IMG/VR virus record: IMGVR_UViG_3300035698_031742
Location: 1-27,252 of that record
Direction: 5' to 3' (one strand)
Source of the DNA: a virus
DNA length: 27,252 bases
Shown: positions 1 to 27,252 of the stretch, piece by piece
Numbering within the stretch: the first letter of the stretch is position 1
How the letters are laid out: each line of letters begins with the position of its first letter
Made by a program: the position numbers and the translations under genes
Notes under the pieces: generated by a model
Seen by the model: only the letters and a program-made list of their open reading frames with translations
What the model was told of the DNA's origin: nothing
Databases searched by the model: none

Positions 1-34
1 CAAAATCATAAGGCAAACAATTTAATGTTTTCAT
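1..34 (-). CDS. 5' end of a gene that runs off the window
   Basis: An ATG at 34-32 overlaps the exonuclease stop codon as ATGA and lies behind a good ribosome binding site (AAGGAGAATAAACG before the ATG). Only eleven codons are inside the window (MKTLNCLPYDF), so nothing can be said about function. The coupling and the ribosome binding site are what support it as a gene. Confidence 0.6.
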   Translation of the reverse strand, partial: MKTLNCLPYDF

Positions 35-984
35 CGTTTATTCTCCTTATCAAATTGCCTCGATGTCATTCCCGTATTTTTCAAATATTCTTTATCAATT
101 TCTTGAGCGGTCCGCCCTATTTGATAATGTGATGTAAAATTGGTTCTCCATTCTTCAAATTTTGCCAAAAAAGAATAAAAAGACAATTCATCAAACCAAT
201 CAATAAAATCTTTTGGATGAAGACTTTCTTCCAAATCCAATTGCATTTTTATTGGGGTTGGACCATCAAAAGGTAACTTGACCAACGGAAGATTTCGTTT
301 ATAAATCTTTTTTGCCTGAATATTATTAAACTTAGCTAAAATATTATTAGTTGTCGCGCCTGTAATATACTTAACAGCCGTTTTCTCTGCTACCCCGGAT
401 ATCCCCTCTACTTTATCCGATGTACAGCCAGCATACGCTTTTACACTTGCCCATTGATCAGGAGCAATATTCCATTCCCTTTTCAACCAATTTTTAGTTA
501 TTTGTTTTTTTGATCTTGGATTATAAATTTTGGCATAATTCAAAAGCTGAAATAAATCATGATCAGACGAAACAATAATTACATTATGATCAGGAAGTAT
601 TTTTTCTAAATCCATTGTTACTTTAGCAATCAAATCATCCGCTTCATAACCTGAACATAAAAATGTATTTTTAAATCCAACACCAGGGATAACTTTTTTT
701 CTCAATAATTTTTCCTGTCTTATAAAAGATGCCTTTTCTTCATCCGTCATTGTGCTTTTCCGATCTTTATATCCTGGATAAATAATCTTCCGAAAACTCC
801 TCCTTGAATCCCAACAAAAAATAAATTTGTTTGTTTGAAATTTTTTTGCCAATTTTAAAAGATGTAAAAAAAATCCAAAAATAACCCCCGTTTCCAAATC
901 CCTATCTGCCAAATCGCCAACTGAATGAAAAGCGATATAACAAATATTCTTAGCGTCAATTACCATTATATTTTGCTTATTCAT
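31..984 (-). CDS. 5'-3' exonuclease / flap endonuclease (T5 D15 and PolA N-domain family)
   Basis: Predicted structure-specific 5' nuclease of 317 aa that would remove RNA primers and 5' flaps during replication. The metal-binding acidic residues of the family are visible: D10 (VIDAKN), D59 (FCWDS), E114/D116/D117 (GYEADDL), D141/D143 (SSDHDL) and D190 (CTSDKVEG). They are followed by the helix-3-turn-helix motif SGVAEKTA. Length matches stand-alone phage enzymes such as T5 D15. I chose the ATG at 984 because it overlaps the upstream stop (ATGAATAA); an in-frame GTG at 1002 would add six residues but has no better ribosome site. It closes a recombination block (SSB, RecA-like, this gene) and overlaps the next gene. 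Function is confident from motifs; the start is less sure. Confidence 0.92.
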   Translation of the reverse strand: MNKQNIMVIDAKNICYIAFHSVGDLADRDLETGVIFGFFLHLLKLAKKFQTNKFIFCWDSRRSFRKIIYPGYKDRKSTMTDEEKASFIRQEKLLRKKVIPGVGFKNTFLCSGYEADDLIAKVTMDLEKILPDHNVIIVSSDHDLFQLLNYAKIYNPRSKKQITKNWLKREWNIAPDQWASVKAYAGCTSDKVEGISGVAEKTAVKYITGATTNNILAKFNNIQAKKIYKRNLPLVKLPFDGPTPIKMQLDLEESLHPKDFIDWFDELSFYSFLAKFEEWRTNFTSHYQIGRTAQEIDKEYLKNTGMTSRQFDKENKR

Positions 985-1297
985 TTTTTTGTTTAATTCC
1001 ACTATCGTGATCTTTTTTGAGTAGAGTAATGGTCATAAGTTCAAATATATCTTTTGTTTTTTTAAAAATGAAATTCATTCCTTGATATCCATATAAAAAA
1101 TGACCATCCCCCCATTTTTTTAATTCAAGCCTTTTCCCATGACGATATGCGCTTATTGCCCTTTTTAAAAGCCAAGTATGTAATCCATCTCCTGTATTAG
1201 AACTTTCACGTATCCATACTCCTAAAAATCGTTGAGACACCCTATCAATCGAATGCGGAGTTAAAATTATGGAACCTTTTAATTTTCGATCAGTCAT
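977..1297 (-). CDS. Hypothetical 106-aa protein
   Basis: I do not recognise this protein firmly. It starts at an ATG overlapping the recA-like stop (ATGACTGA) behind AGGGA, and its own stop overlaps the exonuclease start, so it is translationally coupled on both sides. It has a basic N-terminus and a sequence HSIDRVSQRF followed by alternating beta-like stretches (GHFLYGYQGMNFIFK, IFELMTITLL). That layout resembles RelE/ParE-fold or DUF4258 small proteins, but this is only a shape impression. No catalytic residues can be named. Its place between recombinase and exonuclease suggests a role in DNA metabolism, by context only. Confidence 0.7.
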   Translation of the reverse strand: MTDRKLKGSIILTPHSIDRVSQRFLGVWIRESSNTGDGLHTWLLKRAISAYRHGKRLELKKWGDGHFLYGYQGMNFIFKKTKDIFELMTITLLKKDHDSGIKQKNE

Positions 1298-2402
1298 ATT
1301 TTCCCTGCCTGGTAAAACGCGTTTGTTTTTCTATTTTTGCCCACCTTTCATTTACCTCATCATATAAATCCTCTATCCTCTGCGGTTCACTTAACATCCA
1401 ATTTAGCAAAGCTTCTTTACTATCAAAATCCATACCTTCCCATCTGACTTTTTTTTCATTTGGTCCATAAATCCAATCAAGCATCGACATAATATCATCA
1501 ATACCATAATCAAAATAAACAGGAAATTCAGCCTCCCGATAAGGTGTATTAACTTTATTTTTATCAAATTTACCCATTACCCGAATTCCATAAGCGCGTT
1601 CATGCCCTTGATATGTCCTTTTTAATTTCTTTACCTGAGCAAGCCAAACAACTTGATGCGCATAAAAATCCAGTGCTTTACCACCCGCCCTATATGTTTT
1701 CTTTCCAAAAGATACACCAATTTTTGCCCTAACTTGGGATACAATAACCAAAAGAATATCCTTACCCTCAATGCTTTTGACCATATTCCGAAAAAACTTA
1801 CTCGCATATTTCTGTTTTTCTAAATTGTAAGACCCTTTGTCTTTTACTCCTTTTCCCTTTTTTGCATCTTCTTCAAATTGTTTTACTTCTGCCTCAGATG
1901 TCAAAGCATCAAGAGTATCCACGATATAAATAAGACATGTTCCCCTTTGTAATTCTTCTGCTCTTTTAGCAAAATATCTACCAAATCCCTCAATTGTTAA
2001 ACTATCCCGTGAACCAATATCATCCATAGTCATATTATAAACGTCTTCAATTGGAAAATCCAAAACAGCCTCGGCATTATCATAAACAATTTCAACTTTT
2101 TTAATTGCCGGAAATCCTCCTCTTGCAGATCTTCCTTTTAATTTATGATGAGCATAAGCAGCCAGTTCAAGAGCAAGCAAGGTTTTTCCTGTAGAATTAT
2201 CACCGACAATATTTATAATTCTTCCCCGTGGCCATCCTCCCCTGGAATCTCCACTCCCTGCAAGATTCAACATTGAACAACCGGTATGAATATAATCCAA
2301 AGGAGTTTTACCTTTTCTTCTTGATGCCGGTTTTATTTCTTCAGCCCTGAATTTTGTATTTTTTACATTATCGTTTCTACGTTTTAATTGTCGTCTTGGC
2401 AT
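1290..2402 (-). CDS. RecA/UvsX-like recombinase
   Basis: Predicted ATP-dependent strand-exchange protein of 370 aa that would form filaments on single-stranded DNA. Walker A is GDNSTGKT at residues 67-74, Walker B is LIYIVD at about 157-162 followed by TLDAL, and the next core strand ends LLVIVSQVRAKIG (about 218-229), as in the RecA L1 region. The N-terminal 30 residues are very basic. An open frame continues upstream to 2645, but that extension is an out-of-frame shadow of the SSB tail; the ATG at 2402 has GAGAG eight bases upstream and sits just after an intercistronic hairpin. It follows the SSB gene, its natural partner, and overlaps the next gene. RecA and UvsX cannot be separated by eye. 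Confidence 0.9.
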   Translation of the reverse strand: MPRRQLKRRNDNVKNTKFRAEEIKPASRRKGKTPLDYIHTGCSMLNLAGSGDSRGGWPRGRIINIVGDNSTGKTLLALELAAYAHHKLKGRSARGGFPAIKKVEIVYDNAEAVLDFPIEDVYNMTMDDIGSRDSLTIEGFGRYFAKRAEELQRGTCLIYIVDTLDALTSEAEVKQFEEDAKKGKGVKDKGSYNLEKQKYASKFFRNMVKSIEGKDILLVIVSQVRAKIGVSFGKKTYRAGGKALDFYAHQVVWLAQVKKLKRTYQGHERAYGIRVMGKFDKNKVNTPYREAEFPVYFDYGIDDIMSMLDWIYGPNEKKVRWEGMDFDSKEALLNWMLSEPQRIEDLYDEVNERWAKIEKQTRFTRQGKYD

Positions 2403-2421
2403 AATTATTCTCTCATGTTTT

Positions 2422-2445
2422 GGCTGGGGGCAAAAGCCCCCAGCC
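2422..2445 (-). promoter_or_regulatory. Strong intercistronic hairpin between ssb and recA-like gene
   Basis: A perfect 10-bp GC stem, GGCTGGGGGC / GCCCCCAGCC, closes a four-base loop (TTTT on the transcribed strand). It lies in the 55 bases between the SSB stop and the recombinase start. No U-run follows on the minus strand, so it is a poor intrinsic terminator. It could lower read-through, stop a 3' exonuclease to protect the abundant SSB message, or set the SSB to recombinase ratio. Confidence 0.6.
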
Positions 2446-2457
2446 AGTTTATTAATC

Positions 2458-3657
2458 TTATTTCCTACTGCTTCTGCCGCGTCCTGAAGATCGATCTTCA
2501 CTCCCTCTTGATGATTCCCTTGAAGTCGTTCTGCTACCCCTTGCAGCAGACGTTCTATTACCCCGTTTCGGCTTTTCCGGTTCCGGTTCGGGTTCCGGTT
2601 CGGGTTCTGGTTCATTACTAGAAAGCTTGTCATTTTCCACGGCACAAGCCTCCCAATTAGGGCACTCTTCGCATTCCTGCTCGTCGTTTAAATCCTTCCC
2701 AAAAACAAAACCACTTGGACAATCATCGGATTGATTTTCCGGTTCGGGTTCGGGTTCAGGTTCGGGTTTTGCCTGACGTCGCCTATTAGAAGGTTTTTCT
2801 TCTTTTTCAGATTCGGGTTTTGTTTGCCTTGCCCTGGATCGTGGTGAAGATGCCGCAGGAACATCATTGTTTCCGGCAGTTTCTTCACCATCTATATCGT
2901 CCCCATAATACGCTTTGTATGCCTCATCGTAAGTGGGAATATAAATCAATTCGTCCAGACAAAATGCCTGATTTAAAAAATCATCACCAATATCATAATC
3001 ACGGGGCTCAAAACGATGCCCTTCATATGAAGGCGGTGAGTCTTTCCCCTGGTCCACCAAATCAAAAATAATGGACCGCCCTTCATCCCTTTCAGGATCA
3101 GCGAAATAAATAATGGGGTCACCTGAAACATCACCGCCACCCCTTGCCACTTTCCGCGCCAGCTTATCAAAATGTTTTTGAGAATACCAATGGGCTTCCT
3201 CCCAAACCTGAATGCCCTTTTCTTCTTGCCCGGCATCATAACAAATAACGTTATAAAGACATCTTTGTTTAGGTTTAACTCCTTTAATTTCATCTTTTTT
3301 AGCGCCTTCGGCAACCAATTCCTTCATATGTTCACAAACAGGGCATTTTTCCCCAAAAGTTTTTGCCAAACAAAGAATGGTTGTTTCCCCATCCACCCCA
3401 ACATTTTTATGAACCCAAACTTCCAAAAAATAAGTCCATTCCCCTGATGGAGTATGAGGATCATTAGCCCCAGCTATATAAGGGAGAATATCCAAAACAT
3501 GAGTACCCTCCTTTGGCCTCCATAAACGAGGAGATGGATCTAAATCACCCCGTAAATAAGCCATTCCCGAAGATTTAGCCCTATCCTGTGAATCCTGCGT
3601 CCTTTTTCTGAGTTGATCCCTCATTGATTTTCGATCGGATGCTTTTTTTCTCGCCAT
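2458..3657 (-). CDS. gp32-like single-stranded DNA-binding protein with a PE-repeat and Arg/Ser tail
   Basis: Predicted ssDNA-binding protein of 399 aa for replication and recombination. H83, C96, C105 and C108 (spacing H-x12-C-x8-C-x2-C) nearly reproduce the zinc site of T4 gp32 (H-x12-C-x9-C-x2-C). The basic N-terminal region (residues 1-30) fits the cooperative-binding part of gp32. After the core (about 1-250) comes a low-complexity tail: two Pro-Glu repeats (298-307, 349-361) flank a second cysteine cluster (C313, C329, C332, C338), and the last 35 residues are rich in Arg and Ser. T4 gp32 instead ends acidic. Start at 3657 has AAAAGGAGATTGAAG before the ATG; an open extension to 3744 only overlaps the previous gene. 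It precedes the recombinase gene. Confidence 0.85.
   Translation of the reverse strand: MARKKASDRKSMRDQLRKRTQDSQDRAKSSGMAYLRGDLDPSPRLWRPKEGTHVLDILPYIAGANDPHTPSGEWTYFLEVWVHKNVGVDGETTILCLAKTFGEKCPVCEHMKELVAEGAKKDEIKGVKPKQRCLYNVICYDAGQEEKGIQVWEEAHWYSQKHFDKLARKVARGGGDVSGDPIIYFADPERDEGRSIIFDLVDQGKDSPPSYEGHRFEPRDYDIGDDFLNQAFCLDELIYIPTYDEAYKAYYGDDIDGEETAGNNDVPAASSPRSRARQTKPESEKEEKPSNRRRQAKPEPEPEPEPENQSDDCPSGFVFGKDLNDEQECEECPNWEACAVENDKLSSNEPEPEPEPEPEPEKPKRGNRTSAARGSRTTSRESSRGSEDRSSGRGRSSRK
2575..2613 (-). repeat. Pro-Glu coding repeat, distal copy
   Basis: A 39-bp stretch built from CCGGTTCGGGTT-like 12-bp units (plus-strand reading) codes a run of alternating Glu and Pro at residues 349-361 of the SSB. 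With the second run at 2737-2766 it makes the most repetitive DNA in the window. Such runs can expand or contract by slippage. Confidence 0.85.
2737..2766 (-). repeat. Pro-Glu coding repeat, proximal copy
   Basis: Thirty bases coding five Pro-Glu pairs at residues 298-307 of the SSB. The bases match the distal copy closely (TTCGGGTTCGGGTTCAGG on the plus strand), so the two could recombine and delete the Cys cluster between them. Confidence 0.8.
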
Positions 3658-3820
3658 CTTCAATCTCCTTTTCTGCTTTGTCCTTGGCTCTTGCCTCGAA
3701 GTAAGAAGTAAAAATCGCCTTGGCAACCAGACGAAAAGTAACATAAAGAAATATTAGGGATAAAAAAAATAATATCCCATAAGATAAAGCCATACCTATA
3801 TCTTCCAAAAAAATTCTCAT
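3581..3820 (-). CDS. Small single-pass membrane protein overlapping ssb
   Basis: A 79-aa protein with a hydrophobic segment (about residues 13-33, containing ILFFLSLIFLYVTF) followed by a highly charged Lys/Glu-rich C-terminus. The likely topology is a short outside N-terminus, one membrane helix and a cytoplasmic tail. It begins at an ATG joined to the previous stop as TGATG, behind AAAAGGAAAAAG. Its last 77 bases overlap the SSB gene in another frame, and the SSB ribosome site lies within it. The function is not recognised. The overlap lowers confidence, but coupling and a real membrane segment support it. Confidence 0.6.
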   Translation of the reverse strand: MRIFLEDIGMALSYGILFFLSLIFLYVTFRLVAKAIFTSYFEARAKDKAEKEIEDGEKKSIRSKINEGSTQKKDAGFTG

Positions 3821-4338
3821 CACTTCTTTTTCCTTTTCAGATGACGAGACATTTCCTGGCGATTTTCACCTGACCTTTTTTCATCAAGGACTTTTTCAAT
3901 ATTTTGAGGTGCCCTTGGTTCCCCATGATATCCATTAATCCACAACTGAGCCAAATATTCCAATGCCTTTTTACGATGAACCATTGCCTCTTTTGCCGTT
4001 GCAAGAATTGATACATTCTTTTTGCATTCCAAAAGACAATCTCTTGCTTTGACAACATCTTCGTGACTTTTAATCAAAGCAATAATGGCATCATTGGTAG
4101 GTTTTTTATCAAATCCCCATTCTTCAGGATTTCTCCTTATATCACCATCAACTTCAGCTTCAACCAATTCCAAAGTCATTTTAGATTTGTCATATTCATC
4201 AACTGCAATGGAATGAAATTCCCCCCATTTCATAAACAAATGGGGTTGACTCAACCATTCCTGATCCAAATCGTTTTCATTGATTTGGAGATCATCTTTG
4301 TAATTTGATTTATCGCCCGTGTACAATTCTGTTTCCAT
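3820..4338 (-). CDS. Possible UvsY-like recombination mediator
   Basis: A 172-aa, mostly helical, charged protein with Trp-rich N-terminal text (DLDQEWLSQPHLFMKWGEFHS) and a long helical centre with an ELVEAEVDGDIRRNPEEWG segment. The order 'short aromatic block, acidic helix, second helix ending in a rich Lys tail' recalls T4 UvsY and phage proteins annotated as UvsY-like, and the gene sits two genes ahead of the SSB and recombinase genes. No sequence motif proves it, so the function is inferred from shape and neighbours. It has its own promoter-like element upstream and AAGGAG before the ATG. Confidence 0.75.
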   Translation of the reverse strand: METELYTGDKSNYKDDLQINENDLDQEWLSQPHLFMKWGEFHSIAVDEYDKSKMTLELVEAEVDGDIRRNPEEWGFDKKPTNDAIIALIKSHEDVVKARDCLLECKKNVSILATAKEAMVHRKKALEYLAQLWINGYHGEPRAPQNIEKVLDEKRSGENRQEMSRHLKRKKK

Positions 4339-4355
4339 TTTTATTCTCCTTTTTA

Positions 4356-4364
4356 ATTATACCA
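4356..4364 (-). promoter_or_regulatory. Extended -10 promoter motif (TGGTATAAT)
   Basis: TGGTATAAT on the minus strand in the gap between the clamp-loader stop and the next gene. The same nine bases recur in three other intergenic gaps. No clear -35 box is seen here, and the start site would lie very near the ribosome site (AAGGAG), giving a very short leader. Confidence 0.45.
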
Positions 4365-4369
4365 TATTT

Positions 4370-5350
4370 TTATTCAAAGTCCTGACATGACATATAACAA
4401 GAAAATACAAGTCCCGCCCTGCCCCTTTCCCGATAACTATCAAAGAAATAATCCATGATTCCGGCAAGTCTGGCATCATCCTTTTTCTTTAATAGAACAG
4501 AAGCCATGTACCCCAAAATGGCATAACGAATTGATTCAGGTTCATGTTCATCCAAAAGGACAGTAATGATCTTGGCAACTTCGGGCCATTTTGATTTTTC
4601 CCGTTTAAAAATAAGACGACAAAGATCAATAATTTTATCCTCATTCAAGGATATATGATCAATTGTTTCAAGCAATTCATTTTTGTCTTCAATGTCAATT
4701 ACTTTATCTAAAATTATTAAAGCTTCACGGGGAGATCCCCCACATGATGAAGCAATTTTTTTAATGGCATTACCATCAATTTCAACCCCCTCCTCCTCAC
4801 AAACCCATTTTAAAAGTTCTTTAATTAAAATGGGATCAAGCAACGAAACCTTGAAATCGGTACATCTTGATTTTGTTGTAGGAAGAAGTTTTTGCGGTTC
4901 CGTAGTGCAAAGGATAAATAAACAATGCTTTGGAGGTTCTTCCAAAAGTTTCAATAAACCTTCTTCTGCAACCCCTGTCAGCATATGTGCTTCATCAAAA
5001 AAATAAACTTTGATATCCCCGTCTAAAGGGGCAAGACGGGCACTTCTATCCACTTGCCGGACAGTATCAATCCCCCTGGTATTTGCCATGTTAAATTCTT
5101 TAAAATCTATTCCCCCACAGCCCATCTCTTGTGCTACAAGCCTTCCAAGGGTAGTTTTGCCACATCCCCTTGGACCATGGAAAAGAAATGCTGTAGGGAA
5201 GCCATGACGGCGTTTTAAAAGAGTTTTAAGAGACTTCACCGTAATTTCATTTCCAAAAATCTCTTCAAAATTTTGTGGACGATATTTCCTTGGCAAACTA
5301 TTATTATCAAATTTTTCCTCTTCGGATTTATCTTTCTTTTTATCTGCCAT
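4370..5350 (-). CDS. dnaX: DnaX-like DNA polymerase III clamp-loader subunit
   Basis: Predicted AAA+ clamp-loader ATPase of 326 aa that opens the sliding clamp and places it on primed DNA. It begins with the DnaX signature SLPRKYRPQNFEEIFGNE, then Walker A GPRGCGKT (59-66), DEAH Walker B (119-122), the EGLLKLLEEPP segment (about 130-140), sensor-1 LCTTEP and the SRC arginine-finger motif (161-163). The four-Cys zinc module usual in bacterial gamma/tau is missing, as is the long tau C-terminus, so it is a minimal loader. The start has AAAGGAGATTGAAAA before the ATG. It overlaps the DnaE gene by 11 bases, and no delta subunit gene is visible, suggesting a homo-oligomer or host help. Confidence 0.93.
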   Translation of the reverse strand: MADKKKDKSEEEKFDNNSLPRKYRPQNFEEIFGNEITVKSLKTLLKRRHGFPTAFLFHGPRGCGKTTLGRLVAQEMGCGGIDFKEFNMANTRGIDTVRQVDRSARLAPLDGDIKVYFFDEAHMLTGVAEEGLLKLLEEPPKHCLFILCTTEPQKLLPTTKSRCTDFKVSLLDPILIKELLKWVCEEEGVEIDGNAIKKIASSCGGSPREALIILDKVIDIEDKNELLETIDHISLNEDKIIDLCRLIFKREKSKWPEVAKIITVLLDEHEPESIRYAILGYMASVLLKKKDDARLAGIMDYFFDSYRERGRAGLVFSCYMSCQDFE

Positions 5351-8099
5351 TTTTCAATCTCCTTTTGTTTTTATTTCTATCTTTTAAAGTTGTTGCCAAT
5401 CCACCCGTTATCTTAAAAGAAAAATATTCCTTTACCGCTTCCTGGGATAAAATTGCATCAATATCAAAAGCACATATTTCAATTAACATTTTTTCAATTT
5501 TATTTGTTTTTCCTGATACCAATTTAGGATTTTTACCAGAAAAAAATCCTTTTCTTTGTTTTATTTTTCTTGGTTTTAAAACAGATGCCTTTAAAGCCAT
5601 TTTATCACCAATCCCCTTAATAGAAATAAAAGGGGCATGCAAAACTTTTTCCTTTGCTCTCCATTTTAAAGGATCAGAATACCCAACCTTTGGAGTCAAG
5701 ACAGATAATCCAAGACGATATGCCTCAGTTATTAATTCACCTTTTTTATCATCAGATACATATGTCAAACTTGAACACAAAAATTCAGCAGGATAATAAT
5801 ATTTACACCATGCAGTCCAATAGGATATCAAAGCATATTCAACGGAATGGGCCTTATTAAAAGAATAATGAGCATGTGATTGTAATAATTTCCAAAATTC
5901 AAGTGCTTCCTTTTTATCAAAAATCCCTTCTATTAAACATCCTTCAATAAATTGTTTTTCAAAAGGTTTAAATTTCTTTACATCCCTTTTCTTCCCAATT
6001 ATTTTACGAATTTTATCAGCCGTCGAATAAGAAAGACCTGCCACTTTTGAAATAACCTCCATAATCTGTTCTTGATAAATAACCAAACCAAATGTATCTT
6101 TTGTTATTTTTTCATATATTTCATGTTTAGATTCCCATTTTCTTCCTTTTTTTCTTTTTACAAATTCTTCTGTAACGCCTGATTCATACGGACCAGGGCG
6201 AACCAGGGCTATAATATCAGAAATCTGTTTAAATGTTGAAATTTCCGCATCCTGACATAATCTTGTTGTTGCCCATGCATTCAATTGAAAAATACCAGCC
6301 GTATATCCTTGTGATATCATCCTTAAAACTTTTTTATCATCAAGGGCAATATCTTCAAAAACAATATCTTTATCATAATTTATTTTTATCATTTCCCGGG
6401 TATCATTTAAAATTGAAAGCATACTAAGACCTAAAATATCCAATTTCATAAGACCCATATACTCGGCATCATCCTTTGACCAATTAACAATCAAATTTTT
6501 TGATCTAACTGATAAAGAACATCTATTTCCATTCCGTAAACTTTCAGATGAAACTATAATTGCTGCTGCATGTTGTCCCGCTCCCCGGACTTGTCCTTCT
6601 AATTTACAAGCTTCTTTAAAAACATCGGGATATCTTTTCTTAAAAATATTTCCTTCTTTTGTTTTCCCCGCTTTTAATATGACATCCTCTTCCCCACCCT
6701 TTATCGCTTTATCAACTGTTTTAGCAAAACGATTAACATCTTCATTTTTTATATCAAAAACCCTACCAACATCTCTTATTGCCGCCCTACCCTTTAGTGT
6801 CAAAAACGTCGAAACACCGGCAATATTATCTTCACCATACATTTCTTGTAAATGCTTTCGGATCATAGACCTTTTTACATCTTCAAAATCTAAATCAATA
6901 TCGGGATAATCAATTCTATCTTCAGCAATAAAACGAGAAAATATCAAATCAAATTTAATTGGATCAACAGCCGTTATTCCAATTAAATAAGCAACCAGGG
7001 AACCTCCAACAGAACCCCTTCCTGGTCCATACATAATGCCATTTTTCTTACACCAATTTAATAATTCCCAAACAATCAAAAAATATCTTTCAAAATTCTT
7101 TTTTTGAATAAGATTTAACTCTTCCCTCATTCTTTCTTTATATTTTTCATTCAAAGAAATATTTTTAACCCTGGCACCCCTTAAACACAAAACCCTTAAA
7201 AAATTTTTCTCCCCATATTTTTTAATTTCAGGATCATCAATTAATGGCAATAAAATATCTTTTTGTTTAATCTCAAAATTTGAACATTTTTTTGCAATTT
7301 CAAGTGTATTTCGTATAGCTTTTAAATAATGAATTTTTTTCCAAAAACTCTGTTTTTGGAATGCTATTATCATTTCATCAATTGATCTTAAATAAAGACC
7401 ATCAATATCAAATTTCCATCTTTTTTTATCCTGCCACTTCGCTTTATTTTGAATAGCAAGTAAAATTTCCTGTGTCTTGGAATCTTCATTATATATATAA
7501 TGACAATCATTCGTTGCAATTAATTTTATTCCTTCATGCCCTGATATATATAATTCATGACAAACTTTAGCATTTTCAATTTGATATTTATAATCATGCG
7601 GCATTATTTCCAAATATAAATCAGCGGCTGCATCATATAAATCACAAAAAAAATCTTCACCACCTGGAATATGTAAAAAAGAATTAGCACAAGCCGTCAT
7701 TATAACAAGGCCATCTAAATTGTTTAAAACTAAATCATAATCAAAACGAGGTTTATAATAAAATCCCTCAGTATTTGCTACAGTAAGCATAAATAAAAGA
7801 TTTTGAAAACCTGTTTCATTTTTAATTAAAAAAGTTATATGTCCACGCTTTTCTCCTTTTTCTTTTTTATTCATATCAGGAACAATATATGCTTCACATC
7901 CAAAAATTGGTTTTATTTCATTCTTTTTACATTCTTTTTGAAAATCCAGAAAACCATCAATATTTCCATGATTTGTCAATCCAAGATATTTAAATCCCAT
8001 TTCACGAGCTCGTTTTGCATAATTTTTTGCAGACCCATATCCATCCAAGAGACTGTATTGATCATGAACATGCAAATGGCAAAAAGAACTATTTTTCAT
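5340..8099 (-). CDS. dnaE: DNA polymerase III alpha subunit (DnaE type), C-terminally short
   Basis: Predicted replicative polymerase of 919 aa (bacterial DnaE is usually about 1100-1200). The N-terminal PHP domain keeps its metal-binding pattern: HLHVHD (8-13), LTNHGN, IFGCEAY and TNDCHY. The palm shows GPGRGSVGGSLVAY (358-371), PDIDLDF with D402 and D404, and a third aspartate D554 in MKLDILGL. A fingers region and the KGIGDKMA hairpin near residue 855 follow. The OB-fold and tau-binding domains expected beyond that are absent. The intact PHP site could provide proofreading, since no separate epsilon exonuclease is seen here. GGAGAG lies eight bases before the ATG. It overlaps the mini-ORF upstream and dnaX downstream. 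Confidence 0.95.
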   Translation of the reverse strand: MKNSSFCHLHVHDQYSLLDGYGSAKNYAKRAREMGFKYLGLTNHGNIDGFLDFQKECKKNEIKPIFGCEAYIVPDMNKKEKGEKRGHITFLIKNETGFQNLLFMLTVANTEGFYYKPRFDYDLVLNNLDGLVIMTACANSFLHIPGGEDFFCDLYDAAADLYLEIMPHDYKYQIENAKVCHELYISGHEGIKLIATNDCHYIYNEDSKTQEILLAIQNKAKWQDKKRWKFDIDGLYLRSIDEMIIAFQKQSFWKKIHYLKAIRNTLEIAKKCSNFEIKQKDILLPLIDDPEIKKYGEKNFLRVLCLRGARVKNISLNEKYKERMREELNLIQKKNFERYFLIVWELLNWCKKNGIMYGPGRGSVGGSLVAYLIGITAVDPIKFDLIFSRFIAEDRIDYPDIDLDFEDVKRSMIRKHLQEMYGEDNIAGVSTFLTLKGRAAIRDVGRVFDIKNEDVNRFAKTVDKAIKGGEEDVILKAGKTKEGNIFKKRYPDVFKEACKLEGQVRGAGQHAAAIIVSSESLRNGNRCSLSVRSKNLIVNWSKDDAEYMGLMKLDILGLSMLSILNDTREMIKINYDKDIVFEDIALDDKKVLRMISQGYTAGIFQLNAWATTRLCQDAEISTFKQISDIIALVRPGPYESGVTEEFVKRKKGRKWESKHEIYEKITKDTFGLVIYQEQIMEVISKVAGLSYSTADKIRKIIGKKRDVKKFKPFEKQFIEGCLIEGIFDKKEALEFWKLLQSHAHYSFNKAHSVEYALISYWTAWCKYYYPAEFLCSSLTYVSDDKKGELITEAYRLGLSVLTPKVGYSDPLKWRAKEKVLHAPFISIKGIGDKMALKASVLKPRKIKQRKGFFSGKNPKLVSGKTNKIEKMLIEICAFDIDAILSQEAVKEYFSFKITGGLATTLKDRNKNKRRLKNGR

Positions 8100-8250
8100 A
8101 TTTTAAACTCTCCAATCTAACTTTGAATTCTTGATTAAAAGATCCATCAGGACCATGATAACAATATGAAAAAAGTCGTTGCTTCCCCCCCAAACAAATC
8201 AACTTCTTTTCTCTTTGTGGAGCAATATTACCGGCAAGATAAATTTTCAT
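8089..8250 (-). CDS. Mini-ORF D, 53 aa, DpdA N-terminus-like
   Basis: A 53-codon ORF starting MKIYLAGN and containing RLFSYCYHGPDG at residues 25-36. The same two blocks, at the same spacing, occur in three other small ORFs nearby and, more loosely, at the start of the DpdA-like gene at 9745-10818. The start ATG overlaps the stop of the preceding mini-ORF (ATGA), and the end overlaps dnaE by 11 bases, so translation is probably coupled. A run of seven G lies inside it at codons 20-22. It could be a free small protein or the remnant of a longer DpdA-like gene. Confidence 0.55.
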   Translation of the reverse strand: MKIYLAGNIAPQREKKLICLGGKQRLFSYCYHGPDGSFNQEFKVRLESLKYEK

Positions 8251-8423
8251 TTTTTATCAAACCGAGCAATCTGAATAAGCCATTCAGGATGGTGCCCACC
8301 ATCGCCAGCAATCCCAGGTGGACCATGCCAATAAAATGAAAATAATCGACGAGGAATCTTCAATTTTTTAACCATATTTGTTTCCCTTGGCTTATCCGTA
8401 CCCCCTGCAAGATATATTTTCAT
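8247..8423 (-). CDS. Mini-ORF C, 58 aa, DpdA N-terminus-like
   Basis: A 58-codon ORF starting MKIYLAGG with RLFSFYWHGPPG at residues 26-37. It joins the sliding-clamp gene as TAATG and the next mini-ORF as ATGA. The conserved start and the aromatic block match mini-ORFs A, B and D and the N-terminus of the DpdA family. After residue 40 it diverges (two histidines, then EWLIQIARFDKK). No enzyme active site is present, so alone it cannot be a transglycosylase. Whether it is made as a protein is not provable from sequence, but the frame, coupling and paralogy argue it is not chance. Confidence 0.6.
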   Translation of the reverse strand: MKIYLAGGTDKPRETNMVKKLKIPRRLFSFYWHGPPGIAGDGGHHPEWLIQIARFDKK

Positions 8424-9439
8424 TATTCAACGGGAAGAGAAATTAAATGTTTAAATCCTTCAGCCGTAAATATCGCCCGATCTTCCCCAATAATAACAGT
8501 TTCCGTTTTATCAAGAACTTCCTTAAAAAATGCCGGATTGATCTCAAAAACCAAACGATCACCCTTAAATTTGGTTTCCATTTCATACTCAATCCATCCG
8601 GAATCTCTTTCACCCCGGCACCTGATTTTATTTTTATCCACTTCAACCATAATCCATTTATCAGTATCAAAATCCCCGTCAGCCAAAACTTCCGCGGTTT
8701 CAACTGCCTTTTTTAATCCTTCAGGCAATATCAATTCGGTCCCTTCAAAATCAAAAGCAGAAACAAAATTAGGATATTCTTCATCTATTATTCTTGAACA
8801 AAAAATGATATCTTCTTTCGTCTTAAAATATACCCAAGATTTACCAACATAAAACCATTCAGGAGAAAACTTTACCAATTCCATAGCAGCAGAACCAGGC
8901 ATTAAAAAATTGGTTCCCAAATCGCCATTTTCAAATTCATATTCTGAAATCCTAACATCATCTGATGATGTGATATATGCCCCATCAAAAGAGATATTGA
9001 AAAGAATATCAGAAGCATCATTTGAAACAGAAAAAAGGCAAAGATAAAGTCCATCAATAAAATCCTTAGGCAATTTTTTCCAATCATTAATTTTATATGC
9101 CCCTGTGGCATCAACCCTTTTTCGGATTTCTTCACCCGTTGAAATTTCAATATTCCCCTTTGTCTTTCCGCCAGAAATACTAAGAGAATTTTCTTTTTGA
9201 TTAAATTTGATTTTTTCGGCTGATATCTTACCAATTATTTTATAAAAGGTATCGGCCGGAATAGAACATTCAAGTCCCGTCTTAAAAGGACAAATAATCG
9301 CAATCTGATCATTAAACGTCATGATTGTATCATCAGTGAAAACAAATCTTGTGGCTTCCTCCACAATTTCCTTTTTTGCCAATCCTGGTTTAACTTTTGA
9401 CAAAACACCAATCAAATCTTCACGAATGATTTCAATCAT
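8423..9439 (-). CDS. dnaN: DNA polymerase III beta-like sliding clamp
   Basis: Predicted processivity ring of 338 aa. The protein has the alternating beta-strand pattern of DnaN (about 366 aa in bacteria), with the repeated layout of a strand-rich half followed by 'KLPKDFIDGL' and 'FYVGKSWVYFKTKEDIIFCSRIIDEEYPNF', typical of the second clamp domain (the last phrase corresponds to the FxSRLIDGxYPxY signature). It ends in a strand GFKHLISLPVE, like the family's C-terminal VMPM strand. It is preceded by AAGGAG and lies in line with dnaE and dnaX, which fits the job. The clamp gene is flanked on both sides by DpdA-like mini-ORFs. Overall identity to bacterial DnaN is low. Confidence 0.82.
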   Translation of the reverse strand: MIEIIREDLIGVLSKVKPGLAKKEIVEEATRFVFTDDTIMTFNDQIAIICPFKTGLECSIPADTFYKIIGKISAEKIKFNQKENSLSISGGKTKGNIEISTGEEIRKRVDATGAYKINDWKKLPKDFIDGLYLCLFSVSNDASDILFNISFDGAYITSSDDVRISEYEFENGDLGTNFLMPGSAAMELVKFSPEWFYVGKSWVYFKTKEDIIFCSRIIDEEYPNFVSAFDFEGTELILPEGLKKAVETAEVLADGDFDTDKWIMVEVDKNKIRCRGERDSGWIEYEMETKFKGDRLVFEINPAFFKEVLDKTETVIIGEDRAIFTAEGFKHLISLPVE

Positions 9440-9590
9440 CTGCTTTTCTCCTTGTTAAAAATTAATCTACAATAATGCATATATTTTAACTTACTATTTC
9501 CATAAAATGAAAAAAGTCTTTTTCTTAAACCAATTAAATACAACATTTCCTCCTGTCCTTTACCCCCCCACCTGCAAAATATATTTTCAT
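9436..9590 (-). pseudogene. Mini-ORF B, frameshifted at a G7 run
   Basis: The ATG at 9590 starts MKIYFAGGG, then the frame meets a TAA after 18 codons. In the next frame, beyond a run of seven G, the text continues KGQEEMLYLIGLRKRLFSFY, which restores the RLFSFY block at residue 25, exactly as in mini-ORFs C and D, and runs to a TGA overlapping the clamp start (ATGA). One extra G in the run would give an intact 51-aa mini-ORF. Alternatively the second part may be read alone from an ATG at 9546 with AGGAGG just ahead (36 aa). Possible causes are a real frameshift, slippage at the G run, or a read error. Confidence 0.5.
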
Positions 9591-9748
9591 TTTTGCTTCC
9601 ATTTTAAATTAATTTCCTTCTTTATTATACTCCAATCATTATTATTATTTTTCACAGCAAAAAATGATTCCAAATTATGCTTTACTAAAAATTTTTTATG
9701 ATATCCCCAATGAAATCTTTGTAGGGTATCTGCAAGATAAATTTTCAT
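9587..9748 (-). CDS. Mini-ORF A, 53 aa, DpdA N-terminus-like
   Basis: A 53-codon ORF starting MKIYLAD, with LVKHNLESFFAVKN at residues 21-34 corresponding to the aromatic block of the DpdA-like protein (KKTLWSFFFL). Its ATG overlaps the dpdA stop (ATGA) and its TGA overlaps the start of mini-ORF B (ATGA). It is the most diverged of the four mini-ORFs; the last 15 residues are Lys-rich. It may be an eroded duplicate of the 5' end of dpdA, which lies immediately upstream. Confidence 0.5.
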   Translation of the reverse strand: MKIYLADTLQRFHWGYHKKFLVKHNLESFFAVKNNNNDWSIIKKEINLKWKQK

Positions 9749-10818
9749 CTTGCCATAAATCCCCTCTGCCTTTTCAATTTAAAAGGCCAAGGCCAATCAG
9801 GCATATTCTTTTCAAGATCCAAAAAATAAATAATATTTAATTCATCCCTCTGTTTATAATCATTTGACAATCCAGCCTCTTCAATAATTTCAACCATCCG
9901 TTCACCTTTTAAAAGACCCGAAGATGTTAATGTTCTGACTTCATCCTGAATTGCTTCTTTTCCAGACCACCTCTCATTTTCTTTTAATTCATATGATTTA
10001 GCTTTTACGGCCTTAAAAGATGACAATCCAATTAAATAAACCTTCTCTTCAAGATAAGCCAAGATTTCCTGTTTCTCGGCATTTGAGAAGGTATCAAAGT
10101 GCTTTCCTTCCATCGTTATGCCTGGGGATCTATTTGAAATGCAAACATTCCATGTAGATTCATCATAAATCCATTTACCATTTTTTCGCCTGGGAACATA
10201 AACATTCCCAAAACGACCCATTAAAACCCATGAAGTACTATCAACACTCCACCATGGATATCTCATCATCATTGGAAGGCCAGTCACACCAAAACCATGA
10301 ATTTTCACTTTTGGCATCCGGGATGGCTGATCACAAACCATATCAAAACACTGATCCAAAAATTTAACAATACCCTGACGATTCCTTTTCACAGCAATCC
10401 CGCCAAGAGCTACATAATCATAATTTTCCAAATAATATTTAAAATATTTATAATTTTCCCCATAATGAAAACAAGGCAATGGATTTAAACCAGCCTTTTC
10501 CATTTTCTTTTGATTTTTCAATGTTGCTTCCGGATCACCAATAACATCCAAATTAGCATACACATCCAAAAATTCAATATTATCTTTTATAAATTGGATA
10601 TAATCATCCAGATTGATTTCAATCCCTTTTGTGTATGCTGAAAATGCCCCGGAATCCAAAAAAAGTGAAACTTCCTTTTCACCTGCCATATCAAGTTCCT
10701 CCCCTGATTTATTTAAGAAAAAAAATGACCACAATGTTTTTTTTGCCCCGCCTTTCAACAAAGATGGTAATTGACTTGCTTCTGTCAAAGGTGGAAAACT
10801 TGCAGGATAATATTTCAT
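9745..10818 (-). CDS. dpdA: DpdA-like 7-deazaguanine DNA transglycosylase (TGT paralogue)
   Basis: Predicted enzyme of 357 aa exchanging guanine in DNA for a 7-deazaguanine such as preQ0. It belongs to the tRNA-guanine transglycosylase-like barrel group: SLFLDSGAFSAYTKG (about 50-64) carries the first catalytic-type Asp, VYANLDVIGDPEAT follows, then YVALGGIAV (the GG loop) and SVDSTSW (a second conserved Asp), ending with a barrel strand and a C-terminal helical tail. The classical TGT zinc site is not evident. The gene lies just after folE, queC, queE and queD, which make preQ0, and that context is the strongest support for a DNA (not tRNA) substrate. The ribosome site is weak and it starts two bases after the folE stop, so coupling is likely. 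Confidence 0.8.
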   Translation of the reverse strand: MKYYPASFPPLTEASQLPSLLKGGAKKTLWSFFFLNKSGEELDMAGEKEVSLFLDSGAFSAYTKGIEINLDDYIQFIKDNIEFLDVYANLDVIGDPEATLKNQKKMEKAGLNPLPCFHYGENYKYFKYYLENYDYVALGGIAVKRNRQGIVKFLDQCFDMVCDQPSRMPKVKIHGFGVTGLPMMMRYPWWSVDSTSWVLMGRFGNVYVPRRKNGKWIYDESTWNVCISNRSPGITMEGKHFDTFSNAEKQEILAYLEEKVYLIGLSSFKAVKAKSYELKENERWSGKEAIQDEVRTLTSSGLLKGERMVEIIEEAGLSNDYKQRDELNIIYFLDLEKNMPDWPWPFKLKRQRGFMAR

Positions 10819-10819
10819 T

Positions 10820-11773
10820 TTATAATTTCATCCCCAAAAGGGCCATCAATTCCTGTCTTGCCGCAACGCCCTCTTGACTCTTTTCCAAAAACTTACCTTT
10901 AAGAGATGATGTAACCATCACGGAATTTTGTTTTTCCACTCCCCTTGAAGACATACAAAGATGTTTTGCTTCAATAATACAAGCAGCCCCATAAGCGCCG
11001 GCAATCTTCATAATAACTTCCGTCACCTGTTCACCAATTCGTTCTTGTATTTGTAATCGTCTTGCAAAAATTTCAACAAGACGAGCCAATTTTGAAACCC
11101 CAATAACTTTTCTACCTTCTTTAAATTCTGATGGAATATACGCCACATGTGCTTTCCCAATAAAAGGCAAAAGATGATGTTCACATGTTGAATACATTTC
11201 AATATCCCGACAAATAACCATTTGATCATATGTTTCTGCCTTAAATGTTTTTATAATATCCAATGGATCTTTTTTATATCCTGAAAAAAGATGATCCCAT
11301 GATTTTAAAACCCTTGCAGGGGTTTCAATCAATCCCTCCCGAGTAGAATCTTCTCCAATATATTCAAAAAATCGGGTTATAATATCACCGGCAGAGGTAA
11401 CTAAATTACCTTCCCACCAATAAACAATCCATTTCCCAAAAGTACTTTTAAGCCCAATAGTAGGAGATCCATTTTTACATTTTTTTTGAGGGGATTCATG
11501 AATACAAGCAAAATCATTATTTGGATATCTCGCCCGAGTTTTTCCTGAATCAACAATATCATCAATTATGATAACATCATCGGGTATGTCATTACTTCTT
11601 AACCAACGTGATTCAATAGGAATCCCAAGAAGCCGGGATAATTCCAATGCAACAGGAACCCCGCCTCTTGGGATTGGACAAATTTCTTTATAAAATCCCT
11701 TTCCAATACGTTCTGCCAACCTCTTCACATCTTCATAAAATTCTTTTTCGCAATAATAATATTTTTCCGGCAT
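10820..11773 (-). CDS. folE: Phosphoribosyltransferase-FolE (GTP cyclohydrolase I) fusion
   Basis: A 317-aa two-domain protein. Residues 1-125 form a type I phosphoribosyltransferase: [15 protein letters not shown] (33-47) and the PRPP-binding loop [15 protein letters not shown] (65-79). Residues 131-317 are GTP cyclohydrolase IA, which turns GTP into dihydroneopterin triphosphate, the first step to preQ0. Zinc ligands are C197 and H200 ([10 protein letters not shown]) and C273 (HLCMSSRGV); [19 protein letters not shown] is the family signature helix. FolE alone is about 190-220 aa, so the N-terminal domain is an added module, perhaps for salvage of a base or guanine supply (inference). GGGAGG precedes the ATG. 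It is followed by dpdA with a two-base gap. Confidence 0.93.
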
Positions 11774-11791
11774 TTTAACCTCCCAATCTTG

Positions 11792-12466
11792 TTAAAATAA
11801 AGCGGGATAGATTAAAGGATCTTTAATCTTTGCTTCTTGAAAACCCTTTGCGCGCAATTTGCAAGCGTCACACTCACCACAAGGGGGTCTTTGACCATTG
11901 TAACAAGTATGGGTTTGTTCATACCAATACAAAACCCCTAATTCGCTCATTGTCAAAACCGTTTCCGCTTTAGTTTTCCACATTAAAGGGGTTTTAATAA
12001 TGATATCCACTCCCAAACATAAGCTTAATGCCACCTGAACGGCTTTTACCGAGTTATCTCTACAATCGGGATACCCTGAATAATCCGTTTCACAAACTCC
12101 AGTATATAACGTTTTAATCCCATATAAAGCGGCAAATGATGCAGCAATTCCTAAAAATAAATAATTACGACCCGGAACAAAAGTAGCAGGTAAACTTTCG
12201 AACATAGGGTGTTTCACCGGTATCTTTTTATCTGTAAATAATGCAGACCCGCCAACTTCTTTTAAGCTTGAAATGGGAATACAAATATGTTTTGCCCCTG
12301 ATAAATTTGCTAATTTTTCAGCACAATCCAATTCAATTTTGTGTCGTTGCCCATAATCAAAAGACATGACATAAATAGGATCACATTTATCTAAATATTT
12401 CGCAATTGCCAAACAGGTAGCTGAATCCTGACCCCCTGATAACAAAATAAGGGCAGATTTTGACAT
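11792..12466 (-). CDS. queC: 7-cyano-7-deazaguanine (preQ0) synthase QueC
   Basis: Predicted ATP-dependent enzyme converting 7-carboxy-7-deazaguanine and ammonia to preQ0. The PP-loop SGGQDS is at residues 9-14, DYGQRHKIE (about 38-46) follows, then FVPGRN and the C-terminal zinc-binding cysteines in CYNGQRPPCGECDACK (about 188-203). At 224 aa it is full length for the family. AAGGAG is nine bases before the ATG. It is not fused to an amidotransferase domain, unlike the Gat-QueC proteins some phages use to make archaeosine-type bases. It follows the basic protein gene after a tetraloop hairpin and precedes folE. Confidence 0.96.
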   Translation of the reverse strand: MSKSALILLSGGQDSATCLAIAKYLDKCDPIYVMSFDYGQRHKIELDCAEKLANLSGAKHICIPISSLKEVGGSALFTDKKIPVKHPMFESLPATFVPGRNYLFLGIAASFAALYGIKTLYTGVCETDYSGYPDCRDNSVKAVQVALSLCLGVDIIIKTPLMWKTKAETVLTMSELGVLYWYEQTHTCYNGQRPPCGECDACKLRAKGFQEAKIKDPLIYPALF

Positions 12467-12499
12467 AATAATTTTCTCCTTGGAATTAATAAAGAATAA

Positions 12500-12519
12500 C
12501 CGGGGACCGAAGCCCCCGG
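12500..12519 (-). promoter_or_regulatory. cUUCGg tetraloop hairpin upstream of queC
   Basis: On the minus strand CCGGGGGC / GUCCCCGG pairs as eight pairs (one G.U) around a UUCG loop closed by C-G, the extra-stable tetraloop. It lies in the gap between the upstream gene's stop and queC. No U-run follows. It resembles the ssb/recA hairpin in position: just after the stop of a gene likely to be made in quantity. Confidence 0.6.
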
Positions 12520-12541
12520 CCGGTTATGACAAATCGTAAAG

Positions 12542-13102
12542 TTATTTCTTTTCGATGGAATACTTTCCATCTTTAATAATGAATTCCACGTCCTTTTCAC
12601 GTTCCATACGCAAAGGACGCTTTTTACCGCTGATCTGTGCTTTAAGTGTCGCTTTCATGGAATCGGCATCTTTATCAGGAAATTCCTTAATCAAGACGGT
12701 ATGAATTCCATCAAGATCAATAGGGCCTTTTTTCTCAATGGTCGTCAAAATCATTGCGATAATACCAGGTCTCTTAGGGGCCTTATTCTTAGGCGCCTTT
12801 TTTGCAGCAGAAGATTCATTACCGCCGTCCCTTTTCTTCTCGGATGCTTTTGGATCTGTTGCCTGTTCTTTTTCAGATGCATCCGAAACCGTACCGCTCA
12901 AAATCTCATACAAATCAAAAACCGTTTGCGGAATCTTTTCATCATTTTCTTCAGGAATCGAATCAACCGCCGCCATAAAAACTTCTTCCAGGGCCTTTTG
13001 CTTTATCCCCTGGATCTTGAGTTTTTTCTCCAAAAGATCGGAGTCGTTCAAATCCTTTGCCGCTTGTCTCAAAACTTTGTACTCAACTTTGGTACTCGCC
13101 AT
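12542..13102 (-). CDS. Basic protein with possible winged-helix C-terminal domain
   Basis: A 186-aa protein of unknown function. Residues 1-70 are helical and charged; about 80-115 is a Lys/Ala/Pro-rich linker (SSAAKKAPKNKAPKRPG); residues 116-186 look like a winged helix (IIAMILTTIEKKGPIDLDGI ... MKATLKAQISG ... two beta-like strands ending FIIKDGKYSIEKK). This architecture suggests a DNA-binding protein, perhaps structural or regulatory; no known family can be named with certainty. The ATG at 13102 has AAAGGAGAAAAACC ahead, and an earlier in-frame start at 13126 lacks a ribosome site. A strong promoter precedes it and a tetraloop hairpin follows, which suggests high expression. Confidence 0.8.
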   Translation of the reverse strand: MASTKVEYKVLRQAAKDLNDSDLLEKKLKIQGIKQKALEEVFMAAVDSIPEENDEKIPQTVFDLYEILSGTVSDASEKEQATDPKASEKKRDGGNESSAAKKAPKNKAPKRPGIIAMILTTIEKKGPIDLDGIHTVLIKEFPDKDADSMKATLKAQISGKKRPLRMEREKDVEFIIKDGKYSIEKK

Positions 13103-13154
13103 GGTTTTTCTCCTTTGCCTTGGCATCTAAGGGTTAATGTTTCTATCTATTTTT

Positions 13155-13181
13155 ATTATACCATAAAATATGTTATGTAAA
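13155..13181 (-). promoter_or_regulatory. Strong promoter for the basic protein-queC-folE-dpdA group
   Basis: Minus strand TTTACA (13181-13176), a 15-bp spacer ending TATGG, and TATAAT (13160-13155), i.e. an extended -10 TGGTATAAT. It lies between the queE stop (13199) and the next gene, with room for a leader of about 45 bases. This is the best complete promoter in the window. Confidence 0.65.
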
Positions 13182-13198
13182 GCATTTATTTATCAAAA

Positions 13199-13909
13199 TT
13201 AAATATTTCTTTTAAAAAGATGAAAATACTTATCCGGATTTTCATCCATCAACTTATGAATCTGCATATTAAGATACAAATCATAATGCTTTTGTTTCAC
13301 CATCCATTCTAAAATTTGTTCGGGTTTAAAAGCATCTTTCCCCATCATAGGAGAAAGAGCAATTCTTGCTTTACAGCCCGCTACATGAAATTTTTCAAAA
13401 ATATTTTCATACTCCAAATAATCAAGAGTATCCCGATTTTCTACCACAATTTTTATCCAATCCCTCTTTTTTAATTTTTTTAAATTCTTCCATTCAAAAT
13501 TAGTGCTTCTATGATGAATTTTAAAATCAACAATCCATCCATCAATAAGCGGAAGCAAATAAGCAGGAATTTCTAAACTACCGTTTGTTTCAACCGTAAT
13601 AAAATGATCTTTTCCTAATAAATAAAGCAAATAAAATTCATGAGCAAGAATATGAAGTTCAACTTTTTGTAAAAGAGGTTCTCCTCCAGTTATTGTTATT
13701 TTCTTACAACCAACCTTTTTAATATATTCTAAAATTTGTTCAATTGATTGATCAAAACCTCCTTCCACTACATCCTGGGCTTCTTTGGCATCACAATAAG
13801 AACATGATAAATTACATCCCGCCAAACGAATGAATGTTGACATTCCCCCTTGATGGTTAGCATTCACTTCACCATCAACAGATAAAAACATTTCATTAAT
13901 TCTTAACAT
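13199..13909 (-). CDS. queE: 7-carboxy-7-deazaguanine synthase QueE (radical SAM)
   Basis: Predicted radical SAM enzyme of 236 aa converting 6-carboxytetrahydropterin to 7-carboxy-7-deazaguanine. The N-terminus INEMFLSVDGEVNANHQGGM carries the QueE substrate-binding start, then GCNLSCSYCDA gives the cluster cysteines C32, C36 and C39 (C-x3-C-x2-C). ITITGGEPLLQ (about 71-81) is the SAM-binding GGE motif. The start overlaps the queD stop by 14 bases. With queD it makes a two-gene block directly after the replicative helicase, separated from queC by one other gene. Confidence 0.95.
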   Translation of the reverse strand: MLRINEMFLSVDGEVNANHQGGMSTFIRLAGCNLSCSYCDAKEAQDVVEGGFDQSIEQILEYIKKVGCKKITITGGEPLLQKVELHILAHEFYLLYLLGKDHFITVETNGSLEIPAYLLPLIDGWIVDFKIHHRSTNFEWKNLKKLKKRDWIKIVVENRDTLDYLEYENIFEKFHVAGCKARIALSPMMGKDAFKPEQILEWMVKQKHYDLYLNMQIHKLMDENPDKYFHLFKRNI

Positions 13910-14273
13910 ATTTCACCTCAGCAAAAGAAATTGAAGTTTCCCAAAGACGAACCCGAACCACATTACCTTTATAAATATTATCAACTTGTTCATAAATCCA
14001 ACGTGCCACATTTTCCGCTGTTGGGATAAATTCTTTTACAAAAAAATCATTTAAATTAGTATGATCCAAAAATACTAAAACTTCTTGTTTGATAATTGCT
14101 TTGAGATTTCCAAAATCCATAATCATCCCAGTTTCTGGATCTACGGAGCCAAAAATCTCAATTTCAAGTTTGTATGTATGCCCATGAAGATTCTGACATT
14201 TTCCCAGATGAACCGGTAAAAAATGAGCGGCTTCAAATTCAAAAAGTTTTGTTATTGTTGTTATTACTGGCAT
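13896..14273 (-). CDS. queD: 6-carboxy-5,6,7,8-tetrahydropterin synthase QueD
   Basis: Predicted enzyme of 125 aa turning dihydroneopterin triphosphate (from FolE) into 6-carboxytetrahydropterin. Visible are FEFEAAHFLPVH with the first zinc His, KCQNLHGHTY with the catalytic Cys and two further zinc His, LDHTNLND with the His/Asp relay, PTAENVARWIYE and the closing WETSISFAEV. I set the start at the ATG at 14273, because AAAGAGGAGGAAGAAA precedes it and residue 1 then matches the family start; the longer open frame to 14333 only overlaps the helicase. As placed it overlaps the end of the helicase gene by 35 bases in another frame. Confidence 0.95.
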   Translation of the reverse strand: MPVITTITKLFEFEAAHFLPVHLGKCQNLHGHTYKLEIEIFGSVDPETGMIMDFGNLKAIIKQEVLVFLDHTNLNDFFVKEFIPTAENVARWIYEQVDNIYKGNVVRVRLWETSISFAEVKYVKN

Positions 14274-15828
14274 TTTCTTCCTCCTCTTTGGGTTTAAAAT
14301 AATTATATTCCGTATCCAAAATCCCTTGACCAACCGTCATATTTTGCAAAACCATAACTTGCTTTAATTGAGAAAAATCCCCTTCCCTCAAAACAGCAAT
14401 CCCCATTCTTATTATACCACGATCTTTTTCCTGTGGTGTTTGATTAAGAGTTACCACACCATCACTATGAGCTAATTTACGAGCATCTTCAGAAATATCA
14501 GATGCTTTAACCGTCATACTATCAAGTGTCTTTTTATTTGCCTGGGAACCTGTAAATAATGCACATTTTCTTACCTGGGCCAACCGTTTTGATCTTTTCC
14601 ATGTCAAATCAATAGCATCTCTACCGTGAATCCTATCATCTTCGGGAGCGGTTATATCTAAGGTATCGATAATAATTACTTCAGGAATAAATTCTTCTGA
14701 CAATTCTAAAATTTCCAAATCATTTTCAATGTCCGTCAAATTAGCAGAAAAAGCAGGGTAAACCGCCATCCTTAAATTCTTACCATACATCTGTGAAAAC
14801 TTTTTAACGCGATCTTGAGTTTTATACGCGGATAATTCCCCCCTGTCCGCCGTCACATACCAAACTGCCGGAATATAATCCCCCCTGTCATTATATCTTT
14901 CCCGGCAATAAGAACAAGGTTCATAATCTGAATCCTCTTTAAAATCCTTATAATCCAGCATATAATCACCGCGAACTAAATCGGTATTACTTTGTCTATG
15001 TTTTTTATTGCAAGTTCCATCCTGATTATTTGCACAATCAAAAAATGGATATTTAATTTTACCGCCTTGTCCAATATCAGCCAGCCCGGTAATCTTTTTA
15101 TAAAGACGAATTTTTGATCTAGTCTTTCCCATTTCCAATGAGATATAAACAACTTTTTTCCTGGCAAGTAATGCTTCAAACGCCACTTCATAAAGATATG
15201 TGGTCTTTCCTCGTTTCATGGGTCCAAGAAAAGCATATAATCCTTCTCTTTCAAAATCCCCTATCAATTTACCAAGGGCACCAGGAAAACGAAACAAACC
15301 AAGAGATTCCCTATCAACAAATGTTTGGTTTATAACTCCGGGATCTAATGGATTAAACCAAACCGATAATTTTTTTTCATCAACTTTATGATATTGAACT
15401 ATCGCTTTTTCTGCTTCATCTATCCGACCCAAGTCTGTAAATCTTTTTATTTTCTCAGATAAAAGTTCCGCTGCCCTTTTGCGGAAATATAAATTTGCCT
15501 GATCAAACAAATATTCCTTATTTATATTGTCATCTTGTCCTTCAAATCTTTCTGATAAATCCGCCAAAAGACGTCTAATCAATTCCTTTTCGGCGGGGTT
15601 TATTGTTTTCGATTCTATTTCAAACAGGTCTTGAATATGTTGTTTTGGTGCCCTATCATATTGTTCAAAATATTTTGATGCCCATGACGCCACCCGTTTT
15701 GCATAATCCATAACAAAATATTCGGATTTATAAATGGGTAAAATATCCTGGCAAAATTCATCGGACATGATAAATCCAATGAGAATTTGTTTTTCAAAAT
15801 CAGTTTCTATTTTACGTTTTTTAAACAT
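14239..15828 (-). CDS. DnaB-like replicative helicase with zinc-finger insertion
   Basis: Predicted hexameric helicase of 529 aa that unwinds the fork ahead of DnaE. The N-terminal 150 residues are helical, as in DnaB. The RecA-like core starts near residue 185: Walker A GPMKRGKT (202-209), YISLEMGK (228-235, the SLEM motif of DnaB and T7 gp4), Walker B VIIIDTLD (384-391) and the TGSQANK motif with its conserved Gln. Between Walker A and B is an unusual insertion of about 60 residues with four cysteines (C265, C273, C305, C308) that could bind zinc. It starts at the ATG at 15828, joined to the upstream stop as TGATG. The C-terminal tail is a run of Glu and Asn that overlaps queD. Confidence 0.9.
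   Translation of the reverse strand: MFKKRKIETDFEKQILIGFIMSDEFCQDILPIYKSEYFVMDYAKRVASWASKYFEQYDRAPKQHIQDLFEIESKTINPAEKELIRRLLADLSERFEGQDDNINKEYLFDQANLYFRKRAAELLSEKIKRFTDLGRIDEAEKAIVQYHKVDEKKLSVWFNPLDPGVINQTFVDRESLGLFRFPGALGKLIGDFEREGLYAFLGPMKRGKTTYLYEVAFEALLARKKVVYISLEMGKTRSKIRLYKKITGLADIGQGGKIKYPFFDCANNQDGTCNKKHRQSNTDLVRGDYMLDYKDFKEDSDYEPCSYCRERYNDRGDYIPAVWYVTADRGELSAYKTQDRVKKFSQMYGKNLRMAVYPAFSANLTDIENDLEILELSEEFIPEVIIIDTLDITAPEDDRIHGRDAIDLTWKRSKRLAQVRKCALFTGSQANKKTLDSMTVKASDISEDARKLAHSDGVVTLNQTPQEKDRGIIRMGIAVLREGDFSQLKQVMVLQNMTVGQGILDTEYNYFKPKEEEENASNNNNNKTF
14411..14419 (-). promoter_or_regulatory. Possible internal extended -10 (TGGTATAAT) ahead of queDE
   Basis: TGGTATAAT occurs within the helicase coding region about 140 bases before queD. 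It is identical to the intergenic copies but codes Arg-Gly-Ile-Ile here and has no clear -35 box, so it could be chance. If active it would give queD and queE a separate message. Confidence 0.25.
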
Positions 15829-16190
15829 CAACCAGCATTTACACTACCGATAGGTTTACCTGTATTTTTAACTACCTGAACACAACGATCATCCCACAAT
15901 ACGATCATTTTAGGATCTTTGATATTTATTATTTCCAAATCGCCAAAACCATGTTTTTTCAACCATTTTTTAATGGGAGGGATTTGCGCTTTATTCGAAG
16001 CCCGTGCCGTGAATATTTTTATTATCTTTCCTTCCTTAATCCATTTTTTTACTCTTTCAGCCATTTCAGGAATTGGTTCCCCAATCCAATCAGCAGAAAC
16101 CCATCCATCATAAAATGATAGTGTGCCATCTAAATCCACACCGATCCATGCATCATTAATTTTTTCCGGTTCTAAAATTTCTTTGATCAT
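15828..16190 (-). CDS. Small HAD-superfamily phosphatase
   Basis: A 120-aa protein with HAD motifs: GVDLDGTL (17-24, nucleophile D19 and acid D21), IFTARA (motif II Thr, about 60-65) and WDDRCVQV (about 98-105, acidic metal ligands). This is the minimal HAD core with no cap domain, similar to phage proteins annotated as phosphatase or hydrolase. The substrate is unknown; nucleotides or sugar phosphates are possible. The start overlaps the sulfotransferase stop as ATGA, and the stop abuts the helicase start. Co-translation with the sulfotransferase raises the idea that it removes phosphate from the 3',5'-bisphosphate by-product, but this is only context. Confidence 0.88.
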   Translation of the reverse strand: MIKEILEPEKINDAWIGVDLDGTLSFYDGWVSADWIGEPIPEMAERVKKWIKEGKIIKIFTARASNKAQIPPIKKWLKKHGFGDLEIINIKDPKMIVLWDDRCVQVVKNTGKPIGSVNAG

Positions 16191-16921
16191 CCTATCATTC
16201 TCATTTTTAATTTATCAATATGTTTATCAAACCCAAAAGCCTCAAAGTCTATTTTATAAAAATCATATAAATACATATAGTCGTCTTCATTAATCTTAAA
16301 ACTATCACTTGGCGATTTGTTAATAACCGGTATACTTAAAAATTTTATGCCTATTTTTTTATTTACAATTTTCATATCGTCATATAGGGTTTCTGTTCTT
16401 CCAATAAAATCAACACCAATATCACCATTTTTATTTTTTACATAATCTATTTGTGGCTTTGTACCGTAACCCGTTATAAAATGTTCACTTCTAATAAACC
16501 CAGAGAAAAACGTTTTGTTTTGTTTTGACTCTATATACGCTTTAGAAAAATACTTATTTAATATCCATTCTTTTCCACGAGCCTTTGTTTGCGGAAAATC
16601 TTTTTCACCAATGTTTTCTACAATACGACGCGCAAACTTATACCAAGAAATTGCTCTGTCAAACGGATGTCTAATAAAAGCAAATGAAAAATATTTATTC
16701 CAATTATCCACACCCATAGAATTTGTCACCTCAATCACGGATGCATGTTTACTGACACTGAATCTTTCAAAATAATTTTTTTGTAATAATTCACCGTGAT
16801 CTGTGGCGCCTAATACAATATCACCAGCACAACACAATGGATCAAGGGCATATGTTATACTGGTGCCTCCAGTTTTATGGATATGAATAAATATAAACCT
16901 TTTACTGTTAGAAATAATCAA
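16187..16921 (-). CDS. Sulfotransferase-family protein (PAPS-dependent)
   Basis: A 244-aa protein with the two PAPS-binding motifs of the Sulfotransfer_2 type: FIHIHKTGGTS (11-21, 5' phosphosulfate loop) and FIRHPFDRAISWY (82-94, 3' phosphate site), then IGRTETLYDDM. These are the hallmarks of carbohydrate sulfotransferases such as heparan or chondroitin enzymes. It would transfer sulfate to a sugar hydroxyl, perhaps on a host envelope polymer or a phage glycan. The start is TTG with a strong GGAGGGTAAAAA ahead. An extended -10 promoter lies just upstream. Sulfotransferases are uncommon among phage replication genes, so it looks like an inserted accessory gene. Confidence 0.88.
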   Translation of the reverse strand: MIISNSKRFIFIHIHKTGGTSITYALDPLCCAGDIVLGATDHGELLQKNYFERFSVSKHASVIEVTNSMGVDNWNKYFSFAFIRHPFDRAISWYKFARRIVENIGEKDFPQTKARGKEWILNKYFSKAYIESKQNKTFFSGFIRSEHFITGYGTKPQIDYVKNKNGDIGVDFIGRTETLYDDMKIVNKKIGIKFLSIPVINKSPSDSFKINEDDYMYLYDFYKIDFEAFGFDKHIDKLKMRMIG

Positions 16922-16948
16922 TTTTTACCCTCCTTTCTTTTTCTTTTT

Positions 16949-16957
16949 ATTATACCA
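16949..16957 (-). promoter_or_regulatory. Extended -10 promoter for the sulfotransferase
   Basis: TGGTATAAT on the minus strand in the 40-base gap between the initiator stop and the sulfotransferase start, leaving a leader of about 20 bases with AAAGGAGGG. The -35 region would be inside the initiator gene and has no good consensus match. Confidence 0.5.
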
Positions 16958-16961
16958 TATT

Positions 16962-18308
16962 TCAATTTTGTCCCATGGAAGCAAATATACCCATTCCCCC
17001 ATCTATAACCGCTCCCTGTTCTACAAGATAACGAGGTAAGATCCCATCATACATCATATCTGATGCAAGATATCCGGGATGAGGCCGTCTTGCCCCATTT
17101 GTTTTTAGTGCATCAAAAACATAATGCACGCTTGCTTCCATCCAATCAGGGCGATTTTGTTCATGTGAAAGCAATAAAATATTTTTACGATTATCCCACA
17201 TAAATTTTGTAAATTTCATTGACGCCCGTCTAAAACTATTTTCATCATCTTCCGAAAACTTTTTAGGCACCAATCCTCCCAACATAGTTTTAATCCATAA
17301 TTTTTTAAATCTATCTGTTATCTTTGGATGACGATCTTCAATAAACTTGGCAAATTTTGCTTTTGGATCGTTTGGTGAAACACATTCTCGAAACCATGAA
17401 TAAACACCAAGATTAATATTTTGTGCTTCCATTCGTCTTTTTGTATGTTCAGAAAATCCAAAAAATTCATCAAGACCAACTAAATTTCCTGGAATTGAAA
17501 CATTTACTTTAGATGAATTACTCATCAATAAATCTTTGTAGGTTTTCATTGCTTCCTTGATATCTCGCGAATCATAATCATATAAGCCATGCTCAAGAGC
17601 TTCCATCGCTTTATAAAAGGTTTTTAATCCTGGTTTATGTTTTGATAAAGGTTTTCCCAATGAACACCAAAAATGAAATAGGGATATTGCATTTTTGGTA
17701 AATCCATAAAAAGCATCATTGGTTCGTCTTTTTAATGGTCTTCTATTTGGGTAGGTGACAGAAATAAGGGGTTTCCCCTGATTTAAAGAGTCTTTATTCT
17801 TTAAATCAATATCTGGTTTACTATGATCTGGTTTACTATGATCTAGTTTATTAATAGGCCCCAAATTTCCATGCATCCGGTTCCTTGATTTTTTAGGATC
17901 TGGCTCCTTGTTTTTTTCGGATCTGGATTTCCAAGGATATACAAAATCCTTCATTTCTTGTTTTATATAATTATTTAAGATATTTCCATGAATATAATAA
18001 TAATTTCGACAAGGATTATCTCTTCTGCTGACTTCCAATATAGATAAATCTACCAATTCTTTTATAATTTTTGTCTGCTTGAATTCTGATAATTGGGTAA
18101 GATCTTCAATCCAAGATTGTTTTAAAAAGAAAAAACCATCATTTGTTAATTCCGCTGTACTTTTTCTTAAAAAGAATTGATCAATTAAAATTAATAAAAA
18201 AGCTGAAATTTGTGGACCAAAAACAATCAAATATTCTTTATCAAAAAGATAAAAATTCTTTCCAGAAGCCTTTTCCAACATCTGAGCATTTTCTTCAATA
18301 TTCACCAT
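16962..18308 (-). CDS. Replication initiator-like protein with N-terminal winged helix
   Basis: A 448-aa protein. Residues 25-105 look like the winged helix of phage replication organisers: FGPQISAFLLILIDQFFLRK, then a helix-turn-helix (FFFLKQSWIEDLTQLSEFKQ, KIIKELVDLSILEVSRR) and a wing ending NYYYIHGN. A low-complexity hinge (about 125-200) contains DHSKPDHSKPD, coded by iteron-like DNA repeats. The C-terminal half is helical with many aromatic residues and no recognised motif. Known cases with initiator binding sites inside the initiator gene include lambda O. I chose the ATG at 18308 (AGGAGTGTTTGAA ahead); a GTG at 18317 would overlap that ribosome site. It follows the primase and precedes the helicase, which fits, but initiation is inferred. 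Confidence 0.75.
   Translation of the reverse strand: MVNIEENAQMLEKASGKNFYLFDKEYLIVFGPQISAFLLILIDQFFLRKSTAELTNDGFFFLKQSWIEDLTQLSEFKQTKIIKELVDLSILEVSRRDNPCRNYYYIHGNILNNYIKQEMKDFVYPWKSRSEKNKEPDPKKSRNRMHGNLGPINKLDHSKPDHSKPDIDLKNKDSLNQGKPLISVTYPNRRPLKRRTNDAFYGFTKNAISLFHFWCSLGKPLSKHKPGLKTFYKAMEALEHGLYDYDSRDIKEAMKTYKDLLMSNSSKVNVSIPGNLVGLDEFFGFSEHTKRRMEAQNINLGVYSWFRECVSPNDPKAKFAKFIEDRHPKITDRFKKLWIKTMLGGLVPKKFSEDDENSFRRASMKFTKFMWDNRKNILLLSHEQNRPDWMEASVHYVFDALKTNGARRPHPGYLASDMMYDGILPRYLVEQGAVIDGGMGIFASMGQN
17780..17852. repeat. Candidate origin: iteron-like repeats inside the initiator gene
   Basis: Three tandem 14-15 bp units on the plus strand (ATATCTGGTTTACT, ATGATCTGGTTTACT, ATGATCTAGTTTATT) occupy 17809-17852, with two looser GGATCTGG copies at 17896-17903 and 17919-17926. 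An inverted repeat GATTTAAAGA / TCTTTAAATC (17780-17789, 17798-17807) lies immediately beside them, and the surroundings are AT-rich. The repeats fall in the hinge of the predicted initiator, as lambda ori falls within O. The repeats also code a repeated peptide, so protein slippage is an alternative. Confidence 0.45.
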
Positions 18309-18416
18309 TTCAAACACTCCTATTCAAAAAGGTTTATTTGAAATGCTTGGAAAATAAAATTAGGAAGGTCTTTTTAAGACTTTTCTACCGTAACCAAGCA
18401 TTATGGTGTTTGTGGG

Positions 18417-18469
18417 AAAGGACCGGAGGTTACGGCTCCGGTCCTTTGAGTGTCTTGCGCGCACAAGAC
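18417..18469. promoter_or_regulatory. Two adjacent hairpins between primase and initiator
   Basis: The gap 18309-18540 (232 bases) has no credible gene. It holds a 12-bp perfect stem AAAGGACCGGAG / CTCCGGTCCTTT with a 7-base loop (18417-18447) and, five bases on, a 6-bp stem GTCTTG / CAAGAC with a 6-base loop (18452-18469). The first could act as a terminator in either direction, although on the minus strand the U-rich arm is only UUU. These would separate primase from initiator expression. Confidence 0.55.
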
Positions 18470-18540
18470 CCCACCACCATGACAATTAAAAATAACCAAT
18501 ACAAAAAATTAGGTCAAGTATTATTTTATTTCCAATTTTT

Positions 18541-19470
18541 TCAACCATTTATTTCTTTTCTCAATTGTTCAATTTCTACATCTGATAAATCAGCAGGATC
18601 TTTCCCTTCCGGCATATCAATAACATAAACATTAGGAACTACACCGGATAATTGATTTGCCACTTTTTGAGCATTGGTCCTTCCAGCATCATCACCATCA
18701 AAAACAACAAAAATTCTTTCAAAACCATATCCTGCTAAAAAAGCTAATTGTTCAGGAGTGCAAGTAACACCAGCCGTACAAACCGCTCCTGTGCCATATC
18801 GCCAAACATCAGTTACTCCCTCCATAAGTATTAGAGTATCCATTTGTCGGGCTGAATCAATATTATATATAATATGTTTTGTATTTACAGGGGAATAATT
18901 TGGATAGCTTGAACGATATTTAGCTTCTTTTTTCTCGGTCCAATCCATCCCTATAAAAGCAACCGTTTCTCCATCAATTTGAAAAGGGATAATAATATCC
19001 CCTCGAAATTCCCCAAACATTGGCCCTGACATTATTTTATATTTTTCCACTATAATATCTGATTCAAATCCCCTTGACATTAAATATTTGCGATGCCTGG
19101 CAATGACATTTCCTGAACCCGGAGGTATCCTTATCTCAATCGGAGTTTTCCTTTGCCTGGCTGCCTGGGGAATATCATCACCTAAAAAAGATTCAATAAT
19201 CTGATAAGCAGTAGACCAAGAACATTCTTCCAATTCTTTTATTAATTTTGGCGGTCCGCCTTTTTCACCACAAATCCAACAATGAAATAATTTTGTTTTG
19301 ACATTTATCCCAAGATGGTTATTACCGGAATAATCATGATCACCACAAAACGGACAAGTGATATTGATCCATCCAATTGTTACATTCTTTTCGCCAGGTT
19401 CCCAATATTGAACTTGTTTTGATTCAAAATAAGCAATGTAATCAAATAAGGATGTATCAGTTTCAGACAT
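18541..19470 (-). CDS. DnaG-like primase (CHC2 zinc finger plus TOPRIM)
   Basis: Predicted RNA primase of 309 aa. The N-terminal zinc-binding domain has CPFC (C39, C42) and FHCWIC (C64, C67, with H63). The linker holds RKYLMSRGF, typical of DnaG before the catalytic core. The TOPRIM domain has MEGVTD (E217) and VVFDGDDAGR (D258, D260). Bacterial DnaG is about 580-600 aa; this lacks the C-terminal helicase-binding domain and is a minimal phage form. GAGAG lies nine bases before the ATG. It lies between UvsW-like helicase and initiator, with the replicative helicase further downstream. Confidence 0.94.
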   Translation of the reverse strand: MSETDTSLFDYIAYFESKQVQYWEPGEKNVTIGWINITCPFCGDHDYSGNNHLGINVKTKLFHCWICGEKGGPPKLIKELEECSWSTAYQIIESFLGDDIPQAARQRKTPIEIRIPPGSGNVIARHRKYLMSRGFESDIIVEKYKIMSGPMFGEFRGDIIIPFQIDGETVAFIGMDWTEKKEAKYRSSYPNYSPVNTKHIIYNIDSARQMDTLILMEGVTDVWRYGTGAVCTAGVTCTPEQLAFLAGYGFERIFVVFDGDDAGRTNAQKVANQLSGVVPNVYVIDMPEGKDPADLSDVEIEQLRKEING

Positions 19471-19536
19471 TTATTCTTCTCTCAATTTTTCTTCAGAATG
19501 AGAACATATTTTTGTTTCAAGATTATCCTTATTTAA

Positions 19537-19779
19537 TCAGCAGATATGAAATTTTTGCCTTCTTTTTAAAATTTCATCAAAAGGAATATCTTTTATTAAT
19601 TGTAAATTTCCCCTTGGAACAACTAATAAATCTTCTGAATCCATTTTAATAAGACAACTAATTGGACCAGGACCATGTGAAACCAATAAAATAATGCCCC
19701 CTTTACAATGCCATTCATTATACATGGTTTTTGCATACCAAAGTCTAATGATTTGACCAGGGGCCGGTTCCCATATCAT
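19537..19779 (-). CDS. Small conserved-looking phage protein of unknown function
   Basis: An 80-aa protein rich in beta-type stretches (GQIIRLWYAK, GIILLVSHGPGP, DLLVVPRGNLQLI) ending in a basic tail. It resembles a small beta-barrel, but I do not recognise a family. The ATG at 19779 overlaps the helicase stop (ATGA) and GGAGG is ten bases ahead; a longer start at 19785 would be TTG and is less likely. Its neighbours are a UvsW-like helicase and a primase, so a role in replication is possible by context. Confidence 0.7.
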   Translation of the reverse strand: MIWEPAPGQIIRLWYAKTMYNEWHCKGGIILLVSHGPGPISCLIKMDSEDLLVVPRGNLQLIKDIPFDEILKRRQKFHIC

Positions 19780-21134
19780 AACCAACCTGCCTCCACATAA
19801 ATTGCCATTCTTCTTATCCCATGGGCAGATAAATAATAATTGACATCTAAAAAATCAATTATTTCGACAGTACTTTTTTTATCCGTTTTTCTCAATCCGC
19901 GGCCAATTGTTTGCAAAGTCTGCACTTCGGATTTCCCACCGCAAGCATTAATTACAACATCTAATGTTGTAATATCAATTCCTTCCCGCCAAACATTTGT
20001 ACAAATGACACATTTTATTCTTTTTTTTACAAATTCTGTTCTTAAAACTTCTCGGACAGTAGTATTTGTTTTTCCTTGAACAAATTTATTTGGAATTTTA
20101 AAAAGATCAAATATTGCTTTTATATTATCCCCATGTTCAATTTCTTTGACCATTATTAAAACGGTTTTATTATCTTCTATCCGTTTTTTTGCTTCCTGAA
20201 CAATAAGATGGTTTCTAACACGATTTTTAATAATACCTAATTCATAATTTTTTTTATATGTCCTGGCATTTTCATATGCTCTAACTGGAACAGAAATTAG
20301 AGTAATTTTTGGTTTCGCAAGGAATCCTTTTTTAATTCCCTCTTGAATTGTTACTTCCCCGATGATCGGACCCATAAGCCCTTCTAAAACAAATTTTTGT
20401 TCTTTTTTTTCCGGCAGGGTTGCAGTAAATCCAATACGGGATACAGCTTTTTTCATTTTAACAATCGTTTTGCCATACATTCCAGACAAAGAAGCAATAT
20501 GATGAGCCTCATCAATAATAATAATATCATATTGATCAATCTTTTTTGAAGGATATTTCCAAAAAGTTTGAATCGAAGCAAAAGTCAATGGATGGGTATC
20601 ATCTTCTTCTTCTAAAGTCTTAGAACAAATACCATAATCAAATCCCCATTTTTTTGCTTCTTTACTTGCTTGTTTGATTATGGATGTGTTATGGCACAAA
20701 AAAATGGCCCTGGCGTTCGGATATTGACTAAGATACCCGAGCGCCAGGACCGTTTTGCCTGATCCGGTTGGAGATTTAATTACACCAATTTTTTCCGTTG
20801 TCATTTTATCAAGTAACAATTTTTGGTCATCCCTAAAAATAATTCCTGGGAGATTTGGTTCAATTTTTTTTTGCATTCTTTTGGATACAGAATTTGCCAT
20901 CAAATATTTAATTGTTGGATGTTCCCCTTTTTCTAAACAAAATTCGAAAACACGATTTGTAAACCCTAAAAGAAAACGATTGCCTGTCATAAAATAAGCA
21001 TCATATGTCTTTTTTTCGCCGCCAAATTTTTTACGAATAAATATTGTTTTATTATATTTTAGACATGGTTTTACAAAATTAATATAATCAACATCTATAT
21101 CACACCATAATGCATTTATTTGTCTGATTAACAT
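19776..21134 (-). CDS. UvsW-like SF2 DNA helicase
   Basis: A 452-aa superfamily 2 helicase. After an N-terminal domain of 95 residues, FRDDQKLLLDKM gives the Q-like motif, SPTGSGKT (121-128) Walker A, DEAHH (208-212) Walker B, GFTATLP (235-241) motif III, and near the end TIGRGLRK motif VI. The architecture and length match T4 UvsW and bacterial RadD-like enzymes that unwind branched DNA, R-loops and recombination intermediates. It starts with ATG behind AAAGG and a strong hairpin, and overlaps the next gene by four bases. Confidence 0.9.
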   Translation of the reverse strand: MLIRQINALWCDIDVDYINFVKPCLKYNKTIFIRKKFGGEKKTYDAYFMTGNRFLLGFTNRVFEFCLEKGEHPTIKYLMANSVSKRMQKKIEPNLPGIIFRDDQKLLLDKMTTEKIGVIKSPTGSGKTVLALGYLSQYPNARAIFLCHNTSIIKQASKEAKKWGFDYGICSKTLEEEDDTHPLTFASIQTFWKYPSKKIDQYDIIIIDEAHHIASLSGMYGKTIVKMKKAVSRIGFTATLPEKKEQKFVLEGLMGPIIGEVTIQEGIKKGFLAKPKITLISVPVRAYENARTYKKNYELGIIKNRVRNHLIVQEAKKRIEDNKTVLIMVKEIEHGDNIKAIFDLFKIPNKFVQGKTNTTVREVLRTEFVKKRIKCVICTNVWREGIDITTLDVVINACGGKSEVQTLQTIGRGLRKTDKKSTVEIIDFLDVNYYLSAHGIRRMAIYVEAGWL

Positions 21135-21209
21135 TTTTTAAACCTTTAAAATGACACCCGGTCTTCACTTAGGGAACCAGAGTGAAGACCGGGTGTCAGT
21201 CAGCAAAAG

Positions 21210-21350
21210 TTAAAGAAAAAACAGCAAACACAGTCCGGTTCCGTGCGCTGTCGGCGAAGGCATCAAAATGCCTGACGTAATTCTATCCGCTAATTTTGCG
21301 GATATTACGGTTGCCATGCTGACAAATGGCAACCAGAAAAATATAAACAT
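21210..21350 (-). CDS. Possible 46-aa hydrophobic peptide in the structured region
   Basis: An ATG at 21350 with AAAGGAGAAAATTTT ahead and TGGTATAAT further up opens a 46-codon frame with a hydrophobic start (MFIFFWLPFVSMATVISAKL) and a hydrophobic end (GLCLLFFL). It could be a small membrane peptide. The hairpins within it instead suggest the region works as RNA. The ribosome site is good, so it may be both. Confidence 0.35.
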   Translation of the reverse strand: MFIFFWLPFVSMATVISAKLADRITSGILMPSPTAHGTGLCLLFFL

Positions 21351-21373
21351 AAAATTTTCTCCTTTCTTTTTCC

Positions 21374-21382
21374 ATTATACCA
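21374..21382 (-). promoter_or_regulatory. Extended -10 promoter ahead of the structured region
   Basis: TGGTATAAT on the minus strand at the very end of the preceding gene, 24 bases before the 46-codon ORF. Upstream bases are AT-rich without a clear -35. It is one of four intergenic copies of this nine-base element. Confidence 0.5.
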
Positions 21383-21383
21383 T

Positions 21384-21770
21384 TTATAAAGATTTTATCA
21401 TATCGTGAATTTCTTCCACGGCAATGATTGCTTTCCCGTGCCCCAAAATAGGGGCAAAAAATCTTTTTAATCGTGAAGGGGCATCACTTCTGATTCCTCC
21501 CTTATCTTTGTAAATTAAAGACACGATTTCTGAAGGACATTCTAAAATTGTTTTCAAGATTGCCCCTGCTTCATCAGAAAGATTCACCATGCCTTCAATT
21601 ATACGATTTCTAGATTCTGTATCGGTTTCCATGACAAGATCAGAATCAGAATCCAAAGAAGAAACCCCTTCAAAATAAATTATTGCTGCGGCTTCTATTC
21701 CGGCATGTTTTTTAGATCTGGAAATCTTTTTTCTCCGATGAAGAGGTCTGCGATCAGGATATGTTTTCAT
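21384..21770 (-). CDS. Hypothetical 128-aa protein
   Basis: Not recognised. The N-terminus is very basic (RRPLHRRKKISRSKKH), the middle is acidic, and residues 62-128 form a helix-rich domain (LSDEAGAILKTILECPSEIV ... RLKRFFAPILGHGKAIIAVE) that could be a small helix-turn-helix fold. The start ATG overlaps the previous stop (ATGA), with AGGAGG eight bases ahead, so translation is coupled. It lies just before a promoter and a structured region. Confidence 0.75.
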   Translation of the reverse strand: MKTYPDRRPLHRRKKISRSKKHAGIEAAAIIYFEGVSSLDSDSDLVMETDTESRNRIIEGMVNLSDEAGAILKTILECPSEIVSLIYKDKGGIRSDAPSRLKRFFAPILGHGKAIIAVEEIHDMIKSL

Positions 21771-21925
21771 TGATTCCTCCTGAACCCAAATTTTGCTGCC
21801 AAGGACAAAAATAAAACCCCAACAAATTGAGGAATCATTACATAATCTCCTTGACCTTCAGTTAAAAGACAAACAAGTCCAGCCACAACACAAATGCCTT
21901 CAAACCAATTTGCCTTCCTTTTCAT
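21767..21925 (-). CDS. Two-helix small membrane protein, 52 aa
   Basis: A 52-aa protein: basic N-terminus MKRKANW, first membrane segment about 9-22 (EGICVVAGLVCLLT), short polar turn, second segment about 31-46 (IPQFVGVLFLSLAAKFG), and a basic C-terminus RRNQ. The shape is that of a small hairpin membrane protein, like holins and many phage morons, but it is too short and too far from lysis genes to call a holin. AAAAAGGAGGTCAAT precedes the ATG, and its TGA overlaps the next ATG. Confidence 0.7.
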   Translation of the reverse strand: MKRKANWFEGICVVAGLVCLLTEGQGDYVMIPQFVGVLFLSLAAKFGFRRNQ

Positions 21926-22254
21926 ATTGACCTCCTTTTTAACTTGCGACGTTTACCTGGTTGAATTTCACCGTCTCGAATCCGTTTTGCCAAAACAGCA
22001 ACAGCACAAGAATAACAAGTTTCAATACAAGCGACCGTTGATGACCAGCATCCTCCATGAACTTCTGATTTTGAACACCAAAGAAATTCAGCTAAACGAA
22101 AATCAGGACAAGGTTCACTATTTTCATCAATCCAATCTTCTGCATAAAGACAAAGTCTTTCAATGCCTATTTTTGGATCACCTCTGCGAACCTTGACCTT
22201 GCGATACTCATCACACATATTACAAGTGACTTTTCTTTTTATTTTTTTGATCAT
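21922..22254 (-). CDS. Cysteine-rich small protein, probable zinc binding
   Basis: A 110-aa protein with ten or so cysteines: CNMC near residue 11, LCLYAED with C35, PCPDF, WCSKS, GGCWSS, ACIETCYSC (about 76-84). The CxxC pairs suggest one or two metal sites; the C-terminus is very basic (GKRRKLKRRSI). No family is recognised. AGGAGGTAAAAA precedes the ATG, and the helicase-gene hairpin lies immediately before this ribosome site. Its end overlaps the start of the next gene. Confidence 0.75.
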   Translation of the reverse strand: MIKKIKRKVTCNMCDEYRKVKVRRGDPKIGIERLCLYAEDWIDENSEPCPDFRLAEFLWCSKSEVHGGCWSSTVACIETCYSCAVAVLAKRIRDGEIQPGKRRKLKRRSI

Positions 22255-22265
22255 TTTTTACCTCC

Positions 22266-22292
22266 TAAGGGGATCTCGTCAGATCCCCCTTA
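22266..22292 (-). terminator. Hairpin after the C-terminal helicase gene
   Basis: TAAGGGGGATC / GATCCCCTTA pairs with one bulged G around a 6-base loop, eight bases after the helicase stop. The 3' arm abuts the AGGAGG of the following gene. A U-run is absent, so it may be an attenuator or message-end stabiliser instead of a true terminator. Confidence 0.45.
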
Positions 22293-22299
22293 TTAAAAG

Positions 22300-23466
22300 T
22301 TAAATCAAATTCGTCGCCTGTTCCTGAATTTGTTTTACAAGCATTGGAGTCATAATTCTCAAAAGCGTCCTTTTGTTTTTCGTGGCCGCTACATCTTCCA
22401 AGGATTTAATACCCCGCTCAAACATTTTTTTGGCTCGGGCACCACCAATACCCTTTAATTGACAAAGCGGTACAACTTCCTCGGAAACAGCATACTTGAT
22501 ACGAATGGGTAAAGATTTCCAAAAATCATCTTTTCCCCATTTTTCATAAAAACCATCAACCATTGAAAAAGATTGACAGATTCGATTAACATCAAAAATT
22601 AGATTTCGAGAAATAGCCTTGACCGTGCCATTTCCAGCTTCCCCATCCGTTAAGCAATTATACGCTGCCAATATAGCAGGAATAGAATTTTGGTTTTTAA
22701 CCTGGCATCCTCTGTTTTTCAAATGCCATAGAAAATCATCACATTCAGGCTGAAGATCCCTTGTGATGTATCCGGGATCATTTGAAGGAATGTCTCCAAT
22801 AGCCCATGCCAAGGTGATGTCATCCAAATCGATGAAAGATTCCTGCTTTTCTCCTTGAACTGGCCGTCCAAATAATTGACAAAAATTCTTATGCCATCCG
22901 GCCACATCATAGGGATTGTAATACATCCAAGCGGAAACCCTTCCAAGTCCTGTTACTCTTGGATGACCTTCGTAAATTTCTGTCATTTCCATTTCCGCCA
23001 AATCTTCCATCAAGGCAGAGGCATCCACTTTGTCAAATTTCATATCTTGACGAGATGCCAATGAACGAGAATACCAAGCAAAAAGATCCTTGTCTCCTTT
23101 GATTGCTTTGGTTTCAATTTCTGCCAGGACATGAAAAGCCAAGATTCCATGAGAATTTAAAACGGACGTAACAGGCCGTGGATTGGCAAAAGTGTATTGC
23201 CAGGCATTGGAACTTCCTTCCGGGATAACCATGAAGACATGGCCTTCATCATCAATCCCGTAACGGCCTGCCCGGCCTGCCATCTGAATGATATCCAATT
23301 CGTCAACTTCGGACATTCCGCGATGAACCCCAACAATTACAACATTTCTTGCCGGGAGGTTGCAATTATGGGTTAAAATCCCGTTTGCAAAAAAATTGTG
23401 ATTCTTTTCCGTTGTGATGTCAATCTGCTTGGTTGGTGGTTTCTTTTTGATTGATTTAATTCTCAT
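22300..23466 (-). CDS. C-intein plus C-terminal half of Ski2/Hel308-like helicase
   Basis: A 388-aa protein. Residues 1-34 are the C-intein: TKQIDITTEKNHNFFANG is intein block F and ILTHN the block G end (penultimate His, last Asn). Cys35 is the +1 nucleophile. The rest is the helicase C-half: CNLPARNVVIVG finishes motif V, QMAGRAGRYG (61-70) is motif VI, then a winged-helix and ratchet region ending in a hairpin-helix (CQLKGIGGARAKKMF, about 342-356). After trans-splicing, the helicase would be 536 + 354 = 890 aa. The ATG at 23466 has AAAGGAGG nine bases ahead, inside the endonuclease gene, and overlaps that gene's end by 11 bases, so it is expressed as its own protein. Confidence 0.93.
   Translation of the reverse strand: MRIKSIKKKPPTKQIDITTEKNHNFFANGILTHNCNLPARNVVIVGVHRGMSEVDELDIIQMAGRAGRYGIDDEGHVFMVIPEGSSNAWQYTFANPRPVTSVLNSHGILAFHVLAEIETKAIKGDKDLFAWYSRSLASRQDMKFDKVDASALMEDLAEMEMTEIYEGHPRVTGLGRVSAWMYYNPYDVAGWHKNFCQLFGRPVQGEKQESFIDLDDITLAWAIGDIPSNDPGYITRDLQPECDDFLWHLKNRGCQVKNQNSIPAILAAYNCLTDGEAGNGTVKAISRNLIFDVNRICQSFSMVDGFYEKWGKDDFWKSLPIRIKYAVSEEVVPLCQLKGIGGARAKKMFERGIKSLEDVAATKNKRTLLRIMTPMLVKQIQEQATNLI
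23365..23466 (-). other. C-intein (split intein, 34 residues)
   Basis: Codons 1-34 of the C-terminal helicase gene. KNHNFFANG matches the block F consensus, THN followed by Cys matches block G. Block F has Asp at position 4 (QID), as in ordinary inteins, where class 3 inteins have Cys. The junction is N34|C35 with C35 coded at 23362-23364. Confidence 0.92.
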
Positions 23467-24178
23467 TGGACAAAACCTCCTTTGTTTTAATTAAAATTTC
23501 TTGTGCAACGATTTGAGGGTTTTTTTGAGCATTAAAACGAAATCTATAAACTTTCCATCCCCGATTTCTTAAAAATCTATCTTTTTTAATATCCCTAATT
23601 CTTGTTTTATCATGCAATTTAGAATCAACTTCAATAGCAATCATCTTATCTAATAAAGCAAAATCTATCATATAAGACCCTTTATTAAATGGAACTTCAT
23701 AATCAAAAATAAATCCAAAAGGTAACAATACTTTTATTATTGCCTTTTCAAATTGACTTGGTTCATTATGCCTTCCAAGATGTTTAAATGGAGAGGTTTT
23801 TCTTCCTTCTTTATAAGCTTCTTTTAACCATTTTGAACTAGCTTGACCAATCCTTTCTTTTGCTTCTTTTGTATGAGTCTTTCCATAAAAATGATTTTCT
23901 TTTCCAGATTGATTATTATTTTTTTTATTTAAAGGAAAATTTTTTCTACAATAAATTTTTTTCATAGATTCGCTAATTTGTTTTTTTGTTTCTTCTGATT
24001 GGTGAGATCTATTTTTTGCCTTTTGTTTTAATTTTTCTTTTGTCGCCTGACAAGTAAAATTCGCATAAGGAAATTTATTCTTATATTCCGCCGCGGTCAT
24101 TCCATGTGAAAATAAATGCCCAGTTCCTATTTGTTTAAATTTTTTTCCACAGATTTGACAAATAATAAAATCTTTCAT
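23456..24178 (-). CDS. Free-standing homing endonuclease between the intein halves
   Basis: A 240-aa protein. Residues 7-25 form a C2H2-type zinc finger (CQIC ... HLFSH) followed by GMTAAEYKNKFP, a MucR-like pattern. Two NUMOD3-like DNA-binding segments follow (about 56-74 and 91-113, SGKENHFYGKTH). The C-terminal domain (about 140-230) is of the Vsr/DUF559 PD-(D/E)xK type: E144, D172, AIEVDSKLHD (181-190) and a RDIKKDRFLRNRGWKVYRFR tail. Free-standing nucleases with this fold are known between split-intein halves in 'fractured' phage-like genes. It would cut intein-free alleles and drive its own spread. AAGGAGGTAAAA precedes the ATG, adjacent to an 18-bp stem. Cleavage itself is inferred. 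Confidence 0.9.
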   Translation of the reverse strand: MKDFIICQICGKKFKQIGTGHLFSHGMTAAEYKNKFPYANFTCQATKEKLKQKAKNRSHQSEETKKQISESMKKIYCRKNFPLNKKNNNQSGKENHFYGKTHTKEAKERIGQASSKWLKEAYKEGRKTSPFKHLGRHNEPSQFEKAIIKVLLPFGFIFDYEVPFNKGSYMIDFALLDKMIAIEVDSKLHDKTRIRDIKKDRFLRNRGWKVYRFRFNAQKNPQIVAQEILIKTKEVLSNEN

Positions 24179-24188
24179 TTTTACCTCC

Positions 24189-24238
24189 TTGACTTGGGAT
24201 TATATTTTCAACTATCTTATAATATAACCCCAAGTCAA
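24189..24238 (-). promoter_or_regulatory. 18-bp stem-loop masking the endonuclease ribosome site
   Basis: In the minus-strand RNA, TTGACTTGGGGTTATATT pairs with AATATAATCCCAAGTCAA over 18 positions (17 Watson-Crick, one G.U) around a 14-base loop. The 3' arm ends exactly where GGAGG of the endonuclease ribosome site begins. It could block initiation on transcripts that read through from the N-terminal gene; hairpins doing this are known at several T-even phage endonuclease genes. Confidence 0.7.
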
Positions 24239-24258
24239 AGTCAAGCCCCAAGTCAAAG
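24228..24258. repeat. 13-bp direct repeat at the N-intein stop
   Basis: CCCCAAGTCAAAG occurs at 24228-24240 and 24246-24258. The second copy contains the TGA stop of the N-intein gene, the first forms part of the stem. A duplication of the stem arm into the intein end could have made the stop and thereby split the intein. Confidence 0.6.
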
Positions 24259-24549
24259 TATAACCAAATCGTCCATTTCTGTTAAATTGGCCGCTTCTTT
24301 TGTAATAAAACTTCCATCATCCTGACGAACATAAAAAGGATGTTTCTTATCAACCCGAATTGTCTGCCCATTTTCCAACTCAATTTCAAGGTCATATTCA
24401 GGTTCATATTCAAGAGCATTCAAAACAACATCTTGTTCAAATTTGCCAGTTTTTTCATTATAGGAACAAATTGCATTCCCGGCTTTGACATCTTTTGCAA
24501 GTTTTTTGGTTCCATTTGCCATCAAAATTTCTGTTTCCTCATTGACGGC
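24253..24549 (-). other. N-intein (split intein, 98 residues, Ala at position 1)
   Basis: Begins at Ala537 (codon at 24547-24549) of the N-terminal gene. AVNEETEILMANGTKKL is intein block A with Ala in place of the usual Cys or Ser at position 1; the sixth residue Thr and eighth Ile align with known inteins. Block B reads GQTIRVDKKHPFYV, with the conserved His but Asp in place of the usual Thr three residues before it. It ends FITKEAANLTEMDDLVIL. Confidence 0.9.
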
Positions 24550-26157
24550 GCCCCATGCCAAAGTTGATGTTGAAACAATAACTCTTAATCCCTTACCTTT
24601 GTCTTGAAAAGATTTTTCAATGGACAATCTTTCGTCCATTTTTAAATCTGCACTGTGAAAGCTGGCGTTCACGTCATGATTTTTCAAACGGCGAACCATA
24701 TCTCTGCCAGTTGCTTTATCATGGACAAAAACCAGAAATTTTTCATCAGGTTTTGATTTCACAATGTCCACAGCCATCCTTCTTTTGATAACTTGAGTTG
24801 CGTGATAATCCTGACCACCCCATGATGAACGAGCAGGGGTGTATTCGTGATAATGCATCTGAAGAACAACCGGACGCCAATTACAATAAATAACATCTGT
24901 ATCCTTCTTGTTAAGGGTTGTTAACCAATGGCCCAATTCATCAACATTAGGCATGGTTGCAGAAAGAAAAAGAACCCGGGCATTGAAATTCAAACGGGTA
25001 AATCGCATAATTCCCGTCTCAACTGCATGACCTCGATTGGTGGAAAGAATGTGACTTTCATCCACAATAACCAAGCCAACTTGCCCCATCCAGTAATTCT
25101 TTTCGGCCTTGTACTTCCGAGTCCGTGAATCCATCATCTCCGAAGTCATTACAATGATTCTGCTGCCGGTTATCTGCTTTTTCATGGCTTCTGAAAGAAC
25201 ATAATCGCCGGTCATGATTGTGATTTTTTCGTTTGGAAATCGTTTTTGCCAATCCTCGTACTTTTCCTGGGTCAAGGATTTCAAAGGGGATAAATAAATG
25301 ATCCTTTGATCGTTTGCCAAAACAAAATCCATCAAAAGTTCAGCACAAATGGTTTTGCCCGCGGAAGTATTAGCCCCGATGATCATATTACGGTCATGAT
25401 GCCGCAAAGGATAAACCAGGGATTGAACCGGATTGAAATTTTCAAAAGGATATTTCCAATCCTGATAATCTGTTGTCGGAATCAAAACGACATTATTGCC
25501 GTCCACAGGTTTTAATTGGCTTTTAATTCCAGCCAATTCTTTGTCTCTCTGAACAATGGCCTCGTTGATAAGTTGATCTGTTTCTTTATCCATGTCTGAG
25601 GCCTCTTCCAATCCATCAAGATAATCCTGGACAAATTCTGGATTCCTGCTTTTGACATTGGCTTCCAAAGTGGGATAACCTTTTGGTGATGTTTCTCCCA
25701 GGACATAAGCCATTTGCCCATCTGATAAAATTCCCCTCTGATTGACTTGTTCCAAAAGGGATTGTGCAAATTTACTGCGTGAATTGGCGGAAAGAACAGC
25801 TTTTACGTAATTAAAATCTATAATCTGTTGTTTTCCGGCATCGGCCATGAATTCCTGAATCCGGGAATGAATCCTATCTTGGATTGTAGTGGCCCCATCA
25901 ACCCGTAGAATTTTCTTTCCCTTGCCCATGGGTCGGTCATTTGGAATGTCCCAAAAAACCACCCGTATGGCATCTTTGCCTTTTTCCCTGGTTATTTGTG
26001 TCCGTTTATCAACTGTGCTGTAAATACGGACATTGATTCCCGTGTTTTCTGTCGGGATATCATAAACAACTTCCAGGGCATCAGGGACATCAGCAATAAA
26101 AGCATCCCCGGGCAAAATTGCCTCAAATTCCTGCTTTGTCAATTTTACAAAACCCAT
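24253..26157 (-). CDS. N-terminal half of Ski2/Hel308-like helicase plus N-intein
   Basis: A 634-aa protein. Residues 1-105 carry a small domain (VRIYSTVDKRTQITREKGKD, RPMGKGKKILRVDG) of a type also seen alone in phages, and 115-185 a helical linker. The SF2 core has GANTSAGKT (261-269, Walker A), VDESH (365-369), SATMP (399-403) and motif V TSTLAWG (530-536). It stops exactly there: residues 537-634 are the N-intein, so helicase motif VI is missing and is supplied by the gene at 22300-23466. AAGGAGG precedes the ATG at 26157. The complete helicase requires trans-splicing. Ski2-type helicases unwind branched DNA or RNA and are unusual in phages. Confidence 0.94.
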   Translation of the reverse strand: MGFVKLTKQEFEAILPGDAFIADVPDALEVVYDIPTENTGINVRIYSTVDKRTQITREKGKDAIRVVFWDIPNDRPMGKGKKILRVDGATTIQDRIHSRIQEFMADAGKQQIIDFNYVKAVLSANSRSKFAQSLLEQVNQRGILSDGQMAYVLGETSPKGYPTLEANVKSRNPEFVQDYLDGLEEASDMDKETDQLINEAIVQRDKELAGIKSQLKPVDGNNVVLIPTTDYQDWKYPFENFNPVQSLVYPLRHHDRNMIIGANTSAGKTICAELLMDFVLANDQRIIYLSPLKSLTQEKYEDWQKRFPNEKITIMTGDYVLSEAMKKQITGSRIIVMTSEMMDSRTRKYKAEKNYWMGQVGLVIVDESHILSTNRGHAVETGIMRFTRLNFNARVLFLSATMPNVDELGHWLTTLNKKDTDVIYCNWRPVVLQMHYHEYTPARSSWGGQDYHATQVIKRRMAVDIVKSKPDEKFLVFVHDKATGRDMVRRLKNHDVNASFHSADLKMDERLSIEKSFQDKGKGLRVIVSTSTLAWGAVNEETEILMANGTKKLAKDVKAGNAICSYNEKTGKFEQDVVLNALEYEPEYDLEIELENGQTIRVDKKHPFYVRQDDGSFITKEAANLTEMDDLVIL

Positions 26158-26180
26158 AATTCCCCTCCTTATCTTTTGAT

Positions 26181-26390
26181 TTATATTAAATCCATGCCAA
26201 TTTTTTCAAGTTCATCAATTGTGAATTGATCAAATTCATCAATTGTAAATTGAACAGAACCTTCTTCCATCAATAAGTAACTTAACCGAAAACAAATCCT
26301 CATATTATAAGAAGTTATTTTTCTTAATGTCGATATGATTCTGTATATTGATGGAGTTGGACCTTTCGTAAACTTTATTCCGATTTCCAT
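26181..26390 (-). CDS. Small hypothetical protein, 69 aa
   Basis: Not recognised. It has a basic N-terminal two-thirds and an acidic C-terminus with an internal repeat FTIDEFDQFTIDEL, coded by a short tandem DNA repeat (TTCATCAATTGT-like units at 26210-26250). AAAGGAGAAAGAAAA lies before the ATG. It follows the candidate structured RNA and precedes the split helicase. Confidence 0.65.
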   Translation of the reverse strand: MEIGIKFTKGPTPSIYRIISTLRKITSYNMRICFRLSYLLMEEGSVQFTIDEFDQFTIDELEKIGMDLI

Positions 26391-26416
26391 TTTTCTTTCT
26401 CCTTTTTAAAAGTTAA

Positions 26417-26742
26417 TATTAAATTCAAAATGAAAAGGACATTCTCATTTACTCTATCTTCCCATGACAGATTTGTTCTCAGGCCCGCTCAAAACGGTTC
26501 CAAAAGAGTCCCGGTATTATTGTGGCTTTCCAGATGCCCCCGGAAGGGTCGTCGACCCGTTTATTGCACAGAGCTACGTCTATTCACCACTTTCCTATCC
26601 TTCACGAAGAAGGGACCAAAATAACCGTGAGGTCTATGGCAACATTTCAGTAACATGGTTTCAAACGAGATGCGCGTCCTGTCTCCCTCTATCTGGTGTT
26701 GTTTTTGAGAACGAGAATGCCCTTTTCACTTTGAATTTAATA
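26417..26742 (-). ncRNA. Candidate large structured RNA closed by a 33-bp inverted repeat
   Basis: About 326 bases without a convincing gene on the minus strand. The ends (26417-26449 and 26710-26742) are inverted repeats matching at 30 of 33 positions. All three differences are A/G such that minus-strand RNA would form G.U pairs, whereas plus-strand RNA would have A-C mismatches. Hairpins inside include GGGTC / GACCC with a 3-base loop (near 26548-26560) and CCTTC / GAAGG (near 26600-26615), plus possible long-range CCAGAU / AUCUGG. GC is higher than in neighbouring DNA. A MITE-like insertion is the alternative. I see no match to tmRNA or RNase P motifs. Confidence 0.5.
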
Positions 26743-26913
26743 ACACCCCATCATTTCAAGCACTTTCATTGTTTTTTTCCATCGTGTCTTTCTCGGTCGA
26801 TGTTTAATCCCTTCCTCCACGGCATCACAGATATCACGGGCTTCCGCCTGAGTGAGCATCAGAACAATCACCGTGTCTTTTGCTGGCCCGGTTTCTTCGG
26901 TGAACAAGCGCAT
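26737..26913 (-). CDS. Small hypothetical protein, 58 aa
   Basis: A 58-aa protein: an acidic N-terminus (MRLFTEETGPAKDT), a central helix (VLMLTQAEARDICDAVEEGI) and a basic tail (KHRPRKTRWKKTMKVLEMMG). The ATG at 26913 overlaps the previous stop (TAATG) with AAGGAGG eight bases ahead. Its stop lies inside the 5' arm of the 33-bp inverted repeat. It is not recognised. Confidence 0.7.
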   Translation of the reverse strand: MRLFTEETGPAKDTVIVLMLTQAEARDICDAVEEGIKHRPRKTRWKKTMKVLEMMGCY

Positions 26914-27191
26914 TATTTACCTCCTTGATACCAAAGTTTTTTGCCAAATTCCCATTTTAAAACCTCCCGCCAAACAATCGATGTAAGTGAAAGAGAATTG
27001 CTAATCTTTTCCCCGGCCCTCACACCTCCGGATTTTCCAATGTGACGTGTTAAAAAAAGAAATCCATTACCACCCGGATCGGGAATGGTTCCTTCCAATT
27101 TTTGATACTTCTTTGATTTGGATTTGACTTCCTTAAATCCATTTGCCAAAAGCATTGTTATAATTCTTTCCCGCTTTGTCTTCTTTGCCAT
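26913..27191 (-). CDS. Hypothetical 92-aa protein
   Basis: Not recognised. Basic N-terminus (MAKKTKRERIITMLLANGF), then KYQKLEGTIPDPGGNGFLFL and a helical end containing KISNSLSLTSIVWREVLKW. An ATG at 27191 with AAAGGAGGAAGAAA ahead is preferred over an earlier ATG at 27227, which has no ribosome site. Overlaps the next gene as TAATG. Confidence 0.75.
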   Translation of the reverse strand: MAKKTKRERIITMLLANGFKEVKSKSKKYQKLEGTIPDPGGNGFLFLTRHIGKSGGVRAGEKISNSLSLTSIVWREVLKWEFGKKLWYQGGK

Positions 27192-27208
27192 TTTCTTCCT
27201 CCTTTGAT

Positions 27209-27252
27209 TTAGATTTTTCGAACCCAATTATAAAATGTTCTTTTTTCAGAAA
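27209..27252 (-). CDS. Possible 3' end of an upstream gene
   Basis: A frame open from the window edge gives ...SEKRTFYNWVRKI and a TAA 18 bases before the next start, just ahead of its ribosome site. Another frame is also open to 27133. Too little is present to decide. Confidence 0.35.
   Translation of the reverse strand, partial: SEKRTFYNWVRKI

What the first reader, a model, noticed from the sequence alone, without database searches (positions are those of the whole stretch)
22300..26157. Fractured Ski2-like helicase: split intein with an endonuclease gene between its halves
Seen: the upstream gene stops being helicase exactly at motif V (TSTLAWG) and ends in intein blocks A and B; the downstream gene starts with intein blocks F and G, then Cys and the helicase from NLPAR with motif VI. 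A nuclease gene lies between, with its own ribosome site. Known: split inteins flanking Vsr-type free-standing endonucleases ('fractured genes') have been described from environmental phage-like sequences for gp41 helicase, NrdJ and IMPDH. Inference: the two proteins trans-splice to an 890-aa helicase. I do not recall this arrangement in a Ski2/Hel308-type helicase, so the host gene is probably new.
Basis: partly seen in the sequence, partly recalled or inferred. Interest (0 to 1): 0.92.

Follow-up and report, generated by a model that had tools for sequence, protein, structure and literature searches.

The report
Phage helicase split by an intein
A phage helicase gene is broken in two at a vital motif, with a DNA-cutting gene between the pieces and the two halves of a self-removing protein segment (a split intein) at the broken ends; that segment lacks its usual first reactive residue, so it would have to rejoin the helicase by an unusual route.

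Summary
The anatomy is confirmed. The N-half (24253-26157, minus strand) is a Ski2/Hel308-like helicase up to motif V (TSTLAWG), then a 98-residue N-intein. The C-half (22300-23466) is a 34-residue C-intein, Cys+1, then NLPAR and the rest of the helicase. An EDxHD/Vsr-like endonuclease gene (23456-24178) lies between. Joined, the halves give 890 residues that align without a gap to uninterrupted phage helicases. A second virus (L137) has the same three-gene arrangement at the same site (parts 43-62% identical). Ten other phages carry cis inteins at exactly this site, and one (L073) has an endonuclease there with no intein. So this is a 'fractured gene', a known arrangement; isolated phages have it in UvsW and UvsX. 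The host family and site are new as far as I could find. If active it should splice like a class 2 intein; a 2020 paper says no split class 2 intein was known. Trans-splicing is inferred, not shown; a dead intein or a one-base assembly error at Ala1 remain possible.

The parts
24253..26157 (-). N-half gene, 634 aa: helicase N-extein plus N-intein
24550..26157 (-). helicase N-extein, 536 codons, ending at motif V (VSTSTLAWG, 24550-24576)
24256..24549 (-). N-intein, 98 codons (AVNEETEIL...LTEMDDLVIL), then stop
24547..24549 (-). Ala1 codon GCC of the intein; Ser1 (TCG) in L137, Cys1 in cis inteins at the same site
24325..24357 (-). intein block B segment RVDKKHPFYVR (Asp at B:7, His at B:10), conserved in L137 as RVDWKHPFYVR
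24189..24238 (-). inverted repeat (18-nt arms) forming a hairpin just upstream of the endonuclease ribosome site AGGAGG at 24184-24189
   Evidence: (z -5.4, 0 of 200 shuffles as stable)
23456..24178 (-). free-standing endonuclease gene, 240 aa: Ros/MucR-like zinc finger, NUMOD3, DUF559/EDxHD-like nuclease domain
22300..23466 (-). C-half gene, 388 aa: C-intein plus helicase C-extein; ribosome site AGGAGG at 23476-23481
23365..23466 (-). C-intein, 34 codons, ending ..NHNFFANGILTHN (blocks F and G)
23362..23364 (-). [quoted passage not shown]
22303..23364 (-). helicase C-extein from C-NLPAR, with motif VI QMAGRAGR at 23263-23286 and the C-terminal helix-hairpin-helix

Best explanation
A fractured gene. 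A split intein sits at motif V of a phage Ski2/Hel308-like helicase, and a homing endonuclease gene occupies the gap where a cis intein would carry its endonuclease domain. The two translated halves associate through the intein fragments and trans-splice to an 890-residue helicase (TSTLAWG-CNLPAR). Because residue 1 is Ala, block F has Asp and no Cys, and +1 is Cys, the predicted route is class 2-like: Cys+1 attacks the Gly-Ala bond directly, then Asn34 of the C-intein cyclises. The endonuclease probably cuts the uninterrupted motif V sequence of co-infecting phages and so spreads itself and the intein. Shown: anatomy, homology, insertion site, recurrence in a second virus, empty sites. Inferred: trans-splicing, the class 2-like route, the cutting site. 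Rough odds: arrangement 0.95; trans-splicing given the arrangement 0.65; class 2-like route given splicing of the sequence as read 0.75.
For: Helicase, intein and nuclease domains by HMM. Gap-free alignment of the joined product to intact relatives. Intact relative L002 models at pLDDT 87 and matches Hel308 and Brr2 at Z 34-36. Second fractured locus L137 at the identical site: N-intein 43%, C-intein 62%, endonuclease 44% identical, no stop or frameshift in what is held (its C-half runs off the contig end). Ten distinct phage loci with cis inteins ending exactly HN|CNLPAR or HN|CNFPAR, and a pair with and without the insert, L080 and L087, 83-84% DNA identity on both sides. All three genes have good ribosome sites. 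Block B His, block F Asp, THN and Cys+1 are kept. Ala1 does not in itself bar a split intein: AceL NrdHF has Ala1, lies in a fractured gene and splices (PMC7891396).
Against: No direct splicing data. Ala1 removes the class 1 nucleophile. Known class 2 inteins (KlbA; PMC4031507) have Thr at B:7 and Ser at G:6, whereas this one has Asp and His. AceL NrdHF works through a block-F Cys that is absent here. L073 shows that a related phage carries the helicase broken at the same motif with no intein, so splicing may not be essential.
Confidence: 0.6

Rival explanations
1. The intein is no longer active: Ala1 is a loss of the Ser1 nucleophile still present in L137. The halves stay separate and either work as a non-covalent two-chain helicase or the helicase is dispensable.
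For: Ala1 against Ser1 in L137 and Cys1 in cis inteins at the site. L073 carries a helicase split at the same motif, lacking LPA, with no intein. HEG-split NrdA of phage Aeh1 works as two chains (PMC2988022).
Against: Reading frames, block B His, block F Asp, THN and Cys+1 are all intact; a loss would have to be recent, or the rest of the intein would be expected to decay.
Confidence: 0.22
2. Ala1 is an assembly or sequencing error for Ser (GCC against TCC, one base); the element is an ordinary class 1 split intein with Ser1 like L137.
For: The homologous split intein has Ser1; one base separates the codons GCC and TCC; the record is an IMG/VR virus record and probably a metagenomic assembly.
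Against: No frameshift or stop in any of the three genes; no specific sign of error. Reads not available here.
Confidence: 0.1
3. The intein splices through another internal nucleophile, e.g. Cys28 of the N-intein, rather than by direct Cys+1 attack.
For: Cys28 is the only cysteine in the intein itself.
Against: Position 28 is Trp in L137; class 3 inteins use a block-F Cys, which is Asp here; the non-conserved N-intein Cys of AceL NrdHF proved irrelevant (PMC7891396).
Confidence: 0.04
4. The interruption is removed at RNA level (self-splicing intron) or is an assembly artefact joining unrelated genes.
For: None found.
Against: No Rfam match in the window or in L073, L020, L021, L137, L139; the C-half overlaps the endonuclease stop, so there is no room for intron structure on that side; each half has its own ribosome site; same order in L137.
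Confidence: 0.02

Closest known systems
Fractured genes with split inteins (Dassa et al. 2009; gp41, NrdJ, IMPDH, NrdA)
   Same: Host gene cut in two, N-intein and C-intein at the broken ends, free-standing homing endonuclease gene between; the joined intein matches NrdJ-1 and gp41-1 by sequence.
   Different: Different host family (Ski2/Hel308-like helicase, motif V); Ala1 with Cys+1. The 2009 paper itself was not held, so the host list is from memory and from papers that cite it.
UvsW of Salmonella phage vB_SenM-S16 (gp114, gp114.1, gp115)
   Same: SF2 helicase split by a split intein with an endonuclease-like gene between.
   Different: UvsW, not Ski2/Hel308-like; split at motif II (DE|CH); Cys1.
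AceL NrdHF split intein (PMC7891396)
   Same: Ala1, naturally split with a 98-residue N-part, fractured phage-like gene with an endonuclease between.
   Different: Class 3 with Cys in block F; Ser+1; GIY-YIG endonuclease; ribonucleotide reductase host. Here block F has Asp and no Cys.
Class 2 intein KlbA of Methanocaldococcus jannaschii (PMC4031507)
   Same: Ala1, His B:10, Asp F:4, Cys+1.
   Different: Contiguous, archaeal, Thr B:7 and Ser G:6; here split, viral, Asp B:7 and His G:6.
Cis inteins with LAGLIDADG domains at the same helicase site (L077, L079, L080, L081, L083, L085, L102, L103, L105, L107)
   Same: Same host family and exact insertion point, Cys+1 and NLPAR or NFPAR.
   Different: Contiguous; Cys1 in the nine where the N-end was read (L105 was read only at its C-end); endonuclease in frame.
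EDxHD homing endonuclease I-Bth0305I (3r3p)
   Same: Predicted nuclease domain matches 3r3p (probability 0.98-0.99, TM to target 0.61-0.62, rmsd 3.6-3.9).
   Different: E-value only 0.03-0.05 and a low-confidence model (pLDDT 57.8); the DNA-binding part here is a zinc finger with NUMOD3.

Membership tests
Fractured gene with split intein | host protein split into two ORFs with N-intein and C-intein at the broken ends | tested here: met
Fractured gene with split intein | free-standing endonuclease gene between the halves | tested here: met
Fractured gene with split intein | joined exteins equal an uninterrupted relative | tested here: met
   gap-free at the junction against L002, L003, L009
Fractured gene with split intein | trans-splicing activity | not testable with these tools
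   needs co-expression
Class 2 intein | no nucleophile at residue 1 | tested here: met
   Ala, codon GCC
Class 2 intein | Cys+1 | tested here: met
   codon TGC
Class 2 intein | His B:10 and Asp F:4 (required in KlbA, PMC4031507) | tested here: met
   VDKKHPFYV and QIDITTEKNHNFF; block positions assigned by eye
Class 2 intein | Thr B:7 and Ser G:6, as in KlbA orthologues | tested here: not met
   Asp and His here; so it is class 2-like, not a KlbA-type member
Class 2 intein | direct attack by Cys+1 | not testable with these tools
   needs mutants and mass spectrometry
Class 3 intein | Cys at F:4 | tested here: not met
   Asp at F:4, no Cys anywhere in the C-intein
Class 3 intein | Trp at B:12 | tested here: not met
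   Phe (GQTIRVDKKHPFYV)
Class 3 intein | Thr at G:5 | tested here: met
   THN, but also present in class 1 gp41-1 (PMC7664689)
Class 1 intein | Cys or Ser at residue 1 | tested here: not met
   Ala; Ser in the homologue L137
Ski2/Hel308-like SF2 helicase | two RecA domains, motif V continuing into NLPAR, motif VI and C-terminal HHH | tested here: met
   fold of the intact relative L002 against Hel308 and Brr2, Z 34-36
Hel308 proper (NCBIfam NF040935) | score over the curated cut-off of 1200 bits | tested here: not met
   95.8 and 65.7 bits for the two halves; a related but separate viral family
EDxHD (Vsr-like) homing endonuclease | catalytic domain fold of I-Bth0305I | tested here: inconclusive
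   3r3p at probability 0.98-0.99, but E 0.03-0.05 and pLDDT 57.8

The most novel reading that the evidence does not exclude
This is an active, naturally split intein that splices without a residue-1 or block-F nucleophile: a split class 2-like intein unrelated to KlbA. With its Ser1 homologue L137 it would be a natural class 1 and class 2 pair at one insertion site.
Probability: 0.35. Interest if true: 0.8.

Novelty: new variant of a known kind. Interest (0 to 1): 0.6.

Why it matters
One helicase site shows every state side by side: empty, cis intein with its own LAGLIDADG endonuclease, endonuclease alone, and split intein plus endonuclease. That makes models of how fractured genes arise (for instance collaborative homing between an intein and a separate endonuclease aimed at the same site) directly testable. 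If the Ala1 split intein works, it is a new starting point for protein-ligation tools and for asking how inteins lose the first nucleophile and still splice.

Tried and rejected
Pattern scan of 84,980 bacterial and archaeal genomes for HN|CNLPAR: 21 hits, none in a helicase frame, all chance. Scan for TLAWG|[A or S]V to find more Ala1 or Ser1 split cases: four chance hits only. First endonuclease scan found nothing; with an alignment it found L137 and four distant endonucleases in other contexts. Intron explanation: no Rfam match. Class 3: no Cys at F:4, rejected. Literature: no split class 2 intein and no Ski2/Hel308 split intein found in the held library; the Dassa 2009 paper is not held. 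I recall that the M. jannaschii Hel308 gene carries a cis intein but did not verify it or its position. Endonuclease structure: low confidence.

Full report
Observation. The window is an IMG/VR virus record of 27,252 bases. On the minus strand the order is N-half (24253-26157), endonuclease (23456-24178), C-half (22300-23466). The N-half follows helicase families up to motif V and then intein families; the C-half begins with an intein C-terminus and continues as helicase. Joining residues 1-536 of the N-half to residue 35 onward of the C-half gives 890 residues that align with no gap at the junction to uninterrupted phage proteins L002, L003 and L009; Cys+1 stands where they have Arg, Arg and Leu. 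The joined intein of 132 residues, profiled with its homologue, matches solved inteins over most of its length, among them NrdJ-1 and gp41-1.

Host protein. The intact relative L002 was modelled with 32 sequences (pLDDT 87.1) and matches Hel308 and Brr2 best, Z 34-36 over about 600-640 residues. The window protein scores far below the Hel308 family cut-off, so it is a viral Ski2/Hel308-like helicase, not Hel308 proper.

Comparison across viruses. A profile scan gave 80 loci. Thirteen of them are interrupted by mobile elements. At the window's site (WG|C) there are ten distinct loci with cis inteins (L077, L079, L080, L081, L083, L085, L102, L103, L105, L107), with Cys1 in the nine where the N-end was read. 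L080 and L087 are a related pair with and without the insert, 83-84% identical in DNA on both sides. L073 has a zinc-finger endonuclease gene at the same motif with no intein: the N-half ends TLAWGINI, its stop overlaps the endonuclease start (ATGA), and the C-half restarts at MRNVIIVG inside the endonuclease's 3' end. L137 is the second true split-intein case, with Ser1. In a tree the window groups with intein-free L015, L017, L018 and L024 (53-60% identity) and with L020 and L026, which carry an endonuclease gene after Walker A; it does not group with L137 (36%). So the element is sporadic, as expected of something that moves between phages or is often lost. I did not separate those two possibilities.

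The first residue. In register with the cis inteins and L137, window residue 1 is Ala (GCC) where they have Cys or Ser. Asp at B:7 is shared by both split inteins. Block F has Asp, the C-intein has no Cys, and +1 is Cys. This excludes class 1 and class 3 by signature and leaves a class 2-like route, as in KlbA (PMC4031507), or an inactive intein. A 2020 paper states that no split class 2 intein had been reported (PMC7891396); my search of the held library found none since, which is limited evidence. The same paper's AceL NrdHF shows that an Ala1 split intein in a fractured gene can be fast, but it uses a block-F Cys.

Endonuclease. Zinc finger of Ros/MucR type, NUMOD3 and a DUF559-type nuclease domain; best structural relatives 3hrl and the EDxHD enzyme I-Bth0305I, from a weak model. 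A hairpin with 18-nt arms ends at the first base of its ribosome site. A similar stable hairpin directly upstream of an unsequestered ribosome site is described for seg43(25) of Aeromonas phage 25 (PMC2988022), so regulated expression is a reasonable guess. The GC content of the endonuclease (27%) and N-intein (35%) is below that of the helicase parts (41-42%), which fits a mobile insert.

Known kind. Isolated phages already show the same architecture in other genes: UvsW of Salmonella phage S16 and UvsX of Vibrio phage VmeM-32. The window is therefore a new variant of fractured genes: new host family and site, unusual intein signature. What is shown is anatomy, homology and recurrence; splicing, its route and the endonuclease's target are inferred.

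Noticed in passing
L092:5716-6477 and L094:5725-6489: In motif II cis inteins of this helicase family a LAGLIDADG_2 endonuclease gene (E 2e-37 and 1e-32) is encoded out of frame inside the intein reading frame, which stays open over the same bases; 0 of 20,000 synonymous shuffles kept it open. Out-of-frame HNH genes are known in a phage methylase insert that is not an intein (PMC11855218).
   Followed up: partly
L073:2902-3834: Zinc-finger endonuclease gene splits the helicase at the same motif V with no intein; the joined halves would lack LPA.
   Followed up: partly
L020:1150-2100; L021 and L026:5860-6850: Helicase gene split by an endonuclease gene after Walker A, without an intein; no Rfam intron match in L020 and L021.
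   Followed up: partly
L139:3826-6133: UvsX/RecA gene split by a related zinc-finger endonuclease gene without an intein.
   Followed up: no
L052:3789-6869: Cis intein between GK and T of Walker A with Ala1, Trp in block B and Cys in block F, i.e. a class 3 signature.
   Followed up: no
window 10820-12466 minus: QueC and GTP cyclohydrolase I genes, as in phages with deazaguanine DNA modification (from memory).
   Followed up: no
PHROGs phrog_16259 (hit by window 24253-26157 minus): A family named 'DNA helicase' includes an N-intein tail, so it is probably built on fractured UvsW genes.
   Followed up: partly
L077:5001-6371: The translated stretch holds one stop codon that is not in the part read at the intein.
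   Followed up: no

What the first reader, a model, noticed from the sequence alone, without database searches (positions are those of the whole stretch)
24547..24549. Split intein begins with Ala and lacks the class 3 signature
Aligned to block A, the N-intein starts AVNEETEI, so residue 1 is Ala where most split inteins have Cys. The next extein residue after the C-intein Asn is Cys. Such Ala1 inteins must skip the first acyl shift, as in class 2, where the +1 Cys attacks the upstream bond directly. The class 3 alternative needs Trp in block B and Cys in block F; here those positions are Phe and Asp. Block B also has Asp where Thr is usual. Extein joining would be ...LAWG|CNLPAR.
Basis: partly seen in the sequence, partly recalled or inferred. 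Interest (0 to 1): 0.7.

Follow-up and report, generated by a model that had tools for sequence, protein, structure and literature searches.

The report
Phage split intein lacking first nucleophile
A phage helicase gene is broken in two by a self-splicing protein element (a split intein) whose normally essential first residue has become alanine, so to rejoin the helicase it would have to use a shortcut reaction so far proven in only one family of inteins, from archaea.

Summary
A phage Ski2/Hel308-like helicase is split at motif V into two genes (24253-26157 and 22300-23466, minus strand), with a free-standing DUF559/NUMOD3 homing endonuclease (23456-24178) between them. The N-intein begins with Ala (GCC, 24547-24549). 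Intein-free homologues read STLAWG|xNLPAR with no gap, which fixes both junctions. His B:10, Asp F:4, His G:6, Asn G:7 and Cys+1 are kept. Trp B:12 and Cys F:4 of class 3 are absent (Phe, Asp).

The closest relative is a split intein at the same site in another phage, with the same endonuclease family. It begins with Ser (TCG), so Ser to Ala is one base change. Ten cis inteins at the same site all begin with Cys. The element therefore comes from class 1 phage split inteins, not from the archaeal KlbA class 2 family (p-AU 0.015), and it lacks KlbA's Ser G:6 and Thr B:7.

Best reading: class 2-like direct attack by Cys+1, evolved independently and in split form. Main rival: a recently inactivated intein, because non-conservative replacement of residue 1 has always blocked class 1 inteins in the laboratory. 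Neither intein nor exteins show decay. No splicing was tested. I found no published split class 2 intein.

The parts
24550..26157 (-). N-extein: residues 1-536 of a Ski2/Hel308-like phage helicase (Walker A to motif V, ending ...STLAWG)
   Evidence: Pfam DEAD/Helicase_C, PHROG helicase, 53% identity to uninterrupted L001 over the joined protein
24256..24549 (-). N-intein, 98 aa, AVNEETEI...DDLVIL, followed by stop at 24253-24255
   Evidence: Pfam Intein_splicing, TIGR01445, alignment with sister L063
24547..24549 (-). Ala1 codon GCC in place of the usual Cys/Ser nucleophile (sister element: TCG Ser)
   Evidence: sister codon
24328..24369 (-). Block B GQTIRVDKKHPFYV: Asp B:7, His B:10, Phe B:12
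24189..24238 (-). 18-bp inverted repeat between the N-half stop and the endonuclease start; its 3' arm abuts the Shine-Dalgarno GGAGGT of the endonuclease ORF
   Evidence: (-29.3 kcal/mol, z -4.7)
23456..24178 (-). Free-standing homing endonuclease ORF (240 aa): zinc-finger-like N terminus, NUMOD3, DUF559/Vsr-like nuclease domain
   Evidence: Pfam, PHROG homing endonuclease, 44% identity to the endonuclease of the sister split intein
23365..23466 (-). C-intein, 34 aa, MRIKSIKKKPPTKQIDITTEKNHNFFANGILTHN, own start codon with Shine-Dalgarno AAAGGAGG; Asp F:4, His F:13, Thr G:5, His G:6, Asn G:7
   Evidence: TIGR01443 above cut-off
23362..23364 (-). [quoted passage not shown]
22300..23364 (-). 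C-extein: remainder of the helicase (motif VI QMAGRAGR to the HhH C terminus)
   Evidence: Pfam HHH_5 weak, alignment to uninterrupted homologues

Best explanation
A fractured-gene split intein of the phage class 1 lineage, carried with its own free-standing homing endonuclease, has lost its N-terminal nucleophile (probably Ser1 to Ala1, one base) and still trans-splices. The N- and C-inteins associate into one HINT fold. His B:10, with Asp at B:7, polarises the Gly-Ala bond. Cys+1 attacks that amide directly to give the branched thioester, with Asp F:4 assisting. Asn34 cyclises with help from His33 and frees the intein, and an S-to-N shift seals ...LAWG-CNLPAR..., giving an intact 890-aa helicase. 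Shown: anatomy, junctions, retained residues, relatives, absence of sequence decay. Inferred: association, splicing, and the direct-attack step.
For: Junctions are fixed by uninterrupted homologues. All splicing residues other than residue 1 are present; Thr B:7 is Asp, but the sister with a normal Ser1 has Asp there too. Cys+1 is kept although the closest intein-free relatives have Arg there. No block F Cys exists; the only Cys of the intein is Cys28. No sign of decay: the intein's terminal branch (0.62, 0.43) is shorter than that of its Ser1 sister (0.72, 0.83), and the C half downstream of the break diverges no faster relative to the N core (identity ratio 0.65-0.93) than in uninterrupted pairs (0.59-0.96). 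Both downstream ORFs have good Shine-Dalgarno sequences. Direct attack by Cys+1 is established for KlbA Ala1 inteins (PMC4031507).
Against: No splicing data. PMC3196547 states that every tested non-conservative substitution at the N terminus of a class 1 intein blocked splicing. Class 2 activity is known only in KlbA inteins, which have Ser G:6 and need Thr B:7; this intein has neither. Only one record carries Ala1. A single T-to-G change from Ser would give it, so a recent loss or an assembly error cannot be excluded.
Confidence: 0.5

Rival explanations
1. Inactive intein: a recent Ser1 to Ala1 mutation abolished splicing. The halves still associate through the intein, possibly with C-terminal cleavage, and the helicase either works as a non-covalent complex or is dispensable.
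For: Sister element has Ser1 with the same Asp B:7 and THN. TCN to GCN is one base. Non-conservative residue-1 changes have always blocked class 1 inteins (PMC3196547), and a naturally inactive phage-derived intein without the nucleophile is described there. The window has a second SF2 helicase of the UvsW type (19776-21134).
Against: No decay in the splicing residues, intein branch length or C-extein. The break lies in helicase motif V, so an unspliced protein would probably be crippled. The form present is a consensus assembled from a metagenome.
Confidence: 0.32
2. Assembly or sequencing error, or a minor variant: the real codon is TCC (Ser1), and the element is an ordinary class 1 split intein like its sister L063.
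For: Only one record is available; one base separates GCC from TCC; the sister has Ser1.
Against: All three ORFs of the element are intact. From Cys (TGC/TGT) two changes would be needed. Nothing in the sequence suggests low quality at this place.
Confidence: 0.1
3. Another residue takes over the first step, in a class 3-like route: Cys28 of the N-intein (NAICSYN), or some other group, forms an internal branch before transfer to Cys+1.
For: The intein has two class 3-like traits, Asp at B:7 and the THN ending (PMC12245125 describes DXXH and THN as class 3 traits). The known split class 3 intein AceL NrdHF also begins with Ala and has a degenerate triplet (PMC7891396).
Against: No Cys at F:4 (Asp) and no Trp at B:12 (Phe). 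Class 3 inteins form a separate clade (100/98); a clade of this intein with them is marginally rejected (p-AU 0.049). The sister lacks Cys28 (Trp). Asp B:7 occurs with Cys1 in the same-site cis intein L068 and THN with Cys1 in P1201 TerL, so neither trait implies class 3 chemistry.
Confidence: 0.06

Closest known systems
Split intein at the same helicase site in IMGVR_UViG_3300025174_000850 (locus L063, found here)
   Same: Same insertion site (motif V, TLA[WY]G|C), same split architecture, homologous endonuclease between the halves (44% identity), N-intein 42% identical, Asp B:7, Phe B:12, Asp F:4, THN|C
   Different: Begins with Ser1, so it can do the ordinary class 1 acyl shift
Fractured-gene phage split inteins: UvsW in Salmonella phage SEA1/S16, UvsX in Vibrio phage vB_VmeM-32, NrdA in Campylobacter phage CC_R7
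   Same: N-half with N-intein, an endonuclease or other ORF, C-half with short C-intein; nearest neighbours in the intein tree after L063
   Different: All begin with Cys1; different host genes
Methanocaldococcus jannaschii KlbA intein (class 2; PDB 2jmz)
   Same: Ala1, Cys+1, His B:10, Asp F:4
   Different: Archaeal, contiguous, Ser at G:6, Thr at B:7; clade with the window intein rejected (p-AU 0.015)
[quoted passage not shown]
   Same: Split, phage-like contig, fractured gene with an endonuclease between, Ala at position 1, Thr at G:5
   Different: Has the block F Cys branch nucleophile (MCT triplet) and proven class 3 chemistry; this one has Asp at F:4
Cis LAGLIDADG inteins at the same helicase site (L022, L026, L066-L073)
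   Same: Exactly the same insertion point, ending HN|CN[LF]PAR
   Different: Contiguous, about 300-433 aa, all Cys1, on other branches of the tree

Membership tests
Split inteins (fractured-gene type) | N-intein at the end of one ORF and C-intein at the start of another, together covering blocks A, B, F, G | tested here: met
   joined helicase aligns without a gap
Split inteins (fractured-gene type) | Free-standing homing endonuclease between the gene halves | tested here: met
   DUF559 + NUMOD3 ORF 23456-24178; homologue in the same place in L063
Split inteins (fractured-gene type) | Trans-splicing activity | not testable with these tools
   needs expression of both halves
Class 1 inteins | Cys, Ser or Thr at residue 1 | tested here: not met
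   GCC Ala at 24547-24549
Class 2 inteins (KlbA type) | Non-nucleophilic residue 1 with Cys+1 and no class 3 signature | tested here: met
Class 2 inteins (KlbA type) | Thr B:7, His B:10 and Asp F:4 (all required in KlbA, PMC4031507) | tested here: not met
   His and Asp present; B:7 is Asp
Class 2 inteins (KlbA type) | Ser at G:6 | tested here: not met
   His at G:6
Class 2 inteins (KlbA type) | Orthologous to the KlbA intein | tested here: not met
   Different host gene; tree places it with phage split inteins; KlbA clade p-AU 0.015
Class 2 inteins (KlbA type) | Direct attack of Cys+1 on the upstream amide | not testable with these tools
   needs a branched-intermediate assay
Class 3 inteins | Trp B:12, Cys F:4, Thr G:5 | tested here: not met
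   Phe, Asp, Thr: one of three
Class 3 inteins | Member of the class 3 clade | tested here: not met
   six phage class 3 inteins group at 100/98 without it; held together p-AU 0.049, marginal

The most novel reading that the evidence does not exclude
Direct attack by the +1 Cys (class 2 chemistry) arose a second time, independently of KlbA, in a phage split intein whose closest relative still has Ser1. It would be the first split class 2 intein and the first outside KlbA, and the Ser1/Ala1 pair would show how little is needed to leave class 1.
Probability: 0.45. Interest if true: 0.75.

Novelty: new variant of a known kind. Interest (0 to 1): 0.55.

Why it matters
[quoted passage not shown] In 2020 no split class 2 intein was known (PMC7891396), and I found none reported later in the held library. 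This element and its Ser1 sister at the same site form a natural near-pair for that question. A split Ala1 intein would also make a trans-splicing tool that cannot form the N-terminal thioester, so it should not suffer thiol-induced N-cleavage by that route. If instead it is dead, it is a rare snapshot of nucleophile loss in a phage intein, the step proposed at the origin of classes 2 and 3.

Tried and rejected
Searching viral contigs with the N-intein alone found nothing. The relatives came from the helicase alignment and the junction pattern HNCN[LFIM]PAR; a search with the Ser1/Ala1 pair of N-inteins found only the sister again. The pattern NFFANGxxTHNC brought many THN-ending inteins in other genes; those N-inteins whose start could be read begin with Cys, apart from one class 3-like Lys1. 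More than 40 phage and cellular N-inteins read here begin with Cys; the exceptions are Ser1 in L063, Ala1 in the window and the class 3 set.

An RNA intron instead of an intein: no Rfam match in the window, and both halves carry intein motifs. A splice point elsewhere: rejected by the gap-free empty-site alignment. KlbA orthology and class 3 membership: rejected. Asp B:7 as compensation for Ala1: rejected, because the Ser1 sister shares it.

Other copies of the same virus could not be looked up.

Full report
What is there. The window is a 27,252-base virus record. On the minus strand a Ski2/Hel308-like helicase is encoded by two genes. The first (24253-26157, 634 aa) carries the DEAD and helicase C domains and ends in a 98-aa N-intein. 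The second (22300-23466, 388 aa) begins with a 34-aa C-intein and continues with the rest of the helicase. Between them lies a 240-aa ORF (23456-24178) with NUMOD3 and DUF559/Vsr-like nuclease matches, a homing endonuclease. All three ORFs have Shine-Dalgarno sequences (read). This is the known 'fractured gene' layout of phage split inteins.

The observation. The first intein codon, 24547-24549, is GCC, Ala. The reading is firm because relatives without the intein exist: L001, L009, L011-L015 and others read STLAWG R/V/M/L/C NLPAR, and the joined window helicase aligns to them with no gap at the junction. The splice point is therefore WG|C. The retained residues are His B:10, Asp F:4, His F:13, His G:6, Asn G:7 and Cys+1. 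The departures are Ala1 and Asp B:7; B:12 is Phe, not Trp. [quoted passage not shown] The intein has no Cys other than Cys28.

Relatives at the same site. A pattern for HNCN[LFIM]PAR and the helicase alignment gave ten cis LAGLIDADG inteins at exactly this point. All begin with Cys. One further record, L037/L063, has a split intein here with a homologous endonuclease (44% identity) and the same overlap of endonuclease end and C-intein start. Its N-intein begins SVAYGTKI: Ser1, codon TCG, with the same Asp B:7, Phe B:12, Asp F:4 and THN|C. Ser TCN to Ala GCN is one base.

Ancestry. In trees of 22 and 23 intein splicing domains the window intein and L063 are sisters (99/97 and 99/96), near the Cys1 split inteins of phage UvsW and NrdA. 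KlbA, checked against PDB 2jmz, lies apart; holding it with the window intein is rejected (p-AU 0.015). Six phage class 3 inteins form their own clade (100/98); holding the window intein with them is marginally rejected (p-AU 0.049). The alignments are short and some branches long, so only the sister pair should be leaned on. The cis and split sets may be independent invasions of one site.

Is it decaying? The window intein has the shorter branch of the pair (0.62 against 0.72; 0.43 against 0.83). The helicase C half is as conserved relative to the N core as in uninterrupted homologues (ratios 0.65-0.93 against 0.59-0.96). So either splicing persists or the loss is recent.

Mechanism. With Ala1 the N-to-S/O shift is impossible. 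KlbA inteins solve this by direct attack of Cys+1; the literature says all class 2 inteins are KlbA orthologues, with Ser G:6, and need Thr B:7, His B:10 and Asp F:4 (PMC4031507). Against easy conversion stands the statement that all non-conservative residue-1 substitutions tested in class 1 inteins block splicing (PMC3196547). I put direct attack by Cys+1 at about 0.5, an inactivated intein at about 0.3, a sequence error at about 0.1 and another internal nucleophile at about 0.06. It works like class 2 if it works; it is not a member of the class 2 family as defined.

Asp B:7. It is shared by the Ser1 sister and by the Cys1 cis intein L068, so it is not tied to loss of the nucleophile. PMC12245125 notes DXXH and THN as class 3 traits and finds THN in the class 1 intein gp41-1. 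Class 3 inteins read here have other letters at B:7.

Novelty. PMC7891396 (2020) says no split class 2 intein had been reported and describes the first split class 3, AceL NrdHF, also with Ala at position 1 in a fractured phage-like gene. Later papers held in the library report none; the library lacks most subscription journals. This is a new variant of a known kind, and its interest depends on whether it splices.

Noticed in passing
24189-24238, minus strand: An 18-bp inverted repeat (folded -29.3 kcal/mol, z -4.7) sits between the N-half stop and the endonuclease, its 3' arm touching the endonuclease's Shine-Dalgarno; a 14-nt direct repeat lies beside it at 24228-24259. It may limit endonuclease translation or transcription.
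   Followed up: partly
9745-13909, minus strand: Cluster of a queuine tRNA-ribosyltransferase-like protein, GTP cyclohydrolase, QueC-like and QueE-like proteins: a 7-deazaguanine (queuosine-type) set, perhaps for DNA modification in this phage.
   Followed up: no
L064 (G011) and L065 (G012): The same helicase family is broken at Walker A/motif Ia into two ORFs about 4-5 kb apart, with other genes between (an HNH endonuclease-like ORF in L065). No intein motifs and no Rfam intron match were found.
   Followed up: partly
L022, L026, L032, L034-L036, L038, L040-L043: Motif V of this phage helicase family is an intein hot spot: many cis LAGLIDADG inteins at one codon, and related phages with a native Cys at +1 and no intein (L024, L025, L027, L028, L030).
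   Followed up: yes
L076: A Thermoplasmata MAG contig encodes one long protein with about nine intein-like N-terminal splicing domains in a row.
   Followed up: no
L121: One phage protein seems to hold a class 3-like intein start (Lys1...DHLW) and a second, Cys1 intein, with an ending THN|C.
   Followed up: no

Follow-up and report, generated by a model that had tools for sequence, protein, structure and literature searches.

On comparative sequence evidence, a gene-free island on the minus strand of a viral genome record encodes a genuine noncoding RNA that belongs to no catalogued family, because two distantly related phages keep its fold with different stem sequences. The feature (26417-26742) is located in the 27,252-nt IMG/VR virus record IMGVR_UViG_3300035698_031742, which was analyzed over its whole length and is referred to as the window. 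Three members of the RNA are known (window, L101, and L096), and their comparison shows a conserved predicted structure, in which a long stem closes a branched core carrying a few invariant single-stranded blocks. The best explanation, to which we assign a probability of roughly 60%, is a structured noncoding RNA of ∼300 nt that would be co-read from the minus strand with replication-module genes, processed at its stem, and active in trans.

The arms of the inverted repeat (26417-26449 and 26710-26742) are 33 nt each, 91% complementary, and separated by 260 nt. In minus-strand RNA they form 30 Watson-Crick and 3 G.U pairs. Each of the three arm differences sets an A in the left arm against a G in the reverse complement of the right arm, giving G.U on the minus strand and A.C on the plus strand. 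The repeat scores 24 (+1/-2 scoring); the second-ranking repeat of the window reaches 18, and the highest score among 40 first-order Markov shuffles of the window sequence is 17. It fills the longest intergenic gap of the window (26391-26736, 346 nt), where the GC content is 42-49% compared with 28-33% immediately downstream. A 58-aa ORF located upstream (26737-26913, minus strand; taken from the ORF list and matching no Pfam family) has its stop codon in the 5′ arm, with the stop side 6 bases inside the stem. The original prediction had described a 33-bp inverted repeat around ∼260 bases, arm differences that are G.U on the minus and A-C on the plus strand, a higher GC content, the lack of a gene, and a 58-aa gene ending within the stem, and all of these hold upon measurement. 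It had also taken the G.U bias as an argument for RNA, which is weak for the single stem (the chance estimate for the window stem alone is 0.04 to 0.25, depending on how transitions are counted) but stands when the two homologues are included (7 of 7 non-Watson-Crick pairs are G.U).

Two ORFs of 64 and 154 aa that cross the island on the plus strand were rejected as genes: they match no Pfam family, have no tblastn relative in phages, and have a codon score of ≤0, which is a weak test as an accepted 104-aa ORF also scores <0. No strong promoter or terminator is found beside the window copy. The repeat with its interior folds better than shuffled sequences (z = -4.96), and this is due to the closing stem, because the 260-nt interior alone folds no better than shuffles (z = +0.42 on the minus and +1.83 on the plus strand). 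As interior folding, Rfam, and database scans were uninformative for the window alone, evidence for an RNA had to come from relatives.

Relatives were gathered with the DnaE and helicase proteins of the window, yielding 44 mostly viral records (G001-G044). The covariance search suggested with the original prediction was run using a model built from the window sequence alone (R1), one from window and L101 (R2), and a core model of all three members (R3). R1 finds no match in the first 33 of the 44 records and one among the 11 later ones (G038:34087-34383, minus strand, corresponding to L101:3843-4139; 62.1 bits, E = 1.6e-21). R2 adds G035:48535-48840 on the minus strand (L096:7070-7375; 41.7 bits, E = 2.9e-13), and the R3 search returned no member beyond these three. 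The Infernal E-values are rough owing to short calibrations, and a long stem can inflate the score: the window plus strand reaches 46.7 bits with R1 since the stem is its own reverse complement, and we rejected this strand as a second RNA. We thus repeated the search with sequence-only profiles lacking the closing stem. In ∼1.6 Mb, nhmmer locates L101 with the window core alone (26566-26687, minus strand; E = 2.2e-9) and L096 with a window plus L101 core profile (E = 3.1e-7). No member was found when the search was extended class-wide to 291 Desulfobacterales-related genomes and to two more phages. A core match in the Streptococcus satellite phages Javan737/756 (E = 3) was discarded as chance, with R1 giving no match there and the other blocks absent.

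The closing stem P1 (5′ arm 26710-26742, 3′ arm 26417-26449) pairs at 33 of 33 positions in the window, including the 3 G.U pairs, and homologous stems of different sequence are present in L101 (22/22 pairs) and L096 (19/19). Summed over the three members, 67 of 74 closing-stem pairs are Watson-Crick; the other 7 read as G.U on the coding strand, and A.C is absent. Arms that vary without compensation had been named as an observation that would speak against a functional RNA; we find the opposite, with an arm identity between members of 0.42-0.59 and every stem fully paired. When window and L101 are aligned by MAFFT without regard to structure, 13 predicted pairs survive although both of their bases have changed; eight of these belong to the closing stem (columns 10-25). 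This evidence is independent of the hand-curated core alignment described below. The surrounding replication genes and the long inverted repeat, a classic DNA feature, would also fit a replication origin or a recombination or packaging site, with the repeat acting as a cruciform or binding site. We regard such a DNA element as extremely improbable, because the only imperfect pairs are of a type that RNA tolerates, on one strand, in three phages, because compensatory changes reach short internal helices that DNA does not need, and because the GC skew does not change at the site.

Within the folded unit (predicted to span 26417-26742, ∼326 nt, minus strand), the conserved core (26566-26687) contains several short helices. 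P4a pairs CGUUUG (26662-26667) with UAGACG (26577-26582), and P4b pairs ACCAU (26655-26659) with GUGGU (26586-26590). Each has changes on both sides in 3 of 5 aligned pairs of the hand-curated alignment, with three pair types at two positions in P4b. Hairpin P6 (CCUUC-UUCGU-GAAGG, 26599-26613) becomes CCUUA/UAAGG in L101 and CACG/CGUG in L096, with 4 of 5 pairs changed on both sides. Hairpin P5/P5b (GCCA...UGGU with inner GACC/GGUU, 26615-26640) shows an inner A-U to G-C change in L101, its outer helix is kept in L096, and one P5 pair is changed on one side. Overall, both-side changes are found in 10 of 19 curated core pairs compared with a shuffle value of 3.5, and pairing holds in 96% of cells compared with 30-52% in slid versions of the alignment. 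These counts lean towards structure, as the alignment was placed by hand, with N padding, P5b removed from two of the rows, and the loop bases of the remaining row shortened. Compensatory changes across homologues, the general hallmark of structured noncoding RNA, are thus present in the closing stem by a structure-blind alignment and in the core helices by a curated one. Together with the position of all three members on the strand of their neighboring genes, they support the original claim of a functional minus-strand RNA, at the level of sequence comparison.

Five blocks are invariant in all three members: ACAGGACGnGCA, GCCAUA, UAGGrAA, GCUCUGUG (26567-26574), and GCCUGA. The CAGG of ACAGGACGnGCA (26678-26681) can pair with the CCUG of GCCUGA (26480-26483), which we propose as the 5′ and 3′ strands of a helix P3. 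Alternatively, ACAGG can pair with UCUGU of GCUCUGUG; covariation cannot choose between the two pairings because both are invariant. ACAGG/CCUG and ACAGG/UCUGU are mutually exclusive and would define two alternating states, with the long stem keeping the RNA closed. We consider it unlikely that the RNA represents a new class of phage RNA machine with such a switchable core, be it catalytic, RNA-only, or a ribonucleoprotein.

Comparison with known families agrees with the original statement that the island belongs to no recognized one (tmRNA, RNase P, group I intron, or other). The window has no match at gathering score in Rfam 15, and no related family is found at E ≤ 5 for the window, L101, or L096 members; Freshwater-2 (E = 0.31) was rejected, being below its own threshold and matching mainly on the side of the ribosome-binding site. 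The Rfam models for RNase P RNA, 6S RNA, and group I introns do not match. ARAGORN on the window and Rfam find no tmRNA, which would have a tRNA-like domain and a tag reading frame. A retron msr-msd RNA, flanked by inverted repeats, would have a reverse transcriptase gene beside it, and the neighboring proteins in the three phages match no Pfam reverse transcriptase family. DNA comparison with phage and plasmid records returned RBS-like fragments only, or nothing. Size and branched fold would be compatible with a very divergent copy of RNase P RNA, tmRNA, 6S RNA, a group I intron, ROOL, or GOLLD that profiles miss, and large phage RNAs without assigned function do exist (PMC12286853). This appears very unlikely, given that permissive Rfam 15 filters return nothing related for any of the three members, that ARAGORN finds no tmRNA in the window, that the CR-I/CR-V blocks of RNase P RNA are not seen, and that there is no interrupted exon as an intron would have.

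ROOL and GOLLD are large structured noncoding RNAs of phages and prophages whose function is not known and which were recognized via covariation; GOLLD exceeds 800 nt, and both are often found near tRNA islands (PMC12286853). Covariance models for ROOL, GOLLD, and OLE are held in Rfam (PMC12286853), and none of them matches the window, L101, or L096 RNA. The window RNA resembles ROOL and GOLLD as a phage-encoded structured noncoding RNA recognized by covariation (PMC12286853), but differs in its size of ∼300 nt, its 19-33-bp closing stem, its location in a replication module away from any credible tRNA, and the lack of an Rfam match. A tRNA-Leu called by ARAGORN at 19905-19997 (minus strand) lies inside a helicase gene and is probably false. 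Noncoding RNAs have also been reported for phage ICP1 and the inverted-repeat region of PLE satellites (PMC7567579). The likeness lies in a noncoding RNA of a phage-type genome and, for PLE, in its discussion together with flanking terminal inverted repeats (PMC7567579), whereas, comparing descriptions, the PLE RNA is antisense-similar to PLE gene leaders and the window RNA is unrepeated in its own record. We place the predicted RNA in the broad group of structured noncoding RNAs that phages encode and that have no assigned function; within this group it fails the sequence test for every Rfam family and has an architecture of its own.

The genes around the window RNA are all on the minus strand, in the order 58-aa ORF, RNA, 69-aa ORF, and Ski2-like helicase. 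The 69-aa ORF (26181-26390) starts 26 nt past the stem and shares no homology with the genes found after the RNA in L101 and L096. The distance from the end of the stem to a ribosome-binding site and start codon is 24-60 nt in each of the three phages. This spacing, and the two invariant pairing options of ACAGG, which would allow a switch, could indicate a cis-acting leader or attenuator that stays folded within the mRNA and regulates the translation or the stability of the next gene. Yet the next genes are unlike one another (69 aa, a 15-codon frame, and a 39-aa membrane-like peptide), and the RNA is found upstream of the helicase in two phages (by one small gene in the window and by ∼4.2 kb in L101) and ∼0.3 kb downstream of it in L096. 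In addition, the three members share no conserved expression platform outside the stem, and a closing stem of 19-33 bp is unusual for a leader. We therefore find a leader for one gene unlikely: the differing next genes and the varying position near the helicase make an RNA excised from the operon transcript at its long stem and acting in trans the likelier reading.

The helicase gene itself (22300-26157, minus strand) is split in the window. Its N-terminal part ends in an intein N-half, its C-terminal part starts with an intein C-half, and a free-standing NUMOD/DUF559-type endonuclease ORF (23456-24178) is located in between. This arrangement resembles a fractured gene that carries a split intein; the helicase is uninterrupted in the relatives L004 and L005, and in L076 (1263-2054) a relative of this endonuclease interrupts the helicase at a different residue (∼284).

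The distribution of the RNA is patchy, which incomplete records may explain in part. On a helicase tree of 11 phages its presence requires three changes, and the starred branches force at least two. The nearest phage by helicase (L066, 61%) has no RNA between its homologue of the 104-aa ORF and the helicase, and no R1 or R2 match in its record. This pattern and the varying position relative to the helicase would be compatible with a mobile or once-mobile, MITE-like inverted-repeat element in which the RNA was retained and the terminal inverted repeats are the old ends, as has been proposed for the noncoding RNA of Vibrio cholerae PLE satellites (PMC7567579). The stem spans from the stop codon to just ahead of the next ribosome-binding site, and in the window its ends, TTAAATTC...GAATTTAA, are located between TA and TA, which is part of a palindrome. 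An 18-nt direct repeat, GCAGATATGAGAGGGTTA, lies on either side of the L101 copy and occurs nowhere else in the L101 locus; long direct repeats are absent from the flanks of the window and L096 copies.

Identical copies elsewhere, which the original prediction had linked to a mobile element, were not found. Each record holds one copy: the DNA of the window RNA is not repeated in its own record, and scans with the arm pattern in IMG/VR and GTDB genomes were empty. The several near-identical copies with conserved ends typical of MITEs are not seen, as arms and interior are absent from IMG/VR and the arms from GTDB genomes. Furthermore, the ends of such elements are usually conserved, but the arms differ from member to member, and compensatory changes in arms and core point to selection on the RNA fold. 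We thus regard a MITE-like element as distinctly unlikely. The RNA may nevertheless have been mobile in the past, given the 18-nt repeat flanking the L101 copy.

Other long-stem RNAs and repeats are present in the window and its relatives. A related 273-kb phage has three long-stem RNAs in or beside its tRNA array (L053:356-693, L052:11533-11707, and L049:444-634), none of which was identified as a known non-tRNA family. The first of these (338 nt; G002:140356-140693) has a ∼31-bp stem around ∼276 nt (z = -5.7) and resembles the window RNA in its closing-stem architecture. Unlike the window RNA, it follows a sigma-70-like promoter and precedes tRNA-Met within a tRNA array, and it is not matched by R1, R2, or R3.

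The window contains a second strongly folded gap (18330-18490, minus strand; z = -5.88) between the primase and a 451-aa gene, in which an outer stem encloses two hairpins and is followed by a further stem. The loop sequence CCGTAACC (at 18435) has its complement in GGTTACGG (at 18395), and a loop-loop pseudoknot is likely. Downstream of the primase in four relatives (L026:2173-2284, L066:9519-9609, L068:16051-16149, and L076:9614-9728) we find a 23-32-bp hairpin whose loop has 9-11 bases complementary to the 5′ flank; complementarity as long occurs in 0, 6, 0, and 6 of 300 loop shuffles, respectively. These hairpins may correspond to the pseudoknot RNA of the window; as members of the RNA described here, the long inverted repeats of these relatives were rejected, being a different hairpin. 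The 29-bp inverted repeat in L069 (3365-3706) was also rejected, as it encloses an 88-aa ORF. In G001, imperfect palindromes of 49-53 bp are repeated between small ORFs (L029:11865, 12369, and 13056; L030:771 and 1243), and small ORFs between long repeats in L069 and G001 may be mobile or shuffled cassettes.

In ribosomal RNA precursors, a long paired stem is processed by RNase III. The closing stem of the window RNA is alike in being long and perfectly paired, in joining the RNA ends, and in being free in sequence while pairing is kept. It differs in that the enclosed RNA is not ribosomal (it has no Rfam match), and RNase III cutting is proposed by analogy. A long stem with free sequence suggests an RNase III processing stem, whose sequence would be free to change because only length and pairing are needed. 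We thus favor an RNA gene of ∼300 nt that would be read from the minus strand along with the surrounding replication-module genes, the long double-stranded stem forming during transcription of the operon. Host RNase III would then cut both sides of the stem, releasing a stable RNA and leaving the neighboring messages intact. The released RNA would act in trans, its core possibly providing the surface on which a protein, a host RNA, or the RNA itself is bound. In this proposal, processing by RNase III is drawn from the analogy and action in trans from the changing neighbors.

Phages carry structured RNAs without assigned function, of which few families have been described. At ∼300 nt and with a clear core containing invariant blocks, the RNA reported here is small enough for chemical probing and cryo-EM, and the covariance models built in this work make RNA-seq and metagenome archives searchable for more members. 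Should its long stem serve for processing, this would show that phages cut a structural RNA out of an operon of protein genes, much as ribosomal RNA is released from its precursor.
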